DNA of 64,000 nucleotides from Chryseobacterium sp. 52. GTDB lineage: Bacteria > Bacteroidota > Bacteroidia > Flavobacteriales > Weeksellaceae. The stretch spans positions 4,506,001 to 4,570,000 of the forward strand of contig NZ_PEEX01000001.1 in assembly GCF_002754245.1 (NCBI RefSeq), written 5' to 3'. Of this stretch, positions 1 to 64,000 are shown piece by piece. The translations under genes and the position numbers were made by a program. The number at the start of each line of letters is the position of its first letter. Positions within the stretch are counted from its first letter, which is position 1. The notes beneath the pieces are model-generated. The model was not told the DNA's origin. It saw only the letters and a program-made list of their open reading frames with translations, and searched no databases.

Positions 1-1
1 A

Positions 2-637
2 TTATTTTATTGAAAGTCTTACCACTTCAAAGGTCTCAGCGTATTTTACTCCAAACTGTACCCCTCTGGCTACCGCTAAAGACCTGATAAAATCAGCACT
101 TAAGTAATCTCTGAATCCTTGAGATTTGTATTCCTTCAAAGCGTCTATTTTTTTATTAATATGCTTTTCTTCTAACGAGATATAACTCTGCGTATTGAAT
201 GAAAGATTATTCCAGATCAGCTCATAGCTGAAAATAGATTTAGTTTTAAATGCTCTGATCCCTTCATTGGCAATTGTAGAATGATCCTGGTGAATGTCAT
301 TAATACTTGGCAACAATACAAGGTCAATATCCTGATGTACTCTCTTAAACTTAATCAGTTCTTCTAATATTTCCTGTCTTGCGTAGTTAAGCTTTCTTAC
401 CTGATAGTTAAAAATGATGACATTCTCATCCTTTACACCCAATACTTTGGTTGCAGCCCTAACTTCAGTTTTCAGGATATCCTTTGGAAAACCTTCCGGT
501 ACAGACTCTTCAGCTGTAGAAAAAGCCATATAATAGACGTCAGCTCCGTCTTCAATTAATTTGGAAATAAATCCTCCAGCTCCCAGTTCACCGTCATCAG
601 TATGCGGCGCTAAAACTAAAACTTTTTTAAAGCTCAT
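2..637 (-). CDS. PIG-L/LmbE family deacetylase
   Basis: Zinc-dependent N-deacetylase of the PIG-L/LmbE family, 211 residues, complete; its stop codon is at the window edge. The family signature PHxDD is at residues 11-15 (His12, Asp14, Asp15) and a second metal motif HQDH is at 116-119. Members remove acetyl from GlcNAc-type sugars on lipids, thiols or nucleotides. The start overlaps the end of the WbpB-like gene by 11 bases, so it belongs to the polysaccharide operon. A role in de-acetylating one amino sugar of the glycan, perhaps so that another group can be added, is inferred; the substrate cannot be read from sequence. Confidence 0.85.
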   Translation of the reverse strand: MSFKKVLVLAPHTDDGELGAGGFISKLIEDGADVYYMAFSTAEESVPEGFPKDILKTEVRAATKVLGVKDENVIIFNYQVRKLNYARQEILEELIKFKRVHQDIDLVLLPSINDIHQDHSTIANEGIRAFKTKSIFSYELIWNNLSFNTQSYISLEEKHINKKIDALKEYKSQGFRDYLSADFIRSLAVARGVQFGVKYAETFEVVRLSIK

Positions 638-1658
638 AATTACCGTTTTTTTTCAGTGCATAAATTCTTTCAATAATATCCACCACTTTCAGACCTTCAA
701 GGGCATTGGTCGTAATCGTATTTCTTCCTTTCAGTACATCTACAACATTTTCGATGATGTAATGGTGGTTGGCTGCAGATCCTTTGTAGGCACCGTAGTC
801 GTTTCCTGGATTAGTAGGAGCCAATACAGGCATCTCGTAATCTTTAACGTTACATACTTCTACTTTATCCATATACTGTCCTCCGATTTTCACGGCACCG
901 TTTTCAGCAATGATTGTCATAGAACTTTCAAGATTCTGATTCCATACTGAAGTTGAATAATTCAGTGATCCCATTCCACCGTTGACAAAGTCAAAGCTGA
1001 TGAAACCTGAATCTTCAAAATCTGTAAGATCTTTATGATTGAAATCTGCAAATTTTGCCTGGATATTCGTAATATCTCCAAAAAGCCAGTACATAATATC
1101 GATAAAATGCGAGAACTGAGTAAATAGTGTTCCACCGTCCAGATCTTTCTTTCCATGCCATGATTCAGGCTTGTAATATCTGTCATCACGGTTCCAGTAG
1201 CAGTTCAGCTGCACCATAAATATTTTTCCAAGTTTTCCGCTTTCTACGATGTCCTTGATCCAAGCCGAAGGCGGTGAATAACGGTTCTGCATTACGGCAA
1301 ATACCTGTTTATGCTTATGGAGTGCCTGAAAAATAAGTTGTTCCGCATCCTGCTTATTAAGAGTCATCGGTTTTTCTACCACTACATGTTTTCCGGCAGC
1401 GACTACCTGGTGAGCCTGCTCAAAGTGGAATCCATTGGGAGAAGCAATATTGATGATATCGGCTTCAATACCCGAATTAAGAAATGCATCAAGTGATGCA
1501 AAAAAAGGAACGTCATAGGTTTCTATTCCCAGTGCAGATTTATCTTTTACATCAATAAGAGCGACCAGTTCACATTCCGGATTTCTTGAAATCATCTCGG
1601 CATGTCTTTTTCCGATATGCCCGCAGCCTACTACTGCAAATTTTATTTTTTCAGACAT
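627..1658 (-). CDS. Gfo/Idh/MocA oxidoreductase, WbpB/WlbA-like
   Basis: NAD-dependent sugar 3-dehydrogenase of 343 residues. The Rossmann motif GCGHIG lies at 11-16, the family EKP motif at 95-97, and the GG...H..D segment with His184 and Asp187 at 175-187. Its neighbours (WbpD-, WbpE- and WbpA-like) point to oxidation of UDP-GlcNAc-uronic acid at C3, giving the keto substrate for the aminotransferase. WbpB/WlbA enzymes are known to keep NAD tightly bound and to regenerate it with 2-oxoglutarate, releasing 2-hydroxyglutarate. It is separated from the acetyltransferase gene by 10 bases. The exact substrate is inferred from context; general family assignment is secure. Confidence 0.85.
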   Translation of the reverse strand: MSEKIKFAVVGCGHIGKRHAEMISRNPECELVALIDVKDKSALGIETYDVPFFASLDAFLNSGIEADIINIASPNGFHFEQAHQVVAAGKHVVVEKPMTLNKQDAEQLIFQALHKHKQVFAVMQNRYSPPSAWIKDIVESGKLGKIFMVQLNCYWNRDDRYYKPESWHGKKDLDGGTLFTQFSHFIDIMYWLFGDITNIQAKFADFNHKDLTDFEDSGFISFDFVNGGMGSLNYSTSVWNQNLESSMTIIAENGAVKIGGQYMDKVEVCNVKDYEMPVLAPTNPGNDYGAYKGSAANHHYIIENVVDVLKGRNTITTNALEGLKVVDIIERIYALKKNGNYEL

Positions 1659-1668
1659 CTGTATTTTT

Positions 1669-2241
1669 TTAAATTTTCGAAACTTTATTATTTTCTAATC
1701 TGTATTGTTCTCCACTTTCTTCACATACTGCAAAACCTTCCCCGTCAAAATTAAGACGTTGTCCGAATTCGCTCATCCATCCCATATGTCTTGCAGGATT
1801 TCCTACAACTAAAGCATAATCCGGAACTTCTTTCGTTACCACAGCTCCTGCACCAATGAATGCATACTGGCCAATATTGTGTCCACAAACAATCGTAGCA
1901 TTGGCTCCTATAGAGGCTCCTTTTCCTACGTGAGTTTTGAGATATTCATTTTTTCTGTTGACGGCGCTCCTTGGATTGATCACATTGGTGAAAACCATTG
2001 AAGGTCCAAGAAAAACGTCATCATCACAAGTAACGCCTTCGTAGATGGATACATTATTCTGAACTTTCACATTATCTCCTAAAACTACTTTAGGGGAAAC
2101 CACTACATTCTGTCCTATATTACATTTTTCTCCTAAAATACAGCCTGGCATAAGGTGTGAAAAATGCCAAATTTTAGTTCCGGCTCCTATCTGACAACCT
2201 TCATCAATAACAGCTGTCTCGTGTGCAAAAAAATCCGACAT
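1669..2241 (-). CDS. Left-handed beta-helix N-acetyltransferase, WbpD-like
   Basis: Hexapeptide-repeat acyltransferase of 190 residues. Imperfect [LIV]-G-x4 repeats run from about residue 15 to 150 (for example IGAGTKIWH, IGQNVV, IGANATIV), ending in the usual VVGNPAR segment before a short C-terminal tail. The family acetylates the 3-amino group of UDP-2-acetamido-3-amino-2,3-dideoxy-glucuronate with acetyl-CoA. It lies 9 bases after the WbpE-like aminotransferase gene, which would supply that amine. WbpD-type proteins and related Fdt-type sugar acetyltransferases look alike at this level; the neighbours favour WbpD. Confidence 0.85.
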   Translation of the reverse strand: MSDFFAHETAVIDEGCQIGAGTKIWHFSHLMPGCILGEKCNIGQNVVVSPKVVLGDNVKVQNNVSIYEGVTCDDDVFLGPSMVFTNVINPRSAVNRKNEYLKTHVGKGASIGANATIVCGHNIGQYAFIGAGAVVTKEVPDYALVVGNPARHMGWMSEFGQRLNFDGEGFAVCEESGEQYRLENNKVSKI

Positions 2242-2250
2242 ATTTGTTTT

Positions 2251-3378
2251 TTATGAATTAAAGTAATTTTTAATCTCTGAGATGATATAATCTAAAACCT
2301 CCTGATCAAATTCTGTATGAACAGGAAGTGAAATTACCTCTGAGCAAAGCTGCTCTGTCACCGGAAGACTGAATCCTTCCACTACATACTGCTGGAAAGC
2401 TTCCTGTCTGTATAGCGGTAACGGATAATATACCATACTTGGAATATTTTTTTCCGCAAGATATTTCTGCAATCCGTCTCTTTTATTATTTTTCACTTTC
2501 AGGGTATACTGATGGAAAACATGGGTAGAGTTTTGTGCTCTTTTAGGAACATTAATTTCAGAAATACCGGCTAAATGCTCATCATAATAGTCCGCCATTT
2601 TATTTCTGGCCGCAGAATATTCATCCAGATGCGTAAGTTTTACTTTTAAAACTGCCGCCTGAATTGTATCCAGTCTGGAATTACATCCTAAAACTTTATG
2701 ATGGTATTTCTTTTCCTGCCCATGGTTGGCAATCATTCTTATTTTTAAAGCGATTTCATCATCATTCGTCATCAGGGCCCCTCCGTCTCCGTAGCAGCCA
2801 AGGTTTTTTGAAGGGAAAAATGATGTACATCCGATATGTCCTATCGTACCCGTTTTCTTAACGGTTCCGTCTGAAAATGTATAATCTGATCCAATCGCCT
2901 GGGCATTATCCTCGATTACAAAGAGGTTGTATTTCTGTGCAAATTCAAGGATTTTTTCCATGTCTGCGCTCTGTCCATATAAATGAACAGGCACAATGGC
3001 TTTGGTATTGGGGGTAATATATTTTTCCAAGCCTTCAAGCTGAATGTCAAAAGTATCTTCCTTAACGTCTACCATAATCGGGATCAGTCCAAGAAGTCCC
3101 ATTACTTCAGCAGTGGCAACGTAAGTAAATGCAGGACAGATGATCTCGTCTCCGGGCTTAAGACCAAGAGCCATCATCGCAATCTGTAGTGCGTCTGTTC
3201 CGTTAGCACAAGGGATAACGTGTTTTGCATTCAGGTATTTTTCGAAATCCTGCTGAAATTCTTTTACTGCAGGCCCATTAATAAATGCCGTATTATTGAT
3301 ACAATCCTGAATACCGGCGTCTACCTCCGTTTTTATTTTTTCATATTGACCTTTAAGGTCAACCATCTGAATTTTCAT
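2251..3378 (-). CDS. DegT/DnrJ/EryC1/StrS sugar aminotransferase, WbpE-like
   Basis: PLP-dependent sugar aminotransferase of 375 residues, normal length for the family. The PLP lysine is Lys191 in the segment SFFPSKNLGCYGDGG, with the pyridine-binding aspartate at Asp157 in IEDNAQ. In the proposed pathway it transfers the glutamate amino group to C3 of the UDP-3-keto-GlcNAc-uronate made by the WbpB-like enzyme, releasing 2-oxoglutarate. Gaps of 42 bases upstream and 9 downstream keep it in the operon. The substrate is inferred from the presence of WbpA-, WbpB- and WbpD-like genes on either side. Confidence 0.88.
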   Translation of the reverse strand: MKIQMVDLKGQYEKIKTEVDAGIQDCINNTAFINGPAVKEFQQDFEKYLNAKHVIPCANGTDALQIAMMALGLKPGDEIICPAFTYVATAEVMGLLGLIPIMVDVKEDTFDIQLEGLEKYITPNTKAIVPVHLYGQSADMEKILEFAQKYNLFVIEDNAQAIGSDYTFSDGTVKKTGTIGHIGCTSFFPSKNLGCYGDGGALMTNDDEIALKIRMIANHGQEKKYHHKVLGCNSRLDTIQAAVLKVKLTHLDEYSAARNKMADYYDEHLAGISEINVPKRAQNSTHVFHQYTLKVKNNKRDGLQKYLAEKNIPSMVYYPLPLYRQEAFQQYVVEGFSLPVTEQLCSEVISLPVHTEFDQEVLDYIISEIKNYFNS

Positions 3379-3420
3379 ATGTATTGTATAGGTGTTGAAT
3401 TCCGTTATTTATGACGGAGT

Positions 3421-4611
3421 TTAATTTTCTATCAGTTCGCTAATTTTGTTTCCAATGGAAAGACATGAGGTAGCAGCAGGAGAAGGAGCATTTCTTACGT
3501 GAATAATGTTTCCGTTTTTCACAATATCGAAATCATCAATCAGTCCGCCATTTCGGTCACATGCCTGAGCTCTTACTCCGGAACCTCCGGGAACAAGATC
3601 ACTTTCCTGTATTTCCGGCATCAATTTCTGCAATGCTTTGGTAAATGCGGATTTGGAAAGGGAACGGTGCATTTCCCCCATTCCTGTTTTACCATATTTT
3701 GCCACTATCTTTCTGAAACCAGGCCACATTAAAGTCTGCATGGTCTCTTCAAAGTTAAAGTCAAAAAAGCTATATCCCTCTTTTTTAAAGGCTAAAACAG
3801 CATTTGGTCCTGCTTCAATATTTCCGTCAATCATTCTTGTAAAATGAACGCCCAAAAATGGGAAGCTGGGATCCGGAACCGGGTAAATAAGATGCTTTAC
3901 CAGATACTTTTTTTCATCTTTAATTTTATAATATTCTCCTCTGAAAGGAATAATGACCACATCGTTTTCTTTGTTGGTCATTTTTGTTAATTTATCTGAA
4001 TACAAGCCTGCGCAGGAAACCAATTTTTTCCCTTTAAATTCAGAAGTACTGGTTTTAACAATAATTTCTGAACCTGAGTTGGTAATTCCTTTTACTTCAC
4101 TGTTAAATTTAACTTCACCGCCAAGCTCTTCAAAAAGTTCTTTTATTTTACCTGCAATTCCGGGATAATCTATAATTCCGGTCTGAGGAACTTTTATGGC
4201 TCTGATTCCTTCGCAATGTGGTTCGATTTCTCTGAACTCATCTCTTGAAAGATACTGCAGATTCTGAAGTCCGTTCTCAACCCCTCTTTTATAAATGTTA
4301 TCCAGCAGAGGAAGTTCTTCCTGCGATGAAGCAACAATTATTTTACCACAGAGATCATATTTGATTCCATACTTTTCGGCAAAATTAATCACGGTATTAT
4401 AACCTTCGATACAGTTTTTTGCCTTAAGACTTCCCGGCTTGTAATATATTCCACTATGAATCACTCCACTATTGTGGCCAGACTGATGCAGTGCAACATC
4501 TTTTTCTTTTTCTAAAACAAGAATCTTATATCCAGGATTCTTAAGTTTAGCCTGATACGCTGTAGCAAGGCCTACGAGGCCCGCACCAACGATAATGATG
4601 TCATAGTTCAT
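3421..4611 (-). CDS. lhgO: L-2-hydroxyglutarate oxidase (FAD-dependent)
   Basis: FAD-dependent oxidase of the LhgO/DAO family, 396 residues. The N-terminal dinucleotide-binding motif GAGLVG is at 9-14, followed by the family segment HQSGHNSGVIHSGIYY near residues 40-60, and the C-terminal PSPAATSCLSIG segment is present. LhgO oxidises L-2-hydroxyglutarate to 2-oxoglutarate and passes electrons to the membrane quinone pool. It is unusual in that it lies inside a polysaccharide operon, 6 bases from the WbpA-like gene and 42 from the aminotransferase gene. Recycling of the 2-hydroxyglutarate released by the WbpB-like enzyme is a likely reason. The family is firm; this job is inferred. Confidence 0.85.
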   Translation of the reverse strand: MNYDIIIVGAGLVGLATAYQAKLKNPGYKILVLEKEKDVALHQSGHNSGVIHSGIYYKPGSLKAKNCIEGYNTVINFAEKYGIKYDLCGKIIVASSQEELPLLDNIYKRGVENGLQNLQYLSRDEFREIEPHCEGIRAIKVPQTGIIDYPGIAGKIKELFEELGGEVKFNSEVKGITNSGSEIIVKTSTSEFKGKKLVSCAGLYSDKLTKMTNKENDVVIIPFRGEYYKIKDEKKYLVKHLIYPVPDPSFPFLGVHFTRMIDGNIEAGPNAVLAFKKEGYSFFDFNFEETMQTLMWPGFRKIVAKYGKTGMGEMHRSLSKSAFTKALQKLMPEIQESDLVPGGSGVRAQACDRNGGLIDDFDIVKNGNIIHVRNAPSPAATSCLSIGNKISELIEN

Positions 4612-4617
4612 ATTAGA

Positions 4618-5913
4618 TTATAATCTTGCGTCTACCAAATTTCTGTCTAAACATGCTTTGGTATCAAAAACCACTGCATTTTCTTTCTTCAAAGTGTTGA
4701 GATCCATTTCAAGGAATTCGTTATGAGAAACGGCAATGACAAGTGAGTCATATTTTTTTCCTTCCTGAAGAGCATCCAGAATATCAATTCCATATTCATG
4801 TTTTACTTCTTCTTTGCTAGCCCAAGGATCGTAAATATCTACATTTACCCCGTAATCTTTCAGTTCTTTATAGATGTCTACGACCTTTGTATTTCTTACA
4901 TCAGGACAGTTTTCTTTAAAGGTAACTCCTAAGATCAGTGCATTTGAATCTTTAATAACTCCTCCTTTGGCAATCAGAAGTTTTACCACTTTAGAAGCCA
5001 CAAATTTTGCAATGGAATCATTGACACGTCTTCCTGATAAGATAACATCCGGATGATAACCCAACTGTTCAGCTTTATGTGCCAGATAGTATGGATCTAC
5101 TGAAATACAGTGTCCTCCTACTAATCCCGGTTTATATTTAAGGAAGTTATATTTTGTTCCTGCAGCTTCCAGTACATCATTGGTATCAATACCAATTCTG
5201 TCAAAAATTAAAGCCAGTTCATTCACAAAAGAAATGTTTACGTCACGCTGTGCGTTTTCAATTGCTTTTGAAGCTTCTGCTACTTTAAGACTGGATGCTT
5301 TATGCGTTCCTGCAGTAATAATTTTTTTATATAGCTGATCTACTTCTTCAGCAATTTCTTCGGTAGATCCGGAAGTTACTTTTTTCACACTGGTAAGTGT
5401 GTTTACTTTATCACCCGGATTGATTCTTTCGGGAGAATAGCCAACAAAAAAGTCTTCATTGAATTTAAGACCTGAATGCTTTTCAAGAACCGGTACACAT
5501 TCTTCTTCTGTACAGCCAGGGAAAACTGTAGATTCATAGATAACAATATCCCCTTTCTTGATAATCTCTCCAAGCATTTTGGATGCAGAAATTAGGGGAT
5601 TTAAGTCTGGAGCATTATATCTGTCAATAGGTGTCGGAACTGTTACAATAAAAACATTCGCATCAGCAATTTCAGATAATTGGCTGGTAGCCTTATACCC
5701 TAAAGCACCGTTTAATTCTTGATATTTTTTCAGTCCATTATTAAGCTTGTCAAGATCTGCCTCCAATGTAATATCTTCACCCTCATTAAGCTGATCTACA
5801 CGCTGAGCGTTAATATCAAATCCTAAAACGGGATAGTGAGTAGCAAATTCAAGGGATAAAGGCAGGCCAACATAGCCTTGACCAATAACAGCTATTTTAT
5901 ATGTTTTCATCAT
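4618..5913 (-). CDS. UDP-N-acetylhexosamine 6-dehydrogenase, WbpA/TviB-like
   Basis: UDP-sugar 6-dehydrogenase of 431 residues that oxidises UDP-GlcNAc (or UDP-GalNAc) twice at C6 to the uronic acid, using two NAD. The Rossmann motif GQGYVG is at 11-16, the conserved lysine and asparagine lie in EASKAIENAQRDVNIS around 216-220, and the catalytic cysteine Cys269 sits in the GGHCISVDPYYL segment. The PERINPGDK segment is typical of the WbpA/TviB branch. It overlaps the wzc gene by one base and would supply the first step of the WbpABED set that follows. Confidence 0.88.
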   Translation of the reverse strand: MMKTYKIAVIGQGYVGLPLSLEFATHYPVLGFDINAQRVDQLNEGEDITLEADLDKLNNGLKKYQELNGALGYKATSQLSEIADANVFIVTVPTPIDRYNAPDLNPLISASKMLGEIIKKGDIVIYESTVFPGCTEEECVPVLEKHSGLKFNEDFFVGYSPERINPGDKVNTLTSVKKVTSGSTEEIAEEVDQLYKKIITAGTHKASSLKVAEASKAIENAQRDVNISFVNELALIFDRIGIDTNDVLEAAGTKYNFLKYKPGLVGGHCISVDPYYLAHKAEQLGYHPDVILSGRRVNDSIAKFVASKVVKLLIAKGGVIKDSNALILGVTFKENCPDVRNTKVVDIYKELKDYGVNVDIYDPWASKEEVKHEYGIDILDALQEGKKYDSLVIAVSHNEFLEMDLNTLKKENAVVFDTKACLDRNLVDARL

Positions 5914-8309
5914 TAGCTAAGTTTATTTTTAAGTTTTTCAAACCATGTCTGTTCTTTATGGTTACTATATCCATAACCATATTTATTATTATATCCTAAG
6001 TTTTCATTACTGACGTCATTAAGGACAAATCCAACATTTTTGATTTTGTTTGTATCAACATTATTATTAGCAAATTCCAGAAGAGTTTTCTCGGTATACT
6101 TAGATCTTGATACATAAATCGTAACATCTGCAAGATCTGCAATCAGGAAAGTGTCTGTTACCAGAAGCAATGGAGCTGTATCTAAAATAACATAATCATA
6201 TTTGTTTTTTAATTCTTCAAGAAGAATTTCATAACGCCCGTTAGACATTAATTCTGTAGGGTTTGGAGGAATCATTCCAGAATAGATTACATCCAGATGA
6301 GGATTGAAAGAAGAAACATGAATAATGTCTTCAATTTTTGTTTCATCAGAATAAAGATATTCTGTAAGACCTATCAAACCTTTTCTTGCCGGATTATATC
6401 TCTGAAGCTGAGGATTTCTAATATCTGAACCAATAATTATTGCTTTCTTCTTAGGATTGGCCAATGTTAAAGCTAAATTAACTGAAGCAAAGGTTTTACC
6501 TTCCCCTTTTACAGTTGATGTTACAAAAACAATACTTCCTTTATCTTTATTTTTAGGAAGCATAAAATTCATATTGGTAATAAGAATTCTAAAGGCTTCT
6601 GCCATTGGTGTAATATCATTCATTTGAACAATATCCGAATCTCCTTTTTCAAGACTAGGAAGTTCTGCAATAACCGGAGCATGTACCAATTTCTCAAGAT
6701 CATGTTTAGTTACAATCTTATTATTAAGAAGCTGTGAAAAGTATATAAAAATAAATGGCAACAGTAATCCTATCACAAATGCAGCAATAAGAATCACACT
6801 ACTTTTAGGTGATACAGGGCCAGGAGAGGCATATGCTGCATCCACAACTTTTGCTTTAGGCGCCAAAATAGACTGTGATATAGCTGTTTCTTCTCTCTTC
6901 TGAAGTAAAAGCAGGTAGAGATTTTCTTTAATCTGCTGCTGTCTCTCGATACTTCTGAACATCTTTTCGATAGAAGGAAGCTTAGAAATTTTTCCTGAAA
7001 CTTTATTCTGCTCACCTAAATATTCATTTCTGGCCAGCTCAAGACCTACCTTATTTCTCTGCAGACTTTGCATAATAGATGAACGCATGGAAGTAATCTG
7101 TTTAGTAACATCTACTACAGCTGGATTTTCAGAGGTTGCAGACTCCAAAAGTCTGTTTCTCTGTAATACTAACTGGTTATAGGTAGAAATTCCCGATATT
7201 GCGTCAGGACTATTTAATCCTACATTGGCCGGTAATACCTGAAATTGCCCCTGCTTGGACATATATCCAATAAGAGCGTCCGTTAATTCCACCTGTGCAT
7301 CAACCTCCATCTGTTTTGCTCTTGCAGCTGCAGAACTTTCCAAATTGATTTTAGCTTCAGTTTCAAGGTCTGTAAGATTGTTTTTTGATTTAAAACTTTC
7401 TTTCTGGTTTTCTACTTCGCCTAGCTCACCCGATAGTTTTTTTATTCTGTCTTCAATAAAATCCAATGTTTTTTTCGACTCTGAATTTTTGTCTGAAATT
7501 GCATCATTATTATAAGCCATTACCAGATTATCTAAGATATCTTTAGCTTTAGAAACCTGCGGATACTTGTATCCAAGCTTAAGCACTGTAGCATCTTTAT
7601 TTGCCAAAGCCACATTAAGAGGCCCCTGAAGACTATTTACTTTGGCTTCTATCGTAGAAATATCAAGTTCCAGATTTTTAATATCTACTCCTTTTACCAC
7701 AGAGGGGTCAAATTTTGGATTTCTAGTAATTATGATATTAGCATATGGCAGACTAATCGTTCTCCCGTATGTGGTAATAATTTCTTTAGGAAGTTTTTCA
7801 GAATTTAAAGTAAGCTTTTCTCCATCTACAACTAACTTTAGTCCATTCTTTGAGGATTTACCTGGCTTTTCAGAAATTATTTTAACTTCAATAGGAGAAG
7901 TTTCCTTATATAATTCTAAAGTAGTAAACTTTCCTTTTGCGTAAATATTGGTCTGAAGATTCTGATTAATGATGACTTCACGCATCATTTTCTTAGATTT
8001 CAGAATTTCTATTTCATTAGTAATACTGTTTGTCTTCAGCCCTCCAATACCTGATAAGTCAGGCAAAACGCCTAAATCTGAGGCTGCAGGCGAAGAAGAA
8101 TTCTTAGCGTCTTTTATAAGTATGGTAGACTGTACATCATATACAGGAACCATAAATTTAAGTGAAATATAGCCTAATGCAATAGCAATAATAGCACTTA
8201 CTACAAACCAGGGCCACTTTCGCAGATATGGTTTTATAATTTCACTAATATTTACATTGGAGCTGCTATCTGCTTCTGAAAGTGTAGAGGATTGCTGGTT
8301 GTCCATCAA
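5913..8309 (-). CDS. Wzc-like polysaccharide co-polymerase / tyrosine kinase
   Basis: Inner-membrane protein of 798 residues that controls chain length and export of capsule-like polysaccharide. Two membrane helices (about 35-53 and 504-526) enclose a periplasmic Wzz/GumC domain with coiled coils around 280-470. The C-terminal BY-kinase domain has Walker [10 protein letters not shown] at 598-606, Walker A' [10 protein letters not shown] near 625-633 and Walker B VILD at 707-710. A tyrosine cluster (Tyr773, 777, 779, 781) near the C terminus is the expected autophosphorylation tail. The wza-like gene lies 6 bases upstream, matching the usual Wza-Wzc partnership. Confidence 0.92.
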
Positions 8310-8315
8310 TTTTTT

Positions 8316-9137
8316 TTATTTCTTATTAAATAAACTTACAACAACTGCAATGGCTGTAACACCGATAGAAACAGCTGTCAAGATAAGTCCTGTATTTGGG
8401 TTTTGTTTTGCTAAAATGTCTTTTGTATTGTTGGAGGAAACTATAATTGCGTCACCTTGTTTAAGGTTGAAATAAGGTGAATTAATTAAATTGGCATCCT
8501 GAAGATTGATACGTCCGTGTGTAATCACACCATTATCATTTCTGATCACCAAAACATCTTCTCTTTTTCCGTATGCTGTAAGATCGCCAGCCATACCCAG
8601 TACATTCAGAATGGTAGCCTGTCCGTTTCCTATAGTATAGTCGCCCTGTCTGTTGACCTCTCCCAAGACAGTTACTTTAAAATTAGCAAGCCTTAGATTT
8701 ATCGTAGGATTAATGACATATTTCGTCATTTTATTCCTCAGTTCTTCTTTGAATTCTACTAATGTTTTACCTGTTGTAGCTAGTTTTCCTAGTACCGGAA
8801 AATCTATGTCTCCATTAGCATCTACTATATATGTTGGTCCTGTAATGGTAATTATTCCCTGATTAGGTGTATTACCTCCCGCAGTTGCATTGGTCTGAAC
8901 AAGTTCTGATGAAGAATAGTTTTGATTAAATACTCTTACCACATCCATATCTTTTGCCGTAATTAAAATAACAAGCTGATCTCCTGCCTGTATTGTATTA
9001 CTGGAATTTTTAGCAGATGCTTCGATGGCTACTTTCTCGATATTCTGCATATAATTTAAATCATTACGAGCATTAGAATTAGTTTTACATGAAACCAACC
9101 AAAACACCGATAATATAGCTAATACTTTACCTTTCAT
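8316..9137 (-). CDS. Wza-like polysaccharide export lipoprotein
   Basis: Outer-membrane polysaccharide export protein of 273 residues. A lipoprotein signal ends in the lipobox LVSC with Cys17. The polysaccharide export (Poly_export) domain follows (AGDQLVILI, ...GDIDFPVLGKL) with one SLBB-type segment (VLGEVNRQGDYTI...). A C-terminal hydrophobic helix (about 250-270) probably forms the outer-membrane part of the channel. It is shorter than E. coli Wza (about 380 residues), as is common in Bacteroidota. It precedes the wzc-like gene by 6 bases. Confidence 0.9.
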   Translation of the reverse strand: MKGKVLAILSVFWLVSCKTNSNARNDLNYMQNIEKVAIEASAKNSSNTIQAGDQLVILITAKDMDVVRVFNQNYSSSELVQTNATAGGNTPNQGIITITGPTYIVDANGDIDFPVLGKLATTGKTLVEFKEELRNKMTKYVINPTINLRLANFKVTVLGEVNRQGDYTIGNGQATILNVLGMAGDLTAYGKREDVLVIRNDNGVITHGRINLQDANLINSPYFNLKQGDAIIVSSNNTKDILAKQNPNTGLILTAVSIGVTAIAVVVSLFNKK

Positions 9138-9175
9138 CTTATTTTAAATTCTACAAATATACATTTATATTCTTC

Positions 9176-11104
9176 TTATTTATCCAAAATCTCGTAAATC
9201 GAATTATTGCTTCTAAACTCAGGAACAATAGCTTTTAACATCTTTACAACCTCTACTTTATCCTTCATTACAGAAGCATCTGTGATCAGATTGATCAGAC
9301 TTTCTATTTCTGAAAAAGTCATGGCCGGATCCTTGGAAATCATGATCTTTTCATTATGGGTAGGAAGTGTTTTAGCATTATCACTTAACAGCTCTTCATA
9401 AAGTTTTTCACCTGGTCTTAATCCTGTGTAGATGATTTTTATATCAATATTAGGCTCAAATCCTGAAAGCTTAATCATTCTTCGTGCGAGATCAAGAATT
9501 TTGACTGGTTCTCCCATATCGAAGACAAAGATCTCTCCTCCCTGTCCCATTGTTCCTGCATGAAGAACAAGTTCACAGGCTTCAGGAATCGTCATAAAAT
9601 ATCTTACAATATCCGGATGCGTAATTGTTACAGGTCCCCCTGCTTCAATCTGTTTTTTAAAATGTGGAATTACAGATCCGTTGGATCCTAAAACATTACC
9701 AAATCTTGTTGTAATAAATTTTGTAGTATTTCCTTCTACGTGTTGCAAAGACTGCACAAATAATTCAGCAGCCCTCTTTGAAGCTCCCATAACATTAGTA
9801 GGATTTACGGCCTTATCAGTCGAGATCATTACAAATCTGTTTACCTTATAGCGGCTTGATAAAACAGCAATATTCTTTGATCCCAAAACATTCACACGAA
9901 TAGCTTCATTCGGATTCTCTTCTACCAAAGGAACATGTTTATAGGCTGCAGCATGGTAGACCATTGAAAAATTATAGGTCTGAAATAACGGCTCAATTCT
10001 ATGTATACTTGAAACATCAGCTAAAACAAATTTAAACCTGATATGAGGAAATTTATCTTTCATTTCCAGTTCAATATCATATAATGGTGTTTCTGCCTGA
10101 TCCAGTACAACAATCAAAGCAGGATTAAACTGCGCTACCTGTCTTACAATTTCGCTGCCAATAGAACCCGCACCGCCGGTTACCAATATGTTTTTATTGA
10201 AATGTCTGCTTTTTACCTCTTCATTTTCAATTTTTATAGGCTTTCTATTCAAAAGGTCTTCGATCTGGAGGTTTCTGATGGCAACCCCCAAATCACTGTC
10301 TCTTAATTTCTGTACAGATGGGGCTTTGAATATATTGAGGTCTTTTTCTAAAAATAAATTCACCCATGAATTCATTTCATCTTTAGACATCATTTCTTTA
10401 ACAATAATAACTCCATCAATGATAAGATCTTCTTTTGTAGCTTCCTCTATCCTTCTTTTCTCGTAGATGGGCTTCCCTAATAAAGAAGCTCTCTTAGAAT
10501 CAGTTCTCTGTGTAAGAAAACCTACAACCTGATAAGGCAGGCTGGGATTATCTAAAATGGCTCGGGCTATAGCAATAGACTGCTCATCGATACCCAATAC
10601 CAAAATTCTCTTTTTCAGGGAGCTTCTTCTATATTCTCTGACCACATGAAAAAATTCTTTCACATATAATCTGAATAGAAACAACCCCATAAAAGAAATA
10701 ATAAAATACAATCCCAAAAATGGTGTAAGTATGAATTTTCCTCCCGTAATCCAGAAATAAATCAAATTTACTATTCCTACAACAGTCATTGTGCAGAAGC
10801 AGGAAATCAGAAGTTTGAAAAGATCGATAAACGTAGAATGTCTTATAATTCCTGCATAAGTTTTGAAAAAATACATAAACATGGTATTGATCAAAATAAT
10901 AAAAGCAAATACAATACTTTTATGCTCGTGATAAATAAACTCTTTCTGGGTAATTTTTTCAATAGTGTAGGTAGAAAGAAACAAAGACATGACCAGAATA
11001 ATAATATCTATTACAAGTATTATCCATCTGGGAAGATATCTTACGTCTGAGAGATTGACAACATTATCCCCTCCAAATATTTTTTTCTTAAGGGAGTTGT
11101 ACAT
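9176..11104 (-). CDS. Membrane nucleotide-sugar 4,6-dehydratase, WbpM/CapD-like
   Basis: Polysaccharide biosynthesis protein of 642 residues with about four N-terminal membrane helices (30-50, 65-85, 95-120, 125-145), a CoA-binding-like Rossmann region, and a C-terminal SDR catalytic domain. The NAD motif GGAGSIG is at 310-316. The catalytic segment STDKAVNPTNVMGASK has Met439 and Lys443, i.e. the MxxxK arrangement typical of WbpM/FlaA1-like dehydratases in place of YxxxK. WbpM makes UDP-4-keto-6-deoxy-GlcNAc. It is the first gene of the polysaccharide operon and would start a second sugar branch, such as QuiNAc or FucNAc. Confidence 0.9.
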   Translation of the reverse strand: MYNSLKKKIFGGDNVVNLSDVRYLPRWIILVIDIIILVMSLFLSTYTIEKITQKEFIYHEHKSIVFAFIILINTMFMYFFKTYAGIIRHSTFIDLFKLLISCFCTMTVVGIVNLIYFWITGGKFILTPFLGLYFIISFMGLFLFRLYVKEFFHVVREYRRSSLKKRILVLGIDEQSIAIARAILDNPSLPYQVVGFLTQRTDSKRASLLGKPIYEKRRIEEATKEDLIIDGVIIVKEMMSKDEMNSWVNLFLEKDLNIFKAPSVQKLRDSDLGVAIRNLQIEDLLNRKPIKIENEEVKSRHFNKNILVTGGAGSIGSEIVRQVAQFNPALIVVLDQAETPLYDIELEMKDKFPHIRFKFVLADVSSIHRIEPLFQTYNFSMVYHAAAYKHVPLVEENPNEAIRVNVLGSKNIAVLSSRYKVNRFVMISTDKAVNPTNVMGASKRAAELFVQSLQHVEGNTTKFITTRFGNVLGSNGSVIPHFKKQIEAGGPVTITHPDIVRYFMTIPEACELVLHAGTMGQGGEIFVFDMGEPVKILDLARRMIKLSGFEPNIDIKIIYTGLRPGEKLYEELLSDNAKTLPTHNEKIMISKDPAMTFSEIESLINLITDASVMKDKVEVVKMLKAIVPEFRSNNSIYEILDK

Positions 11105-11160
11105 TGTCTGTATTTGTGTTCATATTTTTATAATAAGGTATAAGATCTGATTATCCAAAT

Positions 11161-11189
11161 TAAAGATAATTTTGATACAATAATGCAAA
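11161..11189 (-). promoter_or_regulatory. Probable promoter of the polysaccharide operon
   Basis: On the minus strand TTTG is followed after 17 bases by TATCTTTA, one mismatch from the Bacteroidota -33/-7 pattern TTTG-N17-23-TAnnTTTG. It lies about 57 bases upstream of the WbpM-like start. It is the best match in the gap, but the last base of the -7 box is A rather than G. Confidence 0.45.
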
Positions 11190-11401
11190 AATAAAATAAA
11201 ATTCGATCTGTCAATTTAAAATTCAAAATAATTTGACTTATTCTTTTGATGCATGCCTATCCATTTGCGAAACTAGCAATTCTATTCTACTAGACAAAAA
11301 CCTTTGACAAAAATCATACCATAAAAGAATTCTTCAAAAACAAAAATCAACAAACAAATAAACCAATTTAGCCTAATGATCATAAGAATCATTCGATTAA
11401 A

Positions 11402-11422
11402 AAAAATCATTTAATGATTTTT
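11402..11422 (-). terminator. Rho-independent terminator after recX
   Basis: A 9-bp A/T-rich inverted repeat (AAAAATCAT / ATGATTTTT) with a 3-base loop, followed on the minus strand by a run of eight T. It lies about 55 bases past the recX stop codon. Confidence 0.5.
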
Positions 11423-11475
11423 AAACAAAAAATTAAAGAATAATTAATTCCCCATAAATTGAAATTATGAGATCA

Positions 11476-11934
11476 CTAGTCAAAATTTTCAGCAATTTTC
11501 TCATATTCAAAACCTCTACTCATTAAATATTTTATGGTCTTGGATTTTTTTTGATATTCCTGAAGTCCTTTTTGTTTTGAGGAATAATCTTCAAATATTT
11601 TTCTGATCATTTTATCATAATCACTTTCGTCTATTTCATCAAAACAGTTGTTGATAAGCTTTTCAGTGATCTGTTTCTGCTTCAGATTCATTTTTATTTT
11701 ATTCCTTCCCCAATGCTTAATGTAAAATTTCCCTCTGATATAGCTTCGGGTAAATCTTTCTTCATTAAGATAATTTTCTTTCAAAAGGTACAGGATAATC
11801 TCATCTTTCGCTTCCTCAATCAGTAGAAATTCCCGCATTTTCTGTTCCACTTCTGCATGACAACGGTCCTGATAAACACAATAGTTGACCAGCTTCAGTT
11901 TAATTTCATCAAAAGTAAAAGATTTTTTCTCCAT
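11476..11934 (-). CDS. recX: Recombination regulator RecX
   Basis: RecX-family protein of 152 residues made of short three-helix repeats. Recognisable features are the basic, aromatic spacing of YCVYQDRCHAEVEQKMREF, the repeat core YLNEERFTRSYIRGKFYIKHWG, and the C-terminal YLMSRGFEYEKI segment. RecX binds RecA filaments and dampens strand exchange. recA is not in this window. The gene follows glyA on the same strand, with a probable terminator between them, so it may have its own promoter. Confidence 0.85.
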   Translation of the reverse strand: MEKKSFTFDEIKLKLVNYCVYQDRCHAEVEQKMREFLLIEEAKDEIILYLLKENYLNEERFTRSYIRGKFYIKHWGRNKIKMNLKQKQITEKLINNCFDEIDESDYDKMIRKIFEDYSSKQKGLQEYQKKSKTIKYLMSRGFEYEKIAENFD

Positions 11935-11945
11935 ATGGATATGAA

Positions 11946-11971
11946 AAAGAATGGACAGATGCCCATTCTTT
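11946..11971 (-). terminator. Terminator after glyA
   Basis: Inverted repeat AAAGAATGG / CCATTCTTT with an 8-base loop, followed on the minus strand by further T residues. It sits between the glyA stop and the recX start. Confidence 0.55.
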
Positions 11972-11994
11972 ATTATATACTATTTTAAGTCTGA

Positions 11995-13260
11995 TTAATA
12001 GTTGAATAGTGCTTTTCCTTCCATCAACTCATTTACTTTCTTTCTTACAGAAGTAATAACCTCTTCATTTTTGATATTGTCTACAACCTCAGAGATAAGT
12101 CCGGCAATGGTATCCATATCGTTCTCTTTAAGACCTCTTGTCGTGATTGCAGCAGTTCCCAATCTGATTCCAGAAGTAGTGAACGGCGACTTATCATCAA
12201 AAGGAACCATGTTTTTGTTACAAGTAATATCTGCAAGTACTAATGCTTTCTCTGTTTCCTTTCCGTTTACATTCTTATTTCTAAGATCTACCAACATCAG
12301 GTGGTTGTCTGTACCTCCACTCACAATATCGAAGCCTCTGTCGATCATCGCTTTTGATAATGCCTGTGCATTCGCTCTTACCTGCTTAGCGTATGTTTCA
12401 AACTTACCGTCTATTGCTTCAGCGAAAGCAATTGCTTTACCAGCAATAACGTGCTCCAATGGACCGCCCTGGATTCCCGGGAATACTGCCCCGTCCAATA
12501 CCTGGCTCATCATTTTAGTTTCTCCTTTCAGAGTTTTGTGTCCGTATGTATTTTCGAAATCTTTGCCCATCATGATCATCCCTCCTCTTGGACCTCTTAA
12601 AGTCTTGTGAGTTGTAGTGGTCACTACATGACAATGTTCAAATGGAGAATTTAATAATCCTTTTGCCACTAAACCAGCCGGGTGAGCAATATCTGCCCAA
12701 AGTGTTGCACCTATTTCGTCTGCAACCTCTCTGAATTTAGCATAATCAAGATCTCTTGAATAGGCAGAAAAACCTGCGATCAGCATTTTTGGTCTTTCTC
12801 TTAAAGCAACTTCTCTCATCTGGTCATAATCAATAAGTCCGGTTTCTTTCTGAACACCGTAAGAAACTACCTGATATTGAATTCCTGAGAAGTTCACTCC
12901 TGAACCGTGGGTAAGGTGTCCTCCCATTGAAAGGTCCATTCCCATGATCTTATCTCCTGCTTTCAAAACGGCAAGATAAACGGCAGCATTAGCCTGAGAT
13001 CCGGAATGTGGCTGTACATTGACATAGTCTACACCGAAAAGCTCTTTTGCTCTGTTGATGGCTAATGTTTCAACCTCATCTACTACTTCACAGCCTCCGT
13101 AATATCTTTTTCCGGGATATCCTTCAGCATATTTGTTGGTCAGTACACTTCCCATTGCTTTCATTACGTTTTCAGAAACGAAGTTCTCTGACGCAATAAG
13201 CTCTAATCCATGGGATTGTCTTTGTCTTTCTTTTTCAATAAGGTCGAAAATAATGTCCAT
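11995..13260 (-). CDS. glyA: Serine hydroxymethyltransferase
   Basis: PLP enzyme that interconverts serine and glycine and charges tetrahydrofolate with a one-carbon unit. With the start chosen here it has 421 residues, normal for bacteria. The PLP lysine is Lys219 in [14 protein letters not shown], and the ELIASENF and YPGKRYYGG motifs are present near the N terminus. An in-frame ATG 33 bases upstream was rejected because a perfect -7 promoter box (TACATTTG) lies at that position, so it would be outside the transcript. The protein beginning [11 protein letters not shown] also fits family alignments. Confidence 0.96.
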
Positions 13261-13290
13261 TTTACTTTTAGTTTTTGAAATTTTCCACCC

Positions 13291-13298
13291 CAAATGTA
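13291..13298 (-). promoter_or_regulatory. glyA -7 promoter box
   Basis: TACATTTG on the minus strand matches the Bacteroidota TAnnTTTG -7 consensus at every fixed base. It lies 31 bases before the chosen glyA start. A -33 element is not clear. Confidence 0.6.
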
Positions 13299-13392
13299 CG
13301 GAATTTCCCTTAAAATTTCTGTATTGAAAAGTATGATTTTAGCACAAAATTTCAGAGATCAGGTATTGATTTATGATCATGAGTAAGTTCTT

Positions 13393-14427
13393 TTACTTCA
13401 GTTTGTATCTTTTTTTCAGGTATAGACTCGCTTTAACCAATAGAATCAATACCGGAACTTCCACCAGCGGACCAATAACCCCTACAAACGCCTGCGATGA
13501 GTGAATTCCAAAAACAGCAATACTTACGGCAATAGCGAGTTCGAAATTATTTCCGGTTGCTGTAAAAGCAATTGCAACATTTTTATCGTAAGGAACTTTT
13601 ATCAGTTGGTTTACCGAAAAGCTAATGAAAAACATCAATACAAAATAAATGATCAGCGGAATGGCAATTTTTACAACATCCATGGGCAGCTCCAATATTT
13701 GATCTCCTTTTAGACTAAACATTAAGACAATCGTAAACAGCAAAGCATATAAGGTAAAAGGTGAGACCATTGGAATGAATTTTCGGTTATACCATTCCCT
13801 TCCTTTGGATTTTGTAAGGAAATAACGGGTTAAAAAACCTGCTAAAAAAGGGATTCCAAGATAAATTAAAACGCTTTCCGTCACCTCACGGATTGGTACT
13901 GAAACATTAAAATTGCCTAATCCTAATTTTTGTGGAAGAAAATTAATAAACAGCCATACCAGAAAACTATAGGAGAGAATCTGAAAAATACTGTTTAAAG
14001 CAATGAGCAAAGCTGCACATTCCCGATTTCCCTGTGCCAGATCATTCCATACAATTACCATTGCAATACATCTTGCCAGGCCTATCAATATCAGCCCTAT
14101 CATAAAATCCGGTTCATTTTTAAGAAAAACAACAGCTAATCCAAACATTAAAACAGGCCCTATAACCCAATTTAACAATAATGATACGGATATCACTTTC
14201 TTGTCTCTAAATACCTTTGGTAATAAGGCATAATCTACTTTTGCAAGAGGCGGATACATCATGAAGATCAGTCCGATAGCTAATGGGATATTGGTTGTCC
14301 CTAAAGTAAGAGAATTTGTCATTACAGAGATGCCGGGGAAAAGATTTCCAAGACCAATCCCGATCCCCATCGCCAGGAAGATCCAAAGGGTCAGATACCT
14401 GTCAAGAACTTTTAACTTGGGTTTCAT
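13393..14427 (-). CDS. acr3: Arsenite efflux transporter ACR3
   Basis: Integral membrane arsenite exporter of the ACR3/BART family, 344 residues with about ten predicted helices. The conserved transport cysteine is Cys120 in GLARCIAMVIVWNDLAQGN, and the C-terminal GPLVEVPVLI segment is present. It is the last gene of the ars operon, one base after the arsenate reductase stop, so the two are probably translated together. It would expel the As(III) produced by the reductase. Confidence 0.93.
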   Translation of the reverse strand: MKPKLKVLDRYLTLWIFLAMGIGIGLGNLFPGISVMTNSLTLGTTNIPLAIGLIFMMYPPLAKVDYALLPKVFRDKKVISVSLLLNWVIGPVLMFGLAVVFLKNEPDFMIGLILIGLARCIAMVIVWNDLAQGNRECAALLIALNSIFQILSYSFLVWLFINFLPQKLGLGNFNVSVPIREVTESVLIYLGIPFLAGFLTRYFLTKSKGREWYNRKFIPMVSPFTLYALLFTIVLMFSLKGDQILELPMDVVKIAIPLIIYFVLMFFISFSVNQLIKVPYDKNVAIAFTATGNNFELAIAVSIAVFGIHSSQAFVGVIGPLVEVPVLILLVKASLYLKKRYKLK

Positions 14428-14428
14428 T

Positions 14429-15040
14429 TTAATTATTTATTCTTGAAAAAACATACAACATTTCGGCAGCGATCTGCAGACTTCTTTCATTGTATATTTC
14501 TGTTTGTCCAGGGGTTTCATCTGAAATTTTAGGATCTTCAAATGTAATGGGAATACGTTTCTCTGCCCCTGCAATGAACGGACAGCCTCCATCTGCGTGG
14601 GAACAGGTCATCACTGCGGCAAAACCGGTATTTGGATTAAAAACATCGTCATACTTTTTAGAAAATCCAATGACAGGCAGAGAATTTTCAGAATATTTTA
14701 CCGCATATACTGGATTTTCACTTTCACTTAATGTCCAAATATGAAAACCGGCTTCTATTAATGTTTCGGTAACTTTAGGAAATAAAGCTGTGGTTTCTGT
14801 GCCTCCGGAATAGCAGTGTACATCAGAAACCTTAAAATAGGCAGATGCCGTTTGTGCCCAAATTTGAGCAAGATGGCTTCTCCGGGAATTGTGGGTACAG
14901 ATAAAATTAATATCTACCGATTCCCTATTTCTTTTTTTAAGTTCTATAAAATCTATTAATGGCTGCAGTAGATTTTTTCTTTCGTTACTAATGTCCTGCA
15001 AAAGAATTTCTTCTATATATTTTATCAATTTTGGATACAT
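14429..15040 (-). CDS. arsC: Thioredoxin-type arsenate reductase (LMW phosphatase fold)
   Basis: Arsenate reductase of the low-molecular-weight tyrosine phosphatase fold. With the start at MYPKL it has 203 residues, against about 130 for S. aureus ArsC, because of an N-terminal helical extension of about 40. The P-loop CTHNSRRS starts at Cys48. Two more cysteines spaced as in thioredoxin-coupled ArsC (CSHADGGC, Cys146 and Cys153) complete the three-cysteine relay. An upstream ATG would add 20 residues running into the preceding gene and was not used. Such proteins are often labelled protein-tyrosine phosphatase; the relay and the operon favour arsenate reductase. Confidence 0.85.
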   Translation of the reverse strand: MYPKLIKYIEEILLQDISNERKNLLQPLIDFIELKKRNRESVDINFICTHNSRRSHLAQIWAQTASAYFKVSDVHCYSGGTETTALFPKVTETLIEAGFHIWTLSESENPVYAVKYSENSLPVIGFSKKYDDVFNPNTGFAAVMTCSHADGGCPFIAGAEKRIPITFEDPKISDETPGQTEIYNERSLQIAAEMLYVFSRINN

Positions 15041-15065
15041 TTCAATAAGTATAAAAAAGTTACTA

Positions 15066-15539
15066 TTAACAAGAACCCGAATCTGTTGTACAACAAGCAT
15101 TCTGATCAGTTTTCAACTCACTCAGGTTAATCTTTTGCTTTTCCTGAGGAATTCCACAAGCCTCTGTAGCTAAACAGGCTGTGAGCTTGTTTTTCAGGAC
15201 AAAGGTTTGACCATTATATTCCAGGTTATATTTCCCAATGGTGCTGTCCTGATATTCTACTTCAATTTCAAAATCTTTAATCCCTAGCTTTTCTTCCGAC
15301 AGCTGAATAATATGCAGCAATTTCTCTGGCTTAAGGCGGTGTTCATAATCATCTGCATTCCAAAGCTGGAAGTTTACCTTTTCTTCTTTTCTGATCACTC
15401 CGCCACAATCGATGAAGTTTTTAGTCACCATCCCTATTTCCGTTACGTGGAAATGTTCCGGTACATATTTTCCGTTTTCCAACTGGAATTCTACATTTTC
15501 CAGGGTGGGTAAAATGGTTTTAATTTCTGATAATTTCAT
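15066..15539 (-). CDS. DUF6428 family protein of the ars operon
   Basis: Protein of 157 residues resembling the DUF6428 family, which is often found in ars operons of Bacteroidota; its biochemical role is not established. The body looks like a mixed alpha/beta domain (EFQLENGKYVPEHFHVTEIG at the N terminus). The C terminus is cysteine-rich: Cys122, Cys128, Cys149, Cys150 and the final residue Cys157. That tail could bind As(III), which is inference. It lies between arsR and arsC with a second operator-like sequence just upstream. Confidence 0.7.
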   Translation of the reverse strand: MKLSEIKTILPTLENVEFQLENGKYVPEHFHVTEIGMVTKNFIDCGGVIRKEEKVNFQLWNADDYEHRLKPEKLLHIIQLSEEKLGIKDFEIEVEYQDSTIGKYNLEYNGQTFVLKNKLTACLATEACGIPQEKQKINLSELKTDQNACCTTDSGSC

Positions 15540-15564
15540 ATTTTATTATTTATATTGTTATAAT

Positions 15565-15577
15565 GCAATATTACGAT
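15565..15577 (-). promoter_or_regulatory. Second ArsR operator-like site, inside the ars operon
   Basis: GCAATATTACGAT, a 13-base exact match to the centre and right arm of the arsR operator at 15933-15952, lies 26-38 bases before the DUF6428 start. Flanking sequence extends an imperfect palindrome. It suggests a second ArsR-controlled promoter or an internal binding site. Confidence 0.5.
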
Positions 15578-15595
15578 AATACGATTCAAAAAATT

Positions 15596-15922
15596 TTAGC
15601 AGCAGTTCTGCTTTTTAACGGTAGAAATAATATTTGAAAAGAAAGCATTCAAAACTTCGAAAGCCTTTTCATCAATACAATAGCATACAGAATTGCCTTC
15701 AATATTTCCTTTGATAAGACCTGCATTCTTTAATTCTTTCAGATGTTGAGATACGGTGGGTTGCGCAAGAGGAAGTTCATTAACAATGTCTCCACAAATG
15801 CATTCATTTACTTTAAGCAAATACTCAATGATAGCAACTCTTGCCGGATGACCCAAAGCTTTTGCAATGACTGCTATTTTATTCTGCTGCTCTGTAAAGA
15901 AGTCTGTTTTTGTTGCTCCCAT
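15596..15922 (-). CDS. arsR: ArsR/SmtB family metalloregulator
   Basis: Winged-helix repressor of 108 residues. The helix-turn-helix covers about residues 45-70 (LPLAQPTVSQHLKELKNAGLI). Candidate As(III) ligands are Cys41 and Cys43 (ECICGD, in the place of the ELCVC motif of ArsR), with Cys80, Cys82 and a terminal Cys107-Cys108 pair. It heads the operon arsR-DUF6428-arsC-acr3 and probably represses its own promoter through the palindrome 10 bases before its start codon, with release by arsenite. Confidence 0.9.
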   Translation of the reverse strand: MGATKTDFFTEQQNKIAVIAKALGHPARVAIIEYLLKVNECICGDIVNELPLAQPTVSQHLKELKNAGLIKGNIEGNSVCYCIDEKAFEVLNAFFSNIISTVKKQNCC

Positions 15923-15932
15923 GATATTTATT

Positions 15933-15952
15933 ATATCGCAATATTACGATAT
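15933..15952 (-). promoter_or_regulatory. Probable ArsR operator
   Basis: Inverted repeat ATATCG-N8-CGATAT with centre CAATATTA, 20 bases long, located 11 bases upstream of the arsR ATG. Arm length and spacing are typical of ArsR/SmtB operators. Thirteen of its bases recur upstream of the DUF6428 gene. Confidence 0.65.
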
Positions 15953-16031
15953 TAAATTCTGATGACAAAATATTTAACAGAAAAATCCCTGCAGAAATTT
16001 CTACAGGAATTACACCATTTATAAAATATGC

Positions 16032-16937
16032 TTAAAACTCTTCTTCTGAAAGTTCCTTATTGACAACAGCTCCGGTAAAATTTCCCTGAGCAACGGCATT
16101 GGCAACAGATCTCATCATGGTCACATTATCTCCGCAGGCAAAAACACCGGGAATATTTGTTTTCTGCATAAAATCCACTTTGATAAACCCCTGTTCCGTA
16201 AGTTCACAACCAAGATCTTCGAAAGCATTGATATTCTGCTCAAAAGGTATTTTAGCGTATAATGCTTTCAGAGAAATCTCTTTTCCTGTTTTGAAAATAA
16301 TTTTCCTGATGTTGCCGTTTTGATGTTCAATTTTTTCAACTTCATCTTCTACAAGATTTATATTCTTCTCAGCCAGTTTATTTTTCTGTTCTTTAGAAAG
16401 AACCGATGGTCCATTGGTAAATACAAAGAGGTCTTTTGTAAGGTTATATACGATTTTTGAAAAATCATACGCCATATCTCCATCCGAAAGTATTCCGGTG
16501 ACTTCATTTTTCACTTCATAGCCATGGCAATAGGGACAATGCAAGACTGAAATCCCCCAGCATTCTGCAAATCCAGGAATATCCGGCATTCTGTCTTTCA
16601 CTCCTGACGCCAGAATCAGCTTTTTAGCATAAAACTTTTCACCAGAAGAAGTTTCTGTTTCAAATCCGTCATCATTTTTTCTTAATTTCAGTACTAACCC
16701 ATCATGAAATTTCACGGTATCATATGCTGCGACCTGATCCCTGGCAAGAGTGGAAATTTCCTGCGGGGTTTTCCCGTCATGGGTAATAAAATTATGAGAA
16801 TGGGGGGTCTGTCTGTTACATGGCTTCCCACTATCAATAATGAGTGTATTTCTTACTGATCTTCCTAAAGCCATAGCCGCTGATAATCCGGCATAGCTCC
16901 CTCCTATGATGATGATGTCAAAATTTTTGTTTTCCAT
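16032..16937 (-). CDS. Thioredoxin-reductase-like FAD/NAD(P) oxidoreductase
   Basis: Pyridine nucleotide-disulfide oxidoreductase of 301 residues. The FAD motif GGSYAG is at 12-17, the redox pair Cys134/Cys137 lies in HCPYCHGYE, and the C-terminal FAD segment GVFACGDN is present. It resembles thioredoxin reductases, but the CPYCHGYE variant (in place of CATC) marks a divergent subgroup whose electron acceptor is uncertain. It lies 110 bases upstream of arsR in the same direction. Since the arsenate reductase here looks thioredoxin-dependent, supply of reducing power is possible but not shown. Confidence 0.8.
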   Translation of the reverse strand: MENKNFDIIIIGGSYAGLSAAMALGRSVRNTLIIDSGKPCNRQTPHSHNFITHDGKTPQEISTLARDQVAAYDTVKFHDGLVLKLRKNDDGFETETSSGEKFYAKKLILASGVKDRMPDIPGFAECWGISVLHCPYCHGYEVKNEVTGILSDGDMAYDFSKIVYNLTKDLFVFTNGPSVLSKEQKNKLAEKNINLVEDEVEKIEHQNGNIRKIIFKTGKEISLKALYAKIPFEQNINAFEDLGCELTEQGFIKVDFMQKTNIPGVFACGDNVTMMRSVANAVAQGNFTGAVVNKELSEEEF

Positions 16938-17000
16938 TCTTTAATTACCATTGATGAACCAATCTGGTATTACAAATATAGAATAAATTTCCATTAAAGC

Positions 17001-17020
17001 AATATTGTTGCAATAATATT
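17001..17020 (-). promoter_or_regulatory. Palindromic operator-like site before the TrxR-like gene
   Basis: AATATTGTTGCAATAATATT is a 20-base palindrome with a single mismatched pair, 64 bases upstream of the TrxR-like start. With the preceding GC it contains GCAATATT, also present in both ars sites. Control by ArsR or another dimeric regulator is possible. Confidence 0.45.
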
Positions 17021-17055
17021 TTTTATTCGCATAAACTTCTTCAATAAGAATGTAA

Positions 17056-17098
17056 AAAAGGCTGATTTTAAACTTAAAAAATTTAAAATCAGCCTTTT
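17056..17098 (-). terminator. Strong terminator after the metallo-beta-lactamase gene
   Basis: Perfect 17-bp stem (AAAAGGCTGATTTTAAA and its complement) with a 9-base loop. T-rich ends on both sides could make it work in either direction. It lies 36 bases past the beta-lactamase stop and isolates it from the TrxR-like gene. Confidence 0.85.
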
Positions 17099-17133
17099 GT
17101 AAAAATATGTTTAAAAGATTACCAGATCATTGA

Positions 17134-17901
17134 TCAGTTGCTTCTGAACAGTTTGATGGTATAGTCCAGGAGTTCTTTCCCACCAACGTCTCCATGTCCC
17201 GGAATAACCGTTTTGACATCAGGATACTGAGCTTTTACTTTTTCAACGGTTCCTGACCAGGCCTGAACATTGGCATCTCCCAGATATCCTTTTGTAGCAT
17301 CTATTTCTTTGATCAGACAACCTCCGAACATTGCTTTCTGATCCGGAACATAAGCTACTACGTTGTCTTTTGTATGTCCTTCTCCAAAGTATTTTATTAA
17401 AATTTTATGTTTTCCGGCATTCAGAGTTAGGGTATCATTAAATCCATGGCCTGCAACATTTGCTTTTGCTTCTTTCGCCAGTTCAATGGTTTTATTACTG
17501 GCATAAGATGGAATATTATTTTTATCAAATTCTTTAAGACCGCCCAGACAGTCATTATGGAAATGAGTGGCTACTACCGCATTGACTTTTGCATGGAGGC
17601 TACTTTTAATCCATGAAATTAATTCTTCGGAACTTTTATCGTCTGTTGGAGTATCCAGAATAACGGTTTCATTTCCGTCTTTCACAATCATTCCGTTGCA
17701 GGGCACTCTACCGAAAGATTCTGTATTCAAATATGAAATATGCTGATAGATATCGTCAGACAATTGGATAACAGACAGGTTATCGGTTTTATAAACAACT
17801 TTGGGTTCTGCCGTCGTTTTCTGTGGACTGCAGCTTAAGAAAAACAATGCTGAGGATAAAAATAAAATTTTGGATAGTGGGTTCATACAGGTTCTTTTCA
17901 T
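17134..17901 (-). CDS. bla: Subclass B1 metallo-beta-lactamase, lipoprotein
   Basis: Zinc beta-lactamase of 255 residues. All B1 ligands are present: His113, His115 and Asp117 in HFHNDCLGG, His176 in GEGHTKDN, Cys195 in FGGCLIK and His236 in IPGHGD. The substrate-binding lysine after the cysteine is Lys198. The sequence looks closer to CcrA/CfiA-like enzymes than to secreted enzymes with simple signal peptides. The signal ends in a lipobox, FLSC with Cys24, so the enzyme should be membrane-anchored. Translation may begin at Met6. It is likely to hydrolyse carbapenems, as B1 enzymes generally do; activity of this protein is not shown. Confidence 0.9.
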   Translation of the reverse strand: MKRTCMNPLSKILFLSSALFFLSCSPQKTTAEPKVVYKTDNLSVIQLSDDIYQHISYLNTESFGRVPCNGMIVKDGNETVILDTPTDDKSSEELISWIKSSLHAKVNAVVATHFHNDCLGGLKEFDKNNIPSYASNKTIELAKEAKANVAGHGFNDTLTLNAGKHKILIKYFGEGHTKDNVVAYVPDQKAMFGGCLIKEIDATKGYLGDANVQAWSGTVEKVKAQYPDVKTVIPGHGDVGGKELLDYTIKLFRSN

Positions 17902-17960
17902 TACACCTAAATTAGAAATTATTCTACAGGTTGTAATGATCTCTCATAGTTAATTAAGTG

Positions 17961-19484
17961 TTAATATCCTTGCTTCACCTGATCAACTTCATTCCTGATT
18001 CTTGCATTAATATCAATTTTTGCTCCTTCAAAACTGAAAATCACAGTTCCTTTTTCTCTGGCAAACTTATTGTTAATGGAATCTGCCGCTTTAGCGTTTT
18101 TAAAATAAGGTCCTGTCTCTTTCAATTCATCTTCGTCTTTGGAAAATTCTTTAACCCGAATAAGGTGATGATACTTTTTATTAAGATCAAACCAATTGAT
18201 GTAATCTGCATTAAAGGAAACTGCTTGTATTCCTTTCTTTGAATAATAATTAATGGCTCCTGCCTGTCCATAATTGTCACAAAGTACTAATGTATTGCCT
18301 GATGCTGATAAAAGGGAATACTGTTTGTCTACTTTTTGAGCAAGCTCTTTCCAGCCCTGCATATCTGCGAAATCCTGTGGCAGCGAATGATCCTTGCCAT
18401 CTTCCCAGCGGAGCAGACCCATTTTTTTGTATTTTTCTGGGTGGTTAATAATGTATTCCGGACTTTTATTGGGAAAAGCAACATTATATAATGGTAAAAA
18501 CAGGAGGACAGGAATGAAAATACAGATTGGCTGAAAGATCTTCTTCCAGCCTTTTTCAAAAACAGATGCCAGAAAAACAGATCCAAATGCAATAAAAACG
18601 GGATAAAGCCCAATAGCATAATAATCTTTTGCCCTGAAAAATAAAAACAGCCCTATTGTGATGAAATACATCCAAAAGAAAAATCTGAACTTTTCAAATG
18701 GCTTATAAAAAAGTAAAGCATAGAATCCTGCCCCGATGACCAAGATTGACCCTATAAAGAACAGAATTTGAGATTTAAAAAAGTCTATCCGGTCCACATG
18801 TACCAGTTGCCGTTCTGCAAGTTCTTTCATATGATGGACAACCGGAAAATCATAATGGTATTGCCATAAGAGATTGGGTAATATAATAAGTAATGCCAAT
18901 AATCCGGCACCGTAGAGATGAGGCTGAAGAAAAATTTTCCTTTGCTTTGTTAACAGAATAGCGGGAATAATCCCTAACACGGAAAAGACAATATTATATT
19001 TATTCAGAAAGCCTGTTCCGAAGATCACCGCTGCTATGTAGAGCCATTTTACTTTTTCGGAATTAAGATATCTGATCAGTACATAATACATCAGTGTCCA
19101 TAAGAGCACTTCCAGAGAAGTGGGTTGAAAAAGCATATTGAGACGGAGCAATACTGAGAGTAAAATACCTGTGGAAGCGAGAATTTTGGCATATAAATTT
19201 CCCTGAAGTTCTTCGATTATTTTCCATACCGCAGCTATCGTCAATGCTCCGAAGAGTGCCGGAAAAAATTTAACCCAAAATACAGATCCTCCTACTGTTT
19301 TAATGATCCAGGCAAACCATGAATTCACAGGTGGAACGGAAAGATATCCCCATGCCAGATGATTGCCCTGATCAAGGTGCAGGTATTCATCCCTGTGGAG
19401 TTCATATTCCGGACTGATCAGAGAATACTGCAGGATGAATTTTGTAATGATAAAGAAAAAGAGGATAAGGTAGTTTTTCTTCAT
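17961..19484 (-). CDS. GT39/ArnT-like membrane glycosyltransferase
   Basis: Polytopic membrane protein of 507 residues with about 11-12 predicted helices, resembling the PMT_2/ArnT class that transfers sugars from polyprenyl phosphates on the periplasmic side. The first periplasmic loop carries the acidic motif HRDEYLHLDQGNHLAWGY typical of the catalytic site, followed by PPVNSWFAWI. The C-terminal 120 residues form a soluble domain. It lies upstream of the beta-lactamase gene with a 60-base gap on the same strand, so co-transcription is possible. Acceptor and sugar are unknown. Confidence 0.8.
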   Translation of the reverse strand: MKKNYLILFFFIITKFILQYSLISPEYELHRDEYLHLDQGNHLAWGYLSVPPVNSWFAWIIKTVGGSVFWVKFFPALFGALTIAAVWKIIEELQGNLYAKILASTGILLSVLLRLNMLFQPTSLEVLLWTLMYYVLIRYLNSEKVKWLYIAAVIFGTGFLNKYNIVFSVLGIIPAILLTKQRKIFLQPHLYGAGLLALLIILPNLLWQYHYDFPVVHHMKELAERQLVHVDRIDFFKSQILFFIGSILVIGAGFYALLFYKPFEKFRFFFWMYFITIGLFLFFRAKDYYAIGLYPVFIAFGSVFLASVFEKGWKKIFQPICIFIPVLLFLPLYNVAFPNKSPEYIINHPEKYKKMGLLRWEDGKDHSLPQDFADMQGWKELAQKVDKQYSLLSASGNTLVLCDNYGQAGAINYYSKKGIQAVSFNADYINWFDLNKKYHHLIRVKEFSKDEDELKETGPYFKNAKAADSINNKFAREKGTVIFSFEGAKIDINARIRNEVDQVKQGY

Positions 19485-19567
19485 AGCTCATTATAATTTT
19501 ATGGTTACCGTTTCTTTTAAAACAATTCATCTAAATCAGGTATTACATGGATTCAATAAAATAAAAA

Positions 19568-19591
19568 ATCCCGGGAAAAAATTCCCAGGAT
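19568..19591 (-). terminator. Terminator after the efflux operon
   Basis: Stem ATCCCGGGAA / TTCCCAGGAT with a 4-base loop, followed on the minus strand by a T run. It lies 31 bases past the stop of the adaptor gene. Confidence 0.75.
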
Positions 19592-19621
19592 CTTACAGTT
19601 TAAATATATAGTGATTGTTTA

Positions 19622-20815
19622 CTATTTTTTCTTCTCTTTAAGCTCTTCTTTGTCTTTATCGGAAGGGTTCCATACTTTCACTTCAGAGTCTTTGGTAATT
19701 CCTGAAAGGATCTGTACATTGATTCCGTCGCTGGCTCCTAATTTCACATATACTTTCTTGAACTTCCCATCCGGTTGCTTCACTTCTACAAAAGGGGTGT
19801 CTTTACCGTTCTTCTTTTCATACTGAACCAATGATTCATCCAATAGCAAAGCATTTTTCTCAGATTTCAGTACAATTTCCCCGTTGGCAGAGAATCCTGC
19901 TCTGATGTATTCGTTGTTAGGATTGGTTACATCTCCTTCTACCGGGAATTTGATGGTTCCTAAATTATCTTTTCCTTTAGGCGCAATCATGGTCAGTTTT
20001 CCCGGGAACGTTTTGTTCTGAAGGGCACCGATTACAATCTTCATATCCATTCCCTGCTTTAATTTTCCGGCCTGTGCTTCATCTATTTCTCCCTGGAAGA
20101 TTAAAGAATTAAGGTCTGCAATGGAACAGATTGTTGTCCCCGCGTTGAATGAGTTCGCTTCAATTACCTGGCTTCCTACTTTCACAGGAACTTCAAGAAC
20201 GGTTCCTGATGCTTTGGAACGGATCTGTGTTGTCGCTAAGCCCTGAAGTTCAGGAGTAGCACCGGTTTTTACAATCTGTAATCTTTTTTGAGCCGTAGCT
20301 AGCTGCTGATTGGCATTTTTAAGGGTCTGCTGTTGTGAATACAGCTGTTGTTGTGAGTTTAAATAATCCTGCTTGGAAATTACCCCTTGCTTATAGAGAT
20401 TTTCCTGCATAGAATACTGCTTCTGCATATTATCAACATTCATTCTGGCATTGCTTATCTGCAGCTGTGAGTTCACTACTTCCTGCTGCGCATTGTTTAC
20501 GTCAGCAATATTAGGGATGATTCTCACGGTAGCAATCAGCTGTCCTGCTGTCACTTTATCTCCTTCATCTACTAAAATTTTATCAATGATTCCCGCAATG
20601 TTCGGCTTGATTTCAATTTCTTCTTTAGGAACGATTTTTCCTGTTGCCATTACCTTGTCTTCCATGTTCTGGTAAGATGGTTTTCTGGTCAGGAAAGCTT
20701 CACTCTCTTTAGAATTTGATTTCACGAGATACCCGATCCCGGAGAACAATGCCACTGCAAATAAAAGCCCTAGTACAATATAAATGGCTTTTTTCCAAGT
20801 GAATTTCTTTTTCAT
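19622..20815 (-). CDS. Efflux periplasmic adaptor subunit, MacA/HlyD-like
   Basis: Membrane fusion protein of 397 residues: N-terminal anchor helix at about 13-31, biotinyl/lipoyl-like half motifs (IDKILVDEGDKVTAGQLIATV near 80), a coiled-coil hairpin at about 110-185, then beta-barrel and membrane-proximal domains. The C terminus is a lysine/glutamate-rich tail. It is the last gene of an operon with two FtsX-like permeases and a LolD/MacB-like ATPase, so it should link the inner-membrane pump to a TolC-like channel encoded elsewhere. Confidence 0.88.
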   Translation of the reverse strand: MKKKFTWKKAIYIVLGLLFAVALFSGIGYLVKSNSKESEAFLTRKPSYQNMEDKVMATGKIVPKEEIEIKPNIAGIIDKILVDEGDKVTAGQLIATVRIIPNIADVNNAQQEVVNSQLQISNARMNVDNMQKQYSMQENLYKQGVISKQDYLNSQQQLYSQQQTLKNANQQLATAQKRLQIVKTGATPELQGLATTQIRSKASGTVLEVPVKVGSQVIEANSFNAGTTICSIADLNSLIFQGEIDEAQAGKLKQGMDMKIVIGALQNKTFPGKLTMIAPKGKDNLGTIKFPVEGDVTNPNNEYIRAGFSANGEIVLKSEKNALLLDESLVQYEKKNGKDTPFVEVKQPDGKFKKVYVKLGASDGINVQILSGITKDSEVKVWNPSDKDKEELKEKKK

Positions 20816-20849
20816 ATATCTAGTTTATTTTTTACTATTAAATTACATA

Positions 20850-22121
20850 TTATTCTGACCTCAAAGCTTCGATAGGTCTGATCTTTACTGCACGTTGCGC
20901 CGGGATCATCCCGATAATAAGGCCGAGAATAACCATTACCGCCATAGCTCCGAATACGTTCCCGTAATTCACGGTTGGATTGTAGAACGGAAATTCATCC
21001 TGGTTCTGGGTCACTGCATTTAAAATGATCAGAACAAAAATCCCGCACATGAATCCGAGAATCCCCGAGGACAGTGTAATCACAACACTTTCCAGCAGAA
21101 TCTGGTTTCTTACTTCAGCAGGTTTGGCCCCCAAAGCTCTCCTGATCCCGATTTCTTTTGTTCTTTCTTTTACGGTGATCAAAAGGATATTCGAGATGGC
21201 AATTACTCCCGCAAGAATAGTCAGTGTTCCTACGATGATGGTTAGAAGCTGCATTCCGGTAAGGAATCCTGTGAGCTTTTTAAATTCTTTTCCTAAGTTG
21301 AAACTTCCAAAGGCATTGGTATCTTCGGGAGATACTTTATTTTTAGTTTTCAGCACCTGCTTTACATCTTCTTCTACTCCATTCACGTTGGCATTGGGCT
21401 TACTTACAATCGCAAACATATCAATCTGGTCTCCGGCGTTATACATTTTGGTATAGGTGGAAAGCGGAATAAAAGCCGTCTGGTCGTTTTCAAAACCTCC
21501 TCCTTTTTTTACTCTGAAAACACCAATCACATTAAAAAATATTCCTTTTATATTGACCTGTTTCCCAACCGGGTTTTCTTTTTTCTTGGCATCAAAGAAG
21601 TTTTTATAGATCTCTTCTCCAATCACCACCACGTTTTTATTTCCCATCACATCGGCATCATTGATGTAACGTCCGAAAATAAGTTTCTTTTCAGAAATTT
21701 TATTTCCCACCGAATAATCTCCCGTAAGAGAATATGTTCCGTTTTTACCGTTTCTTGACATCGATTCACCGGGTGTTCCGGTAAAGCTGCCTCTTGCATT
21801 TTGCGGTGAGATATAATCTATAGCGTTCACTTTTCTTTTCAGCATATCCATATCGGATAAGTTAAGGTGAACGTCTCTTCCTTTGGGAAATCCATCATAT
21901 GGAATAGACGTTTTCTGAGCCCAAAGAAAAATGGAATTGGTCGCAAATCCGGAAAACAGTTTATCAAAACCATTCTCCATTCCTTTTGCTGCTCCAAGAA
22001 GACTTACGTACAAAAACATTCCCCAGCCTACACCAATCATGGTAAGGAACGTTCGAAGTTTATTATTCCTCAGTGAATAATAAATTTCCTGCCAAGTATC
22101 TTTTTTAAATAAAATATTCAC
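20850..22121 (-). CDS. MacB-like ABC transporter permease (second)
   Basis: Permease of 423 residues with the MacB periplasmic core domain (about 45-270) between a first membrane helix at 22-42 and three C-terminal helices of an FtsX domain (about 290-415). The cytoplasmic ERTKEIGIRRALGAK motif contacts the ATPase. It ends in RPIEALRSE, as typical MacB permeases do. It is a paralogue of the gene just upstream, which ends in RPIEALRTE-like sequence, so the pump may be a heterodimer. Confidence 0.88.
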   Translation of the reverse strand: MNILFKKDTWQEIYYSLRNNKLRTFLTMIGVGWGMFLYVSLLGAAKGMENGFDKLFSGFATNSIFLWAQKTSIPYDGFPKGRDVHLNLSDMDMLKRKVNAIDYISPQNARGSFTGTPGESMSRNGKNGTYSLTGDYSVGNKISEKKLIFGRYINDADVMGNKNVVVIGEEIYKNFFDAKKKENPVGKQVNIKGIFFNVIGVFRVKKGGGFENDQTAFIPLSTYTKMYNAGDQIDMFAIVSKPNANVNGVEEDVKQVLKTKNKVSPEDTNAFGSFNLGKEFKKLTGFLTGMQLLTIIVGTLTILAGVIAISNILLITVKERTKEIGIRRALGAKPAEVRNQILLESVVITLSSGILGFMCGIFVLIILNAVTQNQDEFPFYNPTVNYGNVFGAMAVMVILGLIIGMIPAQRAVKIRPIEALRSE

Positions 22122-22176
22122 TTCTTTGAGTTATAAGTTTATATTATTCAATTGATTAATCATCAAATCACCATCA

Positions 22177-23406
22177 TTATTCTGTTCTTAATGCCTCTAT
22201 CGGTTTGATTCTCGATGCTCTGTACGCCGGAACAAATCCTGCAATAAGCCCGGAAAATACCAAAGCAATAAATGCCATAAAGATGGTCACCCAGCCTACA
22301 CTCGGGCTTTTGATGAAATATTCTTCAAGACTGTCTCCTATTAAACTAAGGGCCAGCACTCCTATTCCAACTCCAATAATACCTGAAACTACCGTTATCA
22401 CGACACTTTCCTGTACAATCAATGCTACAATACTTTTTGGTTTGGCACCAATGGCTTTTCGGACACCAATTTCTTTGGTTCTTTCTTTTACGATATAGAC
22501 CATGATATTACTGATCCCGATGATCCCAGCCAACAGCGTTCCCAATCCAATAAAGCCTACAATGATCGTTAATACCGCCATAAACTGGAAGGTTTCGTTC
22601 ATATTTTTGGCATTATTCCAGACACGGACTCCGTTTTCATCGTCAGGGGCCACATTCTTTCTTGATTTTAATCTGTCTCTGAGTTCATCACCATATTTAA
22701 TAGCTTGTTCAGGGGTAAGTTTTTCATTATAAGCAATATATACTGTAGATACTGTATCTGAGCCTTTTTTCATTTGCTGAAGCGTGGTAATAGGAACGGC
22801 AATATGCCTTTCATCCCAGTCTCCTCCATCATCCGAAAATACACCTACTACTTTGAACATGGTTCCGTTGATGTTCAGGTCTTTTCCTACCGGACTTCCA
22901 TTCTTGATCAGGTCACGCTGAACCATCCTTCCGATCACGGCTACATTTTGCTTTCTGGCAAGGTCCATAGATGTCAGATAACGCCCATCCAGCATCTTCC
23001 TGTTCTCAATAACCTTTTCTCCGGGTTCTGCGCCATTTACCTGATAAGTACCGCTTTCCTTCCCGTATTTCACCATTAAGCTTGTGCTGTATCTTGGACT
23101 GGCATCACCAACTTTTTCTTTATCTTCATTGATCAGGAAATTGTAGTCATCATTATTCATCGTGACTGTTCTGTTGGACTGAAGCCCTTTATAAGCCATC
23201 GTGGTTTTACCCGTATAGATCGTGATAAGATTTTGGGCATCTCTTGCAAAACCTTCAGTAAAAGCATTCTGCAAGCCTTTTCCTATTCCGAAAAGAACCA
23301 CAAAAATAAACAGTCCCAAAGCCACTGTAAACCCCGAAAGCACTGTCCGCAATACATTACTGCGAATAGAACTGAATATTTCCTGCCAACGATCTAGGTC
23401 AAACAT
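22177..23406 (-). CDS. MacB-like ABC transporter permease (first)
   Basis: Permease of 409 residues with the same architecture as its neighbour: membrane helix near 20-42, MacB core domain, and three-helix FtsX domain with the ERTKEIGVRKAIGAK coupling motif. It ends in KPIEALRTE. The next permease starts 55 bases downstream. With the ATPase gene upstream and the adaptor gene downstream it forms a tripartite exporter of the MacAB type for peptides, lipids or drugs; the substrate cannot be told from sequence. Confidence 0.88.
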   Translation of the reverse strand: MFDLDRWQEIFSSIRSNVLRTVLSGFTVALGLFIFVVLFGIGKGLQNAFTEGFARDAQNLITIYTGKTTMAYKGLQSNRTVTMNNDDYNFLINEDKEKVGDASPRYSTSLMVKYGKESGTYQVNGAEPGEKVIENRKMLDGRYLTSMDLARKQNVAVIGRMVQRDLIKNGSPVGKDLNINGTMFKVVGVFSDDGGDWDERHIAVPITTLQQMKKGSDTVSTVYIAYNEKLTPEQAIKYGDELRDRLKSRKNVAPDDENGVRVWNNAKNMNETFQFMAVLTIIVGFIGLGTLLAGIIGISNIMVYIVKERTKEIGVRKAIGAKPKSIVALIVQESVVITVVSGIIGVGIGVLALSLIGDSLEEYFIKSPSVGWVTIFMAFIALVFSGLIAGFVPAYRASRIKPIEALRTE

Positions 23407-23430
23407 AATTTTTATTTTTTACTTTGTAAA

Positions 23431-23482
23431 AAGTCAATTAACTGTGTTGTGAATTTTCTTCGAAGTCAATTAACGTTGTTGT
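23431..23482. repeat. Short direct repeat, two copies 32 bases apart
   Basis: AAGTCAATTAAC followed by a TGTTGT-like segment occurs at 23431 and again at 23463. It lies in the gap between the four-helix-bundle reading frame and the first permease. Similar TTGACAATTCAC-like pieces lie on the other side of that reading frame near 23912-23935. Confidence 0.5.
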
Positions 23483-23544
23483 CAATGCTAATGATCAATT
23501 TCTTCTTTTTACAATTCACTATTGACAAGTCACAACTATTTTTT

Positions 23545-23886
23545 CTATCCTTTTTTCAACATTCCACTTAATAAGATAAATGTTGTTTTTATTAAATTTT
23601 CAATCTTTATTAATTCTTCGGTCTTTATATAATCACAATCTATAACTATATTAAAACAGGAATCTAATTCTATAACCGAGCCTCTTGCTATTTCAAAATA
23701 TCTCTTTCTTTCAATTTCCGATTTTCTGGAGCATCCTTGTGTTATATTCAATACAACTGAGGTTGAAGCTCTGCGTATCTGATCTGTAAGGTTAAATCTT
23801 TCACTATCCGGAATCTTAGATAAAATTTTATAACATTCGATTCTTAATTGTCTGGCTGATTGATAAACATCAAGTTTATAATGGCT
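23545..23886 (-). pseudogene. Four-helix-bundle (23S rRNA IVP-like) gene without a usable start
   Basis: The frame is open from the stop at 23887-23889 down to 23545 and encodes a near-complete four-helix-bundle protein of the S23/IVP-like family (YKLDVYQSARQLRIECYK..., NLTDQIRRASTSVVLNITQG, CSRKSEIERKRYFEIARGS). No ATG or GTG exists in the first half; the first conventional start is a TTG that would keep only the last 68 residues. A one-base shift near 23880 would join it to an upstream GTG. It may be decayed or start at a rare codon. It lies inside the efflux operon, between the ATPase and the permeases. Confidence 0.55.
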
Positions 23887-23939
23887 TTAAAAAATTCACT
23901 TGCAAAGCAAAATTGACAATTCACTTTTCACTTTTTCAA

Positions 23940-24629
23940 TTACAAAACAACCTGCTTGATGAACTCATCACTTTCAATGATTCCGTCTTTCAGTATTACG
24001 TTTCTTTTGGTCTGTGCCGCTACGTCGGGTTCATGGGTTACAACGATGATGGTTCTTCCTTCATTATTGATATCCTGAAGAAGCTTCATAATATCATGTG
24101 TAGTTTTTGAATCCAGTGCTCCGGTTGGCTCATCTGCCAGAACGACTTTGGGATCTGTGATCAGAGCTCTTGCAATCGCTACTCTCTGTTTCTGTCCTCC
24201 TGAAAGTTCGTTGGGAAGGTGACCTGCCCATTGTGCAAGACCTACTTTCTCCAGGTATTCCATGGCTTTCTGATTACGCTCTTTTCGGGGAACATTCTGA
24301 TAGTATAAAGGAAGCGCTACATTTTCCAGAGCTGTTTTATAGCTGATCAGGTTGAAAGACTGAAATATAAAGCCTAAAAACTTACTTCTGTATTCTGCAG
24401 CTTTCACTTCAGATAGATGTTCAATAGGAACGCCATCCAGTTCATAAGTCCCTGAATCTTTTTCATCCAGAATCCCGATGATATTAAGAAGCGTAGACTT
24501 TCCGGAACCGGAACTTCCCATAATAGAAACAAACTCGCCTTCGGAAATATTAAGATTAATTCCCTTTAGAACGTGCAGCTTGCTTTTCCCTGTATCGTAT
24601 GACTTATGTAAATCCTGAATTACTAACAT
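23940..24629 (-). CDS. ABC transporter ATPase, LolD/MacB-like
   Basis: ATP-binding subunit of 229 residues. Walker A is GSSGSGKST near residue 38, the signature [15 protein letters not shown] near 142, Walker [13 protein letters not shown] near 162, and the switch histidine lies in VVTHEPD. This is the LolD/MacB type that works with FtsX-fold permeases. It is the first gene of the exporter operon; the next intact gene, a permease, starts more than 500 bases later because of the inserted four-helix-bundle frame. Confidence 0.92.
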
Positions 24630-25054
24630 TAAGTGATGCTTGTTTTATACCCAATAAGTAGATGATAATTTCAATTTGTTACAAGAACAATAATTTATTC
24701 GAATATTTTATTGTTTAACAAATTAAACCTTTATTCATAGCACATTGGATGAATTTGTTTAACTGTAACTGTGATTTTCCATTTATTTTTTACTCATAAC
24801 CCTGTCTAAGCCATTATCCGTGCTGGTTTCATGTAAATGTGGAAAACTTTTAGAGTTAAAACTCAGCTAATTAGTATTTACCCCTTTTAAAATCAGTTCT
24901 TTTTTTCGAACTTTGTCATTAGTTCTTTACAAGAAACGAAGATTCATCAATGTGAATATGTTTCTAATGTAAATACCAAACATACAGAAAGTTAAGCATT
25001 ACTTCAACGTTATCCACAGTGATGCTGATTATTTAATTTTAAAGATATTTTAAT
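24630..25054. other. Divergent intergenic region between the efflux operon and nrdB
   Basis: Holds the promoters of two divergent units. On the plus strand GAACTTTG at 24909-24916 resembles the TAnnTTTG -7 box and could serve nrdB, with a leader of about 135 bases. A sequence TTATCCACAG at 25010-25019 resembles a DnaA box and is of interest because DnaA controls nrd genes in some bacteria. No reading frame or clear hairpin is seen. Confidence 0.4.
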
Positions 25055-26029
25055 ATGGGAATTTTCGATAAAAGAGTAAGTTACAAGCCATTTGAATACC
25101 CTGAGGTTCTTCAGTTTGTAGAAGCGATCAACAAATCGTTCTGGGTGCATTCGGAAGTGGATTTTACTGCAGATGTTCAGGATTTTCATTCGCAGTTAGA
25201 GCCACACGAAAAACACGCTGTGAAAAATGCATTGCTAGCTATTGCACAGATCGAGGTGTCTGTAAAGACATTCTGGGGAAACCTATATAACCATATGCCA
25301 AAACCTGAGCTGAATGGTCTGGGAGCTACTTTTGCAGAATGTGAATTTCGTCATTCTGAAGCATATTCCCGCCTGGTAGAAGTATTAGGATATAGCGAAG
25401 AATTCTCTAATGTGATAGAAATTCCAGCTGTAAAAAAGAGAATTGACTTCCTGTCAAATGTTCTGAAACATGCCAATTCTACGACTCCGAAAGAATATGT
25501 ATCTTCTCTTTTATTATTCAGTATCCTGATTGAAAACGTATCGCTTTTCTCACAATTTGCGATCATCCTTTCTTTCACAAGATTCAAAGGATATATGAAG
25601 AACGTTTCCAATATCATCGCATGGACTTCCATTGATGAGCAGATTCACGCTAATGCAGGAATCTACCTGATCAACAAAATCCGTGAGGAACAACCGGAAC
25701 TATTAACAGATTCAGATATTGAAGACATCTACACATTAGTAGATCAGTCGATCGAACTGGAAGGTGAGATCTTAGACTGGATCTTTGAACTGGGAGAATT
25801 AAGCGTTTTCTCTAAAGAAGATCTGTTAAACTTCATGAAATACCGTGTAGACGACAGCTTAAAGAAAATCGATATGGAAACCCGTTACAATGTTTCTCCT
25901 GAGCAATACCGTCCAATGAAATGGTTTGAAGAAGAGGTTTTCGCTAATTCTATGGATGATTTCTTTGCAAAAAGACCGGTAGATTATACAAAACACGACA
26001 AGAGTATTACAGCGAACGACTTGTTTTAA
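25055..26029 (+). CDS. nrdB: Class I ribonucleotide reductase small subunit
   Basis: R2 subunit of 324 residues that holds the di-iron tyrosyl radical. Ligands by alignment are Glu67 (Asp in E. coli), Glu97 and His100 in EFRH, Glu160, Glu195 and His198 in DEQIH. Radical Tyr104 is present (HSEAYS), so it is not of the tyrosine-less class Ic type. The C terminus ITANDLF is the tail that docks on the large subunit. It precedes nrdA, with a small gene between. The glutamate in place of the first aspartate is also known from other R2 proteins. Confidence 0.94.
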   Translation: MGIFDKRVSYKPFEYPEVLQFVEAINKSFWVHSEVDFTADVQDFHSQLEPHEKHAVKNALLAIAQIEVSVKTFWGNLYNHMPKPELNGLGATFAECEFRHSEAYSRLVEVLGYSEEFSNVIEIPAVKKRIDFLSNVLKHANSTTPKEYVSSLLLFSILIENVSLFSQFAIILSFTRFKGYMKNVSNIIAWTSIDEQIHANAGIYLINKIREEQPELLTDSDIEDIYTLVDQSIELEGEILDWIFELGELSVFSKEDLLNFMKYRVDDSLKKIDMETRYNVSPEQYRPMKWFEEEVFANSMDDFFAKRPVDYTKHDKSITANDLF

Positions 26030-26033
26030 GTAA

Positions 26034-26100
26034 GGCGGCGAGCGAAGCGAGCGGCAAAACATTTAGTATTAGCAATGCCATGATGAGCCTGTCGAAGCAT
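26034..26100. repeat. Extragenic repeat-like sequences between nrdB and the next gene
   Basis: A G+C-rich segment with GCGAGCG twice (26034-26055) stands out from the A+T-rich surroundings. It is followed by GAGCCTGTCGAAGCAT at 26085-26100. The latter resembles the element GGCTGGGCGGAGTCGAAGCC at 44861-44880. Both look like dispersed intergenic repeats of this group, which is a judgement from memory rather than a count. Confidence 0.4.
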
Positions 26101-26159
26101 TTCATTTTAAATAAACAGTCCTTCGTTCCCGGAATCATACAATAATTTAAAGCACAAAT

Positions 26160-26447
26160 ATGATCAATGTAATTGTAACCTATACCGTCAACCCTGAATA
26201 CGTTTCAGAGAATAAAATTCATATTCAAAAGTTTCTGGATGATTTTAAACATCTGAATCAGGAGACATTTGAGTATAAAGTTTATCTAAAAGAAGACGGC
26301 GTTACTTTTTTACATTATTCAAATTATATCAATGAAGAAGTTCAGCATGAGGTTTTAAACGTACCTTCTTTTAAAGAGTTTCAACGATTAAGAGACGAGA
26401 GCGGACTGAACGGCACGCACAAAGTGGAAATTTTACAATCAATATAA
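26160..26447 (+). CDS. Small ABM-like dimeric alpha/beta-barrel protein
   Basis: Protein of 95 residues. The N-terminal strand MINVIVTYTVNP, the middle FEYKVYLKEDGVTFLHYSNY and the final SGLNGTHKVEILQSI fit the ferredoxin-like fold of antibiotic-biosynthesis-monooxygenase (ABM) proteins. No catalytic residues can be named. It lies between nrdB (130 bases) and nrdA (58 bases) in the same direction. Whether it has any link to ribonucleotide reduction is unknown. Confidence 0.6.
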   Translation: MINVIVTYTVNPEYVSENKIHIQKFLDDFKHLNQETFEYKVYLKEDGVTFLHYSNYINEEVQHEVLNVPSFKEFQRLRDESGLNGTHKVEILQSI

Positions 26448-26505
26448 AAAAGCAACAAAATTCCGGAGCATAAATACTGCTCCGGAATTCGAAAATATAA
26501 CATCT

Positions 26506-28164
26506 ATGGAAGAACAAAATTCAAATATATGGTGGCTCAATGAAGAGTCTGAGCAGATGCTGAACAGAGGATATCTGTTAAAAGGAGAAACTGTGGACGG
26601 AGCCATCGACAGAATCACCACTGCAGCTGCAAAAAAATTATACAAGCCGGAATTACAACCTGCTTTTAAGGAAATGATCGTAAAAGGGTGGATCAGTTTC
26701 TCTTCTCCGGTTTGGGCGAACATGGGAACGCAGAGAGGTCTTCCTATCTCTTGTTTCAACGTTCACATTCCGGACAGTATTGAAGGCATTACCCACAAAA
26801 TGGGTGAGGTAATTATGCAGACGAAAATTGGAGGTGGAACTTCAGGATATTTCGGAGAACTTAGAAACAGAGGAACTGCTGTAACAGATAACGGAAAATC
26901 TTCAGGAGCGGTTTCGTTCATGAAATTATTCGATACTGCAATGGATGTGGTTTCTCAGGGTGGTGTAAGAAGAGGCGCTTTTGCTGCTTATCTGGATATT
27001 GACCACGGTGATATTGAAGAATTCCTATCCATTAAAGATATCGGAAGTCCGATCCAGAACTTATTCACAGGAATTTGTGTTCCTGATTACTGGATGCAGG
27101 ATATGATTGATGGGGATATGGATAAACGTAAAATCTGGGCAAGAGTTCTTGAAAGCCGTCAGCAGAAAGGTCTTCCATATATTTTCTTTACTGATAATGT
27201 TAACAGAAACAAGCCACAGGTTTATAAAGATTTAGGAATGCCTGTCAATGCAAGTAACCTTTGTTCTGAAATCATGCTTCCTTCTACAAGAGAAGAATCT
27301 TTCATCTGCTGCTTATCTTCCATGAACCTGGAATTGTATGATGAGTGGAAAGATACAGATGCTGTAAAATTGGCTGTTTACTTCCTGGATGCTGTTTTAA
27401 CTGAATTTATCGAAAAAACAGAAGGAAACTATTACCTTCAGGGAGCAAGAAACTTTGCAATGCGTCACAGAGCTCTTGGATTAGGCGTTTTAGGATATCA
27501 TTCTTATTTACAGAAAAACATGATTCCGTTTGAAAGTTTTGAGGCAACTCAGTTCAATGCAAAAGCTTTCAGACATATCAAAGAACAGGCAGAAATTGCA
27601 TCAAGAGAATTAGCAAATATCTACGGTGAACCTGAATTATTAAAAGGATATGGACTGAGAAATACCACGACAATGGCTATCGCTCCTACTACTTCAAGTT
27701 CTGCGATTCTGGGCCAGACTTCTCCCGGAATTGAACCATTCGCTTCCAACTACTATAAAGCGGGTCTTGCTAAAGGAAACTTTATGCGTAAGAACAAATA
27801 TTTAGCGAAACTGTTAGAAGAAAAAGGTCTTGATAACGAGGAAACCTGGAGAACGATTATGCTGAATCACGGTTCAGTACAGCATTTGAAAGAGCTTACT
27901 GATGAAGAGAAAGCAGTATTCAAAACTTTCAAGGAAATCTCTCCGATGGAAATTATCTCTCAGGCTGCACAAAGACAACAATATATTGACCAGGCTCAGT
28001 CTCTGAATTTACAGATCCCGTCTACAATGCCTGTAAAAGATGTGAACTACCTTTATATTGAAGCTTGGAAAAAAGGTGTTAAAACACTTTATTACCAAAG
28101 AAGTTCTTCAGTTTCTAAAGAAATGATGGTTAATTTTGTAAGCTGTTCTGCATGTGAAGCATAA
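26506..28164 (+). CDS. nrdA: Class I ribonucleotide reductase large subunit
   Basis: R1 subunit of 552 residues that reduces ribonucleoside diphosphates. Active-site residues are Cys83 (PISCFN), Asn251, Cys253 and Glu255 (NLCSEI), Cys269 (CCLSSMNL), the tyrosine pair in TLYYQRSSS, and a C-terminal CSAC redox pair. It is about 200 residues shorter than E. coli NrdA and has no N-terminal ATP-cone, so the usual overall activity control by dATP at that domain should be missing. The start is 58 bases after the ABM-like gene; a strong terminator follows. Confidence 0.94.
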   Translation: MEEQNSNIWWLNEESEQMLNRGYLLKGETVDGAIDRITTAAAKKLYKPELQPAFKEMIVKGWISFSSPVWANMGTQRGLPISCFNVHIPDSIEGITHKMGEVIMQTKIGGGTSGYFGELRNRGTAVTDNGKSSGAVSFMKLFDTAMDVVSQGGVRRGAFAAYLDIDHGDIEEFLSIKDIGSPIQNLFTGICVPDYWMQDMIDGDMDKRKIWARVLESRQQKGLPYIFFTDNVNRNKPQVYKDLGMPVNASNLCSEIMLPSTREESFICCLSSMNLELYDEWKDTDAVKLAVYFLDAVLTEFIEKTEGNYYLQGARNFAMRHRALGLGVLGYHSYLQKNMIPFESFEATQFNAKAFRHIKEQAEIASRELANIYGEPELLKGYGLRNTTTMAIAPTTSSSAILGQTSPGIEPFASNYYKAGLAKGNFMRKNKYLAKLLEEKGLDNEETWRTIMLNHGSVQHLKELTDEEKAVFKTFKEISPMEIISQAAQRQQYIDQAQSLNLQIPSTMPVKDVNYLYIEAWKKGVKTLYYQRSSSVSKEMMVNFVSCSACEA

Positions 28165-28201
28165 TATTATTTATAAATAATAAACATCAATATAGAATTA
28201 G

Positions 28202-28221
28202 AGCACGCTTTTTAGCGTGCT
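28202..28221 (+). terminator. Terminator after nrdA
   Basis: Stem AGCACGC / GCGTGCT with a 6-base T-rich loop and a run of seven T after it, 37 bases past the nrdA stop. Confidence 0.9.
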
Positions 28222-28284
28222 TTTTTTATTATCATTAAAATTTTAATAAAATATTAATATAAGGAATAGAAAAATACATATGGC

Positions 28285-28397
28285 GTTAATCATTCATTAA
28301 TACTAAAAACATTCATTCCTTATTCTCTAAACAGTGAATATAATCACTATATGATTGATTATCAACAGACATAATGGTTTCAAATTTGATATATTTG
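28285..28397 (+). promoter_or_regulatory. Promoter region of the collar-like operon, with two conserved upstream motifs
   Basis: GTTAATCATTCATTAA (28285-28300) and CTAAACAGTGAAT (28327-28339) precede a perfect -7 box TATATTTG (28390-28397). The same motifs occur before the second operon at 31006-31118 with identical spacing: 42 bases between motif starts and 50 bases from the second motif to the -7 box. The first motif contains the inverted repeat TTAAT-N5-ATTAA. A shared activator site is likely. Confidence 0.7.
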
Positions 28398-28423
28398 CAA
28401 AAAATTATTTCAAACTAAACCTT

Positions 28424-29251
28424 ATGATAAAAACTCTAGGCGGTAGCATACTGCTTACTTTACTGTTATGTCTACCCACAACAAACACAAATGCCCAGAT
28501 CAAAATCTCCAATGCATCGGGAGTTATCAATTCAGAAAGTTTACTGCATCTTGAAAGCTCATCAAACGACAGAGGATTTCTATTGACCAGAATTGCTCTG
28601 CAGGCAGCCAATACGGCAGTTCCGCTTGCTTCTCATATCGCAGGAATGATTGTCTTCAATACGGCAACCGCCGGAACAGCTCCTAATAATGTCACTCCGG
28701 GATTATATTATAACAACGGAACACAATGGATTAAACTGACGACTAAAACACCACAGGTAGGAGATATTAAAAACGGTTTCCAAAGTGCAGATCACAACGG
28801 ATGGTATCTGCTGAACGGAAGAACCGTAAGTACGTTAGCCGTTAATCCAAGGGCCAGAGCTACAGCATTGGGCTTCAGTACCAACCTTCCTGATGCTTCA
28901 GACCGATACTTAAAAAACACAAGCGGAACAGATAATCTAGGAACAGCCGCAGGGGCTAATTCTTTCAGTCTTACGCAGGCCAATCTTCCCAATGTTACTT
29001 TTTCAGGATCTACCAATACGACCGGAAGCCATACCCATACATACACCGATAACCCATTAAATACGGTAGCAAACGGAGTGGCAAGCGGAACCAACAATCC
29101 GGTCTCTGATACATCCAGCGTTAACGACAATACCAACAGCAGTGGTGATCACACCCATACCCTCAGCTTTTCTCTGGGAGGCAGCAGCCAGCCTGTAAGT
29201 TTGGTCCCCAACAATATCATCACTAATGTATTTATTTATCTAGGAAGCTAA
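28424..29251 (+). CDS. Exported phage tail-collar-like protein, copy 1
   Basis: Exported protein of 275 residues with the start at MIKTLGG; an upstream ATG would add 23 residues overlapping the promoter. A signal peptide ends after NTNAQ. Then come an N-terminal module (SLLHLESSSNDRGFLL) shared with the next genes, and a tail-collar-like domain: GDIKNGFQSADHNGWYLLNGR, LPDASDRYLK, LTQANLPN, two HTH (HxH) motifs, and a final FIYLGS strand. Similar domains form metal-bound trimeric tips of phage fibres. There are no other phage genes nearby, so it is probably a cell-surface or secreted protein. Copies 2 and 3 follow in the same operon. Confidence 0.75.
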   Translation: MIKTLGGSILLTLLLCLPTTNTNAQIKISNASGVINSESLLHLESSSNDRGFLLTRIALQAANTAVPLASHIAGMIVFNTATAGTAPNNVTPGLYYNNGTQWIKLTTKTPQVGDIKNGFQSADHNGWYLLNGRTVSTLAVNPRARATALGFSTNLPDASDRYLKNTSGTDNLGTAAGANSFSLTQANLPNVTFSGSTNTTGSHTHTYTDNPLNTVANGVASGTNNPVSDTSSVNDNTNSSGDHTHTLSFSLGGSSQPVSLVPNNIITNVFIYLGS

Positions 29252-29253
29252 TT

Positions 29254-30057
29254 ATGAAGAAAAATATTTTAAACACACTGACTGGATTATTATTTTTTTC
29301 AGGCTTAAGCGCTCAAGTGGGTATAGGAACATCAAATCCTTCTGCGTCAGCAGTCTTAGAACTGAGCAGTACAAATAAAGGTTTCCTGATGAATACCGTT
29401 TCATTGGTTTCCACATCATCTGCAAGTCCTCTTAACACCCACACTGAAGGAATCTGGGTTTATAATACCGTTACTACCGGAACAGCTCCCGACAATGTAA
29501 TTCCGGGACTTTATTATAACGACGGTTCTAAATGGGTATTAATGTCCATCAACAGCGACATGCCAAAAATAGGAGACATCAAATCCAGTATCACCAATGC
29601 AGACCACAACGGATGGTACCTGCTGAACGGAAGAAGCGCATCTGCTCTTTCAGAAAATGCCCGAATTAATGCAGCCTCACTGGGGTATACAACAGCTCTT
29701 CCCAATACGGCTGACCGAATTATAAAAGGTAAAAATGCTTCTGAAGCTATGGCAGCAACAGGTGGAACAAACTCTTACAGTCTTTCACAGGCCAATCTTC
29801 CGAATCTTACCCTTACGGGAACCACCAGTACAGATGGGGCACACAGCCATACCTATACCAACAGAGGAGTGAATTACTGGAATTACAATGCAGGAAGTTT
29901 AGCCACTACAAGAACGGTGAATACCGAAACAAGGACCACCGGCTCAGCGGGAGATCACAGCCATACTTTTTCTGTACCCAGTGGAGGCACAAACACTCCC
30001 CTTGCACAGTACCCAAAACATATGGTCGTTCAGTATTTCATCTATTTAGGAAAATAA
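29254..30057 (+). CDS. Exported phage tail-collar-like protein, copy 2
   Basis: Protein of 267 residues, 2 bases after copy 1. The signal peptide ends near GLSAQ. The N-terminal module VGIGTSNPSASAVLELSSTN is followed by the collar-like domain with GDIKSSITNADHNGWYLLNGR, ADRIIKG, LSQANLPN and two HSH motifs (GAHSHTY and GDHSHTF). It ends in FIYLGK. The region between the two HxH motifs differs most from the other copies, as expected for a variable tip. Function unknown; the order of elements is the same as in copies 1 and 3. Confidence 0.75.
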   Translation: MKKNILNTLTGLLFFSGLSAQVGIGTSNPSASAVLELSSTNKGFLMNTVSLVSTSSASPLNTHTEGIWVYNTVTTGTAPDNVIPGLYYNDGSKWVLMSINSDMPKIGDIKSSITNADHNGWYLLNGRSASALSENARINAASLGYTTALPNTADRIIKGKNASEAMAATGGTNSYSLSQANLPNLTLTGTTSTDGAHSHTYTNRGVNYWNYNAGSLATTRTVNTETRTTGSAGDHSHTFSVPSGGTNTPLAQYPKHMVVQYFIYLGK

Positions 30058-30069
30058 AAAAAATCGAAA

Positions 30070-30888
30070 ATGAAAAAAATCAATTATATCATACTGCTTC
30101 TTGCCACTTTCAATATATTAAGTGCACAAGTGCTTATAACAGCAGGAAACTCTTCAACCCCAACAGCTAACAGCCAGGCAGTTCTGGAACTGTATGCACA
30201 GAATAAAAATAAAGGACTATTGATGCCAAAGGTATCTCTTACGACTACAAGCGCACCCAACCCATTCCCAAGCCATATCGCAGGAATGACTGTCTATAAT
30301 ACCAATACAACTGCAGCCGCTTTGATAGGGGTAACTCCCGGATTCTATTATAATGACGGAACTTCATGGAGCAGACTGGAAGTACAGCTTCCAACTGTGG
30401 GTGATATAAAATACAGCAGCACACCTGCAGATCAGGACGGATGGTATCTTATGGACGGAAGAGCGATCTCAACCCTTCCTTCAGCGGTACAGAGCAGAGC
30501 TGTTTCTTTGGGATTCTCTACAGCACTTCCAAACAGTACCGACAGATATCTTAAGTCTAAATCAACCACGGAAACATTGGGAGCAACAGGCGGAAATACT
30601 TCCGTAGCACTTACTCAGGCCAATCTTCCGAATGTAACGTACAATGCAACGACGACGACAAACGGAGCTCATACGCATGCTTATAACGACCGGGCAAGCG
30701 GGACCACCAACAGTATAGAGTCGGGAGGCAACAGAACGGTTGTGGATAATGATGCGACCACCTCTACGACTTCAAGTGCCGGAGCACATAATCACACTTT
30801 CTCCGTTTCTACCGGAGGTACGAATACAGCTCTTAGCTTACAGCCAAAATACCTTTCAGCTTACATATTTGTTTATCTGGGGCAGTAA
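30070..30888 (+). CDS. Exported phage tail-collar-like protein, copy 3
   Basis: Protein of 272 residues, 12 bases after copy 2. The signal peptide ends near ILSAQ. The N-terminal module carries AVLELYAQNKNKGLLMPKVSL; the collar-like part has GDIKYSSTPADQDGWYLMDGR, STDRYLKS, LTQANLPN, then HTH and HNH motifs (GAHTHAY, GAHNHTF) and a final FVYLGQ. It is the last gene of the three-copy operon. The downstream gap contains the next promoter of the same type. Confidence 0.75.
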   Translation: MKKINYIILLLATFNILSAQVLITAGNSSTPTANSQAVLELYAQNKNKGLLMPKVSLTTTSAPNPFPSHIAGMTVYNTNTTAAALIGVTPGFYYNDGTSWSRLEVQLPTVGDIKYSSTPADQDGWYLMDGRAISTLPSAVQSRAVSLGFSTALPNSTDRYLKSKSTTETLGATGGNTSVALTQANLPNVTYNATTTTNGAHTHAYNDRASGTTNSIESGGNRTVVDNDATTSTTSSAGAHNHTFSVSTGGTNTALSLQPKYLSAYIFVYLGQ

Positions 30889-31005
30889 CATTAACAGGAT
30901 TTCAATCTGAAAAACAGCTGTAAAACAATACAATAGAGTATCTAAAAGGAGAAAAATTAAATTTTAACAAAATTTTAATATTTAGATTTATAAAAATTAT
31001 TTTCC

Positions 31006-31118
31006 GTTAATCATTCATTAACACTGACATTATTCGCCTTTCACTCCCTAAACAGTGAATCAAGTGGCTGTATCATTGACTTTTGCTTATTATTCTGAAG
31101 TAATTTTACATACATTTG
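31006..31118 (+). promoter_or_regulatory. Second promoter with the same two upstream motifs
   Basis: GTTAATCATTCATTAA (31006-31021), CTAAACAGTGAAT (31048-31060) and the -7 box TACATTTG (31111-31118). Motif sequences and all spacings equal those at 28285-28397, while the sequence between is only partly alike. Confidence 0.7.
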
Positions 31119-31148
31119 TTTAAAATTTACTAACAATATTGCTTTTTA

Positions 31149-31184
31149 ATGAAAAAATCATTTAACAAGAAAGCCTATTATTGA
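31149..31184 (+). other. Eleven-codon reading frame in the leader
   Basis: ATG followed by ten sense codons (MKKSFNKKAYY) and TGA. It begins 31 bases after the -7 box, similar to the 27 bases between the first promoter and its gene. It looks like the start of a signal peptide cut short by a stop, so it may be the remnant of a lost gene or a leader peptide. Confidence 0.3.
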
Positions 31185-31389
31185 TATTAAATTAAAACAA
31201 ATAAAGTTTAAGTTTTTATTTTTTTGACGGACCCGACAGATATATGACTGAATGACCATCAAATAATCCGGAACTAAACATTTATAGGTGAAAGAGTATA
31301 TTTTAAAAACACCTGAGAAACCAAATATTAATAAAACATAAAAACACAATTCAAATAAATAACAAATCAGATTACACAATTAATTTTTA

Positions 31390-31410
31390 ATTAGCAAGAA
31401 GTTTGCTAAT
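31390..31410 (+). other. Hairpin in the 5' leader
   Basis: ATTAGCAA / TTGCTAAT, an 8-bp perfect stem with a 5-base loop, 32 bases before the ATG at 31443. It is not followed by a T run, so a terminator is unlikely; it could affect stability or act as an operator. Confidence 0.4.
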
Positions 31411-31442
31411 AACACAAACACACAAAAAAAATTATTTCGACA

Positions 31443-32015
31443 ATGCACAAAATTATCTCTTTAGTTTTGGTAATGGCTTTTTGTACCATTACTGCACAGG
31501 TGGGTATTAACACATCCTCACCTGATCCAAGTTCTGTTTTAGACGTTACAAGCACTTCTAAAGGAGTATTACTCCCAAGAATCAGCAATCTTTCATCCAT
31601 CACTAATCCGGCAACAGGACTGGTTATTTTTGACACTAACAAAAAATGTATCAGTCAGAATGTAGGAACTCCTGCAGCACCGGACTGGGTATGCCTTTCG
31701 CCTTATGTAGCTAAATTTTTCTACATGCCGAGTATCGTTTTTGACACGACAACGACTGCCACGGGACAAACCAAAGATTTGTACACTCTTTATAAAAATC
31801 AGTTCTCGAATGTACCAACGAATGCAAGGAGTGCATCTGCTCCGGCTACGATTCCGTTTTTCCCGAATGCAACAGATTTATACTATTATGTGACGGGCTA
31901 CGACACTTCTGTTTTTAAAATAAACAGCATCAGCAGCACAGGCGTATTAAATTATGATGTTTTATCAACTGCTACTTCAGCATCTTTCATCAACATTGTA
32001 TTTGTTGTAAAATAA
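31443..32015 (+). CDS. Exported protein with the collar-operon N-terminal module
   Basis: Protein of 190 residues with a signal peptide ending near CTITAQ. Residues 20-60 (VGINTSSPDPSSVLDVTSTS, then GVLLPRISNL) match the N-terminal module of the three collar-like proteins upstream; this segment is common at the N terminus of Bacteroidota fibre-like surface proteins. The remaining 130 residues have no recognisable family and no HxH motifs. It is followed 6 bases later by the lectin-like gene. Probably a surface or secreted structural protein. Confidence 0.65.
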   Translation: MHKIISLVLVMAFCTITAQVGINTSSPDPSSVLDVTSTSKGVLLPRISNLSSITNPATGLVIFDTNKKCISQNVGTPAAPDWVCLSPYVAKFFYMPSIVFDTTTTATGQTKDLYTLYKNQFSNVPTNARSASAPATIPFFPNATDLYYYVTGYDTSVFKINSISSTGVLNYDVLSTATSASFINIVFVVK

Positions 32016-32021
32016 GCAGCC

Positions 32022-33590
32022 ATGAAAAAGAATTTTAAAGGGCTGTCTTTGATGAGCCTGGTTTTCGCACTGCTTACAAACTTCATGTATGCGCAGACAG
32101 ATAGTACCGAAGTAGCCAGTATTTACGGGTTTTATTCCTATTCAAGTTCGCTGATGAATGCTTCTTCAGCATCAGAGCTTACGATCCAGGGAAATGCCTC
32201 CCATACTTCTACCGGTGTACAGCTTACTCCTGCCAGTTCAGGGCAGTTTGGGGGATTGTTTATCAACGGAAGAACTTTTACTTCAGTCAACGGGCTTCAT
32301 GTTGAATTTGAATATGATATGAAAAATGGAACGGCACTGGGCGGTGTCTATGGAGACGGTTTATCTTTTTTTCTTTATGACGGATCGGTGACCAGCCCTA
32401 CTATCGGAGCACCAGGTGCCGGAATCGGATACTCTTACAACAGAGCAAAAGATACGTATGCCGCTCAAAGGAAAGCAGGGTTATCTGGGGCTTACCTGGG
32501 TATTGCTCTGGATGAGTTTGGTAACTTCAAATCTAAACGTTTTCAGGGTGAATCCCGAATCAACGGTATTTCCGGGGTAACCTGGAGCCAGGCCACCAGT
32601 CATGTGACTTTAAGAGGGGCAAGAGGAGCTGCCATCAATACAACAGGTTTGGGAGCTGGATTTACAGGATATCCGGTTTTGGTGACCCGTTCTACCTTAA
32701 GCAACACGGGAACGGTGGGCAGAATTTTACAGACCGACAGGAGCTATCTGACTACGACCAATACCCTTTCGTCTGTATTTGATCTTAGAAATAATGCCGG
32801 AGAATTCAGAAAAGTATACCTTGACCTGATTCCCCATTTTACAAGTCCCACGGTAACGGACGGATTTGATATAAAAGTGGATATCCAGACAACACAAAAC
32901 GGAACGCCGGCCAATATCATCAACTACTATCATTATAAGACTTCAGTGCCATATACTGAAAATGCCAATCCACAAACCACTGACTTCGATACTTCAGATA
33001 CTGAAGGAACTGCCACTTCACAAACACTGAATGCAACGGTTCCGGCTGTTTTAAAACTGGGTTTTGCAGCCGCTACAGGAGCCGCATTTCAGCAACACAT
33101 CATCAGAAATGTAAAACTGACTCTTCCTTATGCAGCGGTTACGAATGACGATGTGGCTTCTGCGTGTAAATTTCAGCCGGTTACTATTCCGGTTTTCAAT
33201 AATGATATTGCGTACAAAGGTCCTATCAGTATTACGACTCCGCCAACAGGAAGCAGTTCCAATATCGATTATTCGACCTTCAGTTTTACGAAAAGCAGTG
33301 ATACAGATCTTACACTATACCGTAAAAAAGTAACTCCACAAGGAACATGGACGTACAACAAATCCACAGGTATTGTTACGTTCAATCCTTCAAGCGGATT
33401 TACAGGAACAGCAACGATGACTTACACGGTAAAAGGAAGAACGGTAAAAGACTCTAATGGAAAGATTGTTGAACCTTATGGTGACACTGCTTACCGCTCA
33501 GTTCCGGCGACAATTACTGTCAATTTAAAAACTTCCGGCTGTATCTATTCTGTTATTTCCAACCGAATGGTAACACAGGGCGTAAAATAA
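32022..33590 (+). CDS. Exported L-type-lectin-like protein with Ig-like repeat
   Basis: Protein of 522 residues with a signal peptide ending near NFMYAQ. Residues about 45-360 resemble bacterial L-type (legume-like) lectin domains: a beta-sandwich with GLSFFLYDGS and the YLGIALDEFGNF strand, a usual position for sugar or metal contacts. Residues about 375-510 (VTNDDVASACKF..., ...GFTGTATMTYTVKGR) match the Ig-like tandem repeats of large surface proteins. No T9SS C-terminal signal is present. It may bind glycans at the cell surface together with the products of the adjacent operon; that is inference. Confidence 0.65.
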   Translation: MKKNFKGLSLMSLVFALLTNFMYAQTDSTEVASIYGFYSYSSSLMNASSASELTIQGNASHTSTGVQLTPASSGQFGGLFINGRTFTSVNGLHVEFEYDMKNGTALGGVYGDGLSFFLYDGSVTSPTIGAPGAGIGYSYNRAKDTYAAQRKAGLSGAYLGIALDEFGNFKSKRFQGESRINGISGVTWSQATSHVTLRGARGAAINTTGLGAGFTGYPVLVTRSTLSNTGTVGRILQTDRSYLTTTNTLSSVFDLRNNAGEFRKVYLDLIPHFTSPTVTDGFDIKVDIQTTQNGTPANIINYYHYKTSVPYTENANPQTTDFDTSDTEGTATSQTLNATVPAVLKLGFAAATGAAFQQHIIRNVKLTLPYAAVTNDDVASACKFQPVTIPVFNNDIAYKGPISITTPPTGSSSNIDYSTFSFTKSSDTDLTLYRKKVTPQGTWTYNKSTGIVTFNPSSGFTGTATMTYTVKGRTVKDSNGKIVEPYGDTAYRSVPATITVNLKTSGCIYSVISNRMVTQGVK

Positions 33591-33628
33591 GACGACAAAC
33601 ACAAATTCCATTGTAAAAAAGCAATATA

Positions 33629-33652
33629 AAACCATAGAGATTTCTATGGTTT
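33629..33652 (+). terminator. Terminator after the lectin-like gene
   Basis: AAACCATAGA / TCTATGGTTT, a perfect 10-bp stem with a 4-base loop and a T-rich tail. A very similar hairpin with the same right arm and tail lies at 39618-39641. Confidence 0.85.
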
Positions 33653-33775
33653 TTGTTTTTTATAAAGTTTAATAAAATAAGCATCGAGACTTTATATTTA
33701 AATGAAAAAAGTCTGGGCATAAAGTGTATGTAAAGCCAGATTCTTCACCAAAAAATAAGAATATCTCCATAAAAA

Positions 33776-33802
33776 AATGGCCCGGATAAAATCCGGACCA
33801 TT
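33776..33802 (-). terminator. Terminator after the Oar-like receptor gene
   Basis: Stem AATGGCCCGGAT / ATCCGGACCATT with one mismatch and a 3-base loop, followed on the minus strand by seven T. Confidence 0.8.
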
Positions 33803-33838
33803 GAAAGAATTATAAGTAAAAAATGAAAGACTAATTGA

Positions 33839-36800
33839 TTAAAAGTTATACCTTACCCCAAGCTGCGCCTGGAATCTTGATGCAAACTGATCAATAGTAT
33901 AAGGAAGTCCGGGTGTTTTGAAGTTATAGGTGGGGTCTCCTGCTGAAGATTGTCCGGCTGCTACATTTCCAACTTTTGTAAGTCCTACGCTTGCCGTAGA
34001 ATTGAACGTGTTCGGTACAAAATAAACTTTACCCCAGTTTTTGTTCAGCATATTCGTAAGATTAATGATACTCAGGGAAATCTGAATATTATTCTTAGAT
34101 TTTTCGCTAAGCCTTATCTCATCCATAATTTTAAAATCTGCCTGAATATTCCATGGTGTAAAATCTCCGTTCCTTTCTGTGAACTTCCCTCTTCTGGAGC
34201 TTAAATATTTATTACTGCTGACAAAACTCTCATAATCTGCAATCTGTTGCTGGGCAGTTACCAATATATTCCCTGAAATATCTTTTATAGGGACGATATA
34301 TTTCGTTGCTTCTGTCGCATCTTTAAAGATATAAGAAAGTCCTGCTGCCTGTCCCGTATTGGCTATTGTACTGTTAACAAATCCCCACGAAAAAGGATTT
34401 CCTGACTGTGCATTGAAATACACATTAGCAGATAACCTGTTTGATTTTGAAATATCAAGACCATAGCCCAGATTGGCTACTACTCTGTTTTTAATGGCAA
34501 AATTAGATGTTGTCAGCTTAGGATCATTAGGCGTCAGAGACTGGTTCATCTGCCAGTTACTTTCCATTGAGTTTCTGATTCCGTTTGTAATATCTTTTGC
34601 ATCTCCGTAGGTATAGGCCACAAAGAAATTGAATCCGAAATTATAAGATTTGGAAAGCTTTGCCGTCAGGTTATAACGGTATCCTTCTTTGGTATTGGAC
34701 AACATATAGGCATTGGAAAAGTTACTGTTGATATTTGTTGTGTAAACCGGCATTTCATGATTCGTATCATAGCTGTAGTACGTTACGTTATCCGTTTTGT
34801 TTACCTGCTGAAATTTAAGATCATAAAGTACTTTTGTATAAATTCCTTCCAGCGTAAGTTTATATCCCGCGAATGTATAATCAAAAGCTAAAGAGCTTCT
34901 CCATACTTTAGGCATTTTAAAATTGTTGTCAACAAGATCTACCTGCACTTTTGAAGAATTCTGCCATTTCGGAAAATTGGCACTTACCAGAGGATCTCCG
35001 TTGGCAGCCAGCTGAGCAGCTGTGGGAGCATTGTAATCATAACTTCCGAAACCTACTCCATCATTATAATAAGCATATCCCAGCCATGCAAAAGGAATTC
35101 TGCCGACAAAAATACCGGACCCTCCTCTTAAAACTACTGATCTGTCTCCGGTCACATCAAATGTAAATCCTAATCTCGGAGATAGTGTAGGCTTGTTAAG
35201 ATAATCGTTGCTAAGCTGGCTCAGCGGTGTATATGAATAAGTATTTCCATAGTTGGGATCCTGAGGTGAGCTTTGTACCAGCGGACTCAGGCGTGGTTTA
35301 TCAGGAAGGTCCGTATAATCCACTCTTACACCCGGTGATAATCTAAGCCTTCCCCAATTGATCTCATCCTGAAAATACAGGGAAAAGAGATTGACTTTAT
35401 ACTGAGCGTAAGGGTTGTTAAAAAGAGTTTCCCTACCATCCCCGCTGAAAGGATAGGTTCCTCTTATTCTTGAAGGATTGGAATTATAGAAATCTGCAAG
35501 ACTTTTATAGGAAATTCTTCCGTTCAGGGCGTTTACAAAACCATAATCGATGTTATACAATTCGTTATGGGTTCCTAGAAGGAAAGTATGATGTCCGGTT
35601 TTGTAGGTAAGATTATCGGTGATCTCAAAGGTTTTCTGCCTCATATTGAAAACAGTGGCTTCCCTGTCATTACCCAGCAGGATGGTTCCGCCGTTATACG
35701 ATATTTCCGCCTGCGGAAACATCGTATTTCCAGAAGTAGGATCCCTGTAATCATGAATAGAAGAATAGCCTACGACTAAGTTATTGTTCCATTTATCATT
35801 AAAACGGCTTTTCAGCTCAAGGGTTGTTGTGGAAGCATTATTTTTCTGGATGAAATCCATGCTGGAAAACCTGAAATTGGCTCCGTCTCTTTCAAGATTG
35901 GACGCCTGGGAAAACACCGTATTATTTTTAATAGATAGCGTGTGTTTATCATTAATCTTCCAGTCCAGTTTATTAAAAAGCTTGGCACTTTCCGAAAAGT
36001 TGTTATATCCGTCAAAGCTTCCTGCATTGAATCCGTACTTATTACGTACAAAATCTGATATCTGCTGGGCCACGGCATCATTTACCAGGGCATTAGGATC
36101 ATTGGCGTTATAAAATACCGGATCTCTTCTTTTGGTATATTCCAAATTGGTGAATAGAAAAACTTTGTCTTTCACAACCGGCAGCCCTACTCTTCCTCCG
36201 TAAATAAAATCCTCAAAGGCTTTTGGCATTTTGGAATTGTCTCCAATCCTGTTATTTCCTGTAATAGCTGCATTTCTTCCGTAAGCGTAGATAGACCCGG
36301 TGACGTCATTGCTTCCGCTTCGGGTTACTGCATTAATACTTCCGCCAAGAAAGTTCCCCAGCTTTACATCATACGGAGCAATATATACCTGTACGTCCTG
36401 AATAGCATCAAGACTTATAGAATTGGAACGGGTACTGCTTCCGGGCATTCCCGATGTTCCTGTTTGCCCTCCCAGAGACGGGCTGAAACCAATGGCATCA
36501 TTGTTAATAGATCCGTCAATGGTTACATTATTATATCTGAAATTAGTTCCGTTAAAAGAATTATTGGCGCTCTGAGGAACCAGTTTGGTGACATCCTGAA
36601 TCCCTCTGTTGATATTGGGAAGTCCTGAAATCTGTGCCTGGCTGATACCAACCCCATATTTCACATTGCTTTTTTTAGAGGTAAGCTTTACCTCATCAAT
36701 GGCTTTTTCACTGCCACCGATATCTACTATAGGCAAATCATTATTTCCCAGTGAGAGCTGGAGGTTGGTGTTGGAATAAATAACCTGCGACCCGTCCGAT

Positions 36801-37024
36801 ATTTCAATGGAATATGGACCTCCGGGCTGAAGATTGTCTAAACTGTACTGCCCTTTACTATTACTTTTTGTTTCAAAAGTACTGTTGGTGGGGATATGTA
36901 CTACTTTCACCGTAACTTCGGAAGATATCCCTTTTAACCTTCCAAAAATCTTAGAGGTGGTTTCCTGTGAAAATGCAAAGCCAAAAGACAATAAAGCAAA
37001 GGCACAGATTATTTTTTTCTTCAT
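33839..37024 (-). CDS. Oar-like TonB-dependent outer-membrane receptor
   Basis: Outer-membrane protein of 1061 residues. A signal peptide ends near FAFSQ. A carboxypeptidase-like regulatory domain follows (about 22-100, KIFGRLKGISSEVTVKVVH, GQYSLDNLQPGGPYSIEI), then a plug domain (about 110-240, LDAIQDVQVYIAPYDVKLGNF, GGSINAVTRSGSN) and a long beta-barrel ending in LGVRYNF with a terminal phenylalanine, as outer-membrane barrels do. The ITRSG-like motif and size fit the Oar group of receptors. No SusD partner is adjacent, so a glycan role is not implied. Substrate unknown; its own terminator and upstream gap make it a single-gene unit. Confidence 0.9.
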   Translation of the reverse strand: MKKKIICAFALLSFGFAFSQETTSKIFGRLKGISSEVTVKVVHIPTNSTFETKSNSKGQYSLDNLQPGGPYSIEISDGSQVIYSNTNLQLSLGNNDLPIVDIGGSEKAIDEVKLTSKKSNVKYGVGISQAQISGLPNINRGIQDVTKLVPQSANNSFNGTNFRYNNVTIDGSINNDAIGFSPSLGGQTGTSGMPGSSTRSNSISLDAIQDVQVYIAPYDVKLGNFLGGSINAVTRSGSNDVTGSIYAYGRNAAITGNNRIGDNSKMPKAFEDFIYGGRVGLPVVKDKVFLFTNLEYTKRRDPVFYNANDPNALVNDAVAQQISDFVRNKYGFNAGSFDGYNNFSESAKLFNKLDWKINDKHTLSIKNNTVFSQASNLERDGANFRFSSMDFIQKNNASTTTLELKSRFNDKWNNNLVVGYSSIHDYRDPTSGNTMFPQAEISYNGGTILLGNDREATVFNMRQKTFEITDNLTYKTGHHTFLLGTHNELYNIDYGFVNALNGRISYKSLADFYNSNPSRIRGTYPFSGDGRETLFNNPYAQYKVNLFSLYFQDEINWGRLRLSPGVRVDYTDLPDKPRLSPLVQSSPQDPNYGNTYSYTPLSQLSNDYLNKPTLSPRLGFTFDVTGDRSVVLRGGSGIFVGRIPFAWLGYAYYNDGVGFGSYDYNAPTAAQLAANGDPLVSANFPKWQNSSKVQVDLVDNNFKMPKVWRSSLAFDYTFAGYKLTLEGIYTKVLYDLKFQQVNKTDNVTYYSYDTNHEMPVYTTNINSNFSNAYMLSNTKEGYRYNLTAKLSKSYNFGFNFFVAYTYGDAKDITNGIRNSMESNWQMNQSLTPNDPKLTTSNFAIKNRVVANLGYGLDISKSNRLSANVYFNAQSGNPFSWGFVNSTIANTGQAAGLSYIFKDATEATKYIVPIKDISGNILVTAQQQIADYESFVSSNKYLSSRRGKFTERNGDFTPWNIQADFKIMDEIRLSEKSKNNIQISLSIINLTNMLNKNWGKVYFVPNTFNSTASVGLTKVGNVAAGQSSAGDPTYNFKTPGLPYTIDQFASRFQAQLGVRYNF

Positions 37025-37495
37025 GATTTTATTGATACAAATTCGGGAGTAAAATTAGATCTCAAAAAAATCAAGTAGGGTAACATACAGTTAACATTAT
37101 GTAAATGAATGTTTAATATTTCCTTAAAAAAAACTTAATAACATCCGGACATAATCTTCTTTAAAAACACATTAAGTCCATCAAAATCAACGCGATACCA
37201 ATTTTATAAATTTTCATACTACATGAACAAAACATGAATAAACAAAATACCGCAGTCGCTTGTATTGAATGATTATTTTCTAAAAAGATTTTCTCAGTTT
37301 GGAACAACGAGCATCATAGAAATTATTACATATTAACATCTACTATCATAGGTAAATATTTCTTCTTTATTTAAATATCATTTAAAATTTAAACAACGAG
37401 AAAAGATTATAGGAAATTCAAAAAAAAAAATTATTTTTACAGAGTTAAATTCAATTCAAAAGAATTAGGATTTTAATAAAAAATTACACAAAAAA
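37025..37495. other. Divergent gap between the receptor and the leucine-rich protein
   Basis: A strongly A+T-rich region of 471 bases carrying the upstream sequences of two divergent genes. No perfect TAnnTTTG box, hairpin or reading frame was found on either strand. The motifs of the collar-type promoters are absent. Confidence 0.5.
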
Positions 37496-39589
37496 ATGAA
37501 AAAAATTATTCTTACTCTCATTGTAGGCTGTTCTTCTATGGCTTATACTCAAAATCTAAATTTTACAGATTCAAAATTTAAGGCTTTCATTCTAAGCTCT
37601 GATGCCAGCAACGGTATTGCTAAAAATATCAGCGGAAGCCCTATTGCTATAGATACAAACGGAGACGGAGAAATCCAGGTTTCGGAAGCTGAACAGGTAA
37701 AAATTTTAAACATCAAAAAAAACGGGACAGTACCTTACAATGATCTTCCTGATTCCATTAGTGATGCAAAGTCTTTCCCCAATATGGAGGAATTGTATAT
37801 CTATGACACGAAGTCTGCCATCCTTAAATTTGCTGATCATAATAAAATCCGAAAAGTGGTTTACACAGGAACAGGTAGGTTTACAGATAATTCCGGTATC
37901 TCTCAAATCGTTCCGGTAGATTTTTCTTTTGATCATTGTTCCGCGGTACAGGATATCCATCAGTTTGCGTCTGATATTAATTTAAATAATCCTGTTAATA
38001 CAATCCTTCGATTTAAAAACTGTCCCCAACTTACCGGAAATCAAACCATCACGTCTAAAGATATTAAAGAACTTTATCTCGAAGCCCTGAATATCAGCAG
38101 TCTGACATTCACCTCATGTCAGCTTTTGGGGAAAATTTCAGTTCCCAATCTAAATACCATAACAAAAATCTCTGTTTCAGGAATACCTCATTCTGTAGGA
38201 ACCTCTGTTAATCAAAATATAGAATTGATTGCCAATAATTGTATAAATCTTCAGGAAATTATTGCTGATACAGATCATTATGATACAAATGGAGCCTATT
38301 TTTCTTCTGTTAATCTTGACGGATGTACTGCTCTTAAAAAAATTAAAGGTCTGAATTCTGCCACCATTGATTTTTCAGCAGCCGGGCTAATAAATCTGGA
38401 AGAACTGGATTGTGCCTATTATAACAGATATGGATACAATACAACATCCGGTATTTATTTTGGAGATGTAACGTCTCTGAATCTAGCGGGCCTGCCAAAA
38501 CTTAAAGTACTGAAAGCTTTCAACCAAAAGATGATGAATGATATCAACTTCAGTGCGGCGCAGACTTTGGAAAGCATCGATATTACCAGCTCATGCGGTT
38601 TTATGAATTGGGTAAATGTGAACAATCTTCCTCATCTGCATACTTTAAAAACGGATAGATTTGATACCTTAAATACTCAAGGTAATGACGACCTTCAAAA
38701 GATTACGGCTAAAAACTGTACTGCTTTAACAAATTTGATCTTTAGAAATAACAATCATTTAAAAGAATTAGATCTACAAAACTGCCTAAGTCTGCAAAAA
38801 TTATCTATTGGTTTCTACGCGGCCAACAGTGATGGGGTATTCACCGAATTACAAACAATTAATTTAAAACAATGTACCGGACTTAAAGATCTCGTTATAA
38901 ACAACACTAAAATTAATGCGCTAAATATTACGGACTGTATTGCTTTACAATCACTGGAACTGGCGCAGGATGATTTCCTTCCTATGGTCAATGTCTCCAA
39001 TAATACAAATCTGGAAGACCTTACCATCAATAATTTGCCTGTAGTATCCAACATAAACACTTCGGCCAATCTCAATTTAAAAAATGCCTATTTTAATAAT
39101 TGTCCTCAAATTACCGAACTGAACTTTTCAAACAGTTCCCATTTCCAGGGTTTAACTTTATGGAATATGCCTAACCTTACCTATGTGAATTTAAGAAACG
39201 GTTCCATAGAGGAGTATCATGATTATTTAAATTACAATACTAATCTTTCCATGTGTGTAGATAATGGCCAGCTGAATGATCTGCAGAATCTATACCCTGA
39301 TATTGCTTTTACAACGAATTGCGGAAGCTTCCTGGCAGTAAATGATTCAAAAAACAGCAAAATTGAAATTATAGCTTCCCCCAATCCGGTAAAAGATTTT
39401 ATTCAGGTAAAATCTAAAGATAAAATCCAAAATATAAAAATATACGATGCACAGGGAAGAGCTCTTTACAGTGAAAATTTCAATCAGGATTTGATCAGGA
39501 TTGATCTGTCAGGCTTTTCAGATGGAATGTATATATTAAAAATTAAGACTGAAAAAACGGAAGTTTCCAAAAAGATCATAAAAGAATAG
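37496..39589 (+). CDS. Leucine-rich surface protein with EF-hand-like motif and T9SS sorting domain
   Basis: Protein of 697 residues with a signal peptide ending near MAYTQ. An EF-hand/dockerin-like loop (DTNGDGEIQVSEA) lies near residues 53-65. From about 90 to 600 run irregular leucine/asparagine-rich repeats of the BspA/internalin kind (for example LKELDLQNCLSLQKLSI, LEDLTINNLPVV). The C-terminal 75 residues (ASPNPVKDFIQVKS..., IKIYDAQGRALYSE..., ISKKIIKE-like end) are a type A sorting domain for the type IX secretion system. Expected to be exported across the outer membrane and anchored or released. Partner unknown. Confidence 0.8.
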   Translation: MKKIILTLIVGCSSMAYTQNLNFTDSKFKAFILSSDASNGIAKNISGSPIAIDTNGDGEIQVSEAEQVKILNIKKNGTVPYNDLPDSISDAKSFPNMEELYIYDTKSAILKFADHNKIRKVVYTGTGRFTDNSGISQIVPVDFSFDHCSAVQDIHQFASDINLNNPVNTILRFKNCPQLTGNQTITSKDIKELYLEALNISSLTFTSCQLLGKISVPNLNTITKISVSGIPHSVGTSVNQNIELIANNCINLQEIIADTDHYDTNGAYFSSVNLDGCTALKKIKGLNSATIDFSAAGLINLEELDCAYYNRYGYNTTSGIYFGDVTSLNLAGLPKLKVLKAFNQKMMNDINFSAAQTLESIDITSSCGFMNWVNVNNLPHLHTLKTDRFDTLNTQGNDDLQKITAKNCTALTNLIFRNNNHLKELDLQNCLSLQKLSIGFYAANSDGVFTELQTINLKQCTGLKDLVINNTKINALNITDCIALQSLELAQDDFLPMVNVSNNTNLEDLTINNLPVVSNINTSANLNLKNAYFNNCPQITELNFSNSSHFQGLTLWNMPNLTYVNLRNGSIEEYHDYLNYNTNLSMCVDNGQLNDLQNLYPDIAFTTNCGSFLAVNDSKNSKIEIIASPNPVKDFIQVKSKDKIQNIKIYDAQGRALYSENFNQDLIRIDLSGFSDGMYILKIKTEKTEVSKKIIKE

Positions 39590-39617
39590 TGTATTTTGCC
39601 CTATGACTTTGAACAAG

Positions 39618-39641
39618 AAACCGTAGAATCATCTATGGTTT
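39618..39641 (+). terminator. Terminator after the leucine-rich protein gene
   Basis: AAACCGTAGA / TCTATGGTTT, a 10-bp stem with one G-T pair and a 4-base loop, followed by TTGTTTTATATT. It lies 28 bases past the stop. Confidence 0.8.
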
Positions 39642-39686
39642 TTGTTTTATATTTGTTACACATGTTTAATTCTAAAAATATCAGAT

Positions 39687-40577
39687 ATGAAATTCGGACA
39701 AGTAGAAGACCCGTCAAAGATAGATTTCACCCTTCCTAAAGATCATTCCCGAACTAAAGACATTTTAAGTCAAAATAAAAAAGGCCTGGAAAATATTTCT
39801 ATAGGATGTGCTAAATGGAATAAAACCGACCTTAAGGGATTTTATCCTAAAGGTACCAAAGACGAATTGACATATTATGGAACGCAATTCAATTCTATTG
39901 AGCTGAATGCTACTTTTTATGGAATGCCTACCCCGGAACAAGTGGCGGTCTGGAAAGAAAAAACCCCTGAAAATTTCAAGTTTTTCCCAAAGATTACCAA
40001 TACCGTTTCTCATTTCAGGAGACTGATTGACGTTACTGAACCTGTGACCAATTTTGCTTCGGCGGTCATGAATTTTGATCAAAAAATGGGAATGGCTTTC
40101 CTCCAGCTTCATGACAATTTCAAGCCTAAGGATTATGACAGACTGGAAAAATTTGTAAAAGACTGGCCTGAAGAAGTACCTCTCGCCATTGAGCTCAGAA
40201 ATACAGAATGGTTCACAGATGAAGAAGTTTTCAATACAACCTGTGAGCTTTTTGAAGCCCATAATATTACCAATATCATCGTAGATACTGCAGGAAGAAG
40301 GGATATGCTTCATATGCGCCTTACAACACCTAATGCGTTCATCCGATATGTAGGAGCCAATGCAGAAAGCGATTATGAAAGAATGGATGACTGGATGGAG
40401 CGTCTGACAAAGTGGAAAAAGGAAGGCCTTCAGAATGCGTATTTCTTTGTGCATCAGAATATTGAAAAAGCATCTCCGCTGTTGTCTGCCTATTTCATTA
40501 AAAAGATGAATGATGAATGGAAAACAGACCTCCATGTTCCGCAAATGGCTTCTGATAATAACGGAACCCTGTTTTAA
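39687..40577 (+). CDS. DUF72 domain protein
   Basis: DUF72/YecE-like TIM-barrel protein of 296 residues with the start at MKFGQVEDPS; an upstream ATG would add 15 residues and overlap the preceding terminator tail. Family motifs seen are IGCAKWNKTDLKGFYP near residue 41, FNSIELNATFYGMP near 75 and the C-terminal NAYFFVHQN followed by ASPLLSAYF. The function of DUF72 proteins is not settled. It stands alone between a terminator and a small unknown gene. Confidence 0.85.
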   Translation: MKFGQVEDPSKIDFTLPKDHSRTKDILSQNKKGLENISIGCAKWNKTDLKGFYPKGTKDELTYYGTQFNSIELNATFYGMPTPEQVAVWKEKTPENFKFFPKITNTVSHFRRLIDVTEPVTNFASAVMNFDQKMGMAFLQLHDNFKPKDYDRLEKFVKDWPEEVPLAIELRNTEWFTDEEVFNTTCELFEAHNITNIIVDTAGRRDMLHMRLTTPNAFIRYVGANAESDYERMDDWMERLTKWKKEGLQNAYFFVHQNIEKASPLLSAYFIKKMNDEWKTDLHVPQMASDNNGTLF

Positions 40578-40716
40578 TTTCTTGAAAAATAAACTGCATT
40601 TTTCGACCTCGTCTACAAAAAGGAGCCTGGAAATCTGTTATTGTAGAAAAAATTTAGTAATTTAGAATGTACTGTTGCTTATACCAAGTACAGTACGCTT
40701 TAAAATACAAAATGTC

Positions 40717-40950
40717 ATGGAAAAAGAAATTTGCACAATAAGCATTACCAGCACATGGCTCGGTGATGAATATACATTTTATGAAGATCATCATAGAATA
40801 AAGAGAGTCTATGATAACCACAGCTTAAGTGCCAATCGTACCGAATGGCTGGAGCCTCATCAGATCAGTAAACAAAACAAAGATAAATTGATCAAAAACT
40901 GCCCTGAAGAGTTTAAGGAGCAGGTTATGCATATCTTAGATTACCCTTAA
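40717..40950 (+). CDS. Small hypothetical protein
   Basis: A reading frame of 77 codons from MEKEICTISIT; an in-frame ATG 42 bases upstream is possible but lies closer to the putative promoter. The protein is mildly charged with TWLGDEYTFYEDHHRIKRVYD in the middle, and has no signal peptide or membrane segment. No family recognised. It lies 139 bases after the DUF72 gene and ends just before a heptamer repeat and hairpin terminator, which supports a real transcription unit. Confidence 0.5.
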   Translation: MEKEICTISITSTWLGDEYTFYEDHHRIKRVYDNHSLSANRTEWLEPHQISKQNKDKLIKNCPEEFKEQVMHILDYP

Positions 40951-40953
40951 TAT

Positions 40954-41002
40954 ATGAGTAATGAGTAATGAGTAATAAGTAATGAGTAATGAGCAATGAA
41001 TA
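40954..41002. repeat. Heptamer tandem repeat (ATGAGTA)x7
   Basis: Seven tandem copies of ATGAGTA with three variants (ATAAGTA, ATGAGCA, ATGAATA). It lies between convergent genes, directly after the stop of the 77-codon gene. The last two copies form the left arm of a hairpin with the end of the convergent gene. Confidence 0.9.
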
Positions 41003-41030
41003 ATCTTTTAATAAATTATTTATTGCTCAT
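40989..41030 (+). terminator. Terminator between convergent genes
   Basis: A 16-bp stem, ATGAGCAATGAATAAT paired with ATTATTTATTGCTCAT (one G-T pair), loop of 10 bases, and a T run after it on the plus strand. Its right arm contains the stop codon of the minus-strand gene. The left arm is made from heptamer repeat units. Confidence 0.7.
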
Positions 41031-41627
41031 TATTTTTTCTTTATTCTTTCTCACCAGAAGAACAAGGTTCAGAAAAAGGAGAAGAAAGTCCAGAGAAACC
41101 CAGATACCTACTTTTGCATTCTCGTAATTATAAGCATCTACCTGTTTTTTTGCCGTCTCAGACAGTTTTACACTCTGATTGATATAGTTCTGTACTTCTA
41201 CAATCTGGTCAATATTTTTATTCGGGACAGCGTGCTGAGAGAAATAGACCATATTCTTTTTACCCAGATATCCTATAATCCAATATTCATCGGATTTGTC
41301 CATTTTAAGATATTCTATTCTGTAATATTCCGGGCGTATTTTCCCGATATGTTTAGGTTCCAGATCTCCATTTCTAGCACTATCCACCTTTATGAGGTAA
41401 AAATCCAGGGTCTGGGGAAGTTTATTAACGACCTGAAGTCCTACCGAATTGTCCACAAAACCTACCGCACTTTTTTTGATGAACCAGTAAGTAAAAGTAG
41501 ATATTGAAAAAACAACGGTAAGGATACGGAACAGTTTTGCCCATTTTGCTACCCTTCCCGATTTTACTTTAGATAAAACCAGAGAAAGCACACAAGCCCA
41601 GAAGATCACAAAAATGAAGAATACCAT
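41016..41627 (-). CDS. Hypothetical membrane protein
   Basis: Protein of 203 residues with hydrophobic segments at about 2-20 and 33-50 and another at 172-192, and a soluble loop of about 120 residues between (VGLQVVNKLPQTLDFYLIKVDS...), which should face the periplasm if the N terminus is inside. It ends in a basic tail RKNKEKIMSNK. No family recognised with confidence. It follows the HD-domain gene by 38 bases on the same strand and may be co-transcribed with it. Confidence 0.65.
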   Translation of the reverse strand: MVFFIFVIFWACVLSLVLSKVKSGRVAKWAKLFRILTVVFSISTFTYWFIKKSAVGFVDNSVGLQVVNKLPQTLDFYLIKVDSARNGDLEPKHIGKIRPEYYRIEYLKMDKSDEYWIIGYLGKKNMVYFSQHAVPNKNIDQIVEVQNYINQSVKLSETAKKQVDAYNYENAKVGIWVSLDFLLLFLNLVLLVRKNKEKIMSNK

Positions 41628-41665
41628 ACTGCAAAGATACTGATTTAAGATTTTTTGAGGGAATC

Positions 41666-42310
41666 TTAATCAACATTCCACTCTTTGAAGAACTGATCAA
41701 GGAATCCCAGCATATAATCATGCCTTTCCTGAGCCAGTTCTTTTCCTTTCCCGGTATTCATCATATCTTTTAAAAGCAGAAGTTTCTCGTAGAAATGATT
41801 GATGGTGGTCCCGTTGGATTTTTTATACTGATCTTTAGACATATTCAGGCTGGGCTGAATTTCAGGATCATACATCAGGTTATTTTTAAAACCTCCAAAA
41901 TTAAATGTTCTTCCGATTCCGATAGCGCCTATAGCATCAATACGGTCGGCATCCTGTACGATCTTCAGCTCAATTGGAAGTTCTGCAGGAAGTTCGCCTC
42001 TGTTTTTAAACGAAATGTTATTGATAATAAATAAAACCTGCTGTATCACTTCTTCCGGAACCTGCTGTGCTTCGAGAAATTCTCTTGCTATTTTCGGGGC
42101 AATTGTTTCGTCTCCGTTATGAAATTTCGGATCAGCAATATCATGAAGCAATGCTGAAAGTTCTACAACATCAAGATTACAGTTTTCTGTGACTGCAATT
42201 TTTTCAGACAGCTTCCATACTCTTTCAATATGATACCAGTCATGTCCGGCTTCTGCGCCTTCTAATTTTTCCTTTACAAATTCTACGGTTTTTTCGATCG
42301 TACTTTTCAT
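41666..42310 (-). CDS. HD-domain phosphohydrolase
   Basis: HD superfamily hydrolase of 214 residues. Metal-binding residues are His27 (HDWYHIERV), His56-Asp57 (LLHDIAD) and the aspartate in VQDADRIDAIGAIG. This arrangement is typical of YedJ/YpgQ-like nucleotide phosphohydrolases. The start codon overlaps the stop of the alpha/beta hydrolase gene by 4 bases, so they are translationally coupled. Substrate unknown. Confidence 0.85.
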   Translation of the reverse strand: MKSTIEKTVEFVKEKLEGAEAGHDWYHIERVWKLSEKIAVTENCNLDVVELSALLHDIADPKFHNGDETIAPKIAREFLEAQQVPEEVIQQVLFIINNISFKNRGELPAELPIELKIVQDADRIDAIGAIGIGRTFNFGGFKNNLMYDPEIQPSLNMSKDQYKKSNGTTINHFYEKLLLLKDMMNTGKGKELAQERHDYMLGFLDQFFKEWNVD

Positions 42311-43152
42311 TTATCTGTCAATTCTTTTAAAATAATATTCCAAAGCTTTTTATTATAACTTCTAAAAAAATTGATATGCCCGATCTCTTTTTCATCAGAT
42401 TCAGAGGTTTTTACCAGTCTGTAGGAAGGCTTAAGATTGGGATATGTATTATTTAAAAGACTTAATACTCCTTTTTCAGTTAGCCATACATCATCTTCTG
42501 CACGGATCACAAACACTTTCTGGGTCAAATTTTTAGAATAGTCATCAATTTTCTCCAACAGTTTGTTGGTAGATTTCCTGTTTAAAATTAAGGTTCTCCA
42601 GTCATATGCACAATTTTTTGGAAGACTTTCTCCAAGTCCAAACCAATTTGCCGGAAAGTAGCCTAATAGTCCGGTGGTTAAAGGCTGAACAATTCCAAAT
42701 CCAAGATAGGCTTCAATTTTCGTCTTCAGTTTCAGATTTCCTACAAATGCATTCTGGGTTCCCACAAAAATAAATTCGTCAAACATGGCAGAATCTTCAT
42801 TCATTCCAAGAATCAGTGCTCCAACGGAATGCCCAAGACAGTATTTTTTATAGTTTGAAAACTCTGTTTTAATATAGTTTGTAAGGGTTTTATAATCTTC
42901 GGAGCCCCAGATTCTCATCGAAGCCTTAAAACCTTTCATATGTTTAGGTTTTGAAAGCCCTATTCCTCTGTAATCATAAGAAATCACAGTAAATCCATGT
43001 TCCGAGAAGAAGCGGGCAAATGAGAAATACACCTGCTGTTTCACACCCGTCGCGGCGTTAATCAGAAGCAGTTTCCCATTGCTTTTTTCAGGCCTGAAAA
43101 GATGAACTGCCAGAGGTACATGATCTTTTGTAATGAGTTCCAGTTTTTCCAT
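42307..43152 (-). CDS. Alpha/beta hydrolase
   Basis: Serine hydrolase of 281 residues. The nucleophile elbow is GHSVGA near residues 108-113, the oxyanion region lies around LLINAATGVKQQVY, and a C-terminal histidine in GHINFF is a candidate for the triad. The strand VISYDYRGIGLS is typical of the fold. No cap signature identifies the substrate. Coupled to the HD-domain gene by a 4-base overlap. Confidence 0.8.
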   Translation of the reverse strand: MEKLELITKDHVPLAVHLFRPEKSNGKLLLINAATGVKQQVYFSFARFFSEHGFTVISYDYRGIGLSKPKHMKGFKASMRIWGSEDYKTLTNYIKTEFSNYKKYCLGHSVGALILGMNEDSAMFDEFIFVGTQNAFVGNLKLKTKIEAYLGFGIVQPLTTGLLGYFPANWFGLGESLPKNCAYDWRTLILNRKSTNKLLEKIDDYSKNLTQKVFVIRAEDDVWLTEKGVLSLLNNTYPNLKPSYRLVKTSESDEKEIGHINFFRSYNKKLWNIILKELTDK

Positions 43153-43169
43153 AGTATAAAAAGAAAAAA

Positions 43170-43186
43170 TCCACTATAAAAGTGGA
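43170..43186 (-). terminator. Terminator after the ribokinase gene
   Basis: Stem TCCACT / AGTGGA with a 5-base loop, followed on the minus strand by a long T-rich run. Confidence 0.7.
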
Positions 43187-43243
43187 GATTTTATTGGTCA
43201 TTTTTATGTTAAGCTTCTGACTTTCGATATGTGATAAATAGCT

Positions 43244-44134
43244 TTAGGAAAAGAAATCGGACATTCTCGGCAGTCCGGTCTGTGAACCTTTCCCTCCGGA
43301 AACCCTTGAAGAAACTTCATTTCCGAATTTTACACAATTCTCGACAGAGTTTCCATGGCAGAGTGCCACCGCAAATCCTGAAGTAAATGCATCTCCCATC
43401 CCCATTTTGTAAACGGTCTCATCTTTATCATTTCTAAAATACTTCATTTCCGTTCCATCAAAATAGATCGTTGAATTGGTATCATCTCTTACAAAAACTT
43501 TATTGACATATTTTTTAAGTATCTCTTCTCTTTTCTCTTCTCCGAAAACGGTATGAAGTTCACTGCTTTTGGCGACAATAAAGTCTACGTTTTCAATAAT
43601 TCCTTCGCTTATCTTCATAGCCGGGGAAGCATAAAGTCCTACTTTTTTGCCATATTTCTTAGCTTTTCTTATGGTATATTCTACCACTTCCATCGCTACT
43701 TCCAGCTGAACCAAAATCAGGTCTACGGTATGAAAATAACGGTCCGCCTCTTCTATATGCTGTATGCTCAGACATTTATTAGCTGCAGGAACCACTACAA
43801 TTGCTGCATTTCCATGACTTGTGGTTACGTAGGCCGTTCCTGTGGATTCTGTATCTGTTTCATGAACAAAGCCCACATTGACGTTTTCACCTACAAGATT
43901 TCTCATGATCTGCTGACCCAGAGGATCCATACCAACACAGCCTATAAAATAAACACTGGCTCCCAGCCTTGCAGTTCCTACTGCCTGATTAGCTCCTTTT
44001 CCTCCAAAATAACTGTCCGAATTAACGGCTAAAACGGTTTCATTGGTTTGGGGAATTTTTTCCGTTTCTAAAACAAGATCAATCGAAGAGCTGCCTACAA
44101 CAATAATTTTGGGTTGTTCTGATGAAAAGTTCAT
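43244..44134 (-). CDS. rbsK: Ribokinase (PfkB family)
   Basis: Sugar kinase of 296 residues that phosphorylates ribose at O5. PfkB signature 1 is GGKGANQAVGTARLGA near residues 43-58; signature 2 with the catalytic aspartate is MGMGDAFTSGFAVALCHG near 248-265. The N-terminal GSSSIDLVLETEKIP segment is also typical. It stands alone, with no ribose transporter or nucleoside hydrolase next to it, so another PfkB substrate cannot be excluded. Confidence 0.82.
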   Translation of the reverse strand: MNFSSEQPKIIVVGSSSIDLVLETEKIPQTNETVLAVNSDSYFGGKGANQAVGTARLGASVYFIGCVGMDPLGQQIMRNLVGENVNVGFVHETDTESTGTAYVTTSHGNAAIVVVPAANKCLSIQHIEEADRYFHTVDLILVQLEVAMEVVEYTIRKAKKYGKKVGLYASPAMKISEGIIENVDFIVAKSSELHTVFGEEKREEILKKYVNKVFVRDDTNSTIYFDGTEMKYFRNDKDETVYKMGMGDAFTSGFAVALCHGNSVENCVKFGNEVSSRVSGGKGSQTGLPRMSDFFS

Positions 44135-44198
44135 TGGTGTTTTATGTTAGCTTAATATATATATTCAGAAAACTAAGTTTCAAAAATAACTAATTTAA

Positions 44199-44834
44199 TT
44201 AACTTATCTCAATAAATTCGGTAATTATCTTCACCGGTTTGTGATCTTTATCATAAGCTATATAGCTGGCATAAAAACCTTCACCATATCCTGTTTCAAA
44301 GGCGAAAATAGTACCGGGATGTTCATCAGCTGGTTTCAAAAATGCATATTGATCTATGGCTCCTTTTTCATCAAAGAAATAATCATGGAAAAATTCCTCA
44401 TAAATACCCATGAAATCTACACCTTTACTGTGATACAGTCTCTTTTCAAGATCGTTAAGACTGGTTTGGGTATCAACATCCATCAGGCATCCCATTCCGC
44501 TTTCTACGGGATAACCGAAGATTTCTTCTTCACCAAGGTCTTTAACTTCCTGTCCTGCAGTAACAGCCATTTTCCATTCTGAAACCTCTTCATTGCTGAA
44601 AATAACTTCTGCATAAGCGACACAGTTGCTTTCTCTTTCTTTATGAAGTAAAACAGAAAAATTCCCTTTTGGAAATTCTGTAGAAAACGGAAGCATATCA
44701 TTGGTGATCAAAGGGTCACAGGCAACAAGCTTTCCACTTGAAAGATAGAGTTTCCCAACTTCAAAGCTCTCTAATAACGGGCTTTCCACGAAGTTTTTTG
44801 AGAATAGTTTTTTTATATTTTCTAGATGTGTCAT
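44199..44834 (-). CDS. DUF4241 domain protein
   Basis: Protein of 211 residues resembling DUF4241: LSSGKLVACDPLI near residue 31, FPVLLHKE-like FSVLLHKERESNCVAYAEV near 60, and GYPVESGMGCLMDVD near 107. No signal peptide or catalytic motif. DUF4241 proteins occur widely, including as possible immunity proteins near polymorphic toxins, but no toxin gene is adjacent here. Function unknown. Confidence 0.75.
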   Translation of the reverse strand: MTHLENIKKLFSKNFVESPLLESFEVGKLYLSSGKLVACDPLITNDMLPFSTEFPKGNFSVLLHKERESNCVAYAEVIFSNEEVSEWKMAVTAGQEVKDLGEEEIFGYPVESGMGCLMDVDTQTSLNDLEKRLYHSKGVDFMGIYEEFFHDYFFDEKGAIDQYAFLKPADEHPGTIFAFETGYGEGFYASYIAYDKDHKPVKIITEFIEIS

Positions 44835-44849
44835 TTTATTCTTTGTTGT

Positions 44850-45197
44850 TTAATTTGTCAGGCTGGGCGGAGTCGAAGCCTTTTTATTTTCAAAATTATC
44901 AGAATGGCTCTTATTCTGGCAAACAGATAATTCTTTCAGCTTTTCCCAATTTTCATTGATAATTGCTTCTTTTTTCTTTCGGCTCCAACCTTTCACTTGT
45001 TTTTCAAATAAAATAGCCTGAGTAGCGTCATTAAATTCACAAAAGAAGACTAGTTCAACCGGTCTTCTTTTGTGAGTATAGCTTTCAGAGAATTTTCCGG
45101 ACTGATGCTGAGTCAATCTGACCTCAATATCATGGGTAACTCCTGTATAATAAGAGCCGTCGGAACATTTTAAAATATATACAAAATATTGCTTCAT
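44850..45197 (-). CDS. GIY-YIG nuclease domain protein (UPF0213-like)
   Basis: Protein of 115 residues with the start at MKQYFVYILKCSDGSYYTGVT, where the GIY-YIG hallmark appears as YVYIL-N9-YYTG. The conserved arginine and the EKQVKGWSRKKKEALI-type helix follow, so it is the single-domain type often called UPF0213. The last 25 residues are atypical and run through a dispersed repeat (44860-44881), suggesting that the original stop was lost or the repeat was inserted. An upstream ATG would add 15 residues. Confidence 0.8.
   Translation of the reverse strand: MKQYFVYILKCSDGSYYTGVTHDIEVRLTQHQSGKFSESYTHKRRPVELVFFCEFNDATQAILFEKQVKGWSRKKKEAIINENWEKLKELSVCQNKSHSDNFENKKASTPPSLTN
44860..44881. repeat. 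Dispersed intergenic repeat element inside the 3' end of a gene
   Basis: The 22-base segment around GGCTGGGCGGAGTCGAAGCC has complementary ends AGGCT and AGCCT and is more G+C-rich than its surroundings. Related pieces lie at 26085-26100 (GCCTGTCGAAGC) and possibly near 45245-45270 (TCCGCCTGACCTTCCGAC). Confidence 0.5.
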
Positions 45198-45290
45198 TTT
45201 AAGATAACAGGCTTCGTGAACTTTCGTTCGCAGATTTTCCATCTGTGCTCCGCCTGACCTTCCGACAAACTTAGTGTCTATCTTTTAAAT

Positions 45291-47906
45291 TTACAAACTT
45301 TTCAGCTTTTCTTCTAAAATAGCAATTTTATCCTGAGCATCTTTCTGCTTCTGACGTTCTATATCTACAACCTCAGGCTTCGCATTGGCTACAAACTTTT
45401 CATTGGAAAGTTTTTTATCAACAGAAATCAGGAACCCTTTTAAATATTTTAATTCTTCTTCTGTTTTGATTTTTTCTTCTCCCAAATCTAAGTTTTCACT
45501 CAAAGGAATTGAAACTTCAGTTGCCCCTATCAGGAATGTAAAGCTTGGCTTATCCGTTTTTGTTCCGAAATGGATATCAGAAACGTTTGCTAATTTCTTA
45601 ATAACAGATTCATTCGCAAATTCCAAAGCGTTTGTATAAATTTCTACAGTTTCTTTTGGAGAAATGCCTTTTGTCTGACGGTAATTTCTAACTCCTGAAA
45701 TAACTTCCGATGCAGTTTCGAAGTTTTTAATAATATCTTCGTTAAATGCTTCTTCTTTTTTCTGCTGAGCAATAACCAAAGCTTCATCTCTATTTCTTTC
45801 AGAGATTGTCTGCCAGATTTCTTCTGACTGGAAAGGCATAAATGGATGAACTAATTTCATTAATTCTTCAAAAAGCGCAACCGTTTTAGTGTAAACCTCT
45901 TTAGAAATACCTTCCCCATAATTTGGTTTAATGGCTTCCAGATACCAACCGCAGAAATCTTCTTTAATTAATTTTTGAATTAAATGTAAAGCATCTGAAA
46001 TTCTGAATTTTTCAAACTGATCATTAATTTCAGCAATTGATTTATTCAATTGATTTTCAAACCATTCTATAGTCTGAATTTCTGTGGAATTGGCAGGCTT
46101 ATCTTCATGATTCCACATATTGATCAATCGGAAAGCACTCCAGATCTTGGTCATAAAGTTTCTTCCCTGAAGCATTAAATCTTCATCAAAAAGAAGGTCA
46201 TTTCCTGCCGCAGAGCTTAATAAAATTCCTACACGAACCCCATCTGCCCCATATTTATCCATTAATTCCAATGGATCCGGTGAGTTTCCTAAAGATTTTG
46301 ACATCTTTCTTCTCTGGCTGTCTCTTACAATCCCTGTAAAATAAACATTTTTAAAAGGAACTTCTTTTCTGTATTCCAGTCCCGCCATAATCATTCTGGC
46401 TACCCAGAAGAAAATAATATCCGGACCAGTAACCAGATCAGATGTTGGGTAATAATAGTTGATATCTTTATTTTCCGGATCAAGCAATCCATCAAATACA
46501 GACATTGGCCATAACCAAGATGAGAACCAGGTATCAAGGGCATCTTCGTCCTGTCTCAGACCTGAAGTTTCAAGATCTGAATTCCCTGTTTTTTCTTTAG
46601 CTAAAACTAAGGCCTGTTCTATATTTTCTGCAACTACGAAATCATTTTCGCCATCACCATAGTAGAATGCAGGAATCTGCTGTCCCCACCAAAGCTGACG
46701 GGAAATATTCCAGTCACGGATGTTTTCCATCCAGTGCTTGTAGGTATTTTTGAATTTTTCAGGATAGAATTTAACCTCATCATTCATCACAACTTCTAAA
46801 GCAGGAGGCGCCATTTCAGACATTTTCAGAAACCACTGAACAGAAACTTTAGGCTCTATAACTGCCCCAGTTCTTTCTGATGTTCCTACTTTATTCACAT
46901 AATCTTCCGCTTTCAGTAAAAGATCTTTTTCCTGTAATTCTTTTGCGATCTGCTTTCTTACATCAAATCTGTTTTTTCCGGCGTAATGTAAACCGTGCTC
47001 ATTCAGGTTTCCGTCATCATCTAAAGCATCAATCATTTTTAACTGATGTTTTTGCCCGATTTCATAGTCATTGGTATCATGGGCAGGGGTAATTTTCAAC
47101 GCTCCTGTTCCAAATTCAATGTCTACATAATCGTCTTCAATAATAGGAATTACTCTGTTAACAATCGGGACAATTACATTTTTACCTTTCAGATGAGCAT
47201 ATCTCTCGTCATTAGGATTGATACATACCGCTGTATCCCCGAAAATAGTTTCGGGACGCGTTGTAGCAACTGACAAAAATTCTTCCGAACCTTCAATTTT
47301 ATATTTAAGGAAATATAATTTTCCGTTCTGTTCTTTGAATATTACTTCTTCATCTGAGATATTGGTCTTTGCTTCCGGATCCCAGTTAACCATTCTGTAG
47401 CCTCTGTAGATCAGTCCTTTATTATATAGGTCTACAAAACTTTTAATAACCTGCTCAGAGAGTTTAGGCTCCATTGTGAAACGGGTTCTGTCCCAGTCAC
47501 AAGAACAACCCAGTTTTTTCAGCTGTTCAAGAATGGTTCCTCCATATTTGTCCGTCCATTCCCAGGCATGTTTTAAGAATTCTTCACGGGTAATATCTGA
47601 TTTATTGACCCCTTCAGACTTCAGTTTAGCAACAACTTTAGCTTCAGTGGCAATTGAAGCGTGATCTGTGCCCGGAATCCAGCAGGCATTAAAGCCCTGC
47701 ATTCTTGCACGGCGGACGAGAACATCTTGAATGGTATTGTTCAACATATGTCCCATGTGTAATATCCCCGTTACGTTTGGCGGAGGAATTACCACGGTAT
47801 ATGGTGGTTTCTCATTAGGCTCTGAATGGAAGTAGTTGTTTTCCATCCAGAAGTTGTACCATTTCTGTTCTGTTTCCTGTGGATTGTACTTTTCTGAAAT
47901 CTGCAT
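45291..47906 (-). CDS. valS: Valine--tRNA ligase
   Basis: Class I synthetase of 871 residues, normal length. The HIGH motif occurs as HMGH in PPNVTGILHMGHML near residue 47, the KMSKS loop as RRKMSKSLGNSPDP near 530. The CP1 editing domain (TTRPETIFGDTAV) and the valine-type anticodon region are present, and the C-terminal 65 residues form the usual coiled coil (LKYLKGFLISVDKKLSNEKF). Charges tRNA-Val with valine and edits threonine. Single-gene unit. Confidence 0.97.
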   Translation of the reverse strand: MQISEKYNPQETEQKWYNFWMENNYFHSEPNEKPPYTVVIPPPNVTGILHMGHMLNNTIQDVLVRRARMQGFNACWIPGTDHASIATEAKVVAKLKSEGVNKSDITREEFLKHAWEWTDKYGGTILEQLKKLGCSCDWDRTRFTMEPKLSEQVIKSFVDLYNKGLIYRGYRMVNWDPEAKTNISDEEVIFKEQNGKLYFLKYKIEGSEEFLSVATTRPETIFGDTAVCINPNDERYAHLKGKNVIVPIVNRVIPIIEDDYVDIEFGTGALKITPAHDTNDYEIGQKHQLKMIDALDDDGNLNEHGLHYAGKNRFDVRKQIAKELQEKDLLLKAEDYVNKVGTSERTGAVIEPKVSVQWFLKMSEMAPPALEVVMNDEVKFYPEKFKNTYKHWMENIRDWNISRQLWWGQQIPAFYYGDGENDFVVAENIEQALVLAKEKTGNSDLETSGLRQDEDALDTWFSSWLWPMSVFDGLLDPENKDINYYYPTSDLVTGPDIIFFWVARMIMAGLEYRKEVPFKNVYFTGIVRDSQRRKMSKSLGNSPDPLELMDKYGADGVRVGILLSSAAGNDLLFDEDLMLQGRNFMTKIWSAFRLINMWNHEDKPANSTEIQTIEWFENQLNKSIAEINDQFEKFRISDALHLIQKLIKEDFCGWYLEAIKPNYGEGISKEVYTKTVALFEELMKLVHPFMPFQSEEIWQTISERNRDEALVIAQQKKEEAFNEDIIKNFETASEVISGVRNYRQTKGISPKETVEIYTNALEFANESVIKKLANVSDIHFGTKTDKPSFTFLIGATEVSIPLSENLDLGEEKIKTEEELKYLKGFLISVDKKLSNEKFVANAKPEVVDIERQKQKDAQDKIAILEEKLKSL

Positions 47907-47984
47907 AAATTCTATTTCTTTTGCTTACAATTTGCAAAAATAGTCTAAAGAAAAAAAATTTTAAGTATGAATTAAAATAATTTT

Positions 47985-47992
47985 TAACTTTG
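47985..47992 (+). promoter_or_regulatory. -7 promoter box of the DUF1573 gene
   Basis: TAACTTTG, a perfect match to TAnnTTTG, 43 bases before the chosen ATG at 48035. It overlaps the upstream in-frame ATG at 47990, which argues against that start. Confidence 0.6.
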
Positions 47993-48034
47993 TTTCTCAA
48001 AATTTATCTAACAAACATATTAACATTCAAGAAT

Positions 48035-48499
48035 ATGAAAAAATTAATTGCAGGAATTGCATTATTGGGAACATTTGCATTGGCATCTGCACAGACTATT
48101 ACATTTGATAAAACTACTTTTGACTACGGTACTATCAAGCCAAGTGCTGACGGAACAAGATTCTTTACAGTAACAAATACTGGTGACAAGCCTTTGATCC
48201 TTTCTAATGTAAAACCTTCTTGTGGATGTACTACTCCTGAATTCAGCCAGGACCCAATCATGCCGGGAAAATCTGCTAAGATCAAAGTGGGATACAACAC
48301 GACTCTTAACGGACCTTTCAACAAAATGATTGAAGTTTTCTCTAACGACCCTGCTAACAGCAGAAGCGTAATCTACATCAAAGGTGATGTAAATGCTAAC
48401 GCTCCTGAGCCGAAGCCGTTAACAGCTGAAGAGCAAAAAGCAGCCGCTAAAGCTGAAAAGAAAGCCGCTAAACTTGCTAAAAAAGCAGCCGCAAAGTAA
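48035..48499 (+). CDS. Exported DUF1573 protein
   Basis: Protein of 154 residues from MKKLIAGIALLG, with a signal peptide ending near LASAQ. The DUF1573 core follows: FDYGTIKPSADGTRFFTVTNTGDKPL and the cysteine motif PSCGCTTPEFS near residue 66, in an ASH/Ig-like beta-sandwich. The C terminus is an alanine/lysine-rich tail of about 25 residues (EEQKAAAKAEKKAAKLAKK). DUF1573 proteins are abundant periplasmic or surface proteins in Bacteroidota with no settled role. Codon use looks like that of a highly expressed gene. Confidence 0.85.
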   Translation: MKKLIAGIALLGTFALASAQTITFDKTTFDYGTIKPSADGTRFFTVTNTGDKPLILSNVKPSCGCTTPEFSQDPIMPGKSAKIKVGYNTTLNGPFNKMIEVFSNDPANSRSVIYIKGDVNANAPEPKPLTAEEQKAAAKAEKKAAKLAKKAAAK

Positions 48500-48520
48500 T
48501 CTCTACTAAAAAAATAAAGG

Positions 48521-48543
48521 AACCGTCTTCTCTGAAGGCGGTT
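48521..48543 (+). terminator. Terminator after the DUF1573 gene
   Basis: AACCGTCTTC / GAAGGCGGTT with a 3-base loop and one G-T pair, then seven T. Confidence 0.85.
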
Positions 48544-48577
48544 TTTTTATTACATTTAGTTTAAAATACATCAATCT

Positions 48578-49447
48578 ATGGACACCAATTTCTCAGATGA
48601 CTTCCTGGTAAAAGGAAAATTTTCAATCAAAAAAGCTTCAACAGAATATAAAGGAAAGCTGACTAAAGAAGAAGGAGGACAATTATTAATAGAGGAAAAA
48701 GAAAAGCTCCGTGAGCTGCAGGAAAAACTCTATGCTGACGGAAGCAAGTCGCTGCTTGTAATTCTTCAGGCAATGGATGCTGCCGGAAAAGACAGCCTGA
48801 TAGAACATGTTTTTGGTGGTGTGAATCCACAGGGATGCAATGTGACCAGTTTTAAAACTCCAAGTTCGAAAGAATATTCCCACGATTTTCTGTGGAGACA
48901 TTATCTGGCTCTTCCGCAGAAAGGAATGATTGGTATCTTCAACAGATCGCATTATGAAAGTGTTCTTGTATGCAAGGTACACCCTGAATATAACCTCAGC
49001 GAAAAGACATGGTCTTCTGTCAAGGATTTCGACAATAAATTCTGGGAAAACAGATACGAAAGCATCCGGAACTTTGAACACCATCTTTCTCAGAACGGAA
49101 CCACTGTGGTAAAAATATTTTTAAATGTCTCTAAGGACGAACAAAAGAAAAGATTACTGGACAGAATTAACGAACAGGAAAAAAACTGGAAATTTTCTGC
49201 CGCTGATCTTCCGGAAAGAGCTTTGTTTCCTCAATATATGGAGGCCTATGAAACAGCGATCAATGAAACGTCAAAAGACCACGCTCCCTGGTATGTACTT
49301 CCCGCAGATAATAAATGGTTTGCCAGAGTAGCTGCTATACAGATCATTATTGACACCCTGGAAAAGATGGATCTTAAGTATCCTCAACTGGGTGATAAGG
49401 AAAAAGCAGGACTGGAAGAAGCTAAAAAAACACTTGAGAGTGAATAA
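48578..49447 (+). CDS. Polyphosphate kinase 2 family protein (class III-like)
   Basis: PPK2-fold kinase of 289 residues that transfers phosphate between polyphosphate and nucleotides. The Walker A-like loop is AMDAAGKDSLIEH around residues 66-77, the Walker B-like segment FNRSHYESVLVCKVHPE near 127, and the lid region INEQEKNWKFSAADL near 204. The MDAAGKD form and SHYE motif point to the class III subgroup, which can phosphorylate both AMP and ADP, rather than the DAAGKGG form of class I. Single-gene unit with its own terminator. Confidence 0.85.
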   Translation: MDTNFSDDFLVKGKFSIKKASTEYKGKLTKEEGGQLLIEEKEKLRELQEKLYADGSKSLLVILQAMDAAGKDSLIEHVFGGVNPQGCNVTSFKTPSSKEYSHDFLWRHYLALPQKGMIGIFNRSHYESVLVCKVHPEYNLSEKTWSSVKDFDNKFWENRYESIRNFEHHLSQNGTTVVKIFLNVSKDEQKKRLLDRINEQEKNWKFSAADLPERALFPQYMEAYETAINETSKDHAPWYVLPADNKWFARVAAIQIIIDTLEKMDLKYPQLGDKEKAGLEEAKKTLESE

Positions 49448-49513
49448 TCAATAAGTGTAAATTATTACTCCATAGCGAAGTACTGATAAATAAATTCAAC
49501 TAAAAAACACCAA

Positions 49514-49539
49514 AACGTGAATAATCTATTGTTCACGTT
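49514..49539 (+). terminator. Terminator after the PPK2 gene
   Basis: AACGTGAA / TTCACGTT with a 10-base loop, followed by A and a run of nine T. It separates PPK2 from the lipoprotein-exported protein cluster. Confidence 0.8.
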
Positions 49540-49599
49540 ATTTTTTTTTATAAATTTATCAAAAATTAATTTTTTACCCCAAATTATTAAACTTTAGCT

Positions 49600-49977
49600 A
49601 TGAAAAAACAATTATTATTATCAGCAATCGCTGTAATAAGTCTTATTTCCTGCAACAATGAAGGAGCGGCTCTGAATACCGTAGAAAGCATGAAAACCCC
49701 GCAAATGGAGAATTTCGACAAAGCTTTCAAAAGTCTTGGTGACCCTCAGAACAGGCCTACCGAAGAGGAAAAGAAAAGAAATACTTCTGAACTGAGCGAC
49801 AGAAGAAAAGCTCTTCTTGTTCCGGCTTCCAAAGAACTGATCATTTCTTCAGGCATTACAGAAGCTGAACTGACGAGAAAAACCGGTGGTGACATGAGCC
49901 AGATCATTGTTTGGGCCACCAACATCTACATGCAGAAAAGTGACGAGATCCGTAAAAACTTAAAATCAGAGAAATAA
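49600..49977 (+). CDS. Cluster lipoprotein L1
   Basis: Small lipoprotein of 125 residues, first of five near-identical copies. The signal peptide ends in a lipobox LISC with Cys18. The mature part of about 107 residues is strongly charged and probably helical: TVESMKTPQMENFDKAFKSL, NRPTEEEKKRNTSELSDRRK, then LIISSGITEAELTRKTGG and MSQIIVWATNIYMQKSDEIR. No cysteine besides the lipidated one. No family recognised. Its stop is directly followed by the ATG of S1 (no gap), implying translational coupling. Likely outer-membrane anchored, facing unknown. Confidence 0.85.
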   Translation: MKKQLLLSAIAVISLISCNNEGAALNTVESMKTPQMENFDKAFKSLGDPQNRPTEEEKKRNTSELSDRRKALLVPASKELIISSGITEAELTRKTGGDMSQIIVWATNIYMQKSDEIRKNLKSEK

Positions 49978-50526
49978 ATGATAAAAAAGTTTTTACTGGT
50001 GCTTGGCATCTGCTCCGTTTCTTCAGCATATGCTCAGGGAGGAATGCTGATCATTCAGAATTTCACTTCCAATTATGATTTCCACGGAACTATTTATGCC
50101 AACAATAACGTAGGAGGAGGATGTTATCCACTGATCACCTCCAAAGTTCCTGACGCAATAGTAATACCGGCAGGTTCCACTGCGAAATATGAAAATTACA
50201 GAGACCAATATTCTTCGTCTGGCTTCCCGGTTTCCACCTGGATGGTCTATTTAGCGGCAGGATCTCCGGGATCCCCAAGGCCGTGGAGTCATGGCAGCCT
50301 GATACCCGGAGGCGTCATTTCCAATAACACAAAATGGTCTATGTCTAAATTTCAGATGTATCATGCCGGAACTTCAGTACCGGAAACCTACTTCAACGGA
50401 GATATTGGAGAAACAGCTGCTCCCTGCAATACCACTCCTGATAACATTACAACACCCTATGGAAGTGCCAAGTGGTTTACCATCACTACCGGCACAGACG
50501 TATACACTTACCTAATCATTCAATAA
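49978..50526 (+). CDS. Cluster exported protein S1 (type A)
   Basis: Exported protein of 182 residues, signal peptide ending near SAYAQ. The mature part begins with the cluster hallmark strand (GGMLIIQNFTSNYDF) and has two cysteines (GGGCYPL and APCNTT) that could form a disulphide. Other shared segments are YENYRDQYSSS, WSHGSLIPGGVISNNTKW, FQMYHAGTS and, at the C terminus, AKWFTITTGTDVYTYLIIQ. A beta-sandwich is likely from the strand pattern. No T9SS sorting domain is present. No family recognised; it differs from the other type A copies in lacking the SHxGNG segment. Confidence 0.8.
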   Translation: MIKKFLLVLGICSVSSAYAQGGMLIIQNFTSNYDFHGTIYANNNVGGGCYPLITSKVPDAIVIPAGSTAKYENYRDQYSSSGFPVSTWMVYLAAGSPGSPRPWSHGSLIPGGVISNNTKWSMSKFQMYHAGTSVPETYFNGDIGETAAPCNTTPDNITTPYGSAKWFTITTGTDVYTYLIIQ

Positions 50527-50536
50527 CCTTATTACT

Positions 50537-51067
50537 ATGAAAAAGATAACCTTACTTTTATCAGCATTGGCAGGAATTCTTTCTTTTGCCCAGACTTCTC
50601 CTTTAGTTATACAAAACTACAGCGTTTCTGATGCAGTAGGAAGACTGCGTACGGGTATGCCTGGTGGTATATCGGGTCCATATATGTATGCTGCACCTAA
50701 TGCACCTTACGGGTCATACACTGTACCTTCAGGAGCGACTACACAATACAATACATTTAATACATCAGGTACAGCATTTCTCCCTATCACAACATGGTAT
50801 GTTACAGACCCTACCAATCCCGCCAACAATGGGGGCTATCCCTATAATCATTCTTTTATCACAACTGTGATGAATCCTTCGAATGTATGGGCCGGGTTTC
50901 ATTTTTGGCTGACAGATCCTTCGACCGGAAATACGGATACTTACCAGCTGGGAGATCCTACTGTAGATCCTTGGTTCACCAACTCAGGAACGGGTACTTT
51001 TTCAAGCGCGGACTGGTTCACCATAACCACGCCTAGCGGTCCGACCACTTACCTGCAGATCTTTTAA
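50537..51067 (+). CDS. Cluster exported protein S2 (type B)
   Basis: Exported protein of 176 residues with a signal peptide ending near LSFAQ. It shares the first strand (PLVIQNYSVSDAVGRL) and the last (ADWFTITTPSGPTTYLQIF) with type A proteins, but has no cysteine in the mature part and its middle differs: PYMYAAPNAPYGSYTVPSG, ITTWYVTDPTNPANN, YPYNHSFIT. Only S4 is of the same type. It lies 10 bases after S1 and ends the first LSS unit; two hairpins follow. Confidence 0.8.
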   Translation: MKKITLLLSALAGILSFAQTSPLVIQNYSVSDAVGRLRTGMPGGISGPYMYAAPNAPYGSYTVPSGATTQYNTFNTSGTAFLPITTWYVTDPTNPANNGGYPYNHSFITTVMNPSNVWAGFHFWLTDPSTGNTDTYQLGDPTVDPWFTNSGTGTFSSADWFTITTPSGPTTYLQIF

Positions 51068-51073
51068 AAAAAT

Positions 51074-51094
51074 AGCAGCTGTTCTGCAGCTGCT
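51074..51094 (+). terminator. Hairpin, possible terminator, after the first LSS unit
   Basis: AGCAGCTG / CAGCTGCT with a 5-base loop, then TTATTTATT. Directly after the S2 stop. The T tail is interrupted, so termination may be partial. Confidence 0.5.
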
Positions 51095-51118
51095 TATTTA
51101 TTGAGTCCCATTGATACG

Positions 51119-51139
51119 GAAAGCAGCTGTTTTGCTTTC
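51119..51139 (+). other. Second hairpin between LSS units 1 and 2
   Basis: GAAAGCA / TGCTTTC with a 7-base loop containing GCTG, 25 bases after the first hairpin. Both share AGCAGCTG-like sequence. It might stabilise the upstream message or control expression of the following genes. Confidence 0.35.
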
Positions 51140-51189
51140 TGAAGATTTTCTATGTCCAAATTTCAACATCATTTTAATACCATTTAATT

Positions 51190-51567
51190 ATGAAACAACT
51201 TTTTTTAACGGCTGCATTTGCCGTTTTAACATTAGCATCGTGCAGCAATGAAAATACTGCTGTCAATACTGTGGAAAGCATGAAAACGCCACAGATGGAA
51301 AACTTCGACAAAGCCTTTAAAAGCCTGGGTGATCCACAGAACAGACCTACCGAAGAGGAAAGAAAAAGAAATACCTCTGAGCTGAGTGACAGAAGAAAAG
51401 CGCTTCTTATTCCGGCATCGAAAGAACTCATCCTTTCTACAGGCATTACAGAAACTGAACTCACCAGAAAGACCGGAGGCGATATGAGCCAAATTATCGT
51501 TTGGGCTACACAGATCTACATGCAGAAAAGCGACGAAATCCGTAAAAACCTAAAATCCGAGAAATAG
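51190..51567 (+). CDS. Cluster lipoprotein L2
   Basis: Second lipoprotein copy, 125 residues, lipobox LASC with Cys18. The mature sequence is nearly that of L1, with EEERKRNTSELSDRRK and TQIYMQKSDEIRKNLKSEK. The signal peptide (MKQLFLTAAFAVLTLASC) differs more than the mature part, so selection or gene conversion seems to hold the mature part constant. The S3 start lies 3 bases after its stop. Confidence 0.85.
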   Translation: MKQLFLTAAFAVLTLASCSNENTAVNTVESMKTPQMENFDKAFKSLGDPQNRPTEEERKRNTSELSDRRKALLIPASKELILSTGITETELTRKTGGDMSQIIVWATQIYMQKSDEIRKNLKSEK

Positions 51568-51570
51568 AGT

Positions 51571-52074
51571 ATGAAAAAGTTTTTAACCATCATCGGATTA
51601 ATGTCCTTATCATTTGCATATGCTCAGGGAGGGCCGCTTGTTATCAACAATTATACGGGTTATGATTTTCATACAAGACTTACTGCAGCTAATCTTCTTA
51701 CGCCCGGATGTAATTTTTATGTAGCCTTAGACAATCCTGAGCTTGTCATTCCGAGTGGAAATTCAGTAAGTTATAACAGCTACAATATTCCGGGTACGAT
51801 CTGGAAAGTATCCACATCATCTTCGCCTGCAACGCCAAGATCAGGAAGCCATGCAAGTCTTGCTTTGGGTGGAGTGATTTCCAGCAACACCAAATGGGTG
51901 GTATCAGATTTTCAGTTTTATCAGTCCGGAGCCTCTATATCATCGGGAGCTGTGGGTGATACATCTTATACCTGTAATCCTGTTCCAGGTGTTTTCAATA
52001 CTCCGCAAGCGACGGTAGAATGGTTCACAATTACCAGTGGCGGGACCACTTATACCTATGTTCAGGTAAATTAA
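51571..52074 (+). CDS. Cluster exported protein S3 (divergent type A)
   Basis: Shortest S protein, 167 residues; signal peptide ends near FAYAQ. It keeps the first strand (PLVINNYTGYDFHTRL), GGVISSNTKW, FQFYQSG and the final EWFTITSGGTTYTYVQVN, and both cysteines (PGCNFY and YTCNPV). It lacks the YRDQ segment of about 15 residues seen in S1 and S5-S8, so it is an internal-deletion variant or an older branch. It lies 3 bases after L2. Confidence 0.78.
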   Translation: MKKFLTIIGLMSLSFAYAQGGPLVINNYTGYDFHTRLTAANLLTPGCNFYVALDNPELVIPSGNSVSYNSYNIPGTIWKVSTSSSPATPRSGSHASLALGGVISSNTKWVVSDFQFYQSGASISSGAVGDTSYTCNPVPGVFNTPQATVEWFTITSGGTTYTYVQVN

Positions 52075-52129
52075 AAAACTAATATCCTATTCCCATTACA
52101 ATAAATACTAACCCTAAAACGAATTTAAT

Positions 52130-52675
52130 ATGAAAAAGCTAAGTATTATTCTAAGTATCATGGCAGGACTAAGTATTTCTGCGCAATCATCTACTTTGGT
52201 AATCAACAACTACAGCGGTTTTGATGCTGCAGGAAGATTTATGACGATAGGTTCAGCAGGTGCCGGGTCATCACAACCTTATATGTACGCACAACCCAAT
52301 TTACCTTACACGGTATATACCATCCCTGCCGGAGGTTACACTAAATATGACAAGTTTGACAATACAGGAGGGTCTAACCCTATTCCAATAACGGACTGGT
52401 ATTATATTGATCCATTAAACAGTGCTAATACAGCAGTTTATCCATATAATCACCCAACCATCACAGCTGTTACTTCTGTCGATGAATGGATGGGGTTTGC
52501 TTTTTCACTTACAGACAGCACGGGATATACTTATGACACTTTCGAGGTAGGCGACCCTGTACTTTCGGGAGGTTTCCTGAGCACAAGTCAAACGGGCCCC
52601 AACACAGGTTCTTCTGCAGATTGGTTTACGATCACAACTTCCGGAGGTCAGATCACTTATTTTCAGATTTTCTAA
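52130..52675 (+). CDS. Cluster exported protein S4 (type B)
   Basis: Exported protein of 181 residues, signal peptide ending near SISAQ. It pairs with S2 as type B: PYMYAQPNLPYTVYTIPAGG, ITDWYYIDPLNSANT, YPYNHPTIT and the closing ADWFTITTSGGQITYFQIF, with no cysteines. It follows S3 by 55 bases and ends the second LSS unit. In both units that contain it, the type B gene is third, after an L and a type A gene. Confidence 0.8.
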   Translation: MKKLSIILSIMAGLSISAQSSTLVINNYSGFDAAGRFMTIGSAGAGSSQPYMYAQPNLPYTVYTIPAGGYTKYDKFDNTGGSNPIPITDWYYIDPLNSANTAVYPYNHPTITAVTSVDEWMGFAFSLTDSTGYTYDTFEVGDPVLSGGFLSTSQTGPNTGSSADWFTITTSGGQITYFQIF

Positions 52676-52727
52676 TGATGACCAACAATTTTAATATCAT
52701 AAAATTTTAAATTTTTAACCTATAACT

Positions 52728-53105
52728 ATGAAAAAACAACTGTTATTAGCTGCTTTTACCATTTTAACTTTGGCTTCATGCAGCAATGAAGGAAGTGCTG
52801 TGAATACTGTGGAAAGTATGAAAACGCCACCAATGGAAAAATTCGACAAAGCTTTTAAAAGTCTGGGCGATCCACAAAACAGACCTACCGAAGAGGAAAG
52901 AAAAAGAAATACTTCTGAATTAAGCGACAGAAGAAAAGCGCTTCTTGTTCCGGCATCGAAAGAACTCATCCTTTCTACAGGTGTTACAGAAACTGAAATA
53001 TCCAGAAAAACAGGGGACGATATGAGCCAGATTATTGTCTGGGCTACTCAGATTTATATGCAGAAAAGTGATGAAATCCGTAAAAATATTAAGTCAGATA
53101 AATAA
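52728..53105 (+). CDS. Cluster lipoprotein L3
   Basis: Third lipoprotein copy, 125 residues, lipobox LASC with Cys18 and the mature start SNEGSAVNTVESMKTPPMEK. Over the NRPTEEERKRNTSELSDRRK region the DNA is almost the same as in L2, L4 and L5. Together with the next gene it closely matches the pair L5-S8, including the last codons of L and the bases between the two genes, so these pairs come from a recent duplication. S5 begins 3 bases after its stop. Confidence 0.85.
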   Translation: MKKQLLLAAFTILTLASCSNEGSAVNTVESMKTPPMEKFDKAFKSLGDPQNRPTEEERKRNTSELSDRRKALLVPASKELILSTGVTETEISRKTGDDMSQIIVWATQIYMQKSDEIRKNIKSDK

Positions 53106-53108
53106 GCC

Positions 53109-53666
53109 ATGAAAAAAATTTTAACCGTATTAGGAATTACAATAGCTTCTTTCGCCTATTCACAGGGAGGAACTATGATTGTGAACAATTATACCGCATT
53201 TGAATACCGCGGAACGCTGTTCGCTAATAATTTTTCAGGGGGATGCTACCCTATTATTGCAACGAATACGGGAGTAATTATTCCTCCTGATTCCCATACA
53301 GGCAATGGTCATGCCCTGATATACACCAATTACAGGGATCAGTTTACTTTATCTCAGTATCCAATGCCAAACTGGATTGTACACATTGCAGCCAACAGCT
53401 CCAGTGTAAGACCCTGGAACCACGGCAGCCTTATGCCTGGAGGGACATTTTCTCTCAATACAAAGTGGTCTGCAACAAAGTTTGACATGTATGATCCGGC
53501 AACTTCTGCTTATGTTACGGGTTTCCATGCCAATATGAGTATTGCAGCCAACCCCTGTAATACTGCAGTAGATTATTTTGTAACTCCCAGCGGAGCCAAC
53601 AGCGCAGAAATGTTTACAATCACTACCAGTACAGGTTTAATAGAAACATACCTGCAGCTTTATTAG
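53109..53666 (+). CDS. Cluster exported protein S5 (type A)
   Basis: Exported protein of 185 residues, signal peptide ending near FAYSQ. Type A features: first strand TMIVNNYTAFEYRGTLFANN, GGCYP cysteine, SHTGNGHALIYTNYRDQFT, WNHGSLMPGGTFSLNTKW, second cysteine in NPCNT, and the closing EMFTITTSTGLIETYLQLY. It is the only S gene of its unit (L3-S5). The 5' end of the gene is nearly identical to that of S8. Confidence 0.8.
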   Translation: MKKILTVLGITIASFAYSQGGTMIVNNYTAFEYRGTLFANNFSGGCYPIIATNTGVIIPPDSHTGNGHALIYTNYRDQFTLSQYPMPNWIVHIAANSSSVRPWNHGSLMPGGTFSLNTKWSATKFDMYDPATSAYVTGFHANMSIAANPCNTAVDYFVTPSGANSAEMFTITTSTGLIETYLQLY

Positions 53667-53704
53667 GACTCGTTATTATGTATTCATCTAATTAAAATTT
53701 AACT

Positions 53705-54076
53705 ATGAAAAAATATTTTTTATCGGCTGTACTGGCCATTGTAACCCTTGCATCTTGCAGCAACGAAAATACAGCCGTCAATACTGTAGAAAGTATGAAA
53801 ACGCCACAGATGGAAAAATTCGACAAAGCTTTTAAAAGTTTGGGTGATCCGGAGAACAGACCTACTGAAGAGGAAAGAAAAAGAAATACTTCTGAATTAA
53901 GTGACAGAAGAAAGGCACTTCTTGTTCCCTCATCTAAAGAATTAATTCTGTCTACGGGTGTTACAGAAGCTGAACTGACAAGAAAAACAGGCAATGACAT
54001 GAGCCAGATCATCGTTTGGGCTACCCAGATCTATATGCAAAAAAGTGAAGAAATCCGTAAAAACATAAAATCTTAA
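53705..54076 (+). CDS. Cluster lipoprotein L4
   Basis: Fourth copy, 123 residues; it ends two residues early at EIRKNIKS. Lipobox LASC with Cys18. The first 20 bases of the gene equal those of L5, while the rest of the signal peptide differs (SAVLAIVTLASC). The mature part keeps all conserved blocks with PENRPTEEERK and GNDMSQIIVWATQ. The gap to S6 is 11 bases, the longest of the five L-S junctions. Confidence 0.85.
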   Translation: MKKYFLSAVLAIVTLASCSNENTAVNTVESMKTPQMEKFDKAFKSLGDPENRPTEEERKRNTSELSDRRKALLVPSSKELILSTGVTEAELTRKTGNDMSQIIVWATQIYMQKSEEIRKNIKS

Positions 54077-54087
54077 AAATAACGATC

Positions 54088-54651
54088 ATGAAAAAAGTCT
54101 TAACATTACTGGGCATTGCAGCTTTTTCTTTTGCCTATTCACAGGGAGGTACTCTTATCCTCAATAATTATTCCGCATATGATTTCTCAGGATTCATAGT
54201 GGCTAACAATTTTGCAGGAGGCTGTTATCCTTATATCAGCTCCAACAATCCTGATATGGTAACGGTTCCGGCTAATTCCCATATGGGTAATGGAAATGAA
54301 CTGAAATACAGCAACTACAGAGATCAGTACACTTCTTCCTTATACCCGATGACCTCCTGGCATGTAACTACATCAGCCGCACCCGGTTTAGCAAGATTAT
54401 GGAACCATCCGTCTATGATGCCGGGAGGAGTTTTCTCGAATAATACCAAATGGGCAACGACAAAATTTGTAATGTATTATCCCGGAACAACAAATCTGGC
54501 CCCTGATAATTTTAACGGTGCCATAACGCTCGCGGGCAATACGTGCTACACTGCTTCTGATTATCTGGTTACTTCCTCAGGAAACAACAGTGCAGAAATA
54601 TTTACTATCGTGAACGGAGGGACTACTTACACCTATATCCAACTTTATTAA
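54088..54651 (+). CDS. Cluster exported protein S6 (type A)
   Basis: Longest S protein, 187 residues, with a signal peptide ending near FAYSQ. Features: TLILNNYSAYDFSGFIVANN, GGCYPYIS, SHMGNGNELKYSNYRDQYTSS, WNHPSMMPGGVFSNNTKW, a second cysteine in GNTCYT, and a final EIFTIVNGGTTYTYIQLY. The PANSHMGNG segment is shared with S8. It is followed 12 bases later by a second type A gene, so this unit has two A genes rather than an A and a B. Confidence 0.8.
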   Translation: MKKVLTLLGIAAFSFAYSQGGTLILNNYSAYDFSGFIVANNFAGGCYPYISSNNPDMVTVPANSHMGNGNELKYSNYRDQYTSSLYPMTSWHVTTSAAPGLARLWNHPSMMPGGVFSNNTKWATTKFVMYYPGTTNLAPDNFNGAITLAGNTCYTASDYLVTSSGNNSAEIFTIVNGGTTYTYIQLY

Positions 54652-54663
54652 TCTGATGTAATC

Positions 54664-55221
54664 ATGAAAAAGATATTTACCATTCTTTCATTGTCGCTGC
54701 TGTCATCTGCTTATGCCCAGAGCAGTCTTATGATAGTCAACAATTACTCAACCACCTTTGACTTTCAGGGTAATATCGGTGCTCATAATTTCTCAGGGAG
54801 CTGCTATCCGTATATGACATCCAGTACTCCTACAGCAATCACTGTACCTGCAGATTCGCATATTTCCAACGGTAAAGAACTGGCCTACAAAAACTTCAGG
54901 GACCAGTTTACAGGATCTTTATATCCTACGACAAACTGGACATTGCAGCTGTCTCCTGCTTCATCTCAGGTAAGAGCCTGGAATCACATGAGTATAGCCC
55001 CGGGTGGCGTGATTTCTTCTAATGTTAAATGGGCTTCTTCACAGTTTCAGATGTACTATGCGGGAACCTCTACGCCGGAGCCTTCTTTCGGAGGCCTCAT
55101 TGGTGAATCTCCTGATCCGTGTACAGGGGCCAGCGGATATATTTCAACGCCGTACGGAGATGCAGAATGGTTCAACATCACGACCAACAATGTGGATTAT
55201 TCCTATTTACAAATTTATTAA
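54664..55221 (+). CDS. Cluster exported protein S7 (type A)
   Basis: Exported protein of 185 residues; signal peptide ends near SAYAQ. Type A blocks: LMIVNNYSTTFDFQGNIGAHN, GSCYPYMT, SHISNGKELAYKNFRDQFTGS, WNHMSIAPGGVISSNVKW, FQMYYAGTSTPEPSFGGLIG, a second cysteine in PDPCTG, and the end AEWFNITTNNVDYSYLQIY. It ends the fourth unit (L4-S6-S7). Its sequence is closest to S1 in the TSTPE and GxIGE region. Confidence 0.8.
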   Translation: MKKIFTILSLSLLSSAYAQSSLMIVNNYSTTFDFQGNIGAHNFSGSCYPYMTSSTPTAITVPADSHISNGKELAYKNFRDQFTGSLYPTTNWTLQLSPASSQVRAWNHMSIAPGGVISSNVKWASSQFQMYYAGTSTPEPSFGGLIGESPDPCTGASGYISTPYGDAEWFNITTNNVDYSYLQIY

Positions 55222-55255
55222 TCAAAAAAAAATCCAACCTAAATTCTAATTAATT

Positions 55256-55633
55256 ATGAAAAAATATTTTTTATCAGCCGCTTTTGCCACTTTAGCATTA
55301 CTATCGTGCAACAATGAAGGGAGTGCCGTAAATACGGTAGAAAGTATGAAGACCCCATCAATGGAAAAATTTGACAAAGCTTTTAAAAGTTTAGGAAATC
55401 CGGAGAACAGGCCTACCGAAGAGGAAAGAAAAAGAAATACTTCCGAGTTGAGCGACAGAAGAAAAGCGCTTCTTGTTCCTGCATCGAAAGAATTAATTCT
55501 GTCTACAGGGGTTACAGAAGCCGAACTGACAAGAAAAACAGGTGACGATATGAGCCAGATTATCGTTTGGGCTACCCAGATCTATATGCAGAAGAGCGAT
55601 GAAATCCGTAAAAACATTAAGTCAGATAAATAA
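55256..55633 (+). CDS. Cluster lipoprotein L5
   Basis: Fifth copy, 125 residues, lipobox LLSC with Cys18. The mature part begins NNEGSAVNTVESMKTPSMEK and ends EIRKNIKSDK as in L3. Conserved blocks are unchanged. The junction to S8 (TAAATC, then ATG) is the same length as that of L3-S5 with one base changed. Confidence 0.85.
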   Translation: MKKYFLSAAFATLALLSCNNEGSAVNTVESMKTPSMEKFDKAFKSLGNPENRPTEEERKRNTSELSDRRKALLVPASKELILSTGVTEAELTRKTGDDMSQIIVWATQIYMQKSDEIRKNIKSDK

Positions 55634-55636
55634 ATC

Positions 55637-56188
55637 ATGAAAAAGATTTTAACCGTATTAGGAATAGCAGTGGCTTCAATTGCCTATTCTCAGGGAATGT
55701 TCATGCTTAACAATTACTCACCGCATGATTTTCGCGGAAACCTTATGGCACTGAATCTCAATGGCTGCGTTCCTGCCGTGATGAACAACGACCCCGCTGT
55801 GATGATCGTTCCTGCCAACTCTCACATGGGAAATGGTCTTGCATGGAAAATAGATAATTACAGAGATCAGTTCAGTACATCTCTTTACCCTGTTACCAAT
55901 TGGATCGTAACGCTAGGACCGTCGCCTTCGACCATAAGACAATGGAACAATCCAAGCCTTATGCCTGGTGGCGTCATTTCCAACAATACCAAATGGCTCA
56001 CTTCGAAGTTCCAGATGTATTATGCCGGAACAGGTAATAAAGTAATAGGATTTAATCAAAGTGTCGGAGATGCTACGCCCAATCTGTGTACTACCAGTGT
56101 TGATTATTTTTCGACTCCGGATGGCTCTGCAGAATGGTTTACAATTGCAGGAACTGAAACGATAACTTACTTTCAGATCTATCCATAA
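55637..56188 (+). CDS. Cluster exported protein S8 (type A)
   Basis: Exported protein of 183 residues and last of the cluster; signal peptide ends near IAYSQ. Features: MFMLNNYSPHDFRGNLMALN, a cysteine in NGCVPA (GCYP is changed), PANSHMGNGLAWKIDNYRDQF, WNNPSLMPGGVISNNTKW, a second cysteine in NLCTTS, and the closing AEWFTIAGTETITYFQIYP. A strong terminator follows immediately, marking the end of the cluster transcript. Confidence 0.8.
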   Translation: MKKILTVLGIAVASIAYSQGMFMLNNYSPHDFRGNLMALNLNGCVPAVMNNDPAVMIVPANSHMGNGLAWKIDNYRDQFSTSLYPVTNWIVTLGPSPSTIRQWNNPSLMPGGVISNNTKWLTSKFQMYYAGTGNKVIGFNQSVGDATPNLCTTSVDYFSTPDGSAEWFTIAGTETITYFQIYP

Positions 56189-56189
56189 A

Positions 56190-56215
56190 AAAAGCGGAGA
56201 CTTATCTCCGCTTTT
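56190..56215 (+). terminator. Terminator of the L-S cluster
   Basis: AAAAGCGGAGA / TCTCCGCTTTT, an 11-bp perfect stem with a 4-base loop and a T-rich tail, directly after the S8 stop. It could also stop rnpB transcription from the other side. Confidence 0.9.
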
Positions 56216-56247
56216 CTTTTTTATAAAATATTATACTGTTCATAAAA

Positions 56248-56575
56248 ATCGCGAGAGAATCTGTAAGCCGGATTTTGTCCTTCCGAAGAAGTGCCTGTTA
56301 TTTATCTACGCTTTACATTGCTGCAAAACTTGAGCTGATTACCCCTCGGTTTTCAGGACGAGCCGCCCCTATTTCCATTACTGAAAAGAACCGATATACT
56401 TATCATTGCACCACAAAGAGTTTACCTGGTTTCACTACAGCCGAACTGTACCTGCTTTCTGTTGCACTTGTCCTACCCTCACGGGTGACGGATGTTATCC
56501 GCTTTGATGCTCTATGGTGTCCGGACTTTCCTACCCCTGCCGAAACAGGAATCAACAAGCCGATTTTCTCGCGGT
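56248..56575 (-). ncRNA. rnpB: RNase P RNA (class A)
   Basis: Catalytic RNA of RNase P, which trims the 5' ends of tRNA precursors; about 328 bases. The minus strand carries the universal P4 halves: GGAAAGTCCGGACACC near the 5' end and ACAAAATCCGGCTTACAG near the 3' end. The ends CGCGAGA and TCTCGCG pair as P1. The central AGGGGCGGC and GAGGGTAGGACAAGTGCAACAG-like regions (shown here only in part) also match bacterial type A RNAs. Ends were set from P1 and from the promoter at 56578-56585. Confidence 0.95.
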
Positions 56576-56577
56576 TG

Positions 56578-56585
56578 CAAAGATA
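56578..56585 (-). promoter_or_regulatory. rnpB -7 promoter box
   Basis: TATCTTTG on the minus strand, a perfect TAnnTTTG match, ending about 4-5 bases before the predicted 5' end of the RNA. Confidence 0.7.
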
Positions 56586-56731
56586 CGCGATAATTATGAG
56601 AATGCAGTAATGTGATCATTCTCTCTTTTTGCATTTAGTTTTTTTCACCTGCTCGCAAGCATTGATAATTTATCATTCATAAGTCTTCACTAATTACCGC
56701 ATTATTATTATCTTCGTGCCATTATATATCT

Positions 56732-57223
56732 ATGACTTCCAGAGAAAAAGAATTTGCGCAGCTTATCAAAGATAATCAGGGACTGATTATCAAAGTTTCG
56801 CGTCTGTATACCAATTCTCTTGAAGATGAAGAGGACTTGTTTCAGGAGATCGTACTACAGCTTTGGAGAAGCTACGATTCCTTTAAAGGGAACTCTAAAA
56901 TTTCTACGTGGATGTACCGCGTAGCCCTTAATACAGCCATTACTCTTTTCAGAAAAAAAAGCAAAAGCCTTCCTACGAACGAGCTGGACATCAACCATAG
57001 GGATTTTGTGGAGGATGATGATGAAAAGCAGCAGCAGATTTCACTTCTGTATACTGTGATCAAAACCCTGCCCAATGTAGAAAGAGCGATTGTAATGATG
57101 TATCTTGACGACCTGCCCTATAAGGATATTGCAGAAAACCTCGGGATCACCGAAGTCAATGCGCGCGTGAAAATGAACAGATTAAAGAAAACCCTTAAAG
57201 AACAGATGGAAAAATATGCCTGA
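56732..57223 (+). CDS. ECF-type RNA polymerase sigma factor
   Basis: Sigma-70 family protein of 163 residues with region 2 (about 10-80: YTNSLEDEEDLFQEIVLQLWRSYDSF and WMYRVALNTAIT) and region 4 (about 108-155: LPNVERAIVMMYLDDLPYKDIAENLGITEVNARVKMNRLKK). No region 3 or C-terminal extension. The gene overlaps the next one by 8 bases, the arrangement typical of sigma/anti-sigma pairs. A weak -7-like sequence TATCTTCG lies at 56709-56716, close to the ATG. Confidence 0.9.
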   Translation: MTSREKEFAQLIKDNQGLIIKVSRLYTNSLEDEEDLFQEIVLQLWRSYDSFKGNSKISTWMYRVALNTAITLFRKKSKSLPTNELDINHRDFVEDDDEKQQQISLLYTVIKTLPNVERAIVMMYLDDLPYKDIAENLGITEVNARVKMNRLKKTLKEQMEKYA

Positions 57224-57890
57224 TTTTGATTTAGACAGCTTTAAGAAAACATGGCAGGAGCAGCCTGTTCAGCAGAAGTATGACAGCACTGAGATCCTTC
57301 AGATGCTGAATAAAAAGTCACGTAATTATGTGAAATATATTTTCTGGATCAGTGTGGCCGAATTTTTATTTTTTTCCGTTCTGGGATTATTTTATTTCTT
57401 CCAGGATGAGGAGTCGGATAGTTTCCGTAAGATATTAGAAAAATTGGGAGCCCAGAAATCCCCTGAAATAGAAACCAATTTTGATCATGCTTATTTAGCC
57501 ATAAAAATATTAAGCCTTCTGATCACCGCTTATTTTGTATTGAAGTTTTATCAGAATTACCGCAAAATAAAGATTGAAGAAAACCTTAAAGGTCTCATCA
57601 TACGAATCATCAAATTCAAAAAAACGGTCAATGCTTTTATTCTGATCAGCATTGCGTTGCTGGTTGCTTTTACCTTTGTATTCACGGCGTTTATATTTTA
57701 TGTACTGAATTCTCAAAATGTACAGCCGGACAATTCCAACCTCATTATTGTCATTATCGGGATTATTGTAAGTACTGTATTGTGTGTCTTACTGATCTGG
57801 CTTTACTACAGACTTGTCTATGGAATTATAATCAGAAAACTGGATAGAAATTTAAAACAGCTAAAAGATATTGAATCTCAGGAAAATTAG
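57216..57890 (+). CDS. Membrane protein coupled to the sigma factor, possible anti-sigma
   Basis: Protein of 224 residues with a cytoplasmic N-terminal segment of about 40 (MPDFDLDSFKKTWQEQPVQQKY), then four hydrophobic helices near 43-62, 90-109, 142-166 and 176-200, and a charged C terminus. No zinc-binding anti-sigma motif (HxxxCxxC) and no FecR domain. Overlap with the sigma gene and the short N-terminal helix suggest it holds the sigma factor at the membrane; that is inference. The family is not recognised beyond similar genes being common next to ECF sigma genes in flavobacteria. Confidence 0.65.
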   Translation: MPDFDLDSFKKTWQEQPVQQKYDSTEILQMLNKKSRNYVKYIFWISVAEFLFFSVLGLFYFFQDEESDSFRKILEKLGAQKSPEIETNFDHAYLAIKILSLLITAYFVLKFYQNYRKIKIEENLKGLIIRIIKFKKTVNAFILISIALLVAFTFVFTAFIFYVLNSQNVQPDNSNLIIVIIGIIVSTVLCVLLIWLYYRLVYGIIIRKLDRNLKQLKDIESQEN

Positions 57891-57949
57891 CGTAAATAGG
57901 GCATTAATTTAAGATTTTTCATTAATTTTATTCCACCAAATCTTAAACT

Positions 57950-59578
57950 ATGCCATTATCTTACGTCTATGGAGCCTCCATGATTCCATTACTGGGACAA
58001 ACTATCGGAGGAAATCTAAAAAAGACCGTTGAAAAATACCCCAACCAGGAAGCTTTAGTCTGTGTTCATCAGGATTACCGAGCTACTTATCAGGAGTTTT
58101 ACAATCAGACAACAGCTGTTTCAAAGGCTTTAATTTTTTTAGGCGCAAAAGCCGGGGACCGAATCGGAATCTGGGCTTCAAACCGTTATGAGTGGGTTCT
58201 TCTTCAATATGCTACAGCCCGGATAGGAACTATACTGGTCAATATCAATCCGGCTTACAGAACACACGAACTTACCTATGTCATCAACCAATCCGGAATT
58301 CGTTTTATTTTTTCTTCTTTAAGCTTTAAAACAAGCAATTATAAAGAAATGGTAGAATATGCCAAGGAAGTATGTCCTACTCTGGAACACGAAATTTTCT
58401 TTGATGACAACTGGGAAGATTTTCTAAACAACGGACAGAATATTTCGGATGATACCCTTCACAGCTTTGAGGAACATGTACAGTTTGACGATCCCGTGAA
58501 TATTCAGTATACCTCCGGAACAACAGGATTCCCGAAAGGCGTTACACTTTCCCATCACAACATTTTAAATAACGGATACTTTATCGGTATCCGCTTAAAG
58601 TACTCTCAGAAAGACCGTGTTTGCATTCCGGTACCATTTTATCACTGTTTTGGAATGGTGATCGGAAATATGTGCTGCACGGCTCACGGCGCATGTATGG
58701 TGATCCCCAATGACAGTTTTGATCCGGATATTACGTTAAAGACCGTTTCTGATGAAAAATGCACTTCTTTATACGGAGTTCCAACTATGTTTATCGCTGA
58801 ACTGGCAGCTAAGGATTTTGACACCTATGATTTTTCAAACTTAAGGACTGGCGTTATGGCAGGATCTGTCTGTCCGCCTGAGATCATGAAAAAGGTGGAA
58901 AACCTTATGAATATTAAAGAAATGAGCATCTGTTATGGAATGACGGAAACCTCGCCTGTTTCCACACAAACCCTGATAGGAACACCTTTGGAAAAGCAGG
59001 TCAGTACGGTAGGTACTGTCCAGGATCATCTTGAGATCAAAATCATTGACGAAAACGGAAAGACCCTGGAGCGTGGCGAACATGGTGAACTCTGTACCAG
59101 AGGCTATTCTGTAATGCTGAAATACTGGAATGATCCGGAAAATACGAAAAAGGTACTGGATGATGCCCGATGGATGCATACCGGCGATATGGCTGTAATG
59201 GATGAAAACGGATATATTACCATTTCCGGAAGGATCAAAGACCTGATTATTCGTGGCGGTGAAAATATTTCGCCTAAAGAGATCGAAGACTTTTTATACA
59301 CCTATCCGAATATTCTGGATGTACAGATCATCGGGATTCCCAGTGAAAAATTCGGGGAAGAAGTGATGGCGTGGGTAAAAGTCAGAAAAGGCTTTGATGT
59401 GACGGAAACTGAACTTTTGGAATACTGTACCGGAAGAATTGCCCATTACAAAGTTCCCAAATACTGGAAGTTTGTAGATGAATTTCCAATGACCATCTCC
59501 GGAAAAATAAGAAAAGTAGAAATGCGGGAAATTTCAATGAAAGAACTTGAACTGGAAACATTCAAACAGCGTTCTTAA
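57950..59578 (+). CDS. AMP-binding acyl-CoA synthetase
   Basis: Fatty-acid--CoA ligase-like enzyme of 542 residues. The phosphate loop is YTSGTTGFPKGVTLSH near residue 187, the adenylate motif YGMTETSP near 328, the hinge GRIKDLIIRGGENISPKEIE near 425, and the catalytic lysine lies in the C-terminal MTISGKIRKVEMRE. It activates a carboxylic acid as acyl-AMP and then forms acyl-CoA. Similar enzymes are annotated as medium- or long-chain acyl-CoA synthetases; chain length cannot be read here. No beta-oxidation genes adjoin it. Confidence 0.87.
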   Translation: MPLSYVYGASMIPLLGQTIGGNLKKTVEKYPNQEALVCVHQDYRATYQEFYNQTTAVSKALIFLGAKAGDRIGIWASNRYEWVLLQYATARIGTILVNINPAYRTHELTYVINQSGIRFIFSSLSFKTSNYKEMVEYAKEVCPTLEHEIFFDDNWEDFLNNGQNISDDTLHSFEEHVQFDDPVNIQYTSGTTGFPKGVTLSHHNILNNGYFIGIRLKYSQKDRVCIPVPFYHCFGMVIGNMCCTAHGACMVIPNDSFDPDITLKTVSDEKCTSLYGVPTMFIAELAAKDFDTYDFSNLRTGVMAGSVCPPEIMKKVENLMNIKEMSICYGMTETSPVSTQTLIGTPLEKQVSTVGTVQDHLEIKIIDENGKTLERGEHGELCTRGYSVMLKYWNDPENTKKVLDDARWMHTGDMAVMDENGYITISGRIKDLIIRGGENISPKEIEDFLYTYPNILDVQIIGIPSEKFGEEVMAWVKVRKGFDVTETELLEYCTGRIAHYKVPKYWKFVDEFPMTISGKIRKVEMREISMKELELETFKQRS

Positions 59579-59611
59579 CAGCATGAAGAGAATTTCCTAA
59601 CAACCCTATAA

Positions 59612-59650
59612 AAAAACAAAAGCATTTCGGTCCGAAATGCTTTTGTTTTT
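59612..59650. terminator. Bidirectional terminator between the acyl-CoA synthetase gene and rpoN
   Basis: A nearly continuous inverted repeat with arms of 19 bases (AAAAACAAAAGCATTTCGG and its complement), T-rich on both outer sides. It lies between convergent genes and would serve both. Confidence 0.9.
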
Positions 59651-59654
59651 TATT

Positions 59655-61118
59655 TTAAAGTTCTTTTCTTAATCTCGCAACCGGAATATTAAGCTGTTCA
59701 CGATACTTAGCGATCGTTCTCCTGGCAATATTATATCCCTGTTCTTTCAGGATCACTACCAGTGCATCATCTGTAAGAGGTTTTCTTTTGTTCTCCTTCC
59801 CGATCACTTCCTGAAGATGGGTTTTGATCTCTTTAGTAGAGACTTCTTCACCATCATCATTAGTCAGACTGTCGGAGAAAAGATCTTTCAGATAAACAAT
59901 TCCGTTGGATGTATCGGCATATTTACTTTTTACTACCCTTGAAATGGTAGAAATATCAAAGCCTGTAATATCTGCAACATCTTTCAGGATCATAGGTTTC
60001 AGAGATTTTTCGTCACCTGTGATAAAATAATCCTTCTGGAATTTCACAATAGCTGTAATTGTTTGCAGTAAGGTATTCTGACGTTGGTTAATGGCATCTA
60101 TATACCATTTTGCCGCATCTAATTTCTGCTTGATAAACAATGCCGCCTGTTTATGTTCAGAAGAGTTTTTATCGTGAGAATAAGTGGTCAGAATATCTTT
60201 ATATTCTTCAGAAACTCTTAAAGTCGGTGCATTTTTACTGTTAAGCATTGGAATAACCAGCCCATCTTTCACCTGGATCACAAAATCCGGAATAATTTCC
60301 TGATTAATCGTGATGGTCTGTGTATCGAAGTTCCCTCCTACTTTCGGGGAAAGTTTAGAGATTTCTTCTAGGGCATCTTTAAGATCTTCTTCTTCTATAT
60401 CATACTTCTGAATGATCTTGTTGTAATGCTTATTGGTAAGGGCATCAAACTGATGTCTTAAGATACTGGCAGCAAGGGAAACCGCTTTATCAGAGCTTAC
60501 TTTTTTCTCAATCTGAAGTAATAAACATTCCTGAAGGCCTCTTGCTCCAACCCCTGATGGATCAAGCTTCTGGATATAGTTCTCCAAGATATCTTCAACT
60601 TTTTCTTTGGTGGTATAGATCCCCTGCGAGAAAGCCAAATCATCTACGATAGCTTTGATCTCTCTCCTCAAGTATCCATCTGTATCCAGATTTCCGATCA
60701 CATATTCTGCAATCTTCTCGTCTTCATCACTGATGTTCACCAAATGGATCTGTTCCAGCAGATAGTCATATAAAGACTGTCCTTCTGTCAGAAGGCTTTC
60801 GTTATCGAACTCTTCGTCGTCCGGAGAATAGTTGCTGGATGCCGTTTTATAGTTGGGTTCGTCATCGTAGATATACTCGTTGACGTCAAAATCTGTTTCA
60901 ATACTTGCTGTTCCTTCATCCTGATAAGCATCTTCAAGAGAAGAAAATTCGTCTTCTTTAGAATCTTCTTTTACAATTTCCAAAGCAGGATTCTCTTCTA
61001 GCTCTCTCTCCAGCTCCTCTTCGAATTCCAATGTATGAAGCTGGATAAGCTTCATCAACTGGATCTGCTGAGGTGCCAGCTTCTGTCCTAACTTGAGTTG
61101 TAAGTGTTGTTTAAGCAT
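59655..61118 (-). CDS. rpoN: RNA polymerase sigma-54 factor
   Basis: Sigma-54 of 487 residues. The N-terminal activator-interacting region (about 1-50, LKLGQKLAPQQIQLMKLIQLHTLEFEEEL-like; only short part cited) is followed by an acidic linker (55-120), the core-binding domain and a helix-turn-helix. The C-terminal RpoN box occurs as ARRTIAKYRE, near residue 470. It directs transcription from -24/-12 promoters with bacterial enhancer-binding proteins. None of those activators is encoded in the window. Confidence 0.96.
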   Translation of the reverse strand: MLKQHLQLKLGQKLAPQQIQLMKLIQLHTLEFEEELERELEENPALEIVKEDSKEDEFSSLEDAYQDEGTASIETDFDVNEYIYDDEPNYKTASSNYSPDDEEFDNESLLTEGQSLYDYLLEQIHLVNISDEDEKIAEYVIGNLDTDGYLRREIKAIVDDLAFSQGIYTTKEKVEDILENYIQKLDPSGVGARGLQECLLLQIEKKVSSDKAVSLAASILRHQFDALTNKHYNKIIQKYDIEEEDLKDALEEISKLSPKVGGNFDTQTITINQEIIPDFVIQVKDGLVIPMLNSKNAPTLRVSEEYKDILTTYSHDKNSSEHKQAALFIKQKLDAAKWYIDAINQRQNTLLQTITAIVKFQKDYFITGDEKSLKPMILKDVADITGFDISTISRVVKSKYADTSNGIVYLKDLFSDSLTNDDGEEVSTKEIKTHLQEVIGKENKRKPLTDDALVVILKEQGYNIARRTIAKYREQLNIPVARLRKEL

Positions 61119-61236
61119 ATTAGTCTTTGTGTTTTAACATAACATATTCCACGAATTTAATAAATTAATTCGAGAAAAAACACATTTAGCATGATTTTTG
61201 CATTATACTTAATAACATAATAAACTATTAGAAAAT

Positions 61237-61270
61237 AAAAAAGCCTTAATTTTTACATTAAGGCTTTTTT
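61237..61270 (-). terminator. Terminator after asnS
   Basis: AAAAAAGCCTTAAT / ATTAAGGCTTTTTT, 14-bp perfect stem with a 6-base loop, and T-rich on the minus side. It lies 8 bases past the asnS stop. Confidence 0.9.
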
Positions 61271-61277
61271 TATTGAT

Positions 61278-62726
61278 CTAGAATTCAGCGCTTTTCGGTG
61301 TTCTAGGGAAAGGAATCACATCTCTGATATTGGTCATTCCTGTTACAAAAAGAACCAGTCTTTCCAATCCTAATCCAAAACCTGCATGCGGTACAGAACC
61401 GAACCTTCGGGTATCAAGGTACCACCACAGTTCATGCTCATCTACATGCATATCTGCCATTTTCTGTTTTAATACATCTAATCTTGCTTCTCTTTCAGAT
61501 CCTCCGATGATTTCTCCGATTCCCGGGAAAAGAACGTCCATTGCTGCAACGGTCTTATTGTCATCATTCAGCTTCATATAGAATGCTTTGATTTCTTTCG
61601 GGTAGTCAAATAATACAACCGGGCATTCGAAGTGTTTTTCAACCAAAAATCTTTCGTGTTCAGACTGAAGGTCAGTTCCCCATTCTTCGATAGGATACTG
61701 GAATTTTCCTTTTTTATTTTCTTTTGAGTTCAATAAGATCTCAATTGCTTCTGTATAGCTTACTCTCTTGAAACGTTTGGCAATAACATTTTCTAATTTT
61801 TCAATAAGACCTTCTTTCGCTCTGTCTTTTTCAGGTTTCGATTTTTGCTCTTCTGCAAAACGCTTGTCTAAGAAATCAAGATCATCTTTACAGTTTTCTA
61901 AAACATATTGAATCACATACTTTAGGAAATCTTCTGCTAAGTCGATGTTATCTTCAAGGTTATTGAAAGCCACTTCAGGCTCCACCATCCAGAATTCTGC
62001 AAGGTGACGGGTTGTGTTAGAGTTTTCAGCACGGAAAGTAGGTCCGAAAGTATAAATTCTTCCCAATCCCATGGCTGCAGTCTCCCCTTCAAGCTGTCCG
62101 GAAACCGTTAAGTTTGTTTTCTTTCCAAAGAAATCCTGTGCAAAATCTATTTCCCCATCTTCTCCTCTTGGAATATTGTTCAGATCAAAGTTGGTTACCC
62201 CAAACATTTCACCTGCTCCTTCTGCATCAGCTCCCGTAATAACAGGTGTATTGATATAGAAGAATTGATTTTTGTTAAAGAATGAATGCACAGCAAAACT
62301 CACGGCATGACGCACTCTGAAAACAGCTCCAAATAAATTGGTTCTGAATCTTAAATGGGCCTGATCTCTTAAAACTTCCAATGAATGTTTCTTTGGTTGT
62401 AAGATCGTTTTATCTCTTTCTTCTGTAAAGTTATCTCCTAAAATAATAATTTTTTTAGCAACAATTTCCACAGTCTGTCCAGCTCCCTGACTTTCTACCA
62501 CTTCCCCTACTATTTTAAGAGAACTGGCTGTACTTATTTTGCTAATGATTTCTTCACTAAAATTTTCAAAATCAACAACTATCTGCAAATTATTAATTGT
62601 AGAACCATCATTAAGCGCAATAAAGCGATTTGAACGGAAAGCTCTTACCCAACCGTAAACTGTAATGTCATGATGTAATACTTTTTTGTAATCCTGTAGG
62701 ATTTCTTTAATCGTCTGCTTTTTCAT
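61278..62726 (-). CDS. asnS: Asparagine--tRNA ligase
   Basis: Class IIb synthetase of 482 residues from [12 protein letters not shown]. An N-terminal OB-fold anticodon-binding domain ([17 protein letters not shown]) precedes the catalytic core with motif 2 ([19 protein letters not shown]) and motif 3 ([10 protein letters not shown]). An in-frame ATG 102 bases upstream was rejected: a perfect -7 promoter box lies between it and the chosen start, and the extra residues are not typical of AsnRS. Confidence 0.96.
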
Positions 62727-62764
62727 TTGTTGATTATAAATTTTCTTATAAAAATTAACGTCTG

Positions 62765-62772
62765 CAAAGTTA
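62765..62772 (-). promoter_or_regulatory. asnS -7 promoter box
   Basis: TAACTTTG on the minus strand, a full TAnnTTTG match, 38 bases before the chosen asnS start; TTG lies 13 bases further upstream, closer than the usual -33 spacing. Confidence 0.55.
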
Positions 62773-62862
62773 CAAAAAAACAGCGCAACTTGAAGATTAC
62801 GCTGTCTTTTTAAAAAATCATTTATCAAAATAGATCACCAAAAACTATGCTCTAAATATTAT

Positions 62863-63462
62863 TTAATTAAAGAATATGGTCTTTTTTCTCACTTTTCCGT
62901 TTCGGATTTTCCAGGCGTGATAGGAACTCGGTACGTCATATTGCCATTTTGGAAGCAGCAAAACAATTAAAATCACGTCAATATGAGAGACAAATCCCAA
63001 TCCTACTGTAAGATAAAATGCCCATCCTGCCTGTTGAAAGCCGATTAAATAAGTAAAAGCAATCAGCAGACTCAGCCCCCACATTTTTGATACAAAAGCA
63101 TGAGTACAGGTTTCTTTACCAAATTTCCAGATACTGACAATATAGCAAAGTGCCTCCATGACGAAAATTAAAAGAATTCCCTGCCATTCATTTTTAATTA
63201 ATTCAGGGTTCAGAAAATAGGCTGCAAACCCTAATGAAAGCCAGAAAATCAGATCTGTCTGGCTGTCTAATCTTCTTAATTTCTCTGATGAAACCCCTAC
63301 TTTTCGTGCAATAATTCCATCGAATATATCGGTTAACAATCCGAAATACATGAGTCCTAAAATTAAGAATCTTGATTCTGTGCCTTTGAAATAGGCTAAA
63401 GAAATAATAATTGGTGCCAGAATGAATCTTATGGCGATTAAAATATAAGGTATTGTTTTCAT
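62863..63462 (-). CDS. CDP-alcohol phosphatidyltransferase family protein
   Basis: Integral membrane enzyme of 199 residues with about six helices, joining an alcohol to a CDP-activated lipid. The metal site D45-x2-DG-x2-AR-x8-L-x3-D66-x3-D70 keeps all four aspartates, but the usual glycine after AR-x8 is leucine (Leu62). The product cannot be told. It overlaps the next upstream gene by 4 bases, so the two are coupled, although that neighbour is a surface-repeat protein with no obvious link to lipid synthesis. Confidence 0.82.
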   Translation of the reverse strand: MKTIPYILIAIRFILAPIIISLAYFKGTESRFLILGLMYFGLLTDIFDGIIARKVGVSSEKLRRLDSQTDLIFWLSLGFAAYFLNPELIKNEWQGILLIFVMEALCYIVSIWKFGKETCTHAFVSKMWGLSLLIAFTYLIGFQQAGWAFYLTVGLGFVSHIDVILIVLLLPKWQYDVPSSYHAWKIRNGKVRKKTIFFN

Positions 63463-64000
63463 GACTTTTTATTTTTAAAATTCCAATTGATTAAAGGAAA
63501 TTTTCTTCTTTCATTTTCATTCCAAAAACCAATCTGTATTCCTCTTGAATCTTTACACACATTAATCAAAGCAACCTGAACACCCCTGCATTTTCTACTT
63601 ACATTCGCAAAAGTAGATATGGCAACCCCTTTTGTAGTATGATGAAAATTATACAATGGCGAAACAGCAACTCCATTGATAACTGATGGTGCACTGATAT
63701 TGCTTGACACACTTACTTCCAATCCGTTAGTAACCGTCGGCTCCATGTTGATTATGGATAGCTGCATTCCGTTAATTGTATTCATTTTAGCAGGTAAAGG
63801 TTCTAAACCAATATCATTCATTGCCCAATTATCAATGGATGTAATATTAACAAGCAGTAACGCAGGAAAGAAAATTCCCAAACCATTAAATCCCAATCCA
63901 ACCCCATTAACTTTTTTAGGCTGTATTTCATTATCGATTTCATCATAATATTTAATAAGCATTCCATTAACATTTTTAGTTTCTTTCGAAGGCGAAAAAG
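63459..64000 (-). CDS. LA_2272-like surface-repeat protein, partial
   Basis: C-terminal part of a protein whose frame stays open to the right edge of the window, so the true start is outside; an internal ATG at 63962 is probably not the start. The visible 180 residues consist of repeats of about 20-25 residues with the pattern NGxxxSxxxN (NGMQLSIINM, NGLEVSVSSN, NGVAVSPLYN, KGVAISTFAN, RGVQVALINV, RGIQIGFWNE) and end in FPLINWNFKNKKS. This resembles the LA_2272 surface-repeat family, predicted to be beta-helical or barrel-like. Function unknown. Confidence 0.7.
   Translation of the reverse strand, partial: FSPSKETKNVNGMLIKYYDEIDNEIQPKKVNGVGLGFNGLGIFFPALLLVNITSIDNWAMNDIGLEPLPAKMNTINGMQLSIINMEPTVTNGLEVSVSSNISAPSVINGVAVSPLYNFHHTTKGVAISTFANVSRKCRGVQVALINVCKDSRGIQIGFWNENERRKFPLINWNFKNKKS

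Follow-up and report, generated by a model that had tools for sequence, protein, structure and literature searches.

The thirteen-gene tandem array at positions 49600-56188 of the window, i.e., of the whole stretch of 64,000 nucleotides that was analyzed, is built from two protein types, a lipoprotein (L) and an exported protein (S). Our leading explanation, a tentative one, is that it codes for a panel of exported proteins, with binding as the predicted role of S, which share a single generic lipoprotein partner, the predicted role of L. The evidence comes from the layout of the array, from the distribution of both genes in related bacteria, and from the different ways in which the L and S copies have evolved.

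All thirteen open reading frames are intact and are located on the plus strand in the order LSS-LSS-LS-LSS-LS, that is, five L and eight S genes. This is the arrangement of the original prediction, including the sizes of 123-125 amino acids for L and 167-187 amino acids for S. The first unit consists of L1 (49600..49977), S1a (49978..50526, S group 17) and S1b (50537..51067, group 5); the second of L2 (51190..51567), S2a (51571..52074, group 8) and S2b (52130..52675, group 6); the third of L3 (52728..53105) and S3a (53109..53666, group 14); the fourth of L4 (53705..54076), S4a (54088..54651, group 16) and S4b (54664..55221, group 18); and the fifth of L5 (55256..55633) and S5a (55637..56188, group 11). 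L4 has 123 amino acids and the other L have 125. The G+C content of the array is 40.9%, that of the remainder of the window 36.9%. The L-S junctions, predicted to be 0-11 bases, were re-measured as 0, 3, 3, 11, and 3 bases, while the S-L gaps span 34-122 bases. Judged from the short L-S junctions, coupled translation of L and S is plausible. The array is likely to form one long transcription unit, although a promoter was not identified.

L2 to L5 are each 80-85% identical to L1. The predicted lipoprotein cysteine, Cys18, follows a hydrophobic stretch in all five L, which are thus endowed with a lipoprotein signal and lipobox; the Pfam lipobox model gave a match below its cut-off in one of the two L scanned. 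The predicted structure of L, which like that of S was computed for a single chain, is all helical (pLDDT 85.8). Among 151 distinct mature L, glutamic acid is found at position +4 in 145, mostly in the context C-[NS]-N-E, and acidic residues are absent from the common residues at +2, +3, +5, and +6. The Bacteroidetes surface-export signal (LES) is described in PMC5080379 as a pair of acidic residues preceded by a polar or basic one, right after Cys+1. The N-terminus of L does not match this published signal, which may not be the motif used by the genus of the window.

The S proteins are more diverse, the other seven being 27-56% identical to S3a. Two cysteines are present in the mature part of six of the eight, and none in S1b and S2b. 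Since only 13 alignment columns are invariant across the eight S, the common C-terminal end WFTI...TYxQI that had been proposed for them holds as a tendency, not as a strict feature. The mature part of S4a (54145 on) was modeled with AlphaFold2 as a beta-sandwich (pLDDT 94.3), whose best structural matches are weak and include membrane-binding sandwiches, with scores in the range that the tool designates as "common". The structure alignment comprised 123 S. The mean entropy of S is 2.13 for strands and 2.05 for loops; with variation not concentrated in the loops, there is no clear sign of a hypervariable binding site.

Searches of the eight S and two of the L of the window against Pfam (E up to 10) and NCBIfam yielded neither a convincing annotated family nor a sorting-domain model, in keeping with the first impression that both belong to no recognizable family. 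For the 123 S, Pfam (E up to 0.1) returned no aegerolysin, actinoporin, fungal lectin, or toxin match; none of six L and S proteins matched the anti-phage models of PADLOC; and a description of the genes was not found in the literature covered by one open-access library. Both families thus appear to be undescribed in the libraries and literature searched.

The array is located between ppk2 and the RNase P RNA gene (56248-56571, minus strand, Rfam), and its neighbors are, by eye, genes that we take to encode a valyl-tRNA synthetase, a PPK2, and an ECF sigma factor. A pattern scan placed a terminator-like hairpin with a T tail 3' of the PPK2-like gene (49514..49549, plus strand), marking the upstream limit of the array, and another of 11 pairs with a T tail (56190..56225, plus strand) that would close it; the GCGGAGA stem of the latter can be made out by eye in 10 of 15 aligned rows. 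Single sites of this kind are weak evidence, because the scan found eight in the region and a mean of 5.5 (sd 2.7) in shuffled sequences. In the spacer between units 1 and 2, a hairpin (51074..51094, plus strand) is shared by most of the 18 relatives that were aligned. Each of its eight pairs is broken or gapped in one to four of the 18 rows, three pairs persist despite changes on both sides in one or more sequences, and the covariation term of 0.17 over these rows gives no net support. A second hairpin-like stretch from the pattern scan in the same spacer (51117..51141, plus strand) is absent from the RNAalifold consensus.

The chromosomal site is largely shared by relatives. At 17 of 22 loci (L007-L028) the flanking genes are those of the window on both sides; one flank only is shared by loci L018 and L021 (sigma side) and L023 and L027 (PPK2 side), and neither by L028. 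For comparison, 20 of the 90 genomes devoid of L were taken. PPK2 and the RNase P RNA are only 10-128 bases apart in 14 of these 20, about 610 and 970 bases apart in two (L208 and L199, respectively), and in the remaining four no RNase P RNA was detected in the available flank. From this comparison, the array looks like a block that occupies a fixed site in some genomes and is missing from it in others.

The genome of the window (5.30 Mb, one contig), the closest named relatives of which belong to Chryseobacterium, contains a sixth, distant L-S pair (G000:C1:4380392-4381303). Among 148 genomes of the genus, L occurs in at least 58, S in at least 54, and both in at least 53. Of the genus matches listed, one genome (G055) has S without L; in the L-only genomes G013, G063, G084, and G124, wider profiles reveal an S-like gene adjoining L, and in G115 L is interrupted and S was not detected. 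At the family level, L is found in at least 63 of 296 genomes and at least six of 33 genera, one of the six being represented by a doubtful match (G157, E 7e-4, N-terminus only). In an order-wide sample of 296 genomes, L was detected in at least six (E <= 1e-6), all of the genus of the window, and S in at least 15 (E <= 0.001), eight of them outside the genus with E values of 4e-7 to 1e-3. An S gene within 300 bases (E <= 1e-5) directly follows 155 of 171 distinct L, ten further L are located at the end of a locus, and six fail the test. Of these six, L025 and L050 end their array, L087 is arranged as L-L-S, L129 and L151 are followed by an S match below the threshold, and L138 by an unmatched frame that is S-like by eye. 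The two genes are therefore seldom separated. Common separation of L and S, or membership in a well-described family, had been named beforehand as grounds for rejecting the original reading; neither emerged convincingly from these searches. Because relatives preserve both genes and also their L-then-S order, a chance origin of the pattern is excluded.

In some other genomes a third gene, P, with an open reading frame of 584-619 amino acids for a propeller-like protein, is found 3' of S, and L and S could accordingly be conceived as an accessory of type IX secretion or surface attachment that folds, delivers, or caps P, or other cargo where P is absent. The S-then-P order was encountered in G101, with two tandem L-S-P sets, and in G159, G186, G167, G033, G161, and G192, which represent two congeners and five further genera of the family, hence six genera including that of the window. 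The scan covered five P, two from G101 and one from each of G159, G186, and G167. All five score above the cut-off of TIGR04183 (23 bits) and so possess a type IX sorting domain; four also exceed the cut-off of PF18962, which the fifth misses by 0.5 bits, while propeller-repeat models match below their cut-offs. In G101 only 2 bases lie between the S stop and the likely P start. A putative clpC-mnmA site, presumably the same one in all three genomes as judged by eye, is occupied by L-S in G058 and G013 and by P alone in G087. These findings favor the accessory role, which we nevertheless consider improbable for several reasons. P is often solitary, with an S-like gene directly upstream in six (L159, L160, L162, L164, L180, and L181) of the 24 loci covered by this count, out of 30 fetched; among the weaker P loci L182-L187, the five listed have no S upstream. 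Within the family, at least 38 of 197 genomes contain homologues of P (E <= 1e-20), some inside much longer frames, but at this threshold the genome of the window gave no match among the 7 of 47 candidates that were scored. Finally, several L-S-P loci are in decay, with an interrupted L in G159 and G186, split S and P in G161, and a fragmented P in G192, where no L is seen because the contig ends nearby.

The argument for one generic L partner is derived from the relatedness of the copies. Nearest relatives by synonymous difference were determined for 100 L and 159 S from 18 loci; the partial or divergent loci L021, L023, L026, L027, and L028 were omitted from this and from the S-order analysis. 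Of the 82 non-first L copies, 35 have their nearest relative in their own genome (label shuffles: mean 3.9, maximum 14) and 47 in another, whereas of the 123 non-first S copies only 8 have it in their own genome (shuffles: mean 6.2, maximum 17). Synonymous differences between L copies are lower within than between genomes at 17 of the 18 loci and equal at one; S exhibits no such shift, save for a few recent duplicates (loci L013, L014, and L016). The first L copy behaves differently, with a same-genome nearest relative at 2 of 18 loci, and in trees drawn from ten of the loci L1 clusters with most other first copies, those of loci L018 and L025 being placed elsewhere.

The S genes, on the other hand, sort into 20 groups at the chosen cut-off, 12 of which are represented in at least six loci. 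Their order is largely common, namely 17.5, 8, 6, 14 or 15, 16.9.18, 10, and 11.3, with departures at loci L016, L019, and L025. Depending on the species, L precedes one, two, or three S, so that, for instance, L-8.6 of one species corresponds to L-8 followed by L-6 in another. With L partly homogenized, the interleaved S being ancient types, and the placement of L variable, L looks generic and not matched to one particular S. Homogenization is incomplete, as L identity slightly tracks the group of the partner S: between genomes its mean is 0.897 for L preceding the same first-S group and 0.872 for L preceding different ones, and none of 500 within-genome shuffles reached the observed value. 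A residual L-S match thus remains, which may reflect either some matching of types or plain orthology. Homogenization itself may simply follow from high similarity, with no functional need behind it.

The same data bear on the possibility that S are membrane-active antagonists directed against competitors, with L as a common immunity lipoprotein against all of them, which we regard as unlikely. Immunity proteins usually co-diverge with their toxins, but here L is partly homogenized and S is not, apart from the slight residual match. No sign of an arms race is seen in S1a and S1b, which are 74-75% identical across species and have a median dN/dS of 0.14, compared with 0.07 for L1 (18 sequences each, without loci L021, L025, and L026). 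The genome of the window, the only one scanned for this purpose, has no match to the MACPF partner model PF01823 (a control matched in 1 of 14), no Pfam toxin family was recovered for either S set, and the S fold scores are of the "common" kind. An immunity function of L matched to a particular S, or a chaperone function specific for S, has become less probable in view of L homogenization and the shifting S partners. Variable surface antigens that recombine or switch to evade recognition would account for the many divergent tandem S and for a copy number that varies by species, but this is very improbable, since S types recur from one species to the next, in their order as well as their sequence, purifying selection acts on S1a and S1b, and nearest S relatives within a genome are not in excess. 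Constancy of L combined with stability of S argues against both tightly matched L-S immunity and rapid antigenic change.

Summarizing, the explanation of a binding-protein panel with a shared lipoprotein would comprise the following steps. A single transcription unit would encode the S panel along with several copies of a generic, helical lipoprotein of the envelope. This L would be translated first and then, as its lipobox suggests, be lipidated and anchored, while S would be exported via a type I signal peptide. In the envelope, S would most likely dock on L, or L would hand S over. The placement of L before differing S in different species suggests that any S could be served by it. S would be beta-sandwiches of roughly a dozen types that separated anciently and occur in largely common order across relatives, each type probably differing in binding target. 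Relative to the L-S-P module, the array of the window would represent an expanded L-S portion that lacks P. The original picture of variable exported proteins accompanied by a constant lipoprotein is supported, as L evolves partly in concert, S does not, and the number of S per L varies while the S order is largely preserved; a surface location is putative, and the N-terminus of L differs from the LES. More speculative than the panel itself is the wider proposal that L-S(-P) is an undescribed envelope module of one bacterial family, in which a generic helical lipoprotein escorts or displays interchangeable beta-sandwich binders and which was originally coupled to a type IX propeller protein; in the lineage of the window, gene conversion would keep L constant while the ordered S provide the specificities.

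Two families lacking a useful annotation emerge as a near-constant pair, which a type IX-secreted protein joins as third member in other genera. It is unusual that the constant gene is partly homogenized and the variable genes interleaved with it are stable, and this contrast leads to the prediction that a given L should function with every S. The system might offer a handle on the envelope placement of proteins lacking a type IX sorting domain in these bacteria.

Analogues of a constant partner combined with a variable tandem set exist as a kind of system. The closest known systems include beta-sandwich proteins of the aegerolysin and actinoporin type, namely OlyA, PlyA, RahU, Cry34Ab1, and the actinoporin Fav, and also NttC (6sjt), a type II-secreted protein of Legionella. 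Aegerolysins are characterized in PMC9505663 as proteins of 15-20 kDa with a low isoelectric point, traits shared by the eight mature S of the window (15.7-18.4 kDa, pI 4.1-5.9), and some of those listed there are given without a partner. S differs from aegerolysins and actinoporins in having no Pfam match (for the aegerolysin model PF06355, none of the eight window S at E up to 10 and none of 123 S at E up to 0.1), and in possessing a signal peptide, mostly two cysteines, and a lipoprotein gene as neighbor. A likeness to type IX cargo with a type A sorting domain is provided by the P that follows S in other genomes, and the UniRef name of one S homologue (P0127) begins with "T9SS C-terminal target domain"; unlike such cargo, none of the window proteins searched, eight S and two L, matches a sorting-domain model, and the array contains no P. 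Annotation revealed no effector, toxin, or secretion gene inside the array. Tandem lipoprotein and effector-immunity arrays are found in other bacteria, where lipoprotein or partner genes are repeated beside variable exported proteins. Compared with these, the constant partner is here the one that is partly homogenized, whereas its variable counterpart is stable and keeps a largely colinear order from species to species.

The spacer between units 1 and 2 of the array (window positions 51068-51189) has a matching counterpart in relatives: of the 18 loci, 17 have 122-138 bases after unit 1, and the remaining one, L025, has 106. A GC-rich hairpin, showing a few compensatory changes, is found in this spacer in most of the 18 loci; it is possibly an attenuator or a processing site. 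At its end, the array is closed by a terminator-like hairpin, which lies with the RNase P RNA gene within positions 56190-56571; the two are located on opposite strands in convergent orientation, approximately 30 bases apart.

In two genomes lacking L (loci L199 and L208), the PPK2-like gene and the RNase P RNA gene are separated by approximately 970 and 610 bases, respectively, compared to the usual distance of about 100 bases. In C. luteum, one contig (L027) has the PPK2 side with a cut L at its end; the array is on another contig (L018), with no PPK2 upstream. This may mean that the genome has a second array, that the region has been rearranged, or that the assembly is faulty.

L-S pairs are also found at other sites. 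The sixth, distant pair of the window's genome (L029, 10393-12328 and beyond) is followed by genes for two exported proteins, recognised by eye as alpha/beta hydrolase-like and peptidase-like. In four genomes (L097, L098, L100, and L137), a stand-alone pair with a strongly diverged S lies near a gene recognised by eye as dnaN-like. Genome G085 carries a separate expanded array (L150, 6092-16361) of a different S subtype with nearly identical L copies.

In genome G115 (L131 and L149), L is interrupted, S was not detected, and a gene for the propeller-like protein P lies downstream. One chromosomal site in three species (L151, 9951-12858; L154, 9196-10141; L163, 1459-3285) is occupied by L-S in two of them and by a lone P gene in the third.
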